Assembly: GCA_037783545.1 (NCBI GenBank)
Contig: JBBELK010000376.1
Span: 744,001 to 808,000 of the forward strand
DNA: 64,000 nucleotides
Direction of reading: 5' to 3'
DNA from: Henricia sp. BOLD:AAB3569
Taxonomy: Eukaryota; Echinodermata; Asteroidea; Spinulosida; Echinasteridae
Shown: one piece after another, positions 1 to 64,000 of the stretch
How positions within the stretch are numbered: the first letter of the stretch is position 1
How the letters are laid out: the number at the start of each line of letters is the position of its first letter
The notes under the pieces: model-generated
Seen by the model: the letters and a program-made list of their open reading frames with translations, nothing else
The model's database searches: none
What the model was told of the DNA's origin: nothing
Program-made: the position numbers and the translations under genes

Positions 1-524
1 CCACGCGGCATGGAGAACCCGCGGCATCGCACCGGTGTGGCATCGCATACACATGAATGGAATCACAGTGCGTGTGGCTGACTTAGCCGTGATAATTTTC
101 CAAGACTTTAGCTGTAGTTTGACTTGGGATTCCCTGGTTGTTTCATAACAATTGCACTTATAATTGCTAAACATCGTATTCTCATCCGAAATTTCATCCT
201 GTTCCCGTAATTGAGAATGCCCGGAATTATTTTCACATACGAAAGCCGCAAATTTCGGCATTTCGCTTGCTGACGATTATGGCAGTTGCGCAACGTGACG
301 TCATCAGTTTCACAAAGTGAATACTAACGTGCGATGTGATTGGTTGATCGAAATAGGACAATGCAAGATGGCAGCGCCCATGAGATGCTTTTAGGCGCAC
401 TATTTTTCGTTTTTTCCGGGGATCTGCGCAATTACATCTTCTGATTTGAGTGGAAATAGGTAGGGAAATATGATTTTTAGAGGAAATCTGCCAACTAACC
501 CATTTGACTGAAGATGTCCTTTAA
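1..524. other. no gene seen (gene-internal flank)
   Basis: AT-rich sequence downstream of exon 7 on the gene's strand, presumably intron 7. No exon-like reading frame, tandem repeat or TIR element was recognised. Confidence 0.5.
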
Positions 525-873
525 ATGATTGGACAACTTTCAAAAACAGGGACAGCCATTTCACAACTTACAATGTAACTAAAGGGTAATGTTGATAAAC
601 TACTTTGTAGAAATTTAGCCACATACGATGCAGTAATACATGTACTTCAGAAAATCTTTAAAAATCCATGCACGGTATTTGTGTTCAATGAATGGTACAA
701 CAATTGTCTGCAGACAATTTATTTTGTCTAAAAAGCACATTCAGCTGGCAATTTCACCCACAAAGGTATCATTTTACACAAGGAAAATTCATGTTGTGTT
801 TGTTACCATTGCTATCAGCACTTTCAGTCTGTTTTTTCTTGTCAAATCATGAAGTAAAATTCTGAGTAACTCC
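525..873 (+). repeat. dispersed intronic repeat, copy 1
   Basis: Aligns over about 350 bases with 4216-4575: both contain TAATGTTGATAAACT, GTTTGTTACCATTGCTATCA and TTTTTCTTGTCAA in the same order. The copies are clearly diverged. Similar pieces may occur at 8640-8830 and 9500-9690. No termini or coding frame could be assigned. Confidence 0.7.
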
Positions 874-909
874 AAAGTATGTACTGAGGCTTTAAGATCA
901 TGTTTTTAT

Positions 910-990
910 TAGGGTTGTTGAGTCAGACTGCAGTCTGACTCAAATCCATTACCCTTTCTTACATACTTGAGACTTGACTTGAAAGATTGA
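910..990. repeat. GACTTGA-type degenerate repeat with a 22-bp palindrome
   Basis: Contains a perfect palindrome built from GAGTCAGACTG and its complement, followed by ACTTGAGACTTGACTTG. It resembles the AAGTC/GAGTC-based tracts at 16240-16400, 19612-20115 and 48360-48720. Confidence 0.55.
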
Positions 991-1789
991 CTTGTTAGAC
1001 ATTAATAGGTATAAAATTTCCTTCTTTTAAATACGTTTTCTTTTCAACACGTTAGAATAGGCTTGATATTAATACTGTGTCAGGACAAACATGGTACAAA
1101 TATAAACCTTGTCTAAAATTTGCCATCACATGCCTACATATTTCACCCATCGTGGCGCCTCCCATATATATATATAAAGCTATCTTGCAACATAAGTCGG
1201 TTTTAAAGTCGATATGCTCCTTGGGCATATTTGTGTTGCAAAAAAATATATACACCCTTAAAAAAGGTACATGTACCTTTGCTGAGTGCCTATATATGTT
1301 GGATTAATATTAATCTTGAGTAATGTAAATATTGTTCTTTTAGGTCCTTTTTGCCAGGTATTGTGATACTCGAGAGCACACTCAAACATTTCTAGGTGAC
1401 AATATGGTCTTTATTATGGTACTGCTGGTATGTAAACATTTGTATACATATTAAAAAACATGTTTACGTACCATGCCTCACCTGGTTCGAAACCCTTACT
1501 GAAATATTAGTGACACACTTTGGTATCTTATTGTAACTAAGGTGTGAACTTGAAACGTATTTGGGATGAATAAATATAAAATGTGTCGCCCAAACTGGGT
1601 GCACCAACACACGTGTACTCTTTAAAAGTATCGAGTGAGTGCACCCAGTATACAGTTTTAATACATACGTCGGGTAAAGGCACAACAAACACTAATTCAT
1701 AAATACCTTGGACAGTTTACGCATCCCTATTGGCTGAAAGCACGTCACATGGGCAGTCTTAAATTAGCGATAAAGAATAGTGATAATGC

Positions 1790-1977
1790 CCGGCTGGCTG
1801 TCCCGCGTTTGTGCCGTAGTCAGCGCGTATATGGAAAACGCACATGCACAAAGAAACTGCACGCGCCTGAAAACAAATTGTGCACTAATATCCATGTCGT
1901 GTGCGTGCAAAATATGGCAAAACGACGAGCTAATTTTGGTGAATTTTACCGATTTACACGAAAAGGTATTTATGAAT
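1790..1977 (+). repeat. family B repeat, copy 1
   Basis: Shares AAGAAACTGCACGC, GTGTGCGTGCA, ACGAGCTAATTTTGGTGA and the stretch leading into GGGATTAAAAGTAGG with the copy at 14940-15215, and shares part with 31890-32060. Non-coding. Confidence 0.65.
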
Positions 1978-2119
1978 GGGATTAAAAGTAGGTTTGGCCA
2001 ATCTTAAACAACCCGTTTAAAACCAGCTAGGGGTCCTGGCGGCTCGGGCATTATCAGTGCCTAGGACCCCTAGCTGGCTTTAAACTTGTTTAAGATTGGC
2101 CAAACCTACTTTTAACCCC
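1978..2119. mobile_element. hairpin MITE with GGGATTAAAAGTAGG ends
   Basis: Two near-perfect inverted arms of about 55 bases: TTTGGCCAATCTTAAAC on the left and GTTTAAGATTGGCCAAA on the right, ending in GGGATTAAAAGTAGG and CCTACTTTTAACCCC. The inner arms carry AGCTAGGGGTCCT and AGGACCCCTAGCT. The left flank (1790-1975) is shared with 14940-15200 and 31890-32060, so the hairpin may be part of a larger family. Confidence 0.8.
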
Positions 2120-2643
2120 TAATTAACATTCAGTCTCCCCGACGATAACAGAGTGCACTTTGCATAAGGGGAATAAAACAAATACTGTTGGCCTACAGCA
2201 TGGAGCTGTCAACGTAGAGAATGAGCTGAAGTTTTCAACACTAAATAAAGAAAAATCATCCAGAAATCTTACAAAATAAAGAAAGTAAACCTAATTGGAT
2301 GTTTTTTTGGGTGGTAGGACACATTTACCGAACTCATCATGAAAATACTGAGAGAGTCCTAACAGCTATCCAAAGGATTTCGTTTTAACCTTACAATCAT
2401 ATACATGTAGTACCTCCCCAAAATACTATTTATGGGAAGAAAACAGGAAATCTCCATTTTGGATGTGGCAGCAAAAAGGTTGGTGTCATCTCTGCACTGC
2501 TTTATGTAACTGGACAAATTAGTTTAAAAAACATTGGTTTTTGACAATATTCTTAAAAATATATGGATTGAGCGTGCACAATTTCAGAATGGTAATGAGA
2601 AAATATGACAAATGATATGTTATCAATGTGACCTAATCCTTTA

Positions 2644-2676
2644 GGTACCGTGGTTGAGCGGTCGTCATACATGTAC
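2644..2676 (+). mobile_element. possible SINE head fragment beside exon 7 donor
   Basis: GGTACCGTGGTTGAGCGGTC resembles the tRNA-like head of the SINEs at 9708 and 20904 (GGTACCGTGGCCGAGTGGTT). It ends a few bases from the exon 7 splice donor, on the strand opposite to the gene. Only about 30 bases are left. Confidence 0.4.
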
Positions 2677-2680
2677 TCAC

Positions 2681-2770
2681 CCGATTAAATATCTCCTCAT
2701 TCATGGAGGGCTTGTGTTTGGTGGCTCGTTTTACCTTTAACTTCTCAACTAAAGGTTTGATTGTCGTTCC
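2681..2770 (-). CDS. SLC9A exon 7: start of the cytoplasmic tail
   Basis: 90 bases (30 codons), acceptor TTTTTTCTCCAAACAG, donor CGG|GTGAGT, phase 0 in and out. It encodes [15 protein letters not shown], then NEEIFNR. This matches the family's G-TI-PLV-L-VKR end of the membrane domain and the beginning of the juxtamembrane tail, where calcineurin-B-homologous protein binds in relatives. The next exon is not in the window. Confidence 0.93.
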
Positions 2771-5700
2771 CTGTTTGGAGAAAAAAATACAAAAATCAGA
2801 CTCAACTCATTCATGAGAATTATATAATATTGGTTGGCTTTGAGGGTGATATGAGAATATACGGCACAAGTCATAAAAATACTGAACGAGCCAAAGGCTT
2901 AGTTCGATAACTAAACGTTGGTCTTTTTGTTTTCCGTTGAAAGCTTTCATTTGAAAGCGAATAACTTTTACGTTTCTAGAAAATTACTAATTCAATTTTT
3001 TTTCTAATTTTAGAGGTGCCACACCCAAAACACACGGACCATATACAGTATCTTTAAATGACTTAACCCGGTTATCACTTTTAAACGACATGTATAGCTA
3101 TCTCATTTAAATAACTAATAACTATGTTCTTTAAAGGACTTAGCTATATCGTTTAAACGAGATAGTTACAATGTAAGTCGTAAATGACTTGGCTTACATG
3201 ATGTACATACTGTACCGTGATACACAGATTACCAGACAAGTAACAAAGTCGTTTATTAACAACATACACATGTATGTCATTTAAATGAGATAGCTAAGTC
3301 GTTTAAAAGAGATAAAAATTTTGTTTTAGTGTTGGCAGCAACACGCTTCCGTACAAATATACATGTACCGTCGATTTGGCTCAAAATTGATCCACATACC
3401 TGAATGAAGACCGTAAAAAAGATGACCACAATGCAAGTGGTGAATAATATTGCTTTATTGTCGATGATGTCCTTGCATAGTAGTGCTACTAGGGAGAAGG
3501 CAATGGCTCCCCGCAGACCTCCATAGGCCATAATGAACTGCTCGGTTTTACAGATCCGGCCCAGACGGAAGAAGTTGGCTACTTTGGTTTGAATAATGAC
3601 TCCTGCAAAGAGAAATGTTTGAAAAGGCCTGTTTAAACTCGATTTGCCTTTGCCGAATCAAACTCCACAATTTCTAAAAGGGGGAGTTGAAGCCGGGTAG
3701 GCGCCAAGTGTAAACGCAAAAGGCAAATTGAAAAAGGCGGATCAGACCCGGGTCTGATTCACCTTTTTAAAGTCACCTTTAAGGTAGGGGTCGCTTGTAG
3801 TGTAAACACTACCCGAATACAGATTCGGCAAATTGAGTGTCTTTGGGGGGGAGGGGTGCCCGCCATGTAGTAGATTTAATTGACTAATCTGGCACTAGTG
3901 CAGCAACCAACACAGCTCACGCACGCGCTACATTTACAATTAGTGGTGACTTTTGCAGTTTTTGAAGGCGAAATGAAGCAGAAACAAGGTGTACAAAAAG
4001 CGGCAAATGTTTAGTTTTGCGGTCGCAATAAAAATGCTGGGTCTGTATCCACCTTTGCCGGTTCGAGTGTAAACACGGTGATATACACGTACTTAGAGGA
4101 TCTGCTGGAATTATCAGGTTCAATTTAAAATTCAAAATTTACAAAATTGCTCTTTAGCAATCAGCCACTACACAGTTTCACATTCGAAGCTTCTAAAAAT
4201 ATTCTTAAAGACGGATTACATGATTGGAAAACTTTAAAAAACAGCAACAACATGCATTACATAACGGAGTAATAATGTTGATAAACTGCCTTGTAGAAAT
4301 TTCAGCCACATACACTGTACATGTACACTGTAGATGCAGTTATAATACTTTAGTAAAAGTGAAAAATCGTGCATGGTCTTTGTGCTGAATGAATATATAT
4401 ATTTAATAGTCTGTGGCCTATTACAAACAAACAAAAATCTTCAGTTGGCAATTTCTCACACAAAGAAATTATTTTACATGGGGGGAAAAACATCATGTGG
4501 TGTTTGTTACCATTGCTATCAACACTTTTAATCCCTGTTTTTCTTGTCAACTCGTAAAGTAAAATGTTAAGTACTTGTAACTGGAAATGATGATGTATTG
4601 GACTTTAAAGACTGACCAAGTAACTGACCAAGTATAAGTATCGAAAACAATACCTGGTGAAGCATGGAAATAATTACAGTTAAACACAGGATTGGATGAG
4701 AGAAAAACCATATGGCCCTCATTATATTTCATTCAAATGTAATTTGAAATATGCACATTTACGTACATGTAAGTACACAATAAGTACCTTGTATGAATGT
4801 GGACAAGTAAAGAAATAGAGCCTATTCTTAAACGAAATCATCGGCAATAATGCCAGACAATTTCCCCCGATAGTAGCCAATTAACCATTGCCACACTGCA
4901 TGGTGGAAAGGAAGCACACTTGTTTGTGCAGGGCTTTCCATAGTGAAGTTGGATTTTGGAAAGATCTCAAGAGGAATCTAGCTTACCGATACTTCTGTAC
5001 AACAAACAAAAGACCAGCGTGAGGACAACAAACACTGTGTTCCACTCATGTTCCTCCAGGTTGACCAGTGTAGTCACACCTAGAAAGATGAAGATGATCA
5101 TTTCGCTGATGCTACTGAGCATCTTCAGGAAGTACTTGATGGTGGTGTGTGACTTTTGGGAGATGTTGGACTCTACGTACGGCTTCATGAAGATGGCACA
5201 GAAAATTATCCTGTAAGAAAAATTATGATTTTATTTTTAGATTTTTTGGTGATCAAACAGCAACTACATGTAGGATTTTGCGTGTTTAAAGGAGCATGTC
5301 CACATCACATTTTTTTTCCATGGGTGTTGGAGATTTTGATACCATGTCATTTGTCATATTTTTCCCATTCTAAAACATAATCAGTGAGGAAAGAAATACG
5401 AAATCTTGAATAGAGGAGCACTGTTCATACAACATCAGCTTTTTTTCCCAGCTGGCCACCAGGACCAATTGGTCTAAAGTTAGAACACATAATTGGTAAC
5501 CCGAAATGATCACAGATTTGCTCATAACTTACACAATATAAACATGATGATGGTAGTAAACTTCCCCTGAAATGGTTTTGTCTGAATTTTACATGTATAG
5601 TCTTTGAGATGTGAGCAAAACAATCATTTTTCGTCTTGTGAGACGTAAATTTACTTCGCCCCAAAACCATTTCGCCCTGCACCACTTCGCCGTGAACCAC

Positions 5701-8700
5701 TTCGCCCCAAAAGCCACCTTGCCTCAAAACCACTTCGCCCTTAAACCACTTTGTTCGAATACCACTTCGCTTTAAAAACACTTTGTGCACATGGTTAAAG
5801 GTGAAGTGGTTCCGGGCAAATGGTTTTGGGGTGTTAAGAGACTGTGAAGCCTTTTTTGACTGTTTTCTCAAAAGTTAGAGTACGTAGCTGATTTTTGCTC
5901 AGGTTGGTTTTAATCATTTATATCTTCAACCACACAGGGAGATAAAACCATTTGTAACGGGTTTACCAATCAGGTGTTCTGCCTTTAAGTTTTGACTGGC
6001 CCGTTGGCGTTTCATTTTACACATGATGATTTTTCATTACATTTTCACCTTCTGGGAATCAATAAGCTGCAATCTTACAACTCAAATCCACTGTCAACAT
6101 GGCGACAGTCTGGTTAAACTTTTTTTCATAGACCAGGCAGCTCCCAGTCATGTGGCCGAGGCCCAAGCTCTTTCCAGCCTGGGAACGGCAGTGTACGATC
6201 TGGCAGGATCAACATCGCTAACTGACTTGGCCAGTATCCGTTCAACTTTAAAGGTACACACCGGCCTACTGTTTACATGATTTAGTGATGTAGCAGCATT
6301 GACAATACTTTGTTGATGGTCGTTGTCAAAAAAATCATCAAAATATCCCGTAATTTACTAAAGAAGTGCAAAATTAACAAAAAGGGTCAAAAGACGGGTT
6401 ATACGCTTTACCAGCTGTTGCAACTACGCTCGAGCTTCACTACTGTCACAAACAATTCGCTCTTTTCCTTCTCGGGATATCTCAAATTTTCTGATCACGA
6501 TTTTACTGGACAGCCCGGACGACCGATTATGAATTTCCATTTTCTCTGGAGAAGTTAGCATCATGTTTTTTCTTCACGAACGTAAATGTACACCAACCAA
6601 CCCGCCGTGTGTGCACTCGGGATATTTGCCATGCTGCGCGGGGCGATCCACCGTAGTTTGCCATCATAGCACGCGCTCGCTGAGTCCCATACCTCTGGAC
6701 TCTCGAAACGAACCTTTAATGTTGGAATTTTCATACTGTTCAACTTTGTTTCATACCTGTATAAATAGTCTCTCTTTTGTCAATTACTTATAAATATTGT
6801 GGAAAAATCAGAGTTGAATTTGTGCAGTTCTGCAGTAAGAAACTTTCATGCGACTGGATATGCGACTGGACACAAAACTAACTCGCAAGACCATGTGACT
6901 TTTCGGAACCAGAATCTGGTTCCGAAAAGTCAAGTGATCACCTCTGTTTTTTTTAAATTGCTCAAAAACGGCAAAATTCCGTGGTTTCTTTTCAGGATAT
7001 GTTCAGTTTATTTCGGAAGGGCATTCATAATCTGGTATGGGTCAATTTCGAGCCCAAAATAGCCCAACGAAGCCGGTGTGTACCTTTAAATGTTATCACT
7101 GGCATGGCCGCTCCGCACAGTGGATGGACAGGGCAGAGACTGAGGACAGGGCAGGGACTGAGGGCTGGGCTAGCCATGCTCGGGGCCGTGTTGCCTGCCA
7201 GCAAGAGCAGCCGGTTAACTATAGGCGCAACGGGCAGCCAGTTCAAGCAAAAACACGAGCGCACACCACACACTATACACGAATGTTTCATGGCCCCATC
7301 TTGGTAACAAGACTTGCACGAGCCTGAATTGCGACTCGTTGCAGTCGCTGTCTGCACGCGCGCCCAGTTTACATGCAATCATGCACGCACAAAAGTGTCA
7401 TGTCGCGGACAGAAGTGTCATGTCGCGGACAGAAGTGTCATGTCGCGGACAGAAGTGTCATAGACTTGGACAAGTCTATATTTACTGTCGATGGAGGGCA
7501 CTGTTTGCTTGCTTGGTAAAAAAAAGATCGCCCATGCATGCGTAGAAAAAAAGCAAAATAAGATCTGCCATGCTCAACATAATAGTGGAAACATGCAAAA
7601 AGAAGCGCATTAGCGAAATTAAAAACACGGAAATGCGAAAACTTCACATGTACGGCATGGGTCTACATGTATGTTTTAATTCAACTGGACAGCCGGACCA
7701 TTGAGAGGCTTTCTACATGTAGCTGGCCCAAGACGATTTCAATTGTCATTTGGCCAACAGACCAGTGCTAATTGAAACGCTGAACATTCGGTTTTAATTA
7801 GGCCTTGGCCTATAATAAGATCAATATTAGCTCCTACATGTACTTCCTTGTCCTTTATCGTTTCCATAATTATTTTAAAAACGGGGAAAGACACAGGGAA
7901 AAGTAAAGAAAAAACACAATATTTCAAGTTGGAGTTTTGGCAAATTGCTGCAGTTTCCACCCCCAGTTGTCATGATCGACTTACATGTACAACAGGAAAC
8001 ATGTAAAACAAACTAAAACAGCCATGGATTACAAAAGTTTCAGGAAGTTTGAGAAAAACAGTGGAATATTTTGTGCACAGTTGAATGTGATTTTCCTGTG
8101 TTTGCCTCTTGTGACATCACAACCTTGCTCATGAATATGCTTACATGTATACATTAGCATAAATACTAAAAACTTTGTTTTTAACCCCCAAACAAGCTCT
8201 AAATAGGATTTTTATGATTGTAACTGAGTAGAGTAGTTTCATAGCAGAGATTTCATTGATAAAAATCCCTAATCATGGGCCCTTTAATACGAGTCTTACA
8301 TAAATGGGAGTCAGTTTAAGTTAACTGTTTGGACACACCTTGGGTAAATAAATAAATATTTAAAATAAATGACTCAGTTGTGCAAATAAAGAGCATAAAA
8401 GTATTGACATTTAGCAGTTGCTGAAATTACCATTTTTGATAAATTGTTTAGGACATTGAACCCTTAGACAATGCCATTTTTACCAGCTGTACATGTACGT
8501 AACCACAGCACAATACATGTCACTCCAGATATTTGAGACAAGATTTTTTAATTTAGAGAAAATTGGGCCCTGATCAAACAAATGAGACAGAAAAATGTAT
8601 AAAAATATACATGTTTCAACTTTGTTATATTGCATGAGTTAACAAGAGAAACTGTTGATAGCAATGCTAAGAAACTAATAAATATTTTCTGTCCAAAATG

Positions 8701-11700
8701 GCACCTTTTTGCAGTAAATTAGACACTGAATCGAAGGTGGATTTTAAAAAAGAGAAAGTTTGTACAGCAAACAAAGAGCCTAAAAGTTTAGACTTTTTGT
8801 AGTTGCTGAAATTACCATTTCTAAAGGCCTGTCCGCATTAGACTTTTTGGGAAAAACTTGTACCGAGACGATGGGTACTTTAAATTCCCATTTTTAATCC
8901 AGTGCGGACAGCCTATAGGAAGTTTTCCTCTCGGTAACTTTTCCTGAGTCCAGCGGTTACATGTTTTTTCCCAAGACAATATATGTCCAATGCGGACACA
9001 TTGAGTCGGTAAATACGCTCTGCACGTCCTGGCCATTAACTTCAAAATGCGGACGGCAGTAAAATTTAGCCATTTTTTATTTTACCATCGTCTCCATAAA
9101 ACATGCCGAAAAACAAGTCTAATGTGGACACGGCTTTAATAGTTTACAAGGACGTACATGTACATGCATGCAATCCTTCCCCGAAACAATGAATATGCCT
9201 ACTTACGACAAAATGGAGGAGAGTCGAAACAGCTCGGCAGTGAGGTACGACATGTATGCCATGGCAAAAACAAAGATAGGTTCAATCACTCGTGCCTTGT
9301 GGGTGAAGCGAGTCAGTAGTGATGTTAGAAAGCCAAAGATCAGGCCGATGAGAATGCCCCCTATAGACACCACGAAGAATGATAAAACTCCACCGACGAA
9401 GTCTATCACTTCTAGGTTTTTGGCACCAATCTCACTGAAGGACTCAAACATCCTGTACAAGACCTTCAGAACAATAACAATACATGTACAAGCACAAAGT
9501 CTTTTTTTGTCCAAGATGGCACTCTCTGTAGGAAATTAACAGCTGAATGTGGTTTTTTTTTAAAGTATGTGCGCACAATGTTTTTTCCACCATTTACTTA
9601 ATTTTCACAAAAAGAAAACCATCCATATTTTAGAGGTTTTCTTAAGCACTGCTGCATAGATGTACAGCATGTGGCTAAAATGTCTGCACGCTACAGTTTA
9701 CCAACATGGTACCGTGGCCGAGTGGTTTGGGTCACTGACTCGTAATCATACATGTAGGTGAAAACTTGGGGTTGCGGTTACCGGGTTCAAACATCCCACC
9801 CCCCTCCCCCTCCCTTACCTGTCAGATTCAAAAGTCTGATTTCAGACAAAGGTCTGGGCACATGTACATTAATTGCCCGCGTGCTGTACGTTCACGCACA
9901 CGGCCAGGTAAACCACACTGCATTAAATTTGCGGACATGTGCGGTTTTTCAGTCCTTCAAAAGCCAGGAGAGCTGTAAATTGCTCTCCTGGGATAATCAA
10001 GGAGAGTCAATTAGCCTTTTTAAAGTATGGCGGACACAATAGGAGGGCGCACTTTGAAGTGGATATAAAATGCAATATAACTGCATTTTTCACTTTGTAC
10101 ATGTACTTATTTATTTTATTTAAAATTTTGTCTCTGTATTATAATTGCAACATGTAAATCATTTTTTTGGAAAGAAATACAATTCATACCCAGATAAAAT
10201 TGTGCCCTCTCCTTTTGTTCCGCCATACTTCTAAAAGGCTAAAAGCTCTCCTTGAAATAAACCGTCATTCACGGGTGCAACAGCAGGTTAACATATTGCT
10301 GAAATTGTTAAGATTGATGTAAGAGTCAATCATTTTGTTGTGCTTGCTTTCCTGGGGAGGTGTGGACTTTTTTGCAAATAGATTTAAATTAATAAATAAA
10401 ACAGAAATGTAAATAAATGTTAAGCCTCAGCAGCCTCCTTCTTGTTTCCATGCAGTAGCGGTGTGCCAAATAAATCAAATATTCCAATGTTCGATCTTCC
10501 ATTGAATGTTTAAATAATTTTTTACCGAGTCGAATATTCGGTATGACCCTTTTTTTGTTGCAATTGTTTTATGTACATGGGTCTGTCCACAGTAATGGGG
10601 TACATTTCTGTAACATTGAAGATCTTAGGTCCCAGTTCACTTCAAATGTCTTAATTTTATCTTTTAATTATCAAGCTAAACTGAGGAAATAACTTTTTCA
10701 CCAAGGAGTAAGAAAAATAGTCCTACAACATACATACATGTACATTTGTAAAAACCTCGTGTACAAATTTTCCTATTACGCATGTAACACAGACAGAAAA
10801 CAAATGTCACAAAATTGTCTGTCCACGTTACATGCGTAATAGGAAAATATGTACACTTGCTTTTCAAAAATGTATGTTGTGGCAGCAATTTCTTACCTTT
10901 TTGGGCAAAAGTTATCTCCTGAGAACAAAACAAGGACATTTCTTTAATTCTGAGATAAACTAAAGACATCTGAAAGGAATTATTGACTTATTTTTCAAAT
11001 GTACCCCATTACTGTGGACAGACCCACATACATGTATTTATTTTTTAAAAACTTGTTCCGTGTATTCATGGCTTGTGCAATATTCTCATATTACCATCAA
11101 AACAAATAATGTAACTGTTGTTATGGGTAATTCCCAAAATTAGGGGTCCAAAATGTTTGGTGTCCCAGTTGTGTACGACACCCTGTGCATCAAAAATCTA
11201 TACCCAGAACTAAAAACTGAAAGAAATTCCTTTGGAATTCCTTGGATGTTTGAGACACAGTGGGAGAACAATGGTAGGGGACTATGGAGCGTCAAAAGTT
11301 GACAACCCAAATTTCTCATTTTCTGCTAGTATTTTCAAAAAACACAATTTTCTGCTAGCATAAATTTGGATTTTACTTTGCCGACTTTTGCGGCGCGTCA
11401 AAAGTTGACAACTAAAAACTTATCTCGCGGTGCCCCAAAGAGTAAACAACGGCGCCCCTATATTAAAAATGGACTGGTCTTTTGGGAAGCCGCCCTACAT
11501 GCCGCGCCACCCGGTTGGCTGCGCGAGAGAGTCTGAAGTGAGCCGCACATCAAAGGACCACCCAATCGAGTGAGTGTCATGTCGGACCGATCGTTTTTGC
11601 AAGCACGACCAGAAGCATGTTTGATGTATAACATTGACTCAACCAATGGCCATCTGTATGATTGAACTACATGTACATGCAGTAGTGCTTATAAAATCCT

Positions 11701-14700
11701 TTCGAATGAGAGGTCTCTTAATAGTTATTAAAACTCAAGTTATTGTGGATTTTCTTCAGTCGAATCTGACCCGTTTTGTTTTAGTCCAAATACGCTGGCA
11801 CAGTCCAAGCGGTTTTAGTAGATATTGTTTACAGATCAGTTAAACAGTTCTGTTAACACGGCATTAATCTCAACCTCTAACTGAACATCCAGTTGGTACC
11901 GTGTTAACAGATCTGTTAACACGGTGTTAACACCATGTTAATTCTCTGCACTGTACATTGGGCGAAGTTACAACTCTGAGTTGCGTGTTAGTGTAACAGA
12001 TCCGTTAACTTCATCAGAATTGTGACCTCAGAACAAACAACGTATTAACACGATGTTAACATGATGTTAACATGATGTTTAAGACGTGTACGGTGTTAGT
12101 GTTACATCTCATGTTAGTTCAAAACCTCATGTTACACATCGTGTTAGTGTAACAGATCTGTTAACAGATCTGTTAACAGATCTGTTAACAGATCTGTTAA
12201 CCTGAACGAAGTGGGTGGTATTATTTGGAACTTTCGTGATTCTCAATAAATTGAATTTCATATTTCAGCACAACTTTTGAATATGAATGTGTTCTTGCAT
12301 TCTATATCCACAATTGAGACCTTTTTTGGGACTCCGTGAAGATTTTGAAAATTTCAATCTTTTAGTGGTTATAAGCTCATGCAACACGGATCGGAGGTCA
12401 CAATTCTGTATTAGTGTTGAAAGTCAATGCAGAACCCTATACCGGGGCGACGCGAAAGTCGTCAAAGTAAAAATCCAAATTTCTGCTAGCATAAAATTGG
12501 GTCTTTTGAAAATACTCTTTGCGAAACCAAAAAACCTGAAAATCTACCAGCAGAAAATGAGAAATTTGGGTTGTCCACTTTTGACGCTCCATATAGGGGG
12601 TACCCTCAGCCCCATATCGTGCTGCATATGCAAAAATCGCTACTCATGATCACAGATTCTTAGTAATAAGACTGTGGTCTGTGATTACAGGGGACAGCAC
12701 CAATTTCTTTAATATTTTGTTCTGTGATTACTGACAAATATTTAAAACAAAAGACCATAAAGGCTCATAATTTGTTCCATTATATTGAATAGGAATTTGG
12801 TGTCCCGGGTTACCTACCAGGTATGCCATTGAAAATTAGCTGGAGAATGAGTTTGCTTTACCCTTGGTGCCTTATCCACACACAAACGGTAAATTTAAGC
12901 GGCATTTATGGAAATAAAAATAAATATTTTCTACTGGAAAACCACTTTCAATCACTTAACATGCTTGAAAATCTTTAAAAGCATTTGTCACACTTTTGGA
13001 CACCTAATTTTGGGAATTACCCTTATTGATGTAATTTGCCCAAACATAACACGGTATACTGGTACATGTATGTGAAAACCTGTGCTTTTCCCCAAAAACT
13101 CGCTAAAAACACATAGGTCGAGTTCGGAGGGTCTGTTCTTGACACGCGAACATTGTTCTCGCGCCCGAACAGCGGGAACACGACCACCTACATGTATCAC
13201 ACACCACCTATCCACTGAGTTACCCGTGTCAAGAACAGACCGCCCGAACTCGACAACCATGCACTTGCTCGGGTGGGACCCTCATGCATACCAGTCAGAT
13301 GTCTTAACCACTCAACCACTGAGCTTGCCAGTGCCGAATGAGAGATTTGTATGGTCCTACGTGGGCGAATATTGTATAAAGTAAGGTAATTACTTTATTG
13401 GCCAATATGGTGTTTTGAATGGATACATGTACAGTAATTTGCCCATACACGACATGGTATTATTACTGGCTCAAATTTTTACACAATTTAAAAATGACCC
13501 CATTCAGTTCAAAAACTACTCCCGGATTTGGAGTTGGGAAAACTTACCACAGTAACAGCGTCGTTAAGCAGGGATTCCCCAAAAACCAAGATATATAACA
13601 CCTCATTCACATGCACCTCCGTGAAAACTGCCAACACGGCAACGGGATCGACGGCTGATATAAGACTACTAAACGTTAGGCACTCCAGTAAGCTCACACT
13701 TATAGAGGTGCCATTCCTGTCACCATACCAGCCAAGCTCCGAGATTCCGTACAGTGAGAAACCAATAGCCATGGTGTTGAAAAGAGTACCAATGACGGCG
13801 TAAAGCAGGATTGTGCCAATGTTGTCAAAGAATGCTCTGTGGTGAAAAAAAGAAAGATAGCTAGTACTGTACATCGGCAACTCCATGTAAAATGTCATTA
13901 ACATTACTGGAAATTAAAATCAACCATTAAACCTCCCACGGCACATTTACCATTACCGTACATGTGTCAGTGCCAGTAAATGGTTCGTTTTGCTGTTAAG
14001 CATGCTAGAATCTGCTGGCGGGTCAAACACACATGCTTTATACTGTAGTAAACAAATAACCAACCAGTTACCTGGTAATACATGTAGCCCGCAAGCGAAA
14101 GGACATAACAATACATCTCCGCGCAAAGCATGATGGGCTTATAATGGATTACTCACCGAATCCCCGCTCATTGTGTTTGTGCCGAGTACGTCAAACTTAC
14201 GGTACTGTACTTTTTAACGCGCTTTTTAACCGAGTGGGATGCAGTTAGGCCGCGGCACTAGAGCCACCTCCGAAGAGTCTCTGGGGAATATTTTGGCGAC
14301 AATTTTACTTTAGTAAATTGCCCCTATGTACGATCGTTAAATTCATGAAACAACGCTATATACCCCGTAGGCCATTTCATTAGAGTACTCCAAACAATCC
14401 CATTAACCCCTGCGCGTCATGGTTTTGTTTACACTGTTGACGTCATCTCTAATTCGGTCTATTATTGAAGTATATCAGTTCACTACGCAGGCGCTTTATG
14501 AACAAATTGTGAAACTAATTTCCAGGTACGGGTACTATAATACATGTAGGCATACATGTACATGTAGTATACAAATATTGACAGCTCTCATGATGGTGAT
14601 GGTAAAAGCTATTAATGTCCCACTTGAGGTGATCTTGAGATATTAGGCCTGCTTGAGACATTAAGCAGCTAGTTTACACCATCACTCGAATAAAGAACAG

Positions 14701-17700
14701 TTACATAAGTTTCTTCCTCATCTTCACGCAATCTGTAATTGGCGTTATAATGCTGTTAATTCAGTAGGCCTACCAGTAGCTATTTAAAATAATGCTAATC
14801 CTCCAGCGTTTGTACAAATTAAAATGGTTCCCTTCAATAGACCGATCCAGTAAGCTCCGCCCATTTAGAAATTGCCTAGCAACATGCCACACATTGCACA
14901 TGTGAGGCACGCGTGCAGAAGAGTCGCATGGCCGCACCGTGCGTCTGCGTCAGTGCCAGCGCCCATGGTCAGCACGTATTGAAACACGCACAGGCACACA
15001 GAAACTGCACGCTCGAAAGCAAATTGTGCACTTAAGTATCTGGTCGTGTGCGTGCACGTACAACACGCCTGTAATACGCGTAACGCGCGCGATCGAACAA
15101 AAACATCTCAACACACATCTAGAACGCAGTGAATGCACAACATAGCAAAACGACAAGCTAATTTTGGTGAGTTTTTCCCGTTTACACAAAAACACATTTA
15201 TGAAGGGATTAAAAGTAGGTTAGGATAGTCAATTATATAATCCGTTTTAAACCGGCTAGGGTCCTCTGCGCTGATAAAAATGATGTTTATGGTGTTTTTG
15301 CGTCACTCGTGCTGCATTTCGCAGTAGGACTCCGGTAACCAAAATGGAGATCCACTTTTTGGTTACCTCAACCCGAGGCTGTGATTGGTCAATTCCAAAA
15401 TGGGCAGAGCTTACTGGATCGGATCGGTCTATTCAATTCAAATTGAGATATACCCCTCCCTACCAACCTGTTCCCCAATGCATCCCCTCCCACCCCCACC
15501 CAACCTCCTCCCCCCAACCCCCCAAAAAAAAATTGTCATGATACATGTAGATAAGCCTGATTAGTAATATTTTACACAAAAAATTGCAACCTACAATGAG
15601 CAAATTTAAATTAAACCAATAATTGTAGTTTTTGCCATAAAATTAACAAATTATACAAAATCAAGGATGCGATTTAATTTGTTCCGGTTTTTCCCGTAAT
15701 ACACGTAGTCTTTATTACAAGGCATTGAGACAAAGCAAAGTTCTGGGTTTTCCAGGAACAATCACATCCCAGAAAATGCAAAGGGTGTACATGGCCATGG
15801 CCATGCAAGATATGCAAGATATGCAGAAACGATAAAGGTAATATTTAACTTAAAAGTCAATTTCTACACACATGCCACAAAATGTATGTGTATGGTATAC
15901 ATGTTGAAGCACTTGTACATGTAGTACACTTTGTTAAGTACCAGAGTACTGGCATCTTTCACATCTGTATTTGTAAAAGTGAAGACAAATGAGGTGCTAA
16001 ACTCTTGATTCTGTTGCAGCAATCAATACATGTACATTGATTTTCAGCTTCCATTTTCACGTTTAACACAACAAATCAATTTTATAAAATCACCCATTTA
16101 TTTTCACAGTAACATCTGTTGTCCTCAATAAATATGTTAACTACATGTATGTATAGTGCATACAGAAGCTAAAAGCAAACCTTTTTACATGTACCGGTAC
16201 GCAGTAAACTTGTACGAGTGTTATACCAAGTAATTTTTCCCCAAGCCAAATCAAGTCACAAGACATTTTTCCAAAAGCAAATCAAATCCCAAGTCATAAA
16301 AACTACATGAGCTTACGCACATGTACATGTACGCAAGTCAAGTCGCAGGTAATTTTTCCCATATCAAGTCAAGTCAGCCATTTTTCCAAAGTCAAAACTC
16401 CATAAGCAAATAAATTTGTTTCAAAGTCATAGTTCATGCGACACACAGCTTATTGGGTTATTCCCAAAATAATGGGTCCAAAAGTATGACATGCTTTTAA
16501 ATTTGTTAGTGATTGAAAGTGGTTTCCCAGCAGAACATATTTATTTTTATTTCCACAAGTGCCACTTAAATTTAATGTTTGTGTGTGGATAACCCAGGTT
16601 AATCCAAACTCATTCTACAGCCATTTTTCATTGGCGTATGTAACCCGGGACACCAAATTCCTTCATGTATATGATGGAACAAATTGACTTGTGACATTGG
16701 CTTAACAAAAATTGACTTGGGGGAAAACTGACTTGGTTATAATATACACGGATGGGACGTTTAACCGGTTGACCGGTTTTGCCGAATGTTTAAACGAAAC
16801 CCAATTTTAAAGAATTTACAATAGTTTTCAGAAGGTTATTTTAATGACTTTATGAAATTGAAATAAATTTATATGGGGTCGTAGTAAAATTTTGACCAGA
16901 TAAAGCTTCCATAATTATTTTGGGGGTCTAGGGGGATTGTGTACATTGCACATGAACTACATGTATAAACACCAGCAACAATCTTTAGTGTCAGCCGATT
17001 AAAATAATTGCAAACCAGTTTCTGAATTAACCATCAATTCCCATCCCTAGTTATAACCCTGATGCAGGCTAATTATATGAATGTGTCAAAGTTCAATGGC
17101 TGTGAAATGAAATTACACACAAGTATAGGGAAAGTGATCAATCAGTCTACCTAAAATCTCCCATTAAAGGTACACACCGGCCTACTGTTTACATGATTTA
17201 GTGATGTAGCAGCACTGACAATACTTTTTTGATGGTCGTTGTGAAAAAAGATCATCAAAATATCCCGTAATTTACTAAAGAAGTGCAAAATTAACAAAAA
17301 CGGTCAAAAGACGGGTTATATGCTTTACCAGCCGTTGCAACTACGCGCGAGCCTCACGATTTTGTCACAAATGATTCGCTCTTCTCCTGCTCAGGATATC
17401 TCAAATTTTCTGCTCACGATTTCACTGGACAGCTCGGACGACCGAATAGGAATTTCCGTTTTCTTTTGAGGAGTTGGCATCATGTTTTTTTCTTCACGAA
17501 CGTACACCGCAGCAACACACCCGGCCGTGTGTGGACTCAGGCTATTTGCCGTGCTGTGCACGCGGGGCAAATATCCTACACTCCACGGTAGCCTGCCGTA
17601 GCACGCGCTCGCTCCCGGTCTCCGGACTCTCGAAAGAAACAATTATGTTCGAATTTTCATACTTATGTTTAACTTTGTTTCATACATAAATAAATGTATA

Positions 17701-20700
17701 AATTAAATAGTCTCTCTTTTGTCAATTTATACTTATAAATATTGGGGGGAAATCAGAGTTGAATTTGGTGCAGTTCTGCAGTAACAAACTTTTATACGGC
17801 TGGAAATACAACTAACTCACAAGACCACGTGACTTTTCCGAAAAGTCACGTGACCTTGAGTTTTTCAAAGGTGCTCAAAAACGGCCAAATTTGACGGCGT
17901 CTTTTCAGGATATATCTAATTTACTCTCGAAGGCGCTTCAGAATAATGTATGGGTCTATTTCGAGCCCAAAATAGCCCAACAAAGCCGGTGTGTTCCTTT
18001 AACTTATGTGTAGTTTCAAGACAAAGCAAATTAAAGGGACACACCGGCTTACTGTTTACATAATGTAGCGATCTAGCATCCTTGATAAAACAATTTTGAT
18101 GGATGTTGTGAAAACAAAAATATCAAAATGTCACGTAATTAACTAGAATTTTTTTAAATTAACAAAAGAGACAAATGTTGGGCTATACGCTTTACCGGCG
18201 CGATGTATTATGTATCATGTGTTTGTAAATAAAGGTGGCATTCGATATGGGTCGACAAGTGTGTAACCTTGTTTCCTTGTTTTCCCTGACTCATCACACC
18301 TTGCATGATCCCTCAGGTCAGCGCTGACTCGAGGAAGCAACTCGAACGCAACGTTTTGGTGTCTTAAGCACCCTCAATAGTTAGCTGTTTTTTCTTCGGG
18401 TATTATTTATTGCCGCGAAGCGAAGACGCGAAAATCTGAGAGATTCTCTCGTCCGTATCAACACCCAGAAACCCTTCTTATGAAATATGTTGGCAGATTT
18501 GTGTACAAATTGGAAAATACGGTATGTACATATGTACATAGTGTTCGTAGGACATTATTTCCCAACAAGAAGAGAAACCAACCGCGAATGACAAAAGCAA
18601 CTTGCACTTCTCGCTGGTTTCTACGGCTGGAAATACAACTAACTCACAAGACCACGTGACTTTTTGGAACCAGAACCTGCTTCAAAAAGTCAAGTGACCT
18701 TGAAATTTTGAAAAATGCTCAAAAACGGCCAAATTTGACGGCGTCTTTTCAGTACCGGTATACATGTATATCTACATGTAATTTACTCTGGAAAGCACTT
18801 CAGAATAATGTATGGGTCTATTTCGAGCCCAACAAAGCCGGTGTGTCCCTTTAATTTGTACACAACCAACATGTACATCACGGACATCATCTTACCTGGA
18901 GGGCATGAAATAGCCAGCCTCCAACATAATGGGAGGAAGGAGAAACAGGAAGAAGAGTTCGGTGCCTAGACCAGAGGACAGGCTGCTGGGAAAGAAATCC
19001 TTTTTTATCCTGAAGATGCCTCCAATGCCAAAACCGATGACGATCAGGAGGCAGCTCTCTGGCAGGATCTCTGGCAGTCTGGTGTAGTGGAAAACTGAAA
19101 AGGCAATGGCAATTTTGGGTTAAAGGTAATGTATACATGTACATATAGCTTTTAGCAACAACAAAAAAGAAAAAAAGAACAATTGTGACCAGCCGCCACA
19201 AATGGGATAATGCCAGTCCAAAATTAGTTTGGCTTTTTACAGTTTCAGAAAAAAAGGGTTTTCACGCTTCAAAATGGTGGTTTTTTAAGTTTGTATTCAG
19301 AAGTTAAATTCTGGTTCACTGAATCTGACCATGTATTTAAAATGTGCATATTTACTACAGCAAGAAATGTGGGTTAAAGTCAAAGACTCCACAATTAAGC
19401 TTATTTAAATAGTATACAAATGTGGACAAATGAGTTTGGGAAATCTGGATGAGTTTGGGAAATCTGGATGAGTTTGGGAAATCTGGATGAGTTTGGGAAA
19501 TCTGGATGAGTTTGGGAAATCTGGATGCAGTGGAAAAACAACTTGGCTCGGGCTCCAGCGGGATTCGAACCAAGGACCTTCTGCTTTAATAACGTGCAGA
19601 TTATTAACCGGTTAACCGACACTCGGACTCGGACAGTCAGGGCTCGGACTTGGACTCGGGCGGTAAGGACTCGGAGATTTGGGCCGAATCCATCCGAGTC
19701 CAGTGAAAAAACAAAAAAAACCAATATTTAACAAAAAGCACATCATACAGGCGCCGAAAATTATTGGAAGTGTATATTGTAATTTATTTTGGGGCCAAAA
19801 GTATTTCGAACATGTGAAATAAAATTTTGAGATTGTAATATTAATAATTTCTAATGCTTTAACTAATATTGAGCACTCGAAATGTATCTCACCTCCCAAA
19901 GAAACATTTTTCTCAGCCTGAAGCAAACTTACGAGCTGCCAAAGATCACAGACACGATCATTGACACAATTGCACTTGGAATTGAACATGTTGAAATAAG
20001 GACTCGGGACTCGGACTCGGCCTGCTGAGGACTCCAATGCTTGCTGGACTCGGACTGAAAGACTCGGACACCAAGGACTCGGACTCAGACTCGGACTCGG
20101 ACAGTGGGGACTCGACTACAGCCCTGCCTGTTTCAAAATTAACCGTAAATTCCTATCCCTAATAGACGATGTGCTCTTTGTTTGAAATTGGTCGTCGTCT
20201 CTGTTTAAAAATTGGCCGTCGTCATGCGCGCGCATCTTGTTTTGCAAAAATTTGGTTTGGTAATGAGGCCAAAGGTCACAAAATTCAAAGACAATTTGAC
20301 ATGTGACCTCATTCCTAAACCAAATTTATGCATGTATAAAACAGGATGCGTGCGCATAACGCCGGGCATGTTTTGGTTTGTTGTGACGTCAGAGGGCACA
20401 CCGTCTACCGGTACATGTACATGTATAGTGTTTTATACCGCCTACTGTATGGTTGGAATTTACATACATGTTCAGTACATTTCGAACCAATTTAAATTTC
20501 TCCAACCAAAGGCGGATATGCCCAGACAAATAAAAACATACAGCATTATTATTATTTTATTATTATTTCTTTCTGGTATTCATACCAAGGATTCCTCAAT
20601 AGTGCTCATTGCACTGTCACTCGTAAGCGTGAGGAAACCCATGAAGAATTAGAATTAGAAATGGCCAGAGACATGGGGAATCCCCTTGCTCTTCACGAAA

Positions 20701-23700
20701 GAATATGCTCTGGGATCTTTAGAGTGCGTTACCATTACCTAACACACTGGACCAACGGCTTTACATCCCTTCCGAAGGATGGAGCAAGTGTGGTTGAGTG
20801 CCTTGCCCAAGGGCACAGGTACCGCAGCCGGATTCGAACCCGCAACCCCAAGTTTTCACCCATGATTGCGAGTCAATGACCCTAACCACTCGGCCACGGT
20901 ACCCCATTGATGTAATGTACATGGACATGAGTATAAAAAAGTGCACTGCCCTTAATTACCAAAATTTCCAATTCATTCCAATTGGAAATCCAATTGGAAT
21001 GAATTGGGTTTAATTGGTTTTAAGTTGGTTTCAGTTGGTTTGAATTGGAGTGCTCAGTTCCAATTGGAAAAAAATCACTGACCAACTCAATTCTTCTGGA
21101 AACCCAAATGGTCTGAATTGGTGTTTAATTGGTTTTAGTTGGAAACTGTTGGAATTGGGTTTTACCAATTGGAATCCCGTCTATCATTTCATTCCCAATT
21201 GGAATCCCGTCCAATCGTTCCATTTCCAATTGGAATCATAGCAACTCATTTCATTCCCAATTGGAATCCCGTCCAATGTTTTCATTTCCAATTGGAATCA
21301 TAGCAACTCATTTCATTCCCAATTGGAATCCCGTCCAATGTTTTCATTTCCAATTGGAATCATAGCAACTCATTTCATTCCCAATTGGAAGTCCCAATTG
21401 GAAGTCCCAATTGGAAGTCCCAATTGGAAGTCCCAATTGGAAGTCCCAATTGGAAGCTCCAATTGGAAGTTCCAATTGGAAGTCCCAATTGGAAGCTCCA
21501 ATTGGAAGTTCCAATTGGAAGCTATAGTTCCAATTGGAAGCTATAGTTCCAATTGGAAGCTATAGTTCCAATTGGAAGCTATAGTTCCAATTGGAAGCTA
21601 TAGTTCCAATTGGAAGCTATAGTTCCAATTGGAAGCTATAGTTCCAATTGGAAGCTAGTTCCAATTGGAAGTTCCAATTGGTAATGAATTGGTTAAAAAA
21701 ATGCAATGCATTGTGGGATTCATGTAACTGAACAGACTTTACCGTGTAAAAAAGGTAATTTGCTTCAGTTTTGGCATTGGTTGTTGCTTGATAATAGTCA
21801 AATTGGCAATTGTCGGGAATGAACAAACTCAAAGTGGCGAGAGATTAGAATTAAATTTGGTATTCGGTATAGTAGGTGTGTGCCAACCATGGGTTACAGG
21901 GTGCAGGTTTTTGTGGAGCATAAATAGTAGTCACGCATAAAGTTAATAGTGTAAGCAGCATGGATCTTCAACAGTGGGCAGGAATCAGCAGTGTATTGAG
22001 TAATGGAAAATGGTAAGTACATGCATGTGGGAGCTAGGTGGGAGATGGGACAGGTGTACCATAAACAAAATGAGAGAACAACGTGAAACTTCGCATCATG
22101 TGGGTGGAAGGGCAATTCCCTGCTTCAGTCTTTTTTTCCAATTGGTTTTTTTTCCAATTGGTTTTTTTTCCAATTGGTTTTTTTTCCAATTGGTTCCAAT
22201 TGAGGAGTGCCAAAACTCAATTGGTAAAATGTCCCAATTGGTTCCAATTGGAATTTCCAATTGGAAATTTTGGTAAGGGATGGGTCATGTGGGTCAGTCT
22301 AATCCTTTTCACCCAATTCTAAAGGAAATACACCTGGACCAGACTTCCTTGTGCAAGTAATGTACTGCACACATACATGTACTGGTAGCACCACGTAAAC
22401 AATGTTCTACTGCATGAATCAAATTTCTTGCAAAGTCACATTGGCAGCTCATCCGGTGTACTTGTGTACACATTACACTGGACCAAATAGTTTTAAAGCA
22501 GGGCTGAAACCTTGAAGCTACTTGGCGAGGAAGAAAGTTATTTTATAAAATGGATGTTACTTGATAAAGTTGTGTTTTTCTTATCTTTATTGCTGACTTT
22601 ATATTAGAGAGAAAAATGAATAACTACATGTACATGTAGACCGTGTTCGTCAACCGGCAACAAGCCAAAATGAAAAACGGGGTGATGATGTCATAATGAT
22701 ATGCATTGACCCCACTACGTCATAGCGAGGAGACAGTCACTATTTTGCAAAGCAAGTTGCATGCTTTTCGCATAGCATAAACCACCAGTCGTTATTTTTC
22801 TGTAAAAGCTTTCAAAGTTTTCGGTGTATTTTCTTAGTGGTTAATTGTTACACTGAATTCTTTTTTGATAACAATAAAATGCCAGCTTTGTGCCTTGTTG
22901 GTGGTAACACTTGCAACTCAGTGGAAAATCTGCGGTTCCGTACCGGTACGTGCATACAACGTGTACCGGTACGTGTTTGCTGCGAGGAGCAAGGTACACG
23001 ACCACAGTCAGTGAAGCAGCTCTGTGTGTCTGCTCCCTATGACATCATCATAGTGCACACACATACATGCAGCTCGAGTTGATTGACATTATGACCTTTC
23101 ATTTTCAGTTTCGCGTGAAAAGAGTCTCGGAAATAGATTGACTTTTCCGGGATGAAATTCTAAATAAAATGTTCTATATAAAGAAAGGACTATTATAAAG
23201 AAAGGAATAGTTGAAAACCATGAAAGTCAAGGGATATTTCCATCCAGCTTTAAAGCTAGAAACAAAATAATTAAAGCAAAAAAAGAAAATTGGGTGTAAA
23301 AGTAGCATGAAAACACATGCTTACATGTACATGTCTTATGGATTTGAAGTGTAAGCAGAAGAATAAAAAACAGCCAATGATTCAGGGAAAGGCAAGTGTA
23401 CCGTTTCCTGAAATAGAGTTTAAAACCCGGATATACATGTACCGGTAGTATCCTACATTGTATGCTGTAATAATGCACACGTACATGTACATTCACAGGT
23501 GATACATGTACAGGTCTTTTATGTACGGCACACATTCTATTTTACCATGTTTACTCCAGCTATCTTTTACATGTTTGCACAGCATTTCCTTGTATAGCAC
23601 TCAACATTATATCATAAAATTAGCCCACTCACCACTGAATGCCAAGTATTGACAAATTACAAAGGTCCTGTACATGTACATATAGTTACGGTACTCTGTA

Positions 23701-26700
23701 TTCAGCACATGTATTTATGCTACATAAGTATTAATTACCGGTAACTCTGACAGGGAATTTAGATAAGATAGAGAAGCGAGTACAATGTACAATTTTACCA
23801 TTATGTAAGCGTTTTTTTTTTAAACTTTACCAATGTTATGTAATTTTTATTTTTTTATTTTTTGGGGGAGTGGGGGGTGGGGAGCAGTTTATTATAAAAT
23901 ACTTTATTATTACTAATATTAGATCTGTACATTCCAATGCCTCCAAAACCACTATAAAAGGTATACATGATGGACCGTATACCGGTACACAAGAGGAAAA
24001 TAATTTCTAAAGGTTCCCTACTTTCATATTTGTTTTCACACAGCAACAGTGAACGATTTACCCTGTATCGCATCACAAAATGCAACGCGTTTTTGACAAT
24101 CCGCGATGCCACTTTTCAAAGTGCATAGCAGTTTTTGACTTGATTTAGCGATGCAATTTGCTACACATTTTTTTCAACATATTGTCCTTCTCCATAGAAA
24201 ATTCAGCCGGGATTCCCAGCGGGATCCCGCCGGGATCCCGCCGGGATTCCAACTGGGATCCTGCCGGGATCCCGATCCTGGAAAAACTTGCAGGAAAATT
24301 TGGCGGGATTTACCGGGATCCCGGTTAACTGGGATTCCAGCCGGGATCCCGGTAAATCCCGCCGGGATCCCGGTAAATCCCGCCGGGATCCCGGTAAATC
24401 CCGCCGGGATCCCGGCGGGATTGCACCGGGATCCCGGCGGGATTGCACCGGGATCCCGGTGGGATTGCACCGGGATCCCGGTAAATCCGGCAGGATCCCA
24501 CCAGGTTCAGAGTAAATCTGACCGGGATCCCAGCAGGATTCTCCCGGGATATACCAGTACGTGTACATAACAAAGTAACATGTAGGCCTACATGTCATCT
24601 GGGTGAAAAGAAATGAGTTATAATTTTAAAAGACATGCAATTCTTTTGATACATACATGTATTTGCCAATTTTAGATCAAATTAAACTTGCATACAAAAC
24701 ATAAATACTAGACTAGCTGACTTCCAAGTAATCCAAGTGTTTTCTCACGACGAGTTTTCAATTTTCTTTTCCCTCCTCAAGGCTCAAAACTCTTGAGGCT
24801 GCATGCTGGAGCAATTTCTTTGGCACACTTAATTGTTTACATGTACTGAATTGACCAGAATATTATTTGCCTTAAAAGTTAAAATGACTCATAAAACTCA
24901 CATTTTTAGGAAGTTAGTTTATGTAAATGTTAATTTAGATGTAAATCAATTTTTAAGAAAATCTGAAACAATGTTTGAGCCTCTTTTATTCTACAATAAG
25001 TTCTACAATACAAAGCCAATTTTTGTCAACTTCTCCATTATTTCCTTTCTAAGTTCTTAAGTTATACTAGGCCTACTCCTAAATCTTCAAAATCTGCAAA
25101 ACTGATAATTAGGTAATTTTAAGAGAAATGTATAAACTTAATTCTCACAATTCCAATAGTTTGGTATAGATATATAGGCATATACAATATTTTTGTGCCA
25201 GGCAATGCACATACACAAATTGCACATACTTTTACTAGTGTACATTGTGTGTGCAAAGGAAACAAGCCACTGATTTTGCAAATTTACTACACAAGAAACA
25301 AAGGATTTCCAGGATGCAGTTTGAGCAAACAGCCACAAAATTCACTCCATAATTTCAGTTTTGTGCAATTAATTATCACAAGTATTACCTGCACATGTAA
25401 ATACAGTTAAGAACATGCCTGGTAAGGATGATTTTCAGATGACAGACTTCAGCCATGCTTCAGCAAAATTTGAATGTCACATTTCTAAACCAACATGGAG
25501 TACACTAGTCTGGTTCTGGCTGTAAGCATGTATTAAATAGGGCACCAGACATCAATAGACTGGTTCTCAGTCTTTTCAAAACTATACAATAGACTGGTTC
25601 TCAGTCTTTTCAAAACTATAACCAGGCCAGGATATAACAGGTTTATGAATCACTATGAACATCTTCTAGGGAATATTGCAACTTTCCCTTAAAGATAGGT
25701 GTAAATTTAATCCCTGTGTTACCTAGTGGAGTGGAAAATCCCTCACACAAGATTCCATTGTGTATATAGGGCCCCTTAAACATAGGCTTAATTCTCCTCT
25801 CATGAACTAGATGCATGCACATAGCCATGTTTCAGGGGCTATATTAAAAATACTGTACACAATGTAATTTTGTTTAAAAGGGATTACATGCACCTAAGTT
25901 GAATGAAAAAGTTTCATTTCAATGCAATTTAAGGGGTATAGCATATCTTTTTCGCCACTACAGTTGCTATCCCGGTAAGAAACCGGGATCCCGGTTGGAA
26001 TCCCGGTATGGAACCGGGATCCCGGTTGGCATCCCGGTAAGGAACCGGGATCCCGGTTGGCATCCCGGTAAGGAACCGGGATCCCGGTTGGCATCCCGGT
26101 AAGGAACCGGGATCCCGGTTGGCATTTCTCAATCCCGGCGGGATCCCGCCGGGATCCCGGTCTTATTTTCTAATTTTCTTTCACTTTGAGATTAGTTTTG
26201 TTAATATTAGTGACAAATGAAAAAACGAAAATGGAAAAATTACCAGACTAACGTGGCGCGACGGCTTACGGCAGGGTTCTCCCAATGCACAAACATGCAT
26301 ATCGGCCCGATTATACGCTGAAATTCCGATCCGACACATACGAAAAATTCAACTCCCAATACGCACGACAAAATTATCACACATGGTACTGCTACATGTA
26401 TACCTGTACATGTAAGTAAAGAATTGACATAAATTATCTTTCGTGAAAAAAAGAACCACGGAGAGAACTGATGACGAAATTACTTCGATCATTCTTCTGC
26501 TCCACACGACCGGCCAAAAACAGGCTGTCGATGTAGGCTGTCGATCATACCGTGATTTTCATGATAGTTTTTTCGTAATCGTTTTTTTCAAACATCCCAG
26601 ATACAGTACATCCCAAATAAGGAGCCCTTTTTTATTCCCTTGTACTGTTCCCAGGAGATAACTTTTGCCCAAAAAGGTAAGAAAATGCTGCCACAACATA

Positions 26701-29700
26701 CATTTCTGAAATAATTGTGTACAAATTGTCCATTTACGTATGTAACGGTGGACAGACAAAAATGTCACAATTTTGTCTGTCCACCGTTACAGACATACAT
26801 GTATGGAAAATTTGTACACAAGCTTTACAGAAATGTATGTGTTGTGGCAGCATTTTCTTACATTTTTGGGCAAAAGTTATCTCCTGGGAACAGTACAAGG
26901 ATATTTCTTTAAGTTTGAGATAAACTGAAGACATCTGAAAGGAATTATTTACTTGCATGTATTTTTCAAATACGTGTAGGCCCATTAGCGTGGAAAGACC
27001 CATGTACTGAAATAAAAGATGTGGTGCAAGTTTGAAATAAATGTGTGCTTCATTGCTTTATTTATAGTGATAACCCCGGGTAACTTTATCGTCACTTGTA
27101 ATTCGGGTAATTTTTCATCAAATTTAAAATGTGAATATTAAGAACATTGTTATTGGATATGGTCTTTAAAATAACTCGCAAAATTAAGAAGCCCTTATAT
27201 GCAGCGTTTAATCATCCATTTTGAATTTGCTATACAAAAATACTGGATTGCTAAACAAAATTCAAATATTGCTATGCAAACAAAAATTGCATAGCAAATC
27301 TGCATGGTACTTCAATGTGAAACAAATTAAAACTATACCCACAAGTTCCAAAAATAGGAGAAAGTTTTCACAAAATGAGGGGAAGTTTCCCACAGACAAA
27401 AAAAGACTTCAGTTTTCCCACACTGAAAAAAAAAAACCGGACAGGCCAAAAATAGATAAAGAAACTGTTTGCCCAATAAGCTGTACATGTACGTGACATG
27501 TACAAATGTACAAACATGTAATTCAGGGCATACAATGTAGTCCATGATCCAGTGGGAGAATTAACCATACTTTGAGTTTGTGGCCCTGCAGACAATGGGC
27601 TTGCATTATGTGTATAGGGAAGTTAACTGTGAAATTGCGGTAACTTTCTGCATGGGTGGAGAAGAAAACATTTAATGGAAATGTACCTGGCAATATTACA
27701 TACTTATGTGTACAATGTACACGGAGGAAATACTGGGTCTGTCCACAGTAATGGGGTACATTTGAAAAATAAGTCAATAATTCCTTTCAGATGTCTTTAG
27801 TTTATCTCAGAATTAAAGAAATGTCCTTGTTTTGTTCTCAGGAGATAACTTTTGCCCAAAAAGGTAAAAAAATTCTGCCACAACATACATTTTTGAAAAG
27901 CTTGTGTACAAATTTTCCTATTACGTAGGTAACGTGGACAGACCATTTTGTGACATTTTTTTCCGTCTTTGTTACACGCGTAATAGGAAAATTTGTGCAC
28001 GGGGTTTTCAGAAATGTATGTTGTAGGACTATTTTTCTTACTCCTTGGTGAAAAAGTTATTTCCTCAGTTTAGCTTGATAATTTAAAGATAAAATTAAGA
28101 CATTTGAAGTGAACACGGACCTAAGATCTTGAATGTTACAGAAATGTACCCCATTACTGTGGACAGACCCACATACATGTACATGTAGTTATTGCAGTTT
28201 GCAGTAGCGTACATCTACATTGCAACTGGAAGCAACTACCGGTAGTGGCACCTGCAGCCGATTTCACGAAACTTACGCAGTTGCATAAGCCCACTTGCGC
28301 AACATTTTATTGCGTAAGTCGCGCAACAATTAGCGGCGATAACACGCAAGCTACCGGTATGGGGCTTGCGCCATTTTTCAAAAGTTGCGCAAGCTGCGCA
28401 CTCTTTCGTAAAATTGGCTGCTGGTGATTCTGACAACTGGGAACAATTAACTCGCGGCAACTGGGAGCAACGTACATTTTTTGTCCTGCTTAGTTGCTTA
28501 AAAAGGTTGATGTACGCACACTTGCAACAACTTGCACTGGAAAAATCCCAGTTGCCGCGAGTTGTTCTACTTTCTGGCAACTACATGTAGTTGGCCAGTT
28601 GCGTCGATGTACGCATACTTGCAACTACAATGTACATGTAGTTGCTGTCAGTTGCTCGCGTGCATCTGATGATCACTTGCGCACACCAGTTCATTTCAGG
28701 AAATGGTAGGCCCCTACATGTAGAGCTCTGATTTTATACCCACCTTTAATGCATGTACCGGTACAGGTACAGAATGTACTTATAAATGTGCACTTAAATT
28801 TAAATTGCTTTGAGCAAAATTTTTACTGAATCTTTAAAGTTTCAAAAAGTCACATTTGCATACAGTTATATAGACATGTTACATGTATAGTGCTACAAGT
28901 AGGAAACATTTTCATACCGGTGTGCCATACGAATTGAATATTCAAATAAACGATCTTCTTTCAAATGTTCGAATAGTATTCTCATGTCCAAATCAGCCCA
29001 TATCAAACCAAACACATCATCCAGTTCGGAAGTGTTTTAGAATTAATATCCTGTGGGTGAATTACAGGATGTTTTTATTGAATAACGCAGCCCTTTTCGT
29101 TACCGAAACAGCCACGCTTTTTTGTTTATGTCACATTACCTATATTTCCAACCACAGTCCATGCATGCAGTCATATACCGGTATGTAAAAGTTACAACAT
29201 ATACGGACTTAATGGTTTGTACAGGGAGAGCCAACATTAATTTATGCAAAAAGCCAAAAAGTTTACCGCCCCCAACCATAAACCTCACATTTTAATTTGC
29301 ATAATAAATCCCGCCCATTCAGTTTTTCCCGTAAAGTAATCCCAGCTCAAACCATATAGCTTCAAAGTTGTAACTTAATTGTACACTGGACCTGTGGCTA
29401 CCAAAGTACATGAGATAAACTAAAGACATCTAAAAAGGAAATATTGACTTATTTTTCAAATGTACCGCATTTGTACATGTATCACAACCGCACTTCAACA
29501 TGTTCAACAGGAGAACCAATATGCACAGCACCACGTGGACACAAAGTACTGCAACATGCCTACATGTACCAGGTATTAGGCTAATGAAACTCGATTTTAT
29601 GTTTCCCGTAACATTTTTGTCAAGCCCAAATGAGGCAACTACATGTATTTCATTATTCATTATTCATTATTCATTATTTTGTAGCATTTCATTATTTGCA

Positions 29701-32700
29701 AAATAACGGCTATTTGAACAAAACTTAGCGCGCTCTATACCCTCTGATATTACTAGTAAAAAAGTAAAACACAACCCTGATCAACTTTATACACAAATTT
29801 GTACAGTATTTACTAAAATATCTTTCACCATTTCCCAGGTATTTATTCCCAAATTTATTTAAGGATCAAGATATATTTAAATAACAAAACACATTTCTAT
29901 CAGTCCACACATTTCAAATAGGAATTGCACCCAGTTTTGTGAAGATCCAACATAGGCGGATATACCGTAACCATAGAGCAAGGAACAGATGGTACAACAT
30001 GATTAACACTGTTGTTACCGAGTTCGACAATTGACTCAAATAACTGCAACAAAGTGCACGTTTGAGACACAGTCGTGATAGTCCATGGCATCTTGGTTAT
30101 ACCCCCTTCCTGTACTATCTTCACTGACACGAACATTTTATTTGTCTCACATCATACAACCTTCTCTAAAACACAACAGAAAACGATGCGATTCAACGCG
30201 TCAACGGTGCCTAAAAAGCTAGCCGTATTCAACTTAAGTGTCCAAGTACGTACGCTGGCCTATTTGTGGTCTGCGCGCGCGCCGCTCGCTAACAATAAAT
30301 ACAATCGCCCATTTGTAGATTGTGTGTTAGTTCTAGGCTAGCACTCACAGCTACAAACCACGGATCTCATAACTACGATTGCGATGGAGCAAACGGTCCC
30401 TATGCATGCTATGTGTTTGTACTAGCAGCGCGCCGCACTTGCGTGTCTATATATGGCATATAGTGTTTTGCTCACCGGGTACATGCATTGCATCACAAAA
30501 ATGGCAGCGCAATGTGGTCTCCAGGAATTTATTGTAATTCACTGTTACAAACGTTCACGTACCGCCGGGCCTATACTCTGCTTCTGGGTATTTTTTTTAT
30601 GGAGGAAGAAAATTACGTTAACATATTTTTGGCAGGAGGACGAGAATGAGCACCTCGCCCTAAATGTGAAATTCGAGCGCTGCTTTTAAAAATCCAACAA
30701 AAATGGCAGGAGAAAAAAATTAAAAACTTGATATTTTGGGGGAAAATACAAAATAATGAATTGTTTTAGGATTTTGGCATCTCAAACGTGGCCAAATATA
30801 ATCGTCATTTCTTCCTGCACTTAATGACGGCTAACATTGGTTAATTAGTCATTTTTTCAAGGAATAGTGATGTCCGACTTGTAAATTCTTACCCGTTAAA
30901 TCAACAGAGGAAGGAAAAAAGATTTATTGTCGCTGCATGGCCCAATTTACGGACACGGTTCGAACACTTCGAAATATATATATATTTTTTAAATGTCCTT
31001 TGAAGATCTGTCCTTCGTCTCTCCTAATTTTGATTAGCCCCTGCTTCTGGCGGTCATTATTACCCAGAAATATATAGAAGCAAACCTAAAAAAGTTTTAC
31101 GTTGCCAACTTTTTTTTTTTAGAGCACATCGGTACATTCGTAGGCCTATCGCACGCATACCCATCAGCCAGTGTGCCCGGCCCGGCGCAAGGCACGCAAT
31201 TCACCCAACGGAACAATCACAGACGCACACAGCGGAAAAAACATCACAGTGCGCTTCCGAAGCTCGCTTCCGCCGTCCGTACGTACCGATCCGTCATCAT
31301 GTCACCAGTCTTACATCATTATTCATGAAGCAATGATATCATCTTTGCGATTGCGCGATTCCAAAATGACCTTCGTTTGAATATGTATGTTCAGGTCAAA
31401 GTCCCTGGTCTCACGTGACACGTGAAAGGATTCCAAAGACTGTCTTACAGACTGAACCCAGTGGCGAATAAACTAGTACCCTGTCCACACGGTGCAATGT
31501 CGACCGCGTGCACGTACACGAACCAAGCACCGTAAGACAGTCTTTCACAAAGACTACGTTGTACTTTGCACAATATAGTTATTGAAAAAAATAAGATATC
31601 AAGCTGAAGTGCCTGCTTCCTCAGCGAAGAAAGGCTGACATTTAAAGGCACAGGCTCGTCAGCAATGCGCACGCGCCAAAATCATGCCACGAAATACGCA
31701 GCTCCATAGCAAAGGCCTGGAGCTGCGTATTTCGTGGCACGAATTTGGCGCGGGCGCGCATTGCCGACGAGCCTGTGCCTTTAGAATGTTGCAGAAAAAT
31801 GTGCAGATACTAGAGCACATAAAAGTAATTTTTCCGAACCACTGCTGAACAGAAGGAAATGTTCGGTTCGGAAGTGCCATGTTCCGCAAAAAGTCAGCGC
31901 GTATGGAATACGCACAAGCACACAGAAACTGCATGCACGAGAAAGCAAAATGTGCAAAGTATCCCATCGTGTGCGTGCAGATACAACACGCCTGCAATAC
32001 GCGTAATGCGCACGATCGAACACAAACAACTCGACGCACAGCTAGCAATTTGAACAAACACGCGCGATGCACACAGAAATACAATGCAAAATACATGGTA
32101 AAGGGGGCATAACTTACATGTACATGTAGGCCCAAAAAAGGGTTACAAATAGTGTGACATGCCTTTCTAAAAACCCTCTGTACAAATTTCCAATATACTC
32201 TCGTAACAATTGTGATCGTTTTCATTAATATTTTTAAAGATTAAAAACACAAATAAGATATGATATAAAGCGTTCGGAGATGACGTTGAATAAAGGTACT
32301 ATTGTAATTTTTTTAGAAAGTCCACAATTCTTCGGCTATTACGGGTTGCACTTTTAAATGGATTATTTCATGCTCTATACGCTCTGAGGTATCCGATGGA
32401 TTAATGCAAGTCTTGTTCATGGTCAGTTCTCTACCAGATACACACTGTATGATGCTCCAAAATATCGTGACGGAGATGACCAAAAATCCAGGGACACGAT
32501 TTTTGACTCTTAAAATGTCAGATTTCATACAAATGTGGTTTAATGATGTAATTTTCAATTTTGCATTTGGAGGAGACCAACTATACTTGGCTTCTGGTAG
32601 TATAATTATCTTTTTAAGCTGCTTATTTTAAAAATTATGGCAATTGGGACATTTTGAGAGACACCACCGGGACATGCGTTTTGGGGGAGTTTTGAAGGTT

Positions 32701-35700
32701 CATCGTAAAAAATGAGCACCTTGTTTATTGTTTTGAAGAATTTGTACAACTGCATATAATGAGAAATATATGTTAAAGATTATTTTACTGCTTAAAAATA
32801 AGATTTTCACCATATACATAGGTTTTGAGATGTAGCATCTCAAAGTGTCGGGACACGAAAATAGACACTTACATGTACTGAAGAATGACCCCAAGACGGA
32901 TGCCTTGTTTCCCAACTCCCACACGCCGTCAAGTATGTAGAAATCTGGTGGACCTGACTCACGCCCTCTCAAGCCAGAGCGCCGAAGTGCAAAATATGGC
33001 GACTTACATAAAGCGTACAAAGTTAGGCCACCCTTTGCAAGTGTTGTCCCTTCCTTTACATCTTACGTACATGTGTATTTTAACTGTAAATGTGAAAGAG
33101 CTGGTTTCCTGAATGTCAACAACCCACTCGAAATGACTTCTCATGCTTGCAAAAGCACTTTGTGTTTAACTGTCGAACGTCATGCAGTGTACAAAGCAAT
33201 TCTTGTGCCAAATCAGATCCGACATTTGGAGCCTGCATGGTGTCGGCGCCCACCGTACCGACATGCATGACTCCGTACCGACATGACTTCACGATCGATA
33301 TATACACAAACGTCGCTCGATCGGTGCCGATCAAATATTGTAGTGGCTCCATCGCCGCAATGTGGCAAAGCCAGAGATTTACCGTGCAGTACGCATCTGC
33401 ACGATGTGCTGATAATTGTCGATTGATCGGAATATTTGCATTGTGAAAATGGCGTATCGGGACAGCTACTAAAGTGAAAACGTCACCCTTTGTTCATTGT
33501 TGTTTGTTGCCATGGTTTTTGGGTCTACACTAAAACCAGTGAACTGTTTCCCTGCGCTATACCTATACCAATGACGTTTCAGATTACCAGCAAATGTTTA
33601 GACCCAATTACCATGGCAACCGGCGTCACACTTTAGTCAGTTTTTAGTAGTCTATTGTGAAATCAATAAGCCCTCTTACAGAAACACAGCGATACTAGCT
33701 GGTACAGTGTACTACAAACAAATAAACACCAAAGGCTAAACAAAATACCATCCCACGCAGTCTCACGATGGTTTGCACATGGTACAAATCACAAAATGCA
33801 TGCACACCGCAAGTTACGACAGTAGCACCGCGCTACAGCCGCAGATTCCGTTCCGAGTCCATTCCCGGGTCAATTTCATCCCACCAAAGCCGTTATCTTG
33901 TTCATTACAACAAATAAATCGTGTAAAAGAGCGGGTTTGAAGATAAAAAATACATATAGGCCCTAATTTATAAAGAAAGCTGCCGTAGCTGCACGTGCGT
34001 GATCACTTTCAACCGGAACCCACACCGCTGGCAATACTTGCCGAACCCGAACCAAACAAAACAAATGTTCGGAAAGACATTTCCAAACTTTTGCTGAACC
34101 GAACCGAACCCGAACTTGCGGACTTCGAAACAGCATCTACTATTACCTTTTTTGTGAAAAAAAAAGGTAAAATTGTGGCTCACAATGAAGCTCTTTTGAA
34201 GTATTGAGACCGGTGGTTTTGTCACGGAACGAACGGCACACAGCAGTCCGTGTACAGCAGTGGGAACGGTCCCTGCGAGCCGTACATGTAGTTCCCACGT
34301 GTTTGAAATTGGCACAACATGCACATCGGCCGGTACAAGCCAGACCAAGCGACTAATTTTTCTCTCTCTTTTTCTTTCATAGTGTCTGGTAATATTATTA
34401 ATACAGGTCTATTTAGCGTTTCAGAAATTGCGAAAATTTCATTTTCAAAAACTGCACTTTTGCTTGAGATTTATCCACTTAAAATGGACAATTTGAAATA
34501 AACAGCAGTATAAGTCGGCTGGAGGGATATGTGGACTTTAAATTAATATAATAAACTTAGTGTCACCTGCTGTACCTTATTACCAAAATAACTTGGTTTA
34601 AAAAGCACCTTAAAAGTTAAGTAAGGTTGTTTTTGCCCTTACCCGACGTAATTATTAACACTCAGTGCTTTCCCGAGACACTATGAAAAACTTCATAGCG
34701 TGCTCGGGTGGGACTCAAACCCACGACCTCCTGCATACAACCTTACTTAACATTCAATTTCCCCGACGCAAGTCTAAATCAACTTCTGACCTTAAAAGTT
34801 AAAAAAATTAATTGAATTTTTCATTTTCTTGTTTCTAAAAATGCACTTGAAGGCATCTAATGCTTAAAATGTTAAGCCAGTTTTTTATATGCCTTATTTA
34901 TCATGAGAAAGTTTAATTGATATTGCAATGAAATGGAAACGTTATAAGGCCTTTTCACACTACATGTATGAAAAATCTTCGCGAGGGCGGACGTGCGCGC
35001 GCGAGGGCGGACGTGCGCGCGCGAGGGCGGACGTGCGCGCGCGAGGGCGGACGTGCGCGCGCGAGGGCGGACGTGCGCGCGCGAGGGCGGACGTGCGCGC
35101 GCGAGGGCGGACGTGCGCGCGCGAGGGCGGACGTGCGCGCGCGAGGGCGGACGTGCGCGCGCGAGGGCGGACGTGCGCGCGCGAGGGCGGACGTGCGCGC
35201 GCGAGGGCGGACGTGCGCGCGCGAGGGCGGACGTGCGCGCGCGAGGGCGGACGTGCGCGCGCGAGGGCGGACGTGCGCGCGCGAGGGCGGACGTGCGCGC
35301 GCGAGGGCGGACGTGCATGCGCGCGCGAGGGCGGACAAGGGCGCGCGGACGAGGGCGGTTGAGCGCGGACGAGGGCACCCGACCACGGACGTGGGCAGTC
35401 CAGGTTGTACGTGTTGGAAATGTGAAGGCACACTAACAAGGGTTTATGAGGATCATTCATGCGCGACGCATGGCCTCCGGGTTATACCACAAACTGTACG
35501 TTAGTAAATAGCTGCTATATATGTTGGCCGTTTGGACTGAAAATTATATCCAAAACCAGCTCGATGGAACAACGAGAAATACAATGTAGCAATATTTGGA
35601 CTATTTCGACCAGTGTTGACGGTCAGTTGTGTGTCTAGTGTGAAACGATCGCACGATACACGGGTCGAAACCTTACATGTGTAGAAAAAAATGCTCGTGT

Positions 35701-38700
35701 TGCGTTTAGTAGTGTGAAAACGTAGCCGGTTGGACCCGTGTTAGAATTTTTAAAAGTCTACACGGAGTGGACCCGTTGGTCGAACGTTCATAGTGTGAAA
35801 AGGCCTATAATGTATTCAGTCTGGCTAAAATCCTACATGTACCGGGGTACCTTCTATTCAGGATCACTTCTAAACTGACTGAAATCAATCCATCTTATTA
35901 AATTAGATCGGATCATCTTTCATTCTGATGAAAACACACTGTTCAATGATGTGAATGGCCTTTTAGACTACAGTAGTTACTACAACGTTCGAGGTCATCA
36001 TCATGCAAAAATCAAGAATTCACTCAAATAGAAAGAAATCAGTACATGTACATGTATAGGAATATTGTGGGGTGTCCACAGATATTTTTTTGTGCAATCT
36101 GGTTGAATGATTTTGTAAATAGACAATAGACTGCATGAAAAAAAACCTTGTAACAGGAATAGGTGAGAACAGTCATTTGAAAAAAAATCCAAAATTGATA
36201 CATAAGTCTTTCCACAGTAAGGGGGCATTTTGGCAACACAGACCATATTTTCCAGAAAATACCTTTGTCTGGTCTCAAAATAAAAGAAATAAGTTTCAGT
36301 TGTTCTGAAGAGTTAACTTAGGCACAAAAAGAGTTTACAAATAGTGTGGCAACATGCCTTTCTAAAAACCCTGTGTACAAATTTCCAATACACATGTAAC
36401 GGTACACTCGTAACCGGGACGGCCTAAAATGTAACAAGCTGACAAGTGTCCGTCCCGGTTACGAGCGTCCATTGGAAATTTGTACACAGTGTTTTCAGAG
36501 AGGCATGTTGTCACACTATACATACTGTAACCCTTTTGGGGCCCAAGTTATCTCTTCAGAACTTCTTAAACTTATTTCTTTTTTTTTGAGACCTCGACAA
36601 AGGTATTTCCTCGAAAATATGTGAGCCACTCCACTATAAGCTCTTGCATAAAAAGAAATGAAAATGGAGCTAATGACTAAATCAGATAGAGTAATTGTAG
36701 GCTTCACAAAACATTAATTGTGTCAATCCGTAACAAATTTATCAAGTATGACCATTTCCGTAATGGTCCAAGAGCAACATTTATAGAAAAATGGTGTAGA
36801 AGGTTGTACCGTACTTAGCAACCATGCAAATTCTGACTCCAATTAAAAGCCATATGTACATGTACTGTACATGTAGGGAAAACATACATGTGTGGGTGGC
36901 ATTTCAGCAAGAATGAACAAGAATAGCATTCCTCAATTTCGTACTCAGTGCCTTTTTAACCCTCTTCGCACGGCCTATTACGGGCTTATAAAATGATTAG
37001 CTTACCGTATTAGACAAGTATTGTATTAACTTTTTTATGGAAAAACATGAATTGTCCCTGGTACGTACATGTACATGTATGTACAATGTCGTTATTTCGT
37101 AAAATTTTGGGGAATGTACATGTCATACGCATCCCTTGAATAAAATGCTCAATCTACCGTAGACCTTACAACACGGCCGGGATCGCGCTGTCTGGGGCCG
37201 CTCCGAGGGAGCGATAGGATCGTGCTGTGCCTGGCACGGCCTAGCTCTACCTGGGTGTCCGGCGTTGAGCCGTGTTGAACACCAACCGTTAATTTTTTGA
37301 CAATTTATGGCGCATTTATCCTGCCCATGATCAAGTGGAGGATTTACTTTTAGCCACCCAAAACATGTCTACAGATACAACGTCTGCTAAACTACATGTA
37401 CAGTACACGATGTACATGTACATGTGTAGGTCGGACAAATTTAGCCTTTTAACCATGGGAAAACTGAAAACATTCCCGACCGTCACTTGTTCCACAAGTT
37501 ATATCGTTAGGTTTCGGGCGGTATCCGGAGGACTCCTTCCGTTTTTATTTCGTTTTTCACTTTACACACTAAAACCCAACTAAAGGGAAAGGCTAATGTA
37601 TTTGTCAGCCAAAATGACAAAAGTGTCCTTATTTCTCCCTTTTCATTTTGTGGTTATTATTTAACAAACACGTCACAAAATACTTGGAGAAATTATCGTT
37701 TTATTTGTCTGTCGACAACACAAGCAGACCAAGAACTCTTCTCAGTGAGCTCAGACAATCATTTTATTTTACCTTACACATAAAAATACAAATAAATCAC
37801 AGTAAAAATTGTGCAACGCACGTCATACGTACGTTCGTTGTGTACATATGCATACATGTACTGTACATGTACCGTGCATTACGTGTACATGTACAGTATG
37901 CATCGCTTACTGTGCTATCTGGATATAACGCTCACAAACGTTCGGTCCCTCGAAGAGTGAGAAACGAGAGTTTACTGTATATCATATCAGTAAAAAACAA
38001 GCTATCACTTTCAGTATTTAGAAGTAACAAACATACATGGTCTGTGTTGCCAAAATGCCCCCTTTACTGTGGAAAAACCTGGTACCAATATCCCGAACTT
38101 ATTAAGTTAGTACAATGTAGATCTTGGAAAAATGCTGAGAAATTAAAAATAAATTTTAAAACTTGATTTTGTAAAATAACTTTGAATGCAAAAATAAAAT
38201 GTATCTCCTGGAAAAAGATATGCCTGTCATTTATTTCTTTTTTCATGTTTTTTAAAATTACATGTACATGTACTGGTGCCGTTATTTAAAACATGATATT
38301 GGCGTGAATAGGCCAGCTGCAACCATGAAATGTAGAGTAGACAAAATAAAATCACCCCTTCAGGCCTGTTCATTTTAAATGATAAAATGGGCAAAGTTTG
38401 TTGCAGCAATGAGCATGAATATGATTCCATGAATTAGTGGACATGACCCTAAATGTTAAAATTGTCACTTTCTAGCTTTTCATGTTTACAACATGTACCC
38501 ATCGAAAGTGTTAAATTGTGACTTAAGCCATTTGTAAATTTATGAAGGGTTCAGCAAATTTCAATGGATTTGAGCAATCACGACACATTTTAAATCTTTA
38601 CACACTGAATTTCGGCAAAAATACACATTAGTACATGTACAGGGTGTTTTAAAAAAAAGGTAATCCAACTTTGAAAGGTTGCTTTAACCAGACTGTACAT

Positions 38701-41445
38701 TTGCCAGTAAAAAAAACCGGTAGCATCTTAAAGCAGAGGGTATGGGCTTTCCAATGATGCATTGGTTACCTACATGTAGGGTCAGGCATCACCGAGCACC
38801 ATTGTCTTGAAATTGAGGTGCAAAATGGGGGTTGGTTCACTTTCATGTTGAACAAAATCGATTATTGACACACAGAATTGAACAAAAATTACACAATCTT
38901 ATTCAGTAATTACATTTTATTCATTCACACTTTCCAACACAGGATTCTTTTTTTTTTCACCACGATCCTCCACATGTCCACCTCCTCTCTCCAAACAAAG
39001 TTGACATCAGCGGCGCATGTCTCACGGTGTCTGGATCCTCTTGCAAACTGTCCACCTCTCGCTGGATCCTGTCACGCGATATCGAACAGCAATGAGACGG
39101 TGCGCTGCATGGTGCACCATCTTGCGCCCGCCACAGATAACGGAATGCTGTGAACGACATGCGCCGCTGATGTCAAGTTTGGAGAGAGGAGGTAGACACT
39201 TGGAGGGTCGTGGTGAATACAAAAAAATCACATGTGTGTGGTTGAATGTGTTGGAAAGTGTGAATGAATAAAATCCAATCAATGAATAAGATTGTGTCAT
39301 GTTGTTCAATTTGGTTCCATTTCGTTCAACATGAAAATGAACCAACTCCTATTTTCCACCTCAATTTCAAGACAATGGTGCTCAGTGATGCGTAACCCTA
39401 GGAAGGTAACCAAGGCATCATTAAAAAGCCTCTGCTTTAAGATGGTACCATGCTTTTTACTGGCAAATGCACAGTCTGGTCAAAGCAACCTTTCAAAGTT
39501 GGATTACATGTACCTTTTTTTTAAACACCCTGTACCGGTAGAGTGTTAAAGGAGTGTGACCAGATCACTTTTTTTTACCCATAACTCCCCGGGACTTACC
39601 TTATGGGTCATGAGATTTTTATATCGTAACATCCGTTATATTTTTCTGATTACGAAACTGAAACTCCCACGCTTCTAGGCCGCATATTTCCGAGGATATC
39701 GTCGAAAATCCACCGATTATTTGTAAACTAATTTTCCAGTACCAACGGCCCGGTTTCGTCCATAATGCGATTTCGATTTACATGACTAGCGCCCTCAATC
39801 ATCTGAATAAGAATTTATCTTATTGATAAAAATAACGTACACATTTTCAGTTCAGTTTATCACTTTTATTGAAATAAATAATTTATTTTGTCTTTTTATA
39901 AACTTTTTTATAAATGTAAGATTTATAAGTGTCATTTTTTTTGTGGGTGAGAAAATATCATTTTTTAAGCACGTAGGCTAACGCAACAACCATGACAACG
40001 TCGCGCAGTCGTGGGCGCCATGTTTGATATCCGCGTGCGTGTGTTATCTACATAAACTCGTACATATAATAAATTTTTCTTCATTTTGTGTTGCTTAGCT
40101 GATCAAGAAAAATATTGTTAAGCACTTACAATTTATACATGTACATTACACATTTTGTTAAATAAATTATTTAATGTAAACAAATTAAATATCAAGACTA
40201 AAAGTACTACGAAGGTGAACATACATGCATGAGTCAAGACTTCAGCCTGATACTGAGCGTATTCAGACTGTAGAAGGCGGGCTTCATGCAAAGTTTATCC
40301 GCTGAAAGCCGACTCGATAGTTTTGTTCAATTTTTTACTGGAAATCACGAATGTTTTCGGGTTTTTTGGACATGGGAGGTGTGTATGGGAGTTACTTGAT
40401 AATATTGGTAAGTTACATCGAAAACTATTTTCCAGAAACCCTGGTCACGCTCCTTTAATATCAAGTTTTTGCCAAACATGGCACTTCCGAACCGGTCCTT
40501 CAGTTCGGCAGTGGTTCAGAAAAAAATACTTTTATGCACTCTGCATGAGAAAGCAGACACTTCAGTGTGATATGTTATTTTATTAATGAGTATACTGTAC
40601 AAAGTACAACATGGCAGCTACGGTTAGGACTCACAGACCCCAGAGTCAAATTTGCATATGCAAATGTTGGGGCGGAGCCTATTGCCACATTTTTGGTCCA
40701 TGTATTTCTTGGAGCCATCTGGTTCTTTACATTACCACAAGACCATTGCACAGCTAGAGGACTTGTGACGGCTATGGTGGGAGACATGGGAGAGGGGAGG
40801 GGCTTCTGAGATTTATGCAAATAATGACCATGCGAGGGCGGTGCTTGAGCATGTACATTGTACATCTTTTCCTACCTCCATGGTACATGTATGTATGCGT
40901 TAGGCATTTTTACCATTTTACTATGGACTTGGGGGATTTTCTTTTAATTTGCAGTACAACCTCAGCGCAATACAGTCATAGTTCAATGCATTTTTAGAGG
41001 TTTGAAAGTAAAATGTCATTGAGGAATGTACATATAGATGTGTTGATATTTGGAAAATATTGTCATAATTTTAAAAAGCAGTACTTGTGGATGGAACCAT
41101 GGCAGTAAACGTTTACGTGTGTACATGTAACTCTATCAGGTCTGGGTACGCAACCAAATACATTGAGAAAAGAGCTCATCACTTACCCAACTTAGCCAAA
41201 CTGGCAAGCATGATCCAAATACAGACTCCGATGGGCACCTGAACCTCATCCCACTCAATGCTGACAACTTGAAAGCGTTCTGCGTTTTCGTGACATCCTC
41301 CATTTTCTGAGAGCGTGGTCGTCTCTGAGCCATTCATATGTTCGCTCTTTTTTTCATTCTGATTTTCGCTCAGTGCTTGGACCTCCGAACAAAACAGAAG
41401 AATGACTCCTAGAAATACCCATGGATGGCTGCAGAATCTCTTCAT
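2681..41445 (-). CDS. Na+/H+ exchanger, SLC9A plasma-membrane group (7 coding exons, 3' end outside window)
   Basis: Electroneutral sodium/proton antiporter that regulates cell pH and volume. Exons (high to low coordinate): 41187-41445, 18896-19094, 13548-13836, 9207-9463, 4987-5210, 3400-3602, 2681-2770. Every intron is GT-AG, the phases run 1,2,0,2,1,0 and the joined frame is open for 507 codons. Seen: an N-terminal signal peptide, then family motifs in the correct order: [12 protein letters not shown] (about residues 138-149), DPVAVLAVF (216-224), [12 protein letters not shown] (238-249), TAELFRLS (324-331), [11 protein letters not shown] (355-365), [12 protein letters not shown] (436-447), IFFTVF (470-475) and NEEI near the end. 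This is the complete membrane domain of SLC9A1/2/3/5-type exchangers. Exons 4 to 7 look closest to NHE1/NHE2, but the paralogue cannot be fixed by eye. The regulatory tail must lie beyond position 1; nothing resembling its first exon was found in 1-2680. Confidence 0.95.
3040..3325. repeat. palindrome-rich tract in intron 6 (TTTAAAC/ATTTAAAT cores)
   Basis: Repeated short modules around the self-complementary cores CATTTAAATGA, CGTTTAAACGA and CTTTAAAGGA, alternating with AGATAGCTA/TAGCTATCT and AAGTCGTTTAA. No fixed period. It sits less than 80 bases from exon 6. Confidence 0.65.
3400..3602 (-). CDS. SLC9A exon 6: [12 protein letters not shown] and IFFTVF helices
   Basis: 203 bases, acceptor ATTTCTCTTTGCAG, donor ATTCAG|GTATGT, phase 1 in and phase 0 out. 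It encodes the basic loop after GVIIQTKV, then [18 protein letters not shown] (glycine/arginine motif at residues 436-442) and [11 protein letters not shown], the last two membrane helices of the exchanger domain. GAIAFSL and FFTVF resemble NHE1/NHE2 more than NHE3. A palindrome-rich tract lies just downstream in the following intron. Confidence 0.96.
3628..4085. mobile_element. possible TIR element in introns (GGCCTGTTTAAACTCGA ends)
   Basis: The left end reads GGCCTGTTTAAACTCGATTT and the right end is an imperfect inverted match (CCGGTTCGAGTGTAAACACGG). Internal GTGTAAACACTAC fits the same style. About 0.46 kb with no coding capacity; end points are approximate. Confidence 0.4.
4216..4575 (+). 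repeat. dispersed intronic repeat, copy 2
   Basis: Second copy of the repeat at 525-873, in direct orientation within intron 5. It has an extra ACATGTACACTGTA tract. No protein signature. Confidence 0.7.
4987..5210 (-). CDS. SLC9A exon 5: YVESNIS / [11 protein letters not shown] segment
   Basis: 224 bases, acceptor TTTTTCTTACAG, donor ATCG|GTAAGC, phase 2 in and phase 1 out. It encodes [20 protein letters not shown] followed by [18 protein letters not shown], a very conserved NHE stretch. The Glu in SSISE (E371) corresponds to NHE1 E391, which is needed for transport. It continues with [21 protein letters not shown], a further membrane helix. Confidence 0.96.
5645..5795. repeat. minisatellite, about 18-bp CCACTTCGCCCCAAAA unit
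   Basis: About eight imperfect copies of ACCACTTCGCCCCAAAA with variants CCCTGCA, CCGTGA and CCTTAA. It creates a 148-residue minus-strand open frame with GEVV repeats that is not a real protein. Intron 4. Confidence 0.75.
6252..7085 (+). mobile_element. TTAA-flanked non-autonomous DNA transposon, family A, copy 1 (834 bp)
   Basis: Perfect terminal inverted repeats AGGTACACACCGGC and GCCGGTGTGTACCT, flanked on both sides by TTAA (6248-6251 and 7086-7089), the expected target duplication. The interior has a GGAACCAGAATCTGGTTCC hairpin near 6905 and no transposase. TTAA target plus AGG ends points to the Kolobok or piggyBac superfamilies; which one is inference. Other copies lie at 17168, 18035, 51636 (reverse) and 61788. 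Confidence 0.92.
7388..7460 (+). repeat. 20-bp tandem repeat, 3.5 copies
   Basis: AGAAGTGTCATGTCGCGGAC is repeated almost exactly, starting from an AAAAGTGTCATG copy and ending in AGAAGTGTCATAGAC. Intron 4. Confidence 0.9.
7461..8822. other. intron 4 sequence without recognised genes
   Basis: AT-rich. It contains two related stretches near 8395-8450 and 8765-8820 (AAAGAGC.TAAAAGT and GTTGCTGAAATTACCATTT), indicating an old local duplication. No exon or TIR element is supported. Confidence 0.5.
8823..9137. mobile_element. MITE with AAAGGCCTGTCCGCATTAGAC ends (315 bp)
   Basis: The left end AAAGGCCTGTCCGCATTAGA and the right end GTCTAATGTGGACACGGCTTT are inverted matches. Internal sub-repeats (AGTGCGGACAG, CAATGCGGACAC) point the same way. 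Non-coding; just upstream of exon 4's donor. Confidence 0.75.
9207..9463 (-). CDS. SLC9A exon 4: mid transport domain
   Basis: 257 bases, acceptor TTGTTCTGAAG, donor TTGTC|GTAAGT, phase 0 in and phase 2 out. It completes [14 protein letters not shown] across the junction exactly as in other NHEs, then encodes [31 protein letters not shown] and [12 protein letters not shown]. The last segment aligns with the NHE1 region containing E346, H349 and G352, residues linked to amiloride-type inhibitor sensitivity. Here Glu is kept (E326), but His is Arg (R329) and Gly is Ser (S332). Confidence 0.96.
9708..9800 (+). mobile_element. tRNA-derived SINE head, partial
   Basis: tRNA-like sequence with A box TGGCCGAGTGG and B box GGGTTCAAAC; the region between them (GTCACTGACTCGTAATCAT) matches the longer SINE at 20644-20904. 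The acceptor stem and 3' body are degraded, so it is not a working tRNA gene. Confidence 0.75.
9801..10578. other. intron 3 sequence without recognised genes
   Basis: Contains a loose inverted pair (GGAGAGCTGTAAATTGCTCTCC near 9968) and GGAGAGTCAATTAGCC / GGCTAAAAGCTCTCC arms (10000-10255) suggesting a decayed foldback. Nothing coding was seen. Confidence 0.45.
10579..11025 (+). mobile_element. TIR element family C, copy 1 (447 bp)
   Basis: Ends are GGGTCTGTCCACAGTAATGG and its exact reverse complement. The centre holds a second hairpin (CCTATTACGCATGTAAC against GTTACATGCGTAATAGG). No protein. An inverted full copy is at 27735-28170; decayed relatives are at 26590-27005, 36199-36640 and 38037-38220, with fragments at 29408 and 32100. 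Confidence 0.9.
11278..12600. mobile_element. foldback element with CTATGGAGCGTCAAAAG arms
   Basis: Left arm (11278-11410) and right arm (12440-12600) are long inverted repeats, including TGGAGCGTCAAAAGT, AACCCAAATTTCTCATTTTC and TTCTGCTAGCAT. Between them lies the GTTAAC palindrome cluster. Inserted inside the 11125-13022 element. Confidence 0.8.
11835..12205. repeat. GTTAAC / AGATCT palindromic cluster
   Basis: At least 15 GTTAAC-like cores, ending in four tandem copies of the 12-bp unit AGATCTGTTAAC, which is a chain of overlapping palindromes. Upstream units vary (CACGGTGTTAACACC, GATGTTAACAT). Confidence 0.9.
13118..13253. mobile_element. 136-bp hairpin MITE
   Basis: Arms TCGAGTTCGGAGGGTCTGTT and AACAGACCGCCCGAACTCGA are inverted repeats extending to CTTGACACG/CGTGTCAAG. 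It directly adjoins a tRNA-like fragment at 13255-13335. Confidence 0.75.
13255..13335 (-). mobile_element. tRNA-derived SINE fragment
   Basis: On the minus strand: A box TGGTTGAGTGG, then TTAAGACATCTGACTGGTATGC, and a tail GGTCCCACCCGAGCA. A relative at 34690-34740 has the B box GGTTTGAGTCC in the same place, deleted here. Not a functional tRNA. Confidence 0.55.
13548..13836 (-). CDS. SLC9A exon 3: ion-binding core ([21 protein letters not shown])
   Basis: 289 bases, acceptor TTTTTTTCACCACAG, donor GTG|GTAAGT, phase 2 in and phase 0 out. It encodes [11 protein letters not shown], then DPVAVLAVF (D216-P217) and [23 protein letters not shown] (E240, D245). Asp in the ND pair is the essential cation/proton-binding residue in the SLC9A family; it is intact here, so the exchanger should be active. 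A sequon (NGT) lies in the loop before SVSLLECL. The protein reading is unbroken. Confidence 0.97.
13837..14835. other. intron 2 sequence without recognised genes
   Basis: AT-rich with ACATGTA microsatellite bits near 14540-14570. No exon, TIR element or RNA gene could be supported. Confidence 0.5.
14836..15433. mobile_element. TIR element (AATAGACCGATCCAGTAAGC) enclosing a family B copy
   Basis: The left end AATAGACCGATCCAGTAAGC continues to TCCGCCCATTT. The right end is AAATGGGCAGAGCTTACTGG followed by ATCGGATCGGTCTATT, its near-exact inverse with a 4-6 base duplication of GGATC. Inside, 14940-15260 matches family B. About 0.6 kb, non-coding. Confidence 0.8.
14940..15260 (+). repeat. family B repeat, copy 2
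   Basis: Matches 1790-2035 (AGAAACTGCACGC, GTCGTGTGCGTGCA, CGACAAGCTAATTTTGGTGA, GGGATTAAAAGTAGG) and 31890-32060 (CAACACGCCTG.AATACGCGTAA, CGATCGAACA). Confidence 0.75.
15434..16455. other. intron 2 sequence; C-rich tract and AAGTC-type repeats, no gene
   Basis: A pyrimidine/C-rich tract occupies 15448-15530. The stretch 16240-16400 carries degenerate AAGTCAAGTC units separated by TTTTTCCAAA. Nothing coding. Confidence 0.5.
16456..16690 (-). mobile_element. partial copy of the GGGTAATTCCCAAAAT element
   Basis: Starts GGGTTATTCCCAAAATAATG, then GTCCAAAAG, and shares GATTGAAAGTGGTTT, TTATTTTTATTTCCA and CCCGGGACACCAAATTCC with the right part of the 11125-13022 element, inverted. The other end is missing. 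Confidence 0.7.
17168..17998 (+). mobile_element. TTAA-flanked transposon family A, copy 2 (831 bp)
   Basis: Termini AGGTACACACCGGC and GCCGGTGTGTTCCT, bordered by TTAA at 17164-17167 and 17999-18002. Collinear with copy 1 throughout, including the near-identical CGGGTTATA.GCTTTACCAG stretch and the GTGACTTTTCCGAAAAGTCAC hairpin. Non-coding. Confidence 0.93.
18035..18850 (+). mobile_element. TTAA-flanked transposon family A, copy 3 with a different interior (816 bp)
   Basis: Termini AGGGACACACCGGC and GCCGGTGTGTCCCT, bordered by TTAA at 18031-18034 and 18851-18854. About 160 bases at the left and 230 at the right match copies 1 and 2, but the middle (about 18205-18620) is unrelated to theirs. 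It lies 32 bases after copy 2's target duplication and 45 bases before exon 2. Confidence 0.92.
18896..19094 (-). CDS. SLC9A exon 2: LLPP-x-LEAGYF segment
   Basis: 199 bases, acceptor TTGCCTTTTCAG, donor CCAG|GTAAGA, phase 1 in and phase 2 out. It encodes the [20 protein letters not shown] segment and [20 protein letters not shown], which match the second and third helices of animal NHEs. Where human NHE1 has Asp in LDAGYF, this protein has Glu (E145). The codon split with exon 1 reads Val, where most relatives have Gly. The exon is isolated by a 22-kb intron upstream. Confidence 0.95.
19430..19525 (+). repeat. 19-bp tandem repeat, 5 copies
   Basis: ATGAGTTTGGGAAATCTGG is repeated five times with practically no change; intron 1. 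It underlies a repetitive minus-strand frame ([16 protein letters not shown]) that is not a gene. Confidence 0.95.
19540..19625 (-). mobile_element. tRNA-like sequence (SINE head or tRNA pseudogene)
   Basis: Minus strand: TCGGTTAACCGG, AATAATCTGCACGTTATT and the B box GGTTCGAATCC followed by CGCTGGAGCC. The anticodon arm cannot be folded convincingly. It sits next to a GACTCGG tract, so a SINE head is more likely than a gene. Confidence 0.5.
19612..20115. repeat. GGACTC-based degenerate repeat tracts
   Basis: Two tracts (19612-19700 and 19995-20115) of GGACTCGGACTCGG units with variants GGGCTC and GGACTTGG flank about 300 bases of AT-rich DNA. Related in style to GAGTC tracts elsewhere. Confidence 0.75.
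20222..20362. mobile_element. 140-bp hairpin
   Basis: Left arm ATGCGCGCGCATC...AAATTTGGTTTGGTAATGAG and right arm CTCATTCCTAAACCAAATTT...GATGCGTGCGCAT are inverted repeats with a GGTCAC/GTGACC core. MITE-like, non-coding. Confidence 0.75.
20644..20904 (-). mobile_element. tRNA-derived SINE (about 260 bp, most complete copy)
   Basis: On the minus strand it opens GGGGTACCGTGGCCGAGTGG (A box TGGCCGAGTGG). The B box GGTTCGAATCC follows, then a body with AAGGCACTCAACCAC and CTCTAAAGATCCCAG, ending in an ATTCTAATTCTAATTC tail. This layout (tRNA head, body, short 3' repeat) defines a LINE-mobilised SINE. It has polymerase III promoter boxes but need not be active. Confidence 0.85.
20965..21690. repeat. 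CCAATTGG palindromic minisatellite, main array
   Basis: More than 30 copies of the self-complementary core TTCCAATTGGAA. There are three sub-arrays: about 60-bp units containing CATTTCATTCCCAATTGG (21180-21390), 13-bp units CCCAATTGGAAGT (21385-21490), and 19-bp units GTTCCAATTGGAAGCTATA (21520-21650). The earlier part (20965-21180) has degenerate AATTGGTTT units. Long open frames here are artefacts of the repeats. Confidence 0.95.
22130..22268. repeat. CCAATTGG palindromic minisatellite, second array
   Basis: About eight CCAATTGG cores, four of them in 18-bp units TTTTTTCCAATTGGTTTT. About 440 bases from the main array and clearly the same motif. Confidence 0.93.
22269..24200. other. intron 1 sequence without recognised genes
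   Basis: AT-rich with scattered ACATGTAC and ACCGGTA palindromes (22910-22990, 23440-23510). No exon or transposon ends were recognised. Confidence 0.5.
24205..24552. repeat. CCGGGATCCCGG palindromic minisatellite, array 1
   Basis: Around 20 copies of the self-complementary core GGGATCCC spaced 15-24 bases apart by GGTAAATCCCG, GGCGGGATTGCA or GCCGGGATTCC. GC-rich island in AT-rich intron. Open frames on both strands arise because the unit lacks stops. Confidence 0.95.
25544..25622 (+). repeat. tandem duplication of about 38 bp
   Basis: AATAGACTGGTTCTCAGTCT followed by TTTCAAAACTATA occurs twice in succession. Confidence 0.9.
25970..26162. repeat. CCGGGATCCCGG palindromic minisatellite, array 2
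   Basis: About five 31-bp units with core CCGGGATCCCGG followed by TTGGCATCCCGGTAAGGAA, ending in CGGCGGGATCCCGCCGGG. It shares the core with array 1 but has a different spacer. Confidence 0.95.
26590..27005 (-). mobile_element. decayed family C element
   Basis: Shares GGAGATAACTTTTGCCCAAAA, GTGTACAAATT, a central inverted CGTTAC/GTAACG hairpin and AGACATCTGAAAGGAATTAT with family C. The outer inverted repeats are lost or mutated. Confidence 0.75.
27735..28170 (-). mobile_element. TIR element family C, copy 2 (436 bp)
   Basis: Ends GGGTCTGTCCACAGTAATGG and reverse complement, as in copy 1, with the interior in opposite orientation. The central arms read CCTATTACGTAGGTAACG and GTTACACGCGTAATAGG. 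Confidence 0.92.
28205..28650. mobile_element. AGTTGC-rich tract with nested hairpin
   Basis: An inner hairpin has ends CACCTGCAGCCGATTTCACG and CGTAAAATTGGCTGCTGGTG (28240-28425). Around it, GTTGC/GCAAC motifs are repeated more than 20 times, including GTACATCTACATTGCAACTGG and CCAGTTGCGTCGATGTAC as outer inverse arms. Confidence 0.65.
29580..30800 (+). mobile_element. 1.2-kb element family D, copy 1
   Basis: Inverted counterpart of 49765-50810. Matching blocks include GGTATAGAGCGCGC (inverse), TGATAGTCCATGGCATCTTGG, AAAACGATGCGATTC, and TTTTAGGATTTTGGCATCTC. Internal (CATTATT)4 at 29650-29680. The outer ends found on copy 2 are missing on the left. Non-coding. Confidence 0.85.
30801..31643. 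other. intron 1 sequence without recognised genes
   Basis: A TATATATATATATTTT run at 30970 and some GC-rich sequence near 31150-31300. No supported feature. Confidence 0.45.
31644..31782. mobile_element. 139-bp near-perfect hairpin (AAAGGCACAGGCTCGTC ends)
   Basis: The left half AAAGGCACAGGCTCGTC, AATGCGCACGCGCC, GCCACGAAATACGCAGCTCC is answered by its inverse on the right with a tiny loop (ATAGCAAAGGCC). Left flank TTAA and right flank TTAG suggest the same TTAA-AGG group as family A. Confidence 0.88.
31890..32090 (+). repeat. family B repeat, copy 3
   Basis: Shares AGAAACTGCATGC, TCGTGTGCGTGCAGATACAA, CGCCTGCAATACGCGTAA and CGATCGAACACAAACA with copy 2 at 14940. The stretch before it (31800-31890) is an inverse match to 40455-40545. 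Confidence 0.7.
33463..33653. mobile_element. MITE family E, copy 1
   Basis: Inverted ends CTACTAAAGTGAAAACGTCA and ACACTTTAGTCAGTTTTTAG-type, with internal TTGCCATGG / CCATGGCAA. Matches 60691-60855 over most of its length. Confidence 0.75.
33654..34943. other. intron 1 sequence; decayed SINE piece, no gene
   Basis: At 34690-34740 the minus strand has GGTTTGAGTCCCACCCGAGC, a B-box-like SINE head. It is flanked by inverse AAGTTAAGTAAGGTTG (34614) and CAACCTTACTTAACATT (34739). Otherwise nothing. Confidence 0.5.
34944..35810. mobile_element. TIR element carrying a GC-rich minisatellite (about 0.87 kb)
   Basis: The ends TATAAGGCCTTTTCACACTA and TAGTGTGAAAAGGCCTATAA are inverted repeats. Inside are the 20-bp array (34981-35320) and phrases on a related theme (AGTGTGAAACGATCG, AGTGTGAAAACG). 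AGGCC ends resemble several other elements here. Non-coding apart from repeat artefacts. Confidence 0.85.
34981..35320. repeat. 20-bp minisatellite, 16 identical units plus one variant
   Basis: GCGAGGGCGGACGTGCGCGC is repeated 16 times without a single change, then once with GCATGC. The unit is 85% GC and contains CGTGCGCGCGCG, an alternating purine-pyrimidine run of the kind that can form Z-DNA. Every frame on both strands stays open, which explains six long overlapping frames. Flanked downstream by variant GAGGGCGGACAAGG units. Confidence 0.97.
36199..36640. mobile_element. family C relative with GGGACGG hairpin
   Basis: Same layout as family C: an outer CTTTCCACAGTAAGGGGGCA, AAAAACCCTGTGTACAAATTT, and a central hairpin with CGTAACCGGGACGG and CCGTCCCGGTTACG. 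Ends are diverged from copies 1 and 2, so this is a subfamily. A partial mate is at 38037-38220. Confidence 0.7.
36641..38036. other. intron 1 sequence without recognised genes
   Basis: ACATGTAC-rich patches (37060-37125, 37390-37425, 37850-37900). A GC-rich stretch with weak inverse ends ACAACACGGC / GCCGTGTTGAA lies at 37167-37279. No coding support. Confidence 0.45.
38037..38220. mobile_element. partial family C relative
   Basis: Begins TGGTCTGTGTTGCCAAAATG then CCCCCTTTACTGTGGAAA, the inverse of the outer end of the 36199 element. The rest is decayed. Confidence 0.6.
38638..39534. mobile_element. 0.9-kb foldback element (TACAGGGTGTTTTAAA ends)
   Basis: The whole 0.9 kb folds on itself: outer arms TACAGGGTGTTTTAAAAAAA and inverse, AATCCAACTTTGAAAGGTTG and inverse, CAATTTCAAGACAATGGTGC and inverse, inner ATCAGCGGCGCATGTC and inverse. 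The minus strand contains [10 protein letters not shown], which resembles the QDGAP motif of Tc1/mariner-like DDE transposases, but no complete enzyme. Probably an internally deleted derivative. Confidence 0.85.
39550..40454. mobile_element. TTAA-flanked DNA transposon, family F (905 bp)
   Basis: Termini AGGAGTGTGACCAG and CTGGTCACGCTCCT (one early mismatch), flanked on both sides by TTAA (39546-39549 and 40455-40458). Non-coding interior. A similar start occurs at 5290 (AAAGGAGCATGTCCACATCA). It begins 15 bases after the foldback element at 38638. Confidence 0.88.
40459..41186. other. intron 1 start; no further gene
   Basis: The part at 40455-40545 is an inverse match to 31800-31890 (GAACCACTGC, GGAAGTGCCATGTT), so an old dispersed repeat. 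The remainder up to the exon 1 donor shows nothing. Confidence 0.5.
41187..41445 (-). CDS. SLC9A exon 1: signal peptide and first transmembrane segment
   Basis: Coding part of 259 bases, ending in phase 1 before GTAAGT. The ATG at 41445-41443 was chosen because an in-frame TAA lies 14 codons upstream (41485-41487) and a signal peptide follows directly: a basic start (MKR), a hydrophobic stretch from W9 to F18, and a likely cleavage after VQA (residue 24). The extracellular linker has one N-glycosylation sequon (N38-G-S). The exon ends in the conserved family segment W-DEVQVP...[10 protein letters not shown] that starts the exchanger domain. The UTR and promoter cannot be defined from sequence. 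Confidence 0.93.
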
Positions 41446-42359
41446 GTTGCAAGTTAATATTCTGGGACTAGCATTGCACGCTGTTTAGACATACTGCAGA
41501 TCGATGGGTCACTGTCAACACTTGAAATCTGTTCCAATGGAAATGGAATAAAAAGTCAATCAAGCACTAACTCCTTTACAAAGGACTATATTGTAAACTT
41601 TTGAACAAACAGAATTCTGACATAATGAATTTTAAAGTGTACAGGAAATCGATGTCAAGGCCATTATTTTGAAAGCATCTCTGGTCAAAGTATTAATGAA
41701 GGCAGTATACTATGTGCTTCTAAACACTGAACAAATAAACTCACAAAATGTACGTAAATTACTGTACTCATCATGAGCATGATCAGGGCCAATTTCAGAA
41801 AGACTGTACATGTAGGCTCACAATTCATTCTTTGAGAAATACATGTATACTATGTACTGACCTTTTTTAATGCAAACATGTGTGCACACTGCATGTTGTT
41901 AAATAATCTTAAATTCTGTCAATCAGCTCAATAGTTTCCAATTTCTTGAAATATATTGTGCTGGATGTATTAATGCAATAAAAAGAATTGAGAAGTTCAC
42001 CATTGCTTTTAATAATTATTGGGCGAATCCTCTCTGGAGTGTTTTAGATATATTGCAAGTAGAGAGTCAGATTCGCAACTCCTTCTTTTGGAGGAATTGA
42101 TTCCCAATATTGTGATGATTCAAGGAAGTACTTAACATATTGTGACCAATATAGGCGGGCGCTGTTGTGAATGGTCATAAATGGTCATGCAGGTTCTACT
42201 TGATTGACAAGTCGGAATTGTACATGTAGATAATTAATGGTAGGATAAAGGAATTACCAAATTCCGGGCATTTGGTAACTATACATGTAGTTGTTTTTTA
42301 TCAATAATGGAATAGTCTCAAAACATATTGTGTTTGACTGGCTGGCCTCTGTTTTTGCA
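41446..42359. other. upstream flank of the SLC9A gene (5'UTR/promoter region presumed)
   Basis: AT-rich sequence directly upstream of the start codon on the gene's strand. The transcription start must lie here or beyond a non-coding first exon, but no TATA box or CpG island could be assigned confidently. Confidence 0.4.
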
Positions 42360-44050
42360 ACACGGCTTTGGCAAACTCCTCCTGGGCGGACACTACGTTC
42401 CGGTAGTACTATTAGTAGACGTTGAGAAGGTAGTTAGAGCCTTCCACGACACCGCTTCGCAGATTGTGTGATAGTGACTCTGTGGCGGAAGGCACTTAGA
42501 GGACGCCACATTCCAGGTGGAATGGGACCGGATCGAACGATCCAATACGTCCGCCGCGTGGGAGTCAGAGATCACGGTGCGTGTTTAACTGGCCAGTGGC
42601 TGCTTCGACGCCGGCCGATGGGGAAATGCATGGGTCAAAAACAGATGATCGGTTGAGCCCCAAATGGCAGCGGTATTCTGCTTGTAGTACAGGCATTCCT
42701 CCGCTACGGGAGAATAGGCACTAATCCTCGGTAGGGAGATAGTCGGGTGTGTGAAGGATGATGATTCGTTCTTGCGACGAAGTCTGGCCGAAAGAACCAG
42801 GAGACCTTGCCTTCGGAGAGCGCCGAGGCCGACGCGACAGGGCGTGGATCTCAGGAGATCGTCTACACTGAGGCGAGAGTTACAAGAAATACAGTGTTCA
42901 AGGTAAGGTTCTTAAGCGTAACGCCCTTAATCGGCCCAAAAGGCAGGCACGATAAGAACTCTAAGACCGGGTTAATGTCCCCAGGCGTATCACCTTGCAA
43001 CTTAGCGGCCTCGAATTAAACATTCTTTCCAAGAGGAGGCGGAGTGAACCATCGTTGTTGATTGTCGAGCCATCCTCAAAGCCTAGATCTATGAACCGCT
43101 AGAATTGCGGACTTGTAGTTCCTCACCGTGAAGGACTCAATGCCCGAATGAACGGCGTTCAGTGAGGAACTCCGCAACTTGAGCTACAGATGCTCTAATG
43201 GAAGAACAACCTCTTTCGTCACACCACCGGTAGTAGCGATCCAGACGCTTAGAGTAAGCAGCGAGGGTAGGCTCTTCTTCCGATGGCGATAAGTGACGAA
43301 GACCCCTCAGAAAGGCCATTCTTCTAGCTGGCAGCGTCGTTGGATAATGACCATGCAGTCAGGTTCAGACTCTCTATAGATAGGCTTGGAAGCCGTCCTG
43401 AGTCTTTCAGAAGGTCGGGGTGGTTCGGCAACCATGGTGGGACTCCCCCTATGAGATCGACCATTGGCCTGAGAGGGGGTTCACTGCGTATGCTCCTGGG
43501 TCGGGGAAGCTGTAGCAATACACTAGGAGCCGGTGACTGGTCGCTAAGGCGAAGAGGTCGATCACAGGGAGAAAGATCTTCATGAAGATCGCCTGGGCTA
43601 CATTCGGGTTCAGGGTCCATTCTGTTTAACGCCTTGCCTCAGGAGAGACCGTCGGCGAGCAGATTCACCGCTTCCGGTGTATAGACTGCGGACAGAGTGG
43701 TGGACCTGTCTCTGCACCAGGCGATCACGAGGAACAAGTCCCACCCTGCTTGTTTAGGTACACCACCACTGATACATTGTCTGTTTGAAAAAGGATGTAG
43801 TCTCCGGACACCATCGCTTCGAACTCAGGAATGACCCTGTTTCGCCTTCCTCGTCCTCTTTTCCTTGGAAGGCAGCTGTCGGGTGATCCTGCCTGTAGTC
43901 GCGTCTTTAGCTACGCGTTTAGGGGCTAAAGTCGGTTTGGGTTTGGAGGCAACATCGCTATCTTCCTACGCCACTTGGCAGACTTGGAGCGTCCGCCGAA
44001 TGGCGGCGGTCGCTCTAAGCGTCCATGCCTGTCGGGCGTATTCTGTGGAA
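42360..44050 (-). pseudogene. DIRS-like tyrosine-recombinase retrotransposon remnant
   Basis: Read on the minus strand across several frames. Around 43750-43830 lies an RNase H signature (LFQTDNVSVVVYLNKQGGT), then after a frameshift NLLADGLS (43630-43650). Next are PPWLPNHPDLL (about 43440) and a tyrosine-recombinase N-terminal domain (43137-43319: AAYSKRLDRYYRWCDERG, VAEFLTE). The catalytic domain follows in pieces: LNTVFLVTLASV (about 42890), GSTDHLFLTHAFPHRP (about 42630) and SHSTWNVASS...ICEAVSWKALTTF (42400-42500). Upstream (43880-44040) is a basic, gag-tail-like stretch. Frameshifts and stops make it dead. The HxxR box reads HSTW, so a catalytic Arg is missing. No reverse transcriptase was seen between the basic stretch and RNase H. 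Confidence 0.82.
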
Positions 44051-46950
44051 CTCTGAAATGTCCCACAACAGCTTAACGTTTTTTGAAAACTAACAAGCCA
44101 GCCTACGCGGGGCGGGGTTGGGGGTCAGAGGGGCGGACTCCGAGATCGAGTATCCCCATTTCTGTAGGAGTCTCCAGCTCAACAGTGCCCCTTTAACGCA
44201 CTCCCTAACTCCTGCGTACAGTGGCCCTGTTGAAACAGGCTCCATTTCGCGGTGGAACAAGCGACATAAATCTTGTCGCCTCTGCTGGACCAATCAGGAC
44301 GCTTGGCAGTGCATTGCAGCATGATCGCAGGCATTCAAATGTAACGCGCGCAGATTGTAAACACCTAGCATGCATGTGATACATTTACTCGGTAATGCTG
44401 GCCGTTGTCCGCGTCGGCGATTGGCCGCTATTTAAAGCATACTGGGGAATCCGTTCCATTACATTCGTCAGCATGCATCCCTGTTATTAATTTGAAAAAC
44501 TACGGAGTAAATTAAGATCGTCGTTTGAAAGTTTGGTAGGAATGGGACAGCTATAAGGAACGGAACCCAATACAATTTCAGGAAAGTATAGAAATCGCTT
44601 CTTTTCGGCATAACATGACCGAATTGATTAAATTACATCAAAATGACTCGGGCGTGAGTTGGCTTAAGACAACAGCCGGCTCACTCCACAGATTTGCGTG
44701 TATTTCCTCAGGGTATTGTTACGTCGCTTTGCAGAGTGGAAATTCCCCGAGATCTCAGGATGCCAGCTCACAGGTCAAGCCAAGTCTGGTGGCCATCTTG
44801 CAGAGCGCTGAAAACGTAACAGCTGGGAGGTTTTCCACTTCCTCAGCCGTACGGGCAGTCGGGACAGATTGACTCAGGGACGACTGTTCCCAGGTGTCAG
44901 GAAACAATGAATGGTCGCATCCGAACAGGTTTCCTTGCTAGGGGTATCCGAGTCCTTGGCTCCCGCATCAATGGTTAAGGAGCCCTCCGTTGGAGGGGCC
45001 TCCTTGGAACCTGTACAGTCCGCCGCCCCCGGCGTCGACCCGTGCAGCAACCTGGGATAATGCACTGGTGCCGGAGCTAGGTTGGGGGCCCTAGGTGAGG
45101 CTCAAGCGAAGCAGGTCCGGTATCTGCCTGTCTTGGTGGATGGACAAGGTTCCCACGAACAATTGCGGGCCCAGGACGGGCGGACCGGGAACCGTTGGAC
45201 CCCGGGCTCGTCACTGTCACTGCAGAGCTTGTGTTGGCCTCTGCATGCCGCCGCCTTTCTGAGCGAAAGAGGTAAACAAGCTCTGATAGCAGGGGCACCA
45301 CCTCGCTAGCCAGAGGCTGTCCGGCTGAAGGTTGAGAGCGGTCCTGCCCCGGTTGGCTGTGAGTGACAAACGTCGTGACGGGGCGCATCACAGACCCCAA
45401 AGCTCTGAGGGCTAAGGGGTTGACCGGATGAACTGGATTACTGCCCGCGGAGTGGGTCCCGGCCACCAACAGTGCCAACCGGGAGCTGTCCGGTGCCATA
45501 CTACAGTGTATGTTCGGCATGAGCCACTGTGTCGAGTACCCCAGCCAAGGCTGCTGTGCATCGGTACAAAGGTACATGTACTTGTAGGTAGCCAAGCAGG
45601 TGGGAACCCCATCGGGGGTCCAGTCGGAACGCATCCTGGTGTGTACCCACCGGGTGATACAGCACAGGGCTCTTCGAGTATGCGGAGGGGGAGCGCTGCC
45701 AGGCTGCTCATCTGCTCTTAGGGATGACCCGCATGTGGCGCAAAGGCCGGAACGCACGGCTGGGGGGGACTGCGGGGTCCACCCTAGGGGCTGTCCGGGG
45801 CTGAGCACGGTTTGGTGGCCAACGGGACCATCACCGTGGACAGTCGCACCTTGGACCAACAGGCTCCTGTGCCGTCCGTGGTCCTCCAGGACTGGCTCTG
45901 GAGGGTGGATGCCGCATCGGGCATACCACTTTTCATGTGCGGTGTGTGGGGGCCCCCACAGCCATTCCACCGGCCGCGAGGGTGAACATTGGCGAATTTA
46001 CCGTCGGTGAGACACCAAGGAAATCAACACTGCAAGGCAGCTGCATCCCATACCGGATTGTGCGTAGGGAGAATAATTTCCCAACGTGCTGAGGAAAAGC
46101 AAGCTTTCCTGGGAGTTGCCCCAAGGGGCTAATCCTGCCCGCCACGCCAACTCCGTCGTGAAGCTAGCAGACGGGCTACACGCCATCCAAGCCAAGCCCG
46201 GATCCTGGAGCGGTCACACTCTGCCGGACCGGAAAGCTCTGCGTCGGTGGATCTCCGCAGGATACGCCGAGCTGAGCTCCATCAGCCAGCGACAGCGGCC
46301 CCCCTCAGGGACCGCTTTACTGGTTGACGGCCGGAGATGTAGCATTACCGAAAGAGGACGGAACGTCCCCGTCCTCCACGCAGGTCGTACACAGCAAGTC
46401 CTTCGCTTGGATCTGCATCACCGATCCAGCAGAGGGCTTGCATTCCATTCCCGTAGCGGCACCAGATGGCACAAGGGCCGGAGCCCTGTTAGGGTTAGAG
46501 ATGGTTCCGGAGCCCTCCTGGGCAACGTCCCCATCAGAAAACCCCCAATTTCCCCCTTGCCCTCATCCATTGCACTTACGGCCGAGGCGCTATGAGGCTT
46601 ATGCGGGACCACAGGGTAAATTCGCCAAGGAGCACTGGGCTTGCGGTAGCACGGTCTGTAAAGCGTGCAGGCAGGATGAGGGTCCCAGCGGGGAATAGAG
46701 CACGAGCAGATAGCGAATTCACATTTGCGCACCATAGCAGGGGCAGTACCAGGTGCATGCATGCCGCTGAAGCTGCAAAAAATATATACCGCGTGTCAAA
46801 ACTGTCCGCTCACAAGATCTACTGGGATCTAGAGCGAAGAGTCAAGGAATATGGTGAACATATCAACAAAAATACACTATTTATTACACCTGAGTACACA
46901 GAGGCCGATGTCCAATGCTAAAATCAGAAATGGCATCGGGTCAGGCCGTT
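44051..46950. other. GC-rich island, unclassified (possible further retroelement debris)
   Basis: Markedly GC-richer than its surroundings and full of medium open frames on both strands (longest 297 codons, 45077-45970 minus). None shows a domain I recognise, and frames overlap antisense. It adjoins the DIRS remnant, so decayed gag-like or non-coding retroelement sequence is likely. The plus-strand tail 46756-46921 encodes AAEAAKNIYRVSKLSAHKIY, a helix-like segment of unknown origin. Confidence 0.4.
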
Positions 46951-47401
46951 CCCTCATGTGAACTAGAACTGAAAGGTGAAAATCCGTCCCAGAATTGCTT
47001 CGTTTGCCAGGAGAACTGGTACATGTACATGTACATGTAGGAGAGTCATTGGAACCGTCCCCGAGTTGGAGGCAGTGTCTGCAGGAGACTCTTTTCTGAA
47101 GACTAACAGAAATTCGATCTCGAACGTCTGAAGCCACGTTGAAGCTAAACAAAAAGTGAGGACGATAATTGGGTCACGTGGCATGACCTATATAGGGTCA
47201 TGGGGCTAGTTATGCATTTTGAGGGGTGTTTTTAGTGTTTATTTGGGTGATTCCATTCTCGCGAAAGGAATGCAATTGTTTAGTAAACTATTGAACAAGG
47301 TAAGAAGTTAAGTGAAATAATCTGCAATTCCTGAATCGGAATTTATTCCATAAATGTTAAAATTGTCCAGCCTACACTTTTTTGTAGCCATTTACCCAGT
47401 A

Positions 47402-47826
47402 GGTATTTTTTTCGTATACATTGAACAAAGATTTTATGGAAATTACCTCCTGGAATCAACAGATAATGTAATTTAAAGATATACATTGTACTTTCCACTT
47501 GCACTTTTGTCGCAAATATTGCTTTTTTGTAGAAAAATCACATTTTCTCCTTCAAAAATTGCCTTCAGTTAATGCACAAGATAACCATTCACACGCGCGC
47601 GTGCAGCTCCCTCTGTTGTCGCGCTTACGCACAGACCGCTCGCCGCGTCATTTTGTGCATTATTTTATGCAGTAATTTTATCATTTATTTATCTCAGAAA
47701 TGCAACATTTGCGACAGAAGTGCAAGTGGGAAGTATATCTTAGAATTTGATGATCTGTTGATTCCAGGAGGTAATTTCATTCAAATCTTAGTTCAATGTA
47801 TACGAAAAAAAAAACGCCATTTATAT
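47402..47826 (+). mobile_element. palindromic element family G, copy 1
   Basis: Outer arms TTTTTTTCGTATACATTGAAC and inverse GTTCAATGTATACGAAAAAA. The next layer is GAAATTACCTCCTGGAATCA against TGATTCCAGGAGGTAATTTC-type, then CCACTTGCACTT.TGTCGCAAAT against ATTTGCGACAGAAGTGCAAG. A direct copy is at 48799-49202. Confidence 0.85.
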
Positions 47827-48359
47827 ATATTCTCAATATTTTCTCATTGCTAAAATCATGTTTCTTAACCAAATTCTGAGGCATTACCAATCACATTATT
47901 ATCAGGAAGAATTAGTGGCGAACGTGTATGATATTTATACCCTCATCACCACTTACTGCCATTGGATCGAATATACCGTACATGATACATGTACATGAAG
48001 TTGTACTAATGTATGTACATGTAGATTCCTTTTCAATTTTACCAACTGAGCTGAGCTGCGCCGGCTGCGTTTGTTGCCATGGTTCGATACAGTACACGAG
48101 GAGCAGCTGCGGAGAGTTACTGTAATATCAGTCGCGCAGTCGTGACACCATGACTGGTTAAATCCTTAACCAAAGCTCGCAAACTTGGCTGGACCACTGC
48201 GTGAAACTGCACTGTAAATCACGCTGCCTATGATTGGTTGAAATGGATGTGAACATTTATATTCTCTATTTAGCACTCTTTCTTATGGAGTTGAATTAAG
48301 GGATATTTAATGGTTGAAAAATTGTGAAGTTGCTGAGTTGTTTGGTACTCTATAGTGGC

Positions 48360-48740
48360 AGTGTTGAGTAGATCACCAATATTGAGTCCGAGTCTCAAGT
48401 CATTACATATGTAGCTTCAAGTCCGAGTCACGAGTCACTTTCTTCTAGTCCGAGTTACGAGTCACTTGTTTACCTAAATAAAACTGAATCTGCATCAGTT
48501 TCGTGCACACAATATGTGAAACGATGACGTGCTCGTGCGCCCCTTGTTGGCCTGGTGATGGAGTGTACTGTCGTACTGTGTTTTCCCCCAAGAATCATGT
48601 ATAAAGTGCGCGAATATAGGCCCGTTTTCTTTTTTTAAATATGCGAGTCTTGAGTCACGATTCGAGTACGATTTATCATGGTCGAGTACGAGTACAAGTC
48701 AACTTCCAATGTGACTCGAGTACTAAAACACTGGCGAGAT
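48360..48740. repeat. degenerate GAGTC/CGAGTAC repeat tract
   Basis: Units GAGTCCGAGTC, GAGTCACGAGTCAC and CGAGTACGAGTAC at 48375-48470 and 48640-48725, separated by unrelated DNA. Same motif style as 19612-20115. Confidence 0.65.
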
Positions 48741-48798
48741 GTGGGATTTTCACACAAGAGTGTGAGCTAAGTTCTGCTTTGAGTCATTTTTTCTTCTC

Positions 48799-49202
48799 GG
48801 TATTTTTTTCGTATACATTGAACAGAGATTTTAAGGAAATTACCTCCTGGAATCAACAGATAATGTAATTTTAAGATATTTTCCCACTTGCACTTTTGTC
48901 GCAAATGTTGCTTTTCTGTACAAAAATCATGTTTTCTTCTTCAAAAATTGCCTTCAGTTAGTGCACAAGATAACCATTCACGCGGGCGAACAGCGCCCTC
49001 TGTTGTCGCGATTTTGCACAGACCGCTCGCCACGTCATTTTGTGCATTAATTACTTCATGCAGTAATTTTATCATTTATTTATCTCAGAAATGCAACATT
49101 TGCGACGGAAGTGTCAGTGGGAAGTATATCTTAAAATTGAATAAGCTATCGATTCCATATAAATTCATCGAAATCCGTGTTCAATGTATATGAAAAAAAT
49201 CC
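48799..49202 (+). mobile_element. palindromic element family G, copy 2
   Basis: Same sequence as 47402-47826 in direct orientation, about 1.4 kb away, with a diverged right arm (GATTCCATATAAATTCATCG). Confidence 0.85.
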
Positions 49203-49648
49203 TTTTTCTCCTCTCTCTCTCATTTTTTTTTCAGGAATTGAGGATAGTGTTTATAATAGAGTGTGGAACGTCACAAGCCATCTCAAATTACTTGTCAGCT
49301 GAGGGCATCCTGCTCTTGAAGGACAAGACAAAGAATGCTTACATTTAAGACTACCGTAACCCAGAAAAAATAACGTACTTCAGTACCAACGAGGGTGCTT
49401 TGCATCAAATCACAATTTTTAAAGTTGCCGTCTATTCATTTTTATTGACGATTCCGCACGCAAACTGGATACATTTTAAAAAGCATAACCGCTTCATCAA
49501 TTTTACAGCGAAAGTATTTTTGAAATCTGTTGCTAGGCCTACTTGTCTGTATTGTGAAAGTGGTTTTAAACTCAAAATTGAACTTTTTAAATTTGTTTCC
49601 CAAGTCACTTGTTAATATGAAGAAAATACATCTTCCTCCATGCATGGC

Positions 49649-50886
49649 CTAACTTACAGCACGACAAGATTGTGTAGGCATGGAGCATGGAGGAAGAAAC
49701 AAACTCCATGGCATCAGGCTCTTCAAACGCAATGTTATGTTTCCCGTAACCCGCCCGCGTTTGGATTTTTCGGCCGCGTTTGAGATGCCAAAATCCTAAA
49801 ACAATTCATTATTTTGTATTTCCCCCAAAAATATCAAGTTTTTAATTTTTTTCTCCTGCCATTTTGGTTGGATTTTTAAAATCAGCGCTTGAATTTCACA
49901 TTGCTCATTCTCGTCCTCCCGCCAAAAAAATGTTAACGTATAAATTTGTCTTCCTCCATAAAAAATATACCCCAGAAGCAGAGTATTGGCGCGGCTGGCC
50001 GCCGACACGTAAACGTTTGTAACAGTGATTACAATAAAATCCTGGAGAAGACATAGCGCTGCAATTTTTGTGCAAAACCCTGCACGTACGTACGCGCAAG
50101 CCCGGCGTGCTGCTGTACAAACACAACCGTCCGCTCCATTGTAGTTATTAGATCGGTGGTTTGTAGCTGCGAGTGCTAGCCTAGAACTACACAAACTACA
50201 CATGGGCGATTGTATTTATCGTTAGCGAGCGGCACGGACCACAAATGGGCCATCATACAGGCCTATACTTAAGTTGACTGCGGCTACTGTCGATGCGTAG
50301 AATCGCATCGTTTGTCGTGTTTTGGAGAAGGTTGAATCATGCGAGACAGATAAAATGTTCGTGTCAGTGAAGATACAGGAAGGGGGTATACCAAGATGCC
50401 ATAAACTATCACGACTGTGTCTCAAATGTGCACTTTGTTGCAGTTAATTGAGTCAATTGTCAAACTCGGAAACAACAGTGTTATTAAATCAAAGTAGAAA
50501 ACCATGGGTGCAATTTCCATTTGAAATGTGTGGACTGATATAAATGTGTTTTGTTATTTAAATATCTTGATCCTTAAATAAATCACAAATACCTGGGAAT
50601 TGGTGAATGATATTTTAATAAATACAAATTTGTGTATAAATTGATCAGGGTTGTGTTTTTAACACACTATCAGAGGGTATAGAGCGCGCTAAGTTTTGAT
50701 CAAATAGCCGTTATTTTGCAAATAATGAAATGCTACAAAATAATGAATAATGAATAATTAAATAGTTGCCTCATTTGGGCTCGACAAAAATGTTACGGGA
50801 AACATAACATTGAGTTTGAAGAGCCTCCAGGCTCATGCACATGATGGAGGAAGTAAAACTCCTTTCTCCATAATGCTGTAAGTTAA
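49649..50886 (-). mobile_element. 1.24-kb TIR element family D, copy 2 (complete)
   Basis: Outer ends TAACTTACAGCA and TGCTGTAAGTTA. Inner ends GGCTCTTCAAAC and GTTTGAAGAGCC, then AATGTTATGTTTCCCGTAAC against GTTACGGGAAACATAACATT. The interior is the reverse complement of 29580-30800. Non-coding; superfamily unknown. Confidence 0.88.
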
Positions 50887-51494
50887 AGCTACATTTATGT
50901 ACTTCTCGCAAACTCACCTCATCACATGCATATGAATCGAAGATTCCAGAGCAGGTCATCAAATAAAAACAGGATGCATGTTGTCGGATACGCTATGACA
51001 GTGTGTATGGTCCAAAACAAGGCATACTTACTGTACGTATTGGTGAATGTGGTACTGCAGTGACAACTTCCGCTATAGTACTAAGTAATAGTAGTATAGT
51101 ATACCGCTGCCACTGACGATCGTTCGTGTACACAATGACCACGCACAATATTGTCACGCCCGGGTAATTTTTCACCTTTTTTTCGACCACTACCGATCGC
51201 GGCTAGGCTGGACGGTGCATGTATATTTTCCACACGGTCTGACTGCAGGCTAAGTACGTGCAGGCATAATATACTTTTTTAGAACAATTTAAAAAAACGA
51301 ACACACACACCTGTGTTTTCTTCCTCCGTGCACAACCCATCTCTTTGTTTTTCCCTGATTAGCGCAATTCGAGCCGGGAGTGATATTTATTGCCTCATCA
51401 ATCTCTAGCAGAAACAAAAGGAAATTCAAGTACAGACGTTTATCTTTATTTATTTCTTTTTTTAACATTTCTTTTTAATTTTACACATATGAAA
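50887..51494. other. intergenic sequence without recognised features
   Basis: No coding frame or repeat end supported. Confidence 0.45.
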
Positions 51495-51590
51495 CATTTC
51501 GAATTTACACAAAAAGGGTATTTATGAATGGGATTAAAAGTGTGTTTGGCCGGTCTTAAACATTCCGTTTAAAACCGGTTAGGGACCTCA
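51495..51590 (+). repeat. family B / GGGATTAAAAG fragment
   Basis: GGTATTTATGAATGGGATTAAAAG, TTTGGCCGGTCTTAAAC and TTAAAACCGGTTAGGG match 1965-2035, so this is one end of the same hairpin family. Confidence 0.7.
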
Positions 51591-51635
51591 GGGGTGGAAT
51601 GCAATAAAGAAAATTAAGATGACGTCCTAACTCTT

Positions 51636-52280
51636 AGGTACACACCGGCTTCGTTGCCCGGCTATTTTGGGCTCGAAATGGACCCATACAAGATTCTGAA
51701 TGCCCTTCCGAAATAAACTGAACATAGAAACCACGGAATTTTGCCGTTTTTGAGCAATTTTCAAAAAACAGAGGTCACGTGATTTTTTGGAACCAGATTT
51801 TGGTTCCGAAAAATCACATAGTCTTGCGAGTTAGTTGCTACTGCAGAACTGCACCAAATTCAACTCTGATTTTCCCCAAATACTTTTAAAGTGTACGGCA
51901 AATAGCATGAGTACACACACGGCCGGGTTTGGAGCTCCGGTGTACGTTTGTGAAGAAAAAAAACATGATGCCAACTCCTCCAAAGAAAACGAAAATTCCT
52001 ATTCGGTCGTCCGGGCTGTCCAGTGAAATCGTGAGCAGAAAATTGGAGATATATGCCGAGTATTAGGAGAAGAGCGAATCGTTTGTGAAAAAGTCGTGAA
52101 CCAGGCTCGCGCGTAGTTACAACGGCTGGCGTATAACCCGGCGTCTTTTGACCGTTTTTGTTAATTTTGCACTTCTTTAGCAAATTACGGGATATTTTGA
52201 TGATCTTTTTTCACAACGACCATTAAAAAGGAATTGTCAATGCTGCTATAGTGCTACATCACTAAATCATGTAAACAGTG
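51636..52280 (-). mobile_element. TTAA-type transposon family A, copy 4, truncated
   Basis: Starts AGGTACACACCGGC at 51636 and is the reverse of copies 1 and 2 up to ATCATGTAAACAGT, where the other inverted repeat should follow but is missing. No TTAA duplication. Confidence 0.85.
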
Positions 52281-52413
52281 ATCTCTAAGACATCAATAAA
52301 CCAGAATAAACTTTACGTGTCAAAAGAGGGCGCTGTGGCTATAGTGCAGCAGTGCAGAGCGAGTGCAGTATAAGCACTAGTTGCCGTTTCTGTTGGGTTC
52401 TGTTCTATCTTAA

Positions 52414-52530
52414 GCCGTGGTTACACAGCCCGATTTTTGTAAGTCGGCCGTTTTTATTTGGTCGACCGATTTTTTTTGCCGATTTTGAGAAAAACATGCA
52501 GTGTTCACACTGCCCGATTATCGCTCAGTG
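52414..52530 (+). mobile_element. partial MITE (GCCGTGGTTACACAGCCCGAT)
   Basis: GCCGTGGTTACACAGCCCGA and TGTTCACACTGCCCGATTA match the MITE at 53165 and its style; the far end is missing. Confidence 0.6.
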
Positions 52531-52739
52531 TGCCTACATATGGCGTTCTGTGAGTGCCATCCCACTTGTTTAGATACCGAGACTAGACTCACCGAGTGGA
52601 CTTATAATCCTCTTTTAGAAGAGAGTTAGAAAGCAAGTACATGTACTAATAATATGCTCCCCCTTGACCTATGACCCATATTGAGTGATGTTCCTGTATG
52701 GAGCCGATCAATTATTAATCAAGATCAAGAACGTGGAAT

Positions 52740-53045
52740 AAGTCGATTTGGCGAGATATTCAAAGGAAGTTAACTTCCTGAAATCAAGTAGTCGTCGACT
52801 TCCTGAAATTTATAAGTCGATTTATTGGCGAGATACATATATGTATTTTGGTTGCCAAGTCGCCTTTCTAAATCTACTAAGTCGACTTGGTAGGTCATAT
52901 CGAGTTGGCAACAAATTATTCTACTAAGTCGACTTATTGAATTCAGGAGGTTGACTTTGCGACATAAATTATCTCGGTAAGGAAGTCGACAAAAACCCAC
53001 GCTATAAAGTCAACTTGGTGAGATAAATTATCTCGGTAGGCCTAC
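52740..53045. repeat. palindrome-rich tract (AAGTCGACTT and GAGATAAATTATCTC cores)
   Basis: Modules TACTAAGTCGACTTGGTAGG, ACTAAGTCGACTTATTGA, GAAGTCGAC and TATCTCGGTA are repeated with irregular spacing, plus inverse pairs TTCCTGAAATCAAGT/TTCAGGAGGTTGAC. Confidence 0.75.
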
Positions 53046-53164
53046 CTAAAGTACGATGGCACCCACAGAGCGCCGTAATTATCGGGCAACTCGACTCAGT
53101 TAAATTGCGATTTGCACGTGCTTTGCGTACGTTTATCGGCTGACGTAATCTGTATCACACTTAT

Positions 53165-53346
53165 GCCGTGGTTACATAGCCCGATTTGCTGTGTGCACAG
53201 CCCGACACCGATTTTATCGGCCGGCTGGAGTCTGACATGCATGTCAGACTCTGACCGCGGCCCCATGGTTTTGTCGGTCGTTCAGCCAAAATGAAGTGTT
53301 TACACAGACCGATCACGCCAATTTTGTCGGTCTGTGTAACCACGGC
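53165..53346. mobile_element. 182-bp MITE (GCCGTGGTTACA ends)
   Basis: Ends GCCGTGGTTACATAGCCCGA and TCGGTCTGTGTAACCACGGC are inverted repeats. A central palindrome GTCTGACATGCATGTCAGAC sits at 53231. Confidence 0.88.
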
Positions 53347-53789
53347 TTTTCACACCTACCCGCGATCACGTGCGTAAGTACAGCCAAAGCGCAGTAATGT
53401 CAATGAGAACGATTTGGTTTCGAGTCAAGGATGGAAGAGGGTCGCCATGAGCTACCTTGAGCGTCAATCATCGGCGCTTGTTTTGGGCATGCTCAAAACC
53501 AGCGCAGCGGGTCGTCGATCTGACGACGTGTAATGCATGACGCAGTACAACCGCAATGGCAGCGCAAAGGGAACTATACATGGGCGTATCGTGGACGCGC
53601 ATAGCAACAACGCACTGTTTTGGTATATATAAACACAGCTTTATCATCTGCACACAATCAGTATGCATCGATCTGCTCTTCACTAGGGCCGTAGTCAAGC
53701 AGATCTCAGAATGCGCTAATTGTACAGTACTTACCTATGGGGCCGGCGCCGTTCGTCAACTAATTATTTAGGCGAATTATAGCATGTTT

Positions 53790-55115
53790 TTTCCATGGTT
53801 TATCTTAATTCTGTGTAAATAATGCATTTGTGTCAAAGGCCGTTTATGGTTTACAAACAACTCGATTCTTTACAAAACAGGAAATATACTTGTAGCTGTG
53901 CAAATTCATTATTTACAAATAATGAAAATTACCTCGGCGTTCCATACTTTATTAATGAAACCGACCAGTGTACATTTCAATGGTTTACAAACAAGAGAAT
54001 TGTATCGTTCATAGACAATTCCATGGTTTATAAATAATGAATACTGCACATTGCTGCACGTTTTTCTGGTTTACAAATAATACAAAACTATCCAGTGCGC
54101 AATTAGGTCCTACATGGTTTATAAACCAAGAAACTTGCACCGGTGTCACGGTCTCAGATGTTCCGCGTGCTCAGATGTTCCGATGACGTCACGGAACAGT
54201 TCAGCACGTTGCGTGCACGATCTCAGATGTTCCGCGTGCTCACATGTCCCGGTGTAAAAGGTAAAACTGTCCCCTTGCGAATGTGTACCCGGCTTTCCAT
54301 AGACGAGTGCATACAAGCATTGTAACCAGTGGCGAACGTTGGCAACGTTTGCGTATGTGGAACGCTGGCCCTGTACATATCTGCGCGCCTACGTACATGG
54401 CGCGAATTCTGCTGATCAACTCAGCACTTCAGCTAAACTGGTATAATTACGTATGCTGTGCGCATGACGTTCCGTGACGTAAGCTACCATATTTGGTCAT
54501 CGGAACATCTGAGCACGCGGAACATCTGAGATCGGGACACCTGGGTCTGATTTTCTATGGTTTATAAATAATGAAAATTGGTTAGTGGACGTACAATTCC
54601 ATGGTTTATAAACAATCTAAACTGCGCCGTTCTAATCAATTTTGTGGATTCTGTGGTTTGTAAACAATTACAAATAGTCAATAGGCGTGCATTTTGATGG
54701 TTTGTAAATAATTGAAAGTGATCGTTGGCTCACAATTTCATGGTTTATAAATAATGAAAATGAACTAGTTAGTGTGTCGCAAAATTTCATGGTTTACAAA
54801 CAGAAAAAAATAAAGCTTTATACACTTGTCTGTCGTTTGTAAAGGTTGACTATCGATAAAATAAGAAGTATTATGCACTCGGTACATCTCAAAATACGAT
54901 CATTGACGAAAAATTGAAGGGTTTGTAAATAATGAAAATGGACTAGTTAGTGTGTCGCAAAATTTCATGGTTTACAAACAGAGAAAATTAAAGCTTTATA
55001 CACGTTTCTGTCGTTTGTAAAGGTTGACTATCGATAAAATAAGAAGTATTATGCACTCGGTAGGCCTACATCTCAAAATACGATCATTGACGAAAAATTG
55101 AAGGGTTTGTAAACC
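53790..55115 (+). repeat. array of TGGTTTRTAAAYAATG units (left arm)
   Basis: About 17 degenerate units, typically 40-70 bases apart, each with TGGTTTATAAATAATG, TGGTTTACAAACA or GGTTTGTAAATAATG. The core TGTTTAC/GTAAACA resembles the forkhead (FOX) consensus RYAAAYA. A mirror copy occupies 57780-58700. Confidence 0.85.
54142..54541. mobile_element. 400-bp MITE inserted in the left arm only
   Basis: Inverted ends of about 45 bases: GGTGTCACGGTCTCAGATGT and CATCTGAGATCGGGACACC, then repeated CCGCGTGCTCAGATGTTCCG. The matching place in the right arm (near 58355) is uninterrupted, so it came in after the arms formed. Confidence 0.88.
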
Positions 55116-55424
55116 ATGAAAAACACGCTTCATAAACGTTTATTATAATCCAGTAACGTTGCGAGAGCAATGGGTGCGTTCAATTAGCTATCATCGAGTC
55201 ATAGGGTGCTCGTTCATAGTGTGAACAGTCCGGCAGACCATGGCAACAAAGGTATTTATGTGTACAGCTCATCGAACGCCACGGCACAGCCTTCAGCGCG
55301 CGCGCGGGAAATTCCAGGTTCATTAGCTGACTAAACCTAGCCGCGTATTGGGCCCGAAATCCAGCAGCGGTCTCAGCAGCGGTTTCAGCCGCGGTCTTAA
55401 AATCTCAAACGGATGTAGTAAAAG

Positions 55425-55495
55425 GTGATAAAATAATAATAATAATAACACATGCATTTGTAAAGCGCCATCTATCTATGTAAACATATTCTTAT
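55425..55495 (-). mobile_element. LINE 3' tail fragment (left arm)
   Basis: On the minus strand GATGGCGCTTTACAAATGCATG is followed by TTATTATTATTATT, a typical CR1/L2-like 3' end. Absent from the right arm. Confidence 0.65.
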
Positions 55496-56837
55496 TTTTT
55501 ATTACACGAGTTCTGAGACTCTGGCAAAGAAATTGTTAAAATTCTCAAAGAAATGTATTTCGTTTCACGGTGTTACCTAACTTAGTCATCTACCGGGCTG
55601 ATTAAATTTTAAATGGTAATTTTAATTAATTAATTTTTAATTAATTTTAATTAATGAGGAGTGTCCATTTTTTACCCCAAATTAGCATTTGTATTACATA
55701 CTAGTAATCCATTTAATCCGTTCATGGGGCAGATCAAATTTTGGAGGAAGCCAAATCGGTACACTAATTAGTGCTTAATTAAAGGGATAATAAGGAGTCT
55801 GGTTTCCACTAAAAAAGTGCCGAAAACTTAATACTGCTGACAAAATGGTCCCTTTAAAATAAAATGTACACCACATAGTTTGAAAAATTTGCATTTTTAT
55901 TACATAATCCGTTTGAAACTATGTAGTGTACATTTTCTTTTAAAGGGACCATTTTGTCAGCAGTATTCAGTTTTCGGCACTTTTGGGGTGGAAAATGGAG
56001 ACTTCTCATTAGCCCTTTAATTAAGCACTAATTTGTGGACCGATTTGGCTTCCTCCAAAATTTGATCTGCCCCATGGACGGAACAAACGGAATATGTAAT
56101 AAAAATGCAAATTTTTCAAACTGACCGCCGTCGGCTGCCGTCGGCTGGGAAGCGACCGGTCGGCATCGGCACACCGACCAAAAACCACCGGCGGTTCGCC
56201 GGTGGCTTGCAAGTGGCACGCGAACAGCGTTTTACAGCTCCCGAGCTACTAGCGAACCACTAGCGGTATCCAGTGGCAAACCACCAGTGCCACTGCCGCT
56301 CCTCAATCGCCAACGGAGCACTAGCGGTCCGCGGGTGGCTGCCACCAGCGGCCCGCTAGCGGTGCCGCTAGCGGGCCGCTGACGGCCCGACCGCGGCTTG
56401 CGCACTGGGCGTGGTGTACATTTACTTTTAAAGGGACATTTTGTCAGCAGTATTAAGTTTTCGACACTTTTATAGTGGAAACCAGACTCCTTATTAGCCA
56501 TCTAATTAAGCACTAATTTGTGGACCGATTTGGCTTCATCCAAAATTTGATGTGCCCCATTGACGGATCAAACAGATTATGTAATAAAAATGCTAATTTT
56601 TGAAACTATGTGGTGTACATTTTCTTTTAAAGGGACCATTTTGTCGGCAGTATTAAGTTTTCGGCACTTTTGGGGTGGAAAATGGAGACTCCTCATTAAT
56701 TAAAATTAATTAAAAATTAATAAATTAAAATTACCATTTAAAATTTAATCAGCCCGGTAGATGACTGAGTTAGGTAACACCGTGAAAAGAAATACATTTC
56801 TATGAGAATTTTAACAATTTCATTGCCAGAGTCTTCG

Positions 56838-57470
56838 TTCAATGAATAGTGTGTTACTGACTCCGGGAAATGTTAAATGTAAAGTTTCATTAGGCGATTG
56901 TGCTTTTCAGACCGCTGCCCCTAAACTATGGTCCAAACTTCCAGGTCACATCAGAAATCTTAGGAGTCTTGAGAAGTTTAAAACTGAAGTTAAAACATAT
57001 CTTTTTAAACTTGCCTTTGATTTATGATTTTTAATCTTAATTAAGTAACGATGATGTGATTAGTTTCGTTTTTAAAATGTGCAGCGCACATGAACATATT
57101 TATATGGAATGCGCGCTATATAAATGTAAAAACTATGAATTGTAGGATAGGGCGACAAATCGTGTGTAAAAAAGGTATATTAGGGCGACGTGCTCAATAG
57201 GGCGACATTTTGGTGTCGCCCTAATATTTTTGAGTTTAAAATTAATTTTTTTAGGTCAAAAACCATTTTTTTTAAATCGAGAACCATTTTTATTGGGTCT
57301 GGAACTGTCTCTCTTAGGTCTGTGACCATCAGTGGAAGCTTCGGGTAAAAAAATAAGGTGTCATTTTGAGTGATTCTTGCCGAAATTTCGGTGGTCTCCG
57401 GCGAGAGTCTTGCCGAAATGTCGCCCTATTGCGTCATTCAGCGTTCTTTAAATTATTATTATTATTATTT
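56838..57470 (+). mobile_element. non-LTR retrotransposon (CR1/L2-like) 3' fragment, interrupted
   Basis: The plus strand encodes 61 residues including CAFQTAAPKLWSKLPGHIRN and FKTEVKTYLFKLAF, the characteristic C-terminus of CR1/L2/jockey-type reverse transcriptases. A 3'UTR with GCGCGCTATATAAATGT follows and, after an inserted MITE, a TTATTATTATTATT tail. 5'-truncated, as usual for LINEs; only in the right arm of the inverted repeat. Confidence 0.85.
57150..57426. mobile_element. TA-flanked MITE (GGGCGACA ends, 277 bp)
   Basis: GGGCGACA and TGTCGCCC termini flanked by TA at both sides (57148-57149, 57427-57428), the Tc1/mariner-type target. Internal AGGGCGACATTTTGGTGTCGCCCT palindrome halves. 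Nested inside the LINE fragment. Confidence 0.75.
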
Positions 57471-58791
57471 AACTCGTGTAATAAAAAATAAGATTTTATC
57501 ACCTTTTACTACATCCGTTTGAGATTTTAAGACCGCGGCTGGATTTTGGGCCCAATACGCGGCTAGGTTTAGTCGGGTAATGAACCTGGAATTTCCCGCG
57601 CGCGCGCTGAAGGCTGTGCCGTGGCGTTCGATGAGCTGTACACATAAATACCTTTGTTGCCATGGTCTGCCGGACTGTTCACACTATGAACGAGCACCAT
57701 ATGACTCGATGATAGCTAATTGAACGCACCCATTGCTCTCGCAACGTTACTGGATTATAATAAACGTTTATGAAGCGTGTTTTTCATGGTTTACAAACCC
57801 TTCAATTTTTCGTCAATGATCGTATTTTGAGATGTACCGAGTGCATAATACTTCTTATTTTATCGATAGTCAACCTTTACAAACGACAGAAACGTGTATA
57901 AAGCTTTAATTTTCTCTGTTTGTAAACCATGAAATTTTGCGACACACTAACTAGTCCATTTTCATTATTTACAAACCCTTCAATTTTTCGTCAATGATCG
58001 TATTTTGAGATGTACCGAGTGCATAATACTTCTTATTTTATCGATAGTCAACCTTTACAAACGACAGACAAGTGTATAAAGCTTTATTTTTTTCTGTTTG
58101 TAAACCATGAAATTTTGCGACACACTAACTAGTTCATTTTCATTATTTATAAACCATGAAATTGTGAGCCAACGATCACTTTCAATTATTTACAAACCAT
58201 CAAAATGCACGCCTATTGACTATTTGTAATTGTTTACAAACCACAGAATCCACAAAATTGATTAGAACGGCGCAGTTTAGATTGTTTATAAACCATGGAA
58301 TTGTACGTCCACTAACCAATTTTCATTATTTATAAACCATAGAAAATCAGACCCCGGTGCAAGTTTCTTGGTTTATAAACCATGTAATTGCGCACTGGAT
58401 AGTTTTGTATTATTTGTAAACCAGAAAAACGTGCAGCAATGTGCAGTATTCATTATTTATAAACCATGGAATTGTCTATGAACGATACAATTCTCTTGTT
58501 TGTAAACCATTGAAATGTACACTGGTCGGTTTCATTAATAAAGTATGGAACGCCGAGGTAATTTTCATTATTTGTAAATAATGAATTTGCACAGCTACAA
58601 GTATATTTCCTGTTTTGTAAAGAATCGAGTTGTTTGTAAACCATAAACGGCCTTTGACACAAATGCATTATTTACACAGAATTAAGATAAACCATGGAAA
58701 AAAACATGCTATAATTCGCCTAAATAATTAGTTGACGAACGGCGCCCCATACTTACCCTCGGATCGCAGGAGGCTCAATGTATACAACTTA

Positions 58792-58999
58792 AGCCCGCCG
58801 CACACGTACACCTTTGCGATTTACCGGCACATCGGATCATCGGACCACTTTACCGGAAAGGTGTGCGCTGAAACAATTCGGGCCGGTCTGACCGCACGCT
58901 ATATATAGACCGGAGCAAATCAAACTTGTTTGATTTTTCCGGATCCGATGGTCCGGTGTCCGATGTGCCGGTAAATCGCAAAGGTGTGCGGCGGGCTTT
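58792..58999. mobile_element. MITE family H, copy 1
   Basis: Ends AGCCCGCCGCACACG and GTGTGCGGCGGGCT, then TTTGCGATTTACCGGC and its inverse. Interior has TCGGATCCGATGG-like repeats. A second copy starts 40 bases downstream. Confidence 0.88.
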
Positions 59000-59039
59000 A
59001 CTCACGCGCAGTGAGCGCGCGAGTTGCAAACGTAACTAA

Positions 59040-59229
59040 AGCCCGCCGCACACCTTTGCGATTTACCGGCCCATCGGACACCGGACCATCGGATCCGAGC
59101 AAATCAAACTTGGCTCCGGTCTATGGTGTGGGGTCAAACCGGCCCGAATTGTTTCAGCGCACACCTTTCCGGTAAGTGGTCTGATGATGATCCGATTATC
59201 CGGTAAATCGCAAAGGTGTGCGGCGGGCT
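59040..59229. mobile_element. MITE family H, copy 2
   Basis: AGCCCGCCGCACACCTTTGC and GCAAAGGTGTGCGGCGGGCT are exact inverse ends. The interior is the reverse of copy 1. Confidence 0.9.
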
Positions 59230-59440
59230 CGAATCCGGGGCGTGTATGTGGATTGAGTTTGCTGTCCCTACTTGACCGCGTGGGTTTTTCCCTGGGGATT
59301 TCTCTGGGGGTTTTCCTCCCACTTCTAAAACTGCAACTCCTTCTTCGTCATCTCTAGTTAAAGCTAAACCCGTATAGCTAATGGCATAAAGGGGCTTAGT
59401 TGCCGAATATGCCATAAAATTAACAACAACAACAACAAAG
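59229..59440 (+). mobile_element. SINE 3' body with AAC tail
   Basis: Starts with a B-box-like CTCGAATCC, has a conserved-looking core (GACCGCGTGGGTTTTTCCCT, TTTTCCTCCCACTTCTAAAA), and ends in AACAACAACAACAAC. The tRNA-like 5' half is replaced by the MITE just upstream. Confidence 0.7.
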
Positions 59441-59459
59441 TCCGAGGAACCGAAGCAAG

Positions 59460-60095
59460 TTTCACCGTGGACAGTCTACCGGACAATGTGACATTCAGCC
59501 CCGGCCCACGGCACACACGTTGTGACCGGTACAGTGCCGTGGTTCGTGCAGCCAGACCGCCGGATGTGTTTCATCATTTGGTGTTTTAGTCTGTACACCT
59601 ACTCTGGCTCCACGCGGAACTACAGTTGTACGTTCGTGAAGACAAACCATAAATCTCAGCTCCTCTACAGAAAACGAGAAAAAAAAACATTCGGTGGTCC
59701 GGGCTGTCCAGTAAAATCTTTAGTAGAAAATGAGATATTCAAAGCAAAATCTGCCAAGTGAAGAGCGAATCGTTTCCGACAAAGTCGCGAGTCTCGCGGG
59801 ATAGTGAACTCGACTATAGACAGCCGAAGTGTGACGTGTTTCAATGACAATTATTGGCTCTAAACTATCATGGCCGTCGGCAGAAGTACCATTGCAAAAG
59901 CACATGGTCACGGTTAAGTGATTTTTAGTTTAGACCCAATTGCCTAGGTAACCACCAAAAGGTGACGTATTCACTTCGGCAGTCTATTGACCGTTTTTTA
60001 TTAATTTTAAGCTTTTGTACTTTATAACGGGACATTTTGATGATCTTTTTTTCACAAGTAGGACCATCAAAAAATATTGTGCAATTCCGCCCCAT
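59460..60095 (-). mobile_element. family A relative, reverse, partial
   Basis: Contains inverse versions of TACACGAACGTACAA, GGACAGCCTGGGCGACCG-like, GCGATTCACTTGGCAG-like and AAAAAGATCATCAAAATGTC, matching 61788-62155. At 59815-59995 a family E-like insert (GTGACG, TTAGACCCAATTGCC) interrupts it. Confidence 0.65.
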
Positions 60096-60690
60096 CATCC
60101 AAGTCCGTTGTTCTTCTTCTTTAGCGTATGACTATCCAGCAGATAAATAAAGACGGGTCCGGGTTCGTCAACAAAGCCAGAGCGTTGTCTGTCACATGGT
60201 GGATTTCTTTATTTTTCCTGAGAATTTCCTCAACATGCAATCGTTCACAATGCGAGAAATGGTCCGATCTGGGTGACCCCAATCGCATGTAGAGTTGTCC
60301 TGGAACGTTCACTTGAAGAGGTGCTGTGCAGACTTGTCATGTATATAGGTGCGGATTATGTCGAGGATACACATGTATATATATAGTCCAGTGCCGCCTA
60401 TCAAGGTTAAAACCTGAAAGCATCTCGGTAGGATCTTGCACCAGTTCTTTGTTGGCGTAATCTTCGCATTCCGAGAGATTACACCAAGCCAGCTTGGGGC
60501 GAATTCTGCTTCTTCCATAATGACTGTGCAGAGACCCAGAAGTATTTGCGAGATTTCAGTCGAACATTGGGCAGATTTGCCACGTCCTTGTGGATAGGTA
60601 GGTCTGGATTGGCTTGAATGCGGTTAAATTCCCTCCGAGTCCTTACCTTTCGCCGTACTTGACCGAACTGGGAGTGATATTGGACAGAAT
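60096..60690. other. intergenic sequence without a recognised gene
   Basis: The minus-strand frames here (about 60-120 codons) show no domain that I recognise and could be remnants of another element. Left uncalled. Confidence 0.4.
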
Positions 60691-60855
60691 AGACTACTAA
60701 AGTGTGACGTCGGTTGCCATGGTAATTGGGTCTAAACATTCGCTGGTAATATGAAACACCCATTGGTAAAGTGCAGGAAAACAGTTCACTGGTTTTAGTG
60801 TCCACCCAATAACCATGACAACACACAAAGGGTGACGTTTTCACTCTAGTAGTCT
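60691..60855. mobile_element. MITE family E, copy 2 (165 bp)
   Basis: Ends AGACTACTAAAGTG and CACTCTAGTAGTCT; GTTGCCATGGTAATTGGGTC and TTTTAGTGTCCACCCAAT inside. Matches 33463-33653. Confidence 0.85.
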
Positions 60856-60856
60856 A

Positions 60857-61314
60857 TTGATCACGTTCAAATGACGTCACTTCCTACAAATCGCCACGTG
60901 CATCAGAATTTTGAGCGTATTGTTTTGTGGCGCGCATCGGCTGCGCTGTATTTCGAACAAATTTCGAGCAACACGCGCGCGTGTTTGGAACATGTTACAG
61001 CGTGTGCGTGCATGCGCGTACTTGATAGCGTTTAATTGATCACGTTCACAGACGCCATCTTCGTATAGGAAAAAGTGCTGCTGCGTGTTAAACGCTATCA
61101 AGTACGTGCATGCACACGCTCTAACATGTTCCAAACACGCGCGCGTGTTGCTCGAAATTTGTTCGAAATACGGCGCAGACAATGCGCGTCACAAAAAAAT
61201 ACGCTCAAAATGTTGATGCACGTGGCGATTTGTAGGAAGTGACGTCATTTGAACGTGATCAATGCGCAGTAGCATTTCTTCCTATACGAAGATGGCGTCT
61301 GTGAACGTGATCAA
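60857..61314. mobile_element. 0.46-kb double palindrome with TGACGTCA motifs
   Basis: Outer arms TTGATCACGTTCAAATGACG (left, 60857) and its inverse near 61242, continuing through CTACAAATCGCCACGTG, CGAACAAATTTCGAGCAACA and AAACGCTATCAAGTACG. A second inverted pair ATCACGTTCACAGACGCCAT / inverse overlaps it. CRE-like TGACGTCA occurs in both arms. Non-coding. Confidence 0.9.
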
Positions 61315-61787
61315 TTGGCGACTCTCAGCCCACACATGGTAGCAGTATATGGTCAGCTGTTGAGTAGACAAGAGCAAAGCACTAGAGCCCCAGCTGGTTC
61401 CTGCCAGCTTTCGAATGACTGGTCTTGATCTTTTTCGCAACCTTTTTCAGGTGCTCTCGAGTGAGACTGCAGTCAAGGGTCACCCCAAGGTACTACATGT
61501 ATTTGGGTACTTTTCATTCTTGACAGTAAGTCACCTAGAGCTTGCTGTTAGCTAGGCGGTTGCTAAGATAGAAAGCAGTGATGACAGTAGTCTTAAGTTG
61601 GATTCGGGCGTAGGCGCCAATAAGTAAGGTATTCCTCCATCCCCTTTAGGTCAGGGATAGGGCGGTTATTTGCTTGCAGTAGCTGGGTAGCAAGGGCAAG
61701 GGCACTGAGGTCAAGGTCATCGGCGTATGGGCAAATTTAATTGATCTGGTGCAAGGCATGTCACTCGCATTTACATGTAGATATTAA
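61315..61787. other. intergenic sequence without recognised features
   Basis: No gene, repeat end or RNA was supported. Confidence 0.4.
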
Positions 61788-62155
61788 AGGTACACACGGG
61801 CCTACGATTTACGTAATTTAGTGATACAGCATCCTTAATTGACAATAATTTGTGGATGGTCCTTGTGAAAAAGATCGTCAAAATGTCCCGTAATTAACCA
61901 CAAATACTTAAAATTAATAAAAACAGTCAATATTCGAGTTATACGCTTTACCAGCTGTTTACTATCGCGCGAGACTCACGACTTTGTCGGAAACGATTCG
62001 CTATTCACTTGGCAGCTTTTTGCTTTGGATATCTCTAATTTTTTGCTGAAGATTTCACTAGACAGCCTGGGCGACCGAATGGGGTTTTTTTTTTTCTGTA
62101 TAGAGGAGCTGACATTCATGGTTTGTCTACACGAACGTACAATAGTTCCACGGCA
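61788..62155 (+). mobile_element. family A relative, 5' part
   Basis: TTAA then AGGTACACACGGGC at 61784-61801, collinear with family A for about 350 bases (GTTATACGCTTTACCAGCTG, ACGATTCGCT, CACGAACGTACAA). It then runs into an inverted repeat shared with 63708-63830. Confidence 0.8.
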
Positions 62156-62270
62156 CCGGTACTAGTCTTGGTGCAAGACGATACTACGTGATATTTGTCA
62201 CTGACCGCCGCGTGCTAACCAACATTCACCGACAATTGCCCAAAGAGGGCGCCAGTCTCTAGTATCGTCT
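62150..62270 (+). repeat. inverted repeat arm, left
   Basis: GTCTTGGTGCAAGACGATAC, GTGATATTTGTCACTGACCG, AACATTCACCGAC and AGAGGGCGCCA are found inverted at 63708-63830. The pair encloses about 1.4 kb with no recognised gene. Confidence 0.85.
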
Positions 62271-63707
62271 TGGGACATTTTTCGAACGTTGGTATGTGAC
62301 ACTGTGTGACCTCTAACCTAAGCTGATACATATGCATTATAGAGGTCGACAGAGTTCCACATAATGAGCCTGCAAACTTTCTGTGCCCGCACAGCTAGGG
62401 TTATTTCCGAGCTATAGACTTACCCGGCGCGGCCCGCGTCCCCCGCGGTGGAATTTCCGATCCACACACGCCCCCAAAAAGCAACAGATGTAACCTCAAA
62501 ATGGCCACAAATACACGTTGTACACCATCTGAGGTACAAGTAGCCTATCGAGGTTTTAGCCGAGTACAATGACTGACTGACTTACATTATTAAAGAAAGT
62601 GCGATTTTCCGACCGATTTCTAGACCGTTTCTGTGCGTGCCGCACGGCATTGCACACATTTTGCAGAATTGTGCGTGTGCCGGCCGGACCGGAAATACAA
62701 ACAATGTAATGAAAATGCGATGCCTGCTAAATATACCAAAATAAAAGAAGTTCGATCGTGCCCAGGTTCGTGTTTGCCAGACAGATTTGTGAAACTGTCT
62801 ACTGTTCATGGGGATACTTGTTCGTATTTGTTTAAAATTGTATTATAATAAACGTGTGCTACGGGTGCTGTTTGCCACAAATTAAAGCCTGCCTTTTGCC
62901 AGCGTCACAAATTTTAGTGGTGAATTAACCGTATTCCGCACGGACTCGACGAACTGTACCAAGCTTAACACAGCAACCGCTTGGTCAATTTTTGCAACCA
63001 AAGTATTTCTAAAATCTGTTGTAACTTGTGTAGCTAGAAAATCATTTTAATTCATAATTGAACTTTTGATTTTCCCCAAGTCGATCATTTGCGGAAACAA
63101 ATAGGCATGACCTTTTGTTTAAAAAAAAATCAGAACATTTTTGTATACACGTTTGCCACTAATTCTTCATGCCGAACGTTTAAATTTGGCGAGGAAACGT
63201 GATTTTAGTAGTAAAAAAGTAATGTTTTTTCTTCGAAAACACGAAGTTAAACGATTTTTTTTCTACAGGACGAATTAGTTCTCAGTCTAGTCCGACGGCT
63301 GAGTAGCCTGCGCAAGCCAGCGAGTGCCGTACGGTTTTCGCAGTCGGTGAAATCATAACAAATAACGGCTTCGGTTGCCGGGCCAACAAACCAAAGCCGA
63401 AGTTCGTTGAATCCATTTGAAAAAAAAATGGCCCCATTGCCACATTTTTTCTTTTAAAAATAAAGCACGTATACTTGTCTGACGGCGATAACTTGTGCTT
63501 TTCCTGTTTGAAAAGACGTACGTACAGGAACCAGACTTCACAGCGCTCGGCTTGAAATATGTTAATAAGCACTACGTCATATGTATGCATGGCATAATGA
63601 GCAATGCTTAGAATGCGCTCGGAATTTCCCGAGCGGATTCAGGAAAAGTCCCAAGACGATACGGGAGTACGGACGTAGACTGGTTTCCTGTCCTCGTAGT
63701 ATAGTGT
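62271..63707. other. interior of the 62.2-63.8 kb inverted pair, no gene
   Basis: Open frames are short and without domains. It may be a nested non-autonomous element or unrelated host DNA. Confidence 0.4.
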
Positions 63708-63830
63708 ATGGCGCCCTCTCTTGGCGAACGTCGGTGAATGTTGGTTAGCGGGCGGCGGTCAGTGACAAATATCACGCAGTATCGTCTTGCACCAAGACTA
63801 CACCGGTACCGGTTTTGGGCGGGCAACTTG
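63708..63830 (-). repeat. inverted repeat arm, right
   Basis: Inverse of 62150-62270 (TGGCGCCCTCT, GTCGGTGAATGTTGGTTAGC, GTATCGTCTTGCACCAAGAC). It is followed by GTGCCGTGGGGCTAAATGTC and ACATTGTCCGG, which match 59475-59515 in inverse. Confidence 0.85.
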
Positions 63831-64000
63831 CGTGTGCCGTGGGGCTAAATGTCACATTGTCCGGTATGCGCATTTTTTTTTTACACCACTGCGAGGGGAA
63901 TTTGGCAGAAAACGCACCATTTCACTGCTGGTAAAGAGACTAAAGTTCCCCGTACGTATACAATGCGCTGTACAGTATGTGCATGTAGATTGTGTACGTA

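Follow-up and report, generated by a model that had tools for sequence, protein, structure and literature searches.

Arrays of palindromic sites in the arms of a probable IS3EU-like fold-back transposon family of Henricia

The window analysed here is a stretch of 64,000 nucleotides from Henricia sp. BOLD:AAB3569 (assembly GCA_037783545.1, contig JBBELK010000376.1, positions 744,001 to 808,000 of the forward strand). It contains an element of about 5 kb with very long inverted arms, whose features, numbered from the first letter of the window, are the following.

53736..58751, no strand assigned: whole element, 5016 bp, termini TATGGGG..CCCCATA, common to 19 other genomic copies
53730..53735, no strand assigned: left copy of the target-site duplication, 6 bp, CTTACC
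58752..58757, no strand assigned: right copy of the target-site duplication, 6 bp, CTTACC
53736..55681, + strand: left arm, including nested insertions
56669..58751, - strand: right arm, an inverted copy of the left arm
55434..57492, no strand assigned: centre, with nested repeats, a LINE-like tail (judged by eye) and a GC-rich insert
54144..54539, no strand assigned: nested 396-bp TIR element, TGTC..GACA, in the left arm, with a 4-bp duplication CCGG/CCTG
54742..55122, + strand: tandem duplication of about 178 bp within the left array
53794..53824, + strand: outermost left unit, half-sites about 13 bp apart, a layout also found in copies L014, L035 and L047
53845..55118, + strand: left array of 18-bp palindromic units, starting at 53845, 53907, 53979, 54022, 54065, 54113, 54556, 54600, 54652, 54696, 54739, 54788, 54917, 54966 and 55101, with a weaker one at 53864
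57785..58683, - strand: right array of units, starting at 57785, 57914, 57963, 58092, 58141, 58184, 58228, 58280, 58324, 58367, 58408, 58451, 58494, 58566, 58628 and 58666, with a weaker one at 58609

The 5-kb inverted repeat recorded by the first-pass annotation is real: blocks of 525, 319 and 307 bp in the two arms show 98-100% complementarity and are mirrored about the element centre. The span assigned to it, 53728..58757, takes in both duplications, whereas the true ends of the element are at 53736 and 58751. The arms are not exact mirrors as had been proposed, since the left arm carries the 396-bp nested element and two short inserts flanked by TA, and many nested repeats occupy the centre. 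When the insertions were set aside, the aligned window arms differed by few bases. The site of the 396-bp element was found empty in the right arm of the window and in the left arm of all five other copies examined. The longest frame of the window element does not exceed 89 aa and no transposase was found in this copy; scanning the window for Rfam families and tRNAs gave no matches.

The array unit is an 18-bp near-palindrome, CATKRTTTRYAAAYMATG, present 16 times per arm together with one weaker unit, in agreement with the some 17 motifs per arm counted at first. The array itself is as described, but each arm contains only 3 exact matches to TGGTTTRTAAAYAATG, the true unit being a more degenerate palindrome. 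The spacing, announced as about 40-70 bp, needs correction: in the right arm, 10 of 15 gaps are 41-52 bp and the remaining five are 38, 62, 72, 129 and 129 bp. Within the element, 32 units (16 in each arm) match at least 15 of the 18 positions of the palindromic consensus, versus one in the remaining 59 kb of the window. A 26-bp weight matrix was built from the units of the left arm; at a cut-off of 10 bits it detected 34 sites within the element and none elsewhere in the window. In a leave-one-out analysis, 15 of the 16 units outscored the best site outside the element (9.3 bits) and the remaining one reached 7.8. The dyad symmetry of the matrix was matched by none of 20000 column shuffles. 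Units within one arm are 83% alike at their centre, versus 26-40% for the spacers, and they are mostly oriented one way, the GG half facing outward in most. The units show no significant helical phasing, since 247 of 2000 random sets were equally good.

Comparison of family arms points to a measurable constraint on the units relative to the spacers. In 57 of 65 arms, 13 of 234 unit columns were variable versus 63 of 351 spacer columns (p=8e-6, with 0 of 584 mask shifts as strong), a result obtained by pairwise alignment with a filter that dropped 8 of the 65 arms and was chosen after the set with badly aligned arms had given 123/234 versus 205/351 (p=0.17). Unit columns in these 57 arms vary at about one third of the spacer rate. 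The 65 arms share ancestry; they exclude the window arms and the right arm of the reference copy. Away from gaps, 11/234 unit and 56/351 spacer columns were variable (p=1.6e-5; 1 of 584 shifts), and all nine arms with at least five changes agreed with unit constraint. No unit/spacer difference was detected among 40 young arms (4/252 versus 8/353 variable, p=0.77). A first selection test (p=3e-7) was discarded, its signal being due to misalignment of the 178-bp duplications.

Two origins had been offered for the motif, a multiplied forkhead (FOX) site or a transposase-binding array in a transposon. The claimed fit of the core to the FOX consensus RYAAAYA holds for the inner half of 14 of the 16 units, but for the outer half of only one of 16. 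Both halves are nevertheless conserved, with 1/78 variable columns in the outer and 3/78 in the inner half; the half without the FOX core is no less conserved than the other, RYAAAYA is not the conserved part of each unit, and the symmetric dyad site is wider than the FOX core. The reading as a multiplied FOX site is not favoured on these grounds. The unit consensus does contain RYAAAYA, in the form first given, as do just 812 of 20000 of its shuffles and 201 of 20000 shuffled palindromes; the refuting outcome named at first, a failure against shuffled sequence, did not occur, in a comparison by which an AT-rich palindrome and a true FOX site cannot be told apart. More generally, a transcription factor of the host, either a forkhead protein or a different factor recognising AT-rich sites, could bind the units, which the element would have multiplied for transcription or targeting. 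We regard this as quite unlikely: the 14 matching inner halves agree with it, and constraint is also expected if a host factor aids the element, whereas the equally conserved outer half, the width of the dyad and the placement of sites in both arms with the GG half mostly outward argue against it. That the array is a functionless tandem repeat grown passively by slippage is very improbable. The 178-bp stretch is indeed a plain tandem duplication, whose number varies between copies, but the 13 units outside it have little spacer similarity and the units are constrained compared with the spacers. The multicopy family, the fixed termini, the duplications and the constrained, mostly one-way units speak for a transposase-binding array rather than for FOX sites.

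The proposed search for further arm copies was carried out and the arms proved to be neither unique nor devoid of conserved ends. In the genome, 379 family TIR ends were counted, corresponding to about 190 copies, versus 0 in the control; ends with 1-3 mismatches are included in this count without being listed individually. TATGGGG was present at both ends in 20 of 20 copies, 19 of which had been found with a query lacking this motif. The 6-bp duplication was exact in 26 of the 36 copies read at both ends (17 of the 20 first copies, 8 of 15 further copies and a pair of ends 52.9 kb apart); it showed one mismatch in 4 more and was not recognisable in 6. None of 380 control pairings of flanks from different copies matched, and no duplication longer than 6 bp was seen in 20 copies. 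Of 18 copies, 16 had a longest listed inverted block of about 0.9-1.8 kb and the other two one of 0.6 kb, where the filter discards matches spanning the element centre. A strong hairpin is predicted at the centre of one family copy. On viral contigs, the array pattern gave no match and the end 18-mer a single one in unrelated DNA, taken as chance.

The termini and duplications match those of IS3EU elements, for which TA..TA termini and duplications of usually 6 bp are described (PMC10045372), with TAYGG..CCRTA and TIRs above 30 bp in fungal families (PMC12730594). The TATGGGG..CCCCATA ends fit this signature in 20/20 copies, the 6-bp duplication in 26/36, and the inverted ends are longer than the 30 bp given for fungal families. 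The rva_4 integrase within one end pair may be a further resemblance to IS3EU/GingerRoot. The great length of the arms, each with about 16 palindromic sites, the fold-back layout and a 52.9-kb candidate depart from these elements as described in the two sources. On termini, duplications and long inverted ends, the family would be assigned as IS3EU-like.

The very long inverted ends, the internal repeats and the capacity to fold back are those of a Foldback element. Most Foldbacks have their home in Mutator. The first-pass annotation knew of no named element with such a layout; the layout is nevertheless of the Foldback/Galileo type, here combined with the IS3EU terminal signature. The transposase of Galileo, a Drosophila element of the P superfamily, binds several sites within long TIRs, as established by footprint and gel shift (PMC3688188). 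The present family resembles Galileo in its long, internally repetitive inverted ends with several sites each, bound experimentally in Galileo and recognised by sequence here; it differs from the three THAP sites described in the Galileo TIR by about 16 palindromic sites per arm, another motif and a 6-bp duplication. In addition, no THAP domain was found by Pfam in ten window frames, two integrase frames and ten frames of contig C122, which carries the 52.9-kb pair. Tetris, a Foldback-type element, is likewise non-autonomous, with tandem repeats in its TIRs (up to 1,735 bp) and a variable middle; its source reports no known partner (PMC4079207). According to the same source, Tetris has 8-10-bp duplications and repeats of about 220 bp and was suggested to belong to Mutator, unlike the 6-bp duplications and 18-bp dyads found here. 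None of 20 copies has a duplication above 6 bp, against 8-10 bp in Tetris, but MuDR elements overall span 4-10 bp, so that length is not decisive.

The search for an autonomous partner, also suggested at first, yielded one candidate.

C122:788445-841344: candidate giant partner, bounded by two family ends that are separated by 52.9 kb and each flanked by ATCCAG

These ends are 1.6 kb long with 17 palindromic sites each, and the arms show 14 mismatches in 1585 aligned bases and 15 gaps. They enclose an integrase gene, a 370-aa frame matching rva_4 (Pfam E 4e-69; rve below its cut-off) and having the D, D and E residues. We take rva_4 to be the IS3EU integrase family. The C122 element is the best candidate for the enzyme source, its ends and gene being observed and its function predicted. 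The 35 other copies gave no frame resembling a family transposase, frames being judged by length and eye and partly by Pfam. Longest frames were 72-200 aa in 33 copies read at both ends, except for 1067 aa in L048, which is LINE-like by eye. Also rejected were L037 and L039 (LINE-like pieces inside), a 12.7-kb copy (L011/L012) and a 15.4-kb copy (L040/L041) with Ty3/Gypsy-like frames, and L045/L046, a 61-bp end fragment adjoining a DIRS-like element, these element names being assigned by inspection.

The C122 pair could instead be two remnants, each with a single arm, that share the 6 bp by chance, the integrase being an unrelated neighbour and the true partner lying elsewhere or extinct. A second genomic copy of the integrase was not found, the best other matches being 39-46% identical; the part of the candidate that was read amounts to about 19 kb of the 52.9 kb, or a third; and ends with 1-3 mismatches, counted but not listed, may lie between the two. 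Against this, the 6-bp match is exact and correctly oriented, with a chance of 1/4096, the arms agree as given above, and no further exact end lies on the C122 contig among the ends listed; two remnants are in our opinion rather unlikely. A further reading, by which the candidate, and hence the family, would be a Polinton/Maverick or another giant or virus-like element, has a very small probability. Polintons share the 6-bp duplication, inverted ends and an integrase (PMC10045372), and their 15-25 kb, up to 40 kb (PMC6431247), recalls the large size of C122. The TATGGGG termini, however, match the IS3EU signature, the integrase matches rva_4 with rve below cut-off, unlike that of the Polintons as described, and ten other C122 frames, from the third of the interior that was read, showed no polymerase or capsid domain by Pfam.

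In the reading that we favour, the window element is a DNA transposon of the fold-back type, non-autonomous and belonging to an IS3EU-like family. It would depend on a DDE integrase encoded elsewhere, which would cut at TATGGGG..CCCCATA and insert the element with a 6-bp duplication; the ends and duplications are observed and the enzyme is putative. The palindromic sites, about 16 per arm, would most likely be bound by a dimer of the integrase or of a partner protein of the same element, and this binding may raise end recognition and synapsis in an element with very long ends, a role suggested by the constraint on the sites, by their dyad symmetry and orientation and by their presence in both arms. 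More tentatively, pairing arms might be kept partly alike by copying one from the other. Changes common to the two arms would suggest this, as would copy L039, in which the left flank is duplicated in inverted orientation, although an assembly error could also produce such a duplicate. In 10 copies, 44 of 100 changes were common to both arms, which plain shared ancestry could also produce; three of these copies have an arm dropped from the 57-arm constraint test. Twenty young copies showed no sign of homogenisation (identity 99.89% within versus 99.87% between copies, identical arms in 11 of 20). Taken as a whole, an IS3EU-like fold-back element with integrase in trans, dimer-bound unit arrays, arm copying and C122 as source is probably correct, and the classification of the window element shares this overall grade. 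The stronger proposal, in which a 52.9-kb IS3EU-type giant supplies integrase to about 190 fold-back copies that retain hardly more than their ends, the arrays being selected as a multivalent docking platform enabling movement and arm copying matching the ends, is possible but has somewhat less than an even chance.

A binding-site role of the repeats in Foldback and Phantom ends was called untested in 2013 (PMC3688188). In the Henricia family, which is young and present in high copy number, each end has about 16 short dyad sites whose constraint can be measured, and a candidate enzyme has been named; the question therefore becomes directly testable. If the 52.9-kb candidate is true, it would be another giant DNA transposon alongside Polinton and Teratorn (PMC6431247). 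Finally, long near-perfect palindromes at about 190 places bear on genome stability and assembly.

The inverted repeat proposed in the first-pass annotation is present, its outer blocks being 98-100% complementary, and the transposon that it forms carries a nested element:

53736 and 58751: ends of the element, termini TATGGGG..CCCCATA, CTTACC flanking both.
54144-54539: nested element in the left arm, 396 bp, ends TGTC..GACA, CCGG/CCTG duplication.

Alignment of the left arm with the reversed right arm revealed few substitutions across the shared part, a single large insertion, located in the left arm, and a number of small insertions. The mirroring, described earlier as exact, is broken by these insertions. 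The site of the nested element is empty in the right arm and in 5 other family copies. Two short TA-flanked inserts of the left arm, TAGGTCCTA and TAGGCCTA (window 54104-54112 and 55061-55068), are missing in the right arm and in four other family copies, and resemble the footprints that a TA-duplicating transposon leaves on excision. Another inverted-repeat element (58850-59175) lies immediately to the right. The window also contains exons of a Na/H exchanger gene on the minus strand (3277-3657 and 13509-13913; Pfam PF00999) and a GC-rich 20-bp tandem array (34980-35376; 19.5 copies, 94% matches).

The genome containing the window (2104 contigs, 740.7 Mb) was searched with the outer 396 bp of the element, which gave 408 first-look candidates; the 40 that were scored were 98-100% identical. 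Genome-wide, the first 35 bp of the end, with at most 3 mismatches, occurred 185 times in forward and 194 times in reverse orientation (reversed control: 0), corresponding to about 190 copies, so the arms, for which further copies had been suggested as a check, are not unique. Both ends were read in 36 copies, namely 20 (window copy included), 15 and the C122 pair, two family ends 52.9 kb apart on one contig. Exact 6-bp duplications were found in 17/20, 8/15 and 1/1 of these sets, respectively; 4 more copies had one mismatch and 6 of the 36 had no recognisable duplication. L039 carries a second right end and was scored at the outer of the two. When flanks were paired between different copies as a control, 0/380 exact 6-bp matches were obtained. 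The 18 copies measured were 3.3-4.6 kb long, with a longest single inverted block of up to 1.8 kb, shorter where the arms differ in 178-bp repeat number or the centre is rearranged. L044 has a second family end beginning within its right arm (3604-3768), an arrangement that would result if one copy had landed in another's arm or rejoined inside it. On contig C10, the same 61-bp family-end fragment occurs in opposite orientations about 100 kb from each end (L045 and L046), adjoining the same DIRS-like element both times; two haplotypes may have been joined in this contig as an inverted chimera.

IS3EU families are described as bounded by TA..TA termini, with duplications that are usually 6 bp long (PMC10045372), and fungal members as having ends TAYGG..CCRTA and TIRs over 30 bp (PMC12730594). 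The element has all three traits: termini, 6-bp duplication and TIR length. Duplication length by itself does not fix the superfamily, because 6-bp duplications are also made by Polinton and some hAT families (PMC10045372, PMC12730594), and those of MuDR are given as 4-10 bp.

The arms carry an 18-bp near-palindromic unit, CATKRTTTRYAAAYMATG. At a threshold of at least 15/18 matches, 32 units were counted in the element versus 1 in the remaining window, and 2 in the 29,650 bp of flanking genomic sequence sampled beside other family copies. The median was 16 units per arm (range 2-19, 65 arms), the lowest counts being those of interrupted arms. Unit centres were 83% alike versus 26-40% for spacers (13 units outside the 178-bp duplication), so simple tandem repetition does not account for the array. 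In all three other copies inspected, about 13 bp splits the outermost unit.

The first-pass annotation had read these units as forkhead (FOX) sites or as a transposase binding array. Among the 16 left-arm units, RYAAAYA fits 14 inner halves and 1 outer half, and it arose in 812/20000 consensus shuffles and 201/20000 shuffled palindromes; the FOX consensus therefore fits better than shuffled sequence, but it explains only part of the conserved unit. The matrix of these units has a dyad symmetry beyond 20000 column shuffles, reaching 6 bp into the flanks on each side (2/5000 shuffles as good). The GG type occupies the outer half in 14/16 units and the inner half in only 2/16, so that the majority have the same orientation. 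We infer that a transposase-type dimer site accounts better than a FOX site for the whole dyad, its one-way polarity and its place in both arms, the binding itself being putative.

Constraint on the units was analyzed with every arm aligned to one reference, 8/65 arms being left out for gaps or insertions. Variable columns amounted to 13/234 in units versus 63/351 in spacers (57 arms, p=8e-6), columns being less than fully independent owing to common ancestry of the arms, and 0/584 circular shifts of the unit mask gave unit variation as low. With gap-distant columns only, the counts were 11/234 versus 56/351 (p=1.6e-5, 1/584 shifts), and the unit rate was lower in 9/9 arms having at least 5 changes. 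The arm filter was set after a set with badly aligned arms had given 123/234 versus 205/351 (p=0.17). Young copies alone, too alike, gave 4/252 versus 8/353, and a first comparison was discarded as an alignment artefact. The non-FOX half had 1/78 variable columns and the FOX-fitting half 3/78. Taken as a whole, the element is probably a non-autonomous, fold-back, IS3EU-like transposon whose units are putative docking sites for the integrase of a partner.

In ten copies, 44/100 differences from the reference were common to both arms, which could reflect arms kept alike or plain common descent. In L039, beyond the right arm lies the left flank in inverted form, an exact copy of 357 bp, and after it come the arm's outermost 120 bp, the end and the duplication:

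L039 6020-6516 with L049 325-685: inverted flank copy, between the right arm and the second right end.

Such a scar would be left if the left arm were copied as template, with run-out into the flank and a switch back; alternatively, the inverted flank copy is an assembly error.

Searching this genome for the rva_4 integrase family yielded 53 matches, some of which are fragments of the same gene; none turned up in 14 control genomes. One match, a 370-aa frame (C122:829771-830880), lies between the family ends at C122:788445 and 841344, whereas by chance about 0.004 matches would be expected in a stretch of this length, on a rough count for one interval (53 over 740.7 Mb). Its product matched Pfam rva_4 at 4e-69, with rve below the cut-off, and contains D, D and E residues at spacings of 56 and 33 or 36; a PDB sequence match was looked for and not found. 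Its closest other matches in the genome are 39-46% identical. Other rva_4 genes form sets of equal frame length and score (e.g. 293-aa and 333-aa frames), each set probably representing a multicopy transposon family of its own. The two ends could be remnants of two elements rather than one, which we consider unlikely. ATCCAG stands at both outer sides, each end has 17 units, and the arms match with 14 mismatches and 15 gaps in 1.6 kb. These two are the only exact family ends on C122 among those listed (contigs to C162), ends with 1-3 mismatches being counted without itemisation. About 19 kb of the 52.9-kb candidate was read (L053, L056-L059), in which ten further frames matched no Pfam family over its cut-off; one frame starts within the left arm, 1.37 kb from the terminus.

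The principle of binding sites in TIRs has a precedent in Galileo, for which three such sites are described (PMC3688188), and Tetris offers a parallel in layout (PMC4079207). Among titles and abstract openings of the papers listed, with Repbase and most subscription journals outside the scope, no description of such arrays in IS3EU was found, and IS3EU and foldback co-occurred in a single paper of the searched literature, foldback appearing there solely in the reference list; this silence is weak evidence of novelty. Tentatively, a 52.9-kb IS3EU-type giant may supply the integrase for the roughly 190 fold-back copies, the arrays being a selected docking platform and arm-to-arm copying keeping the ends matched.
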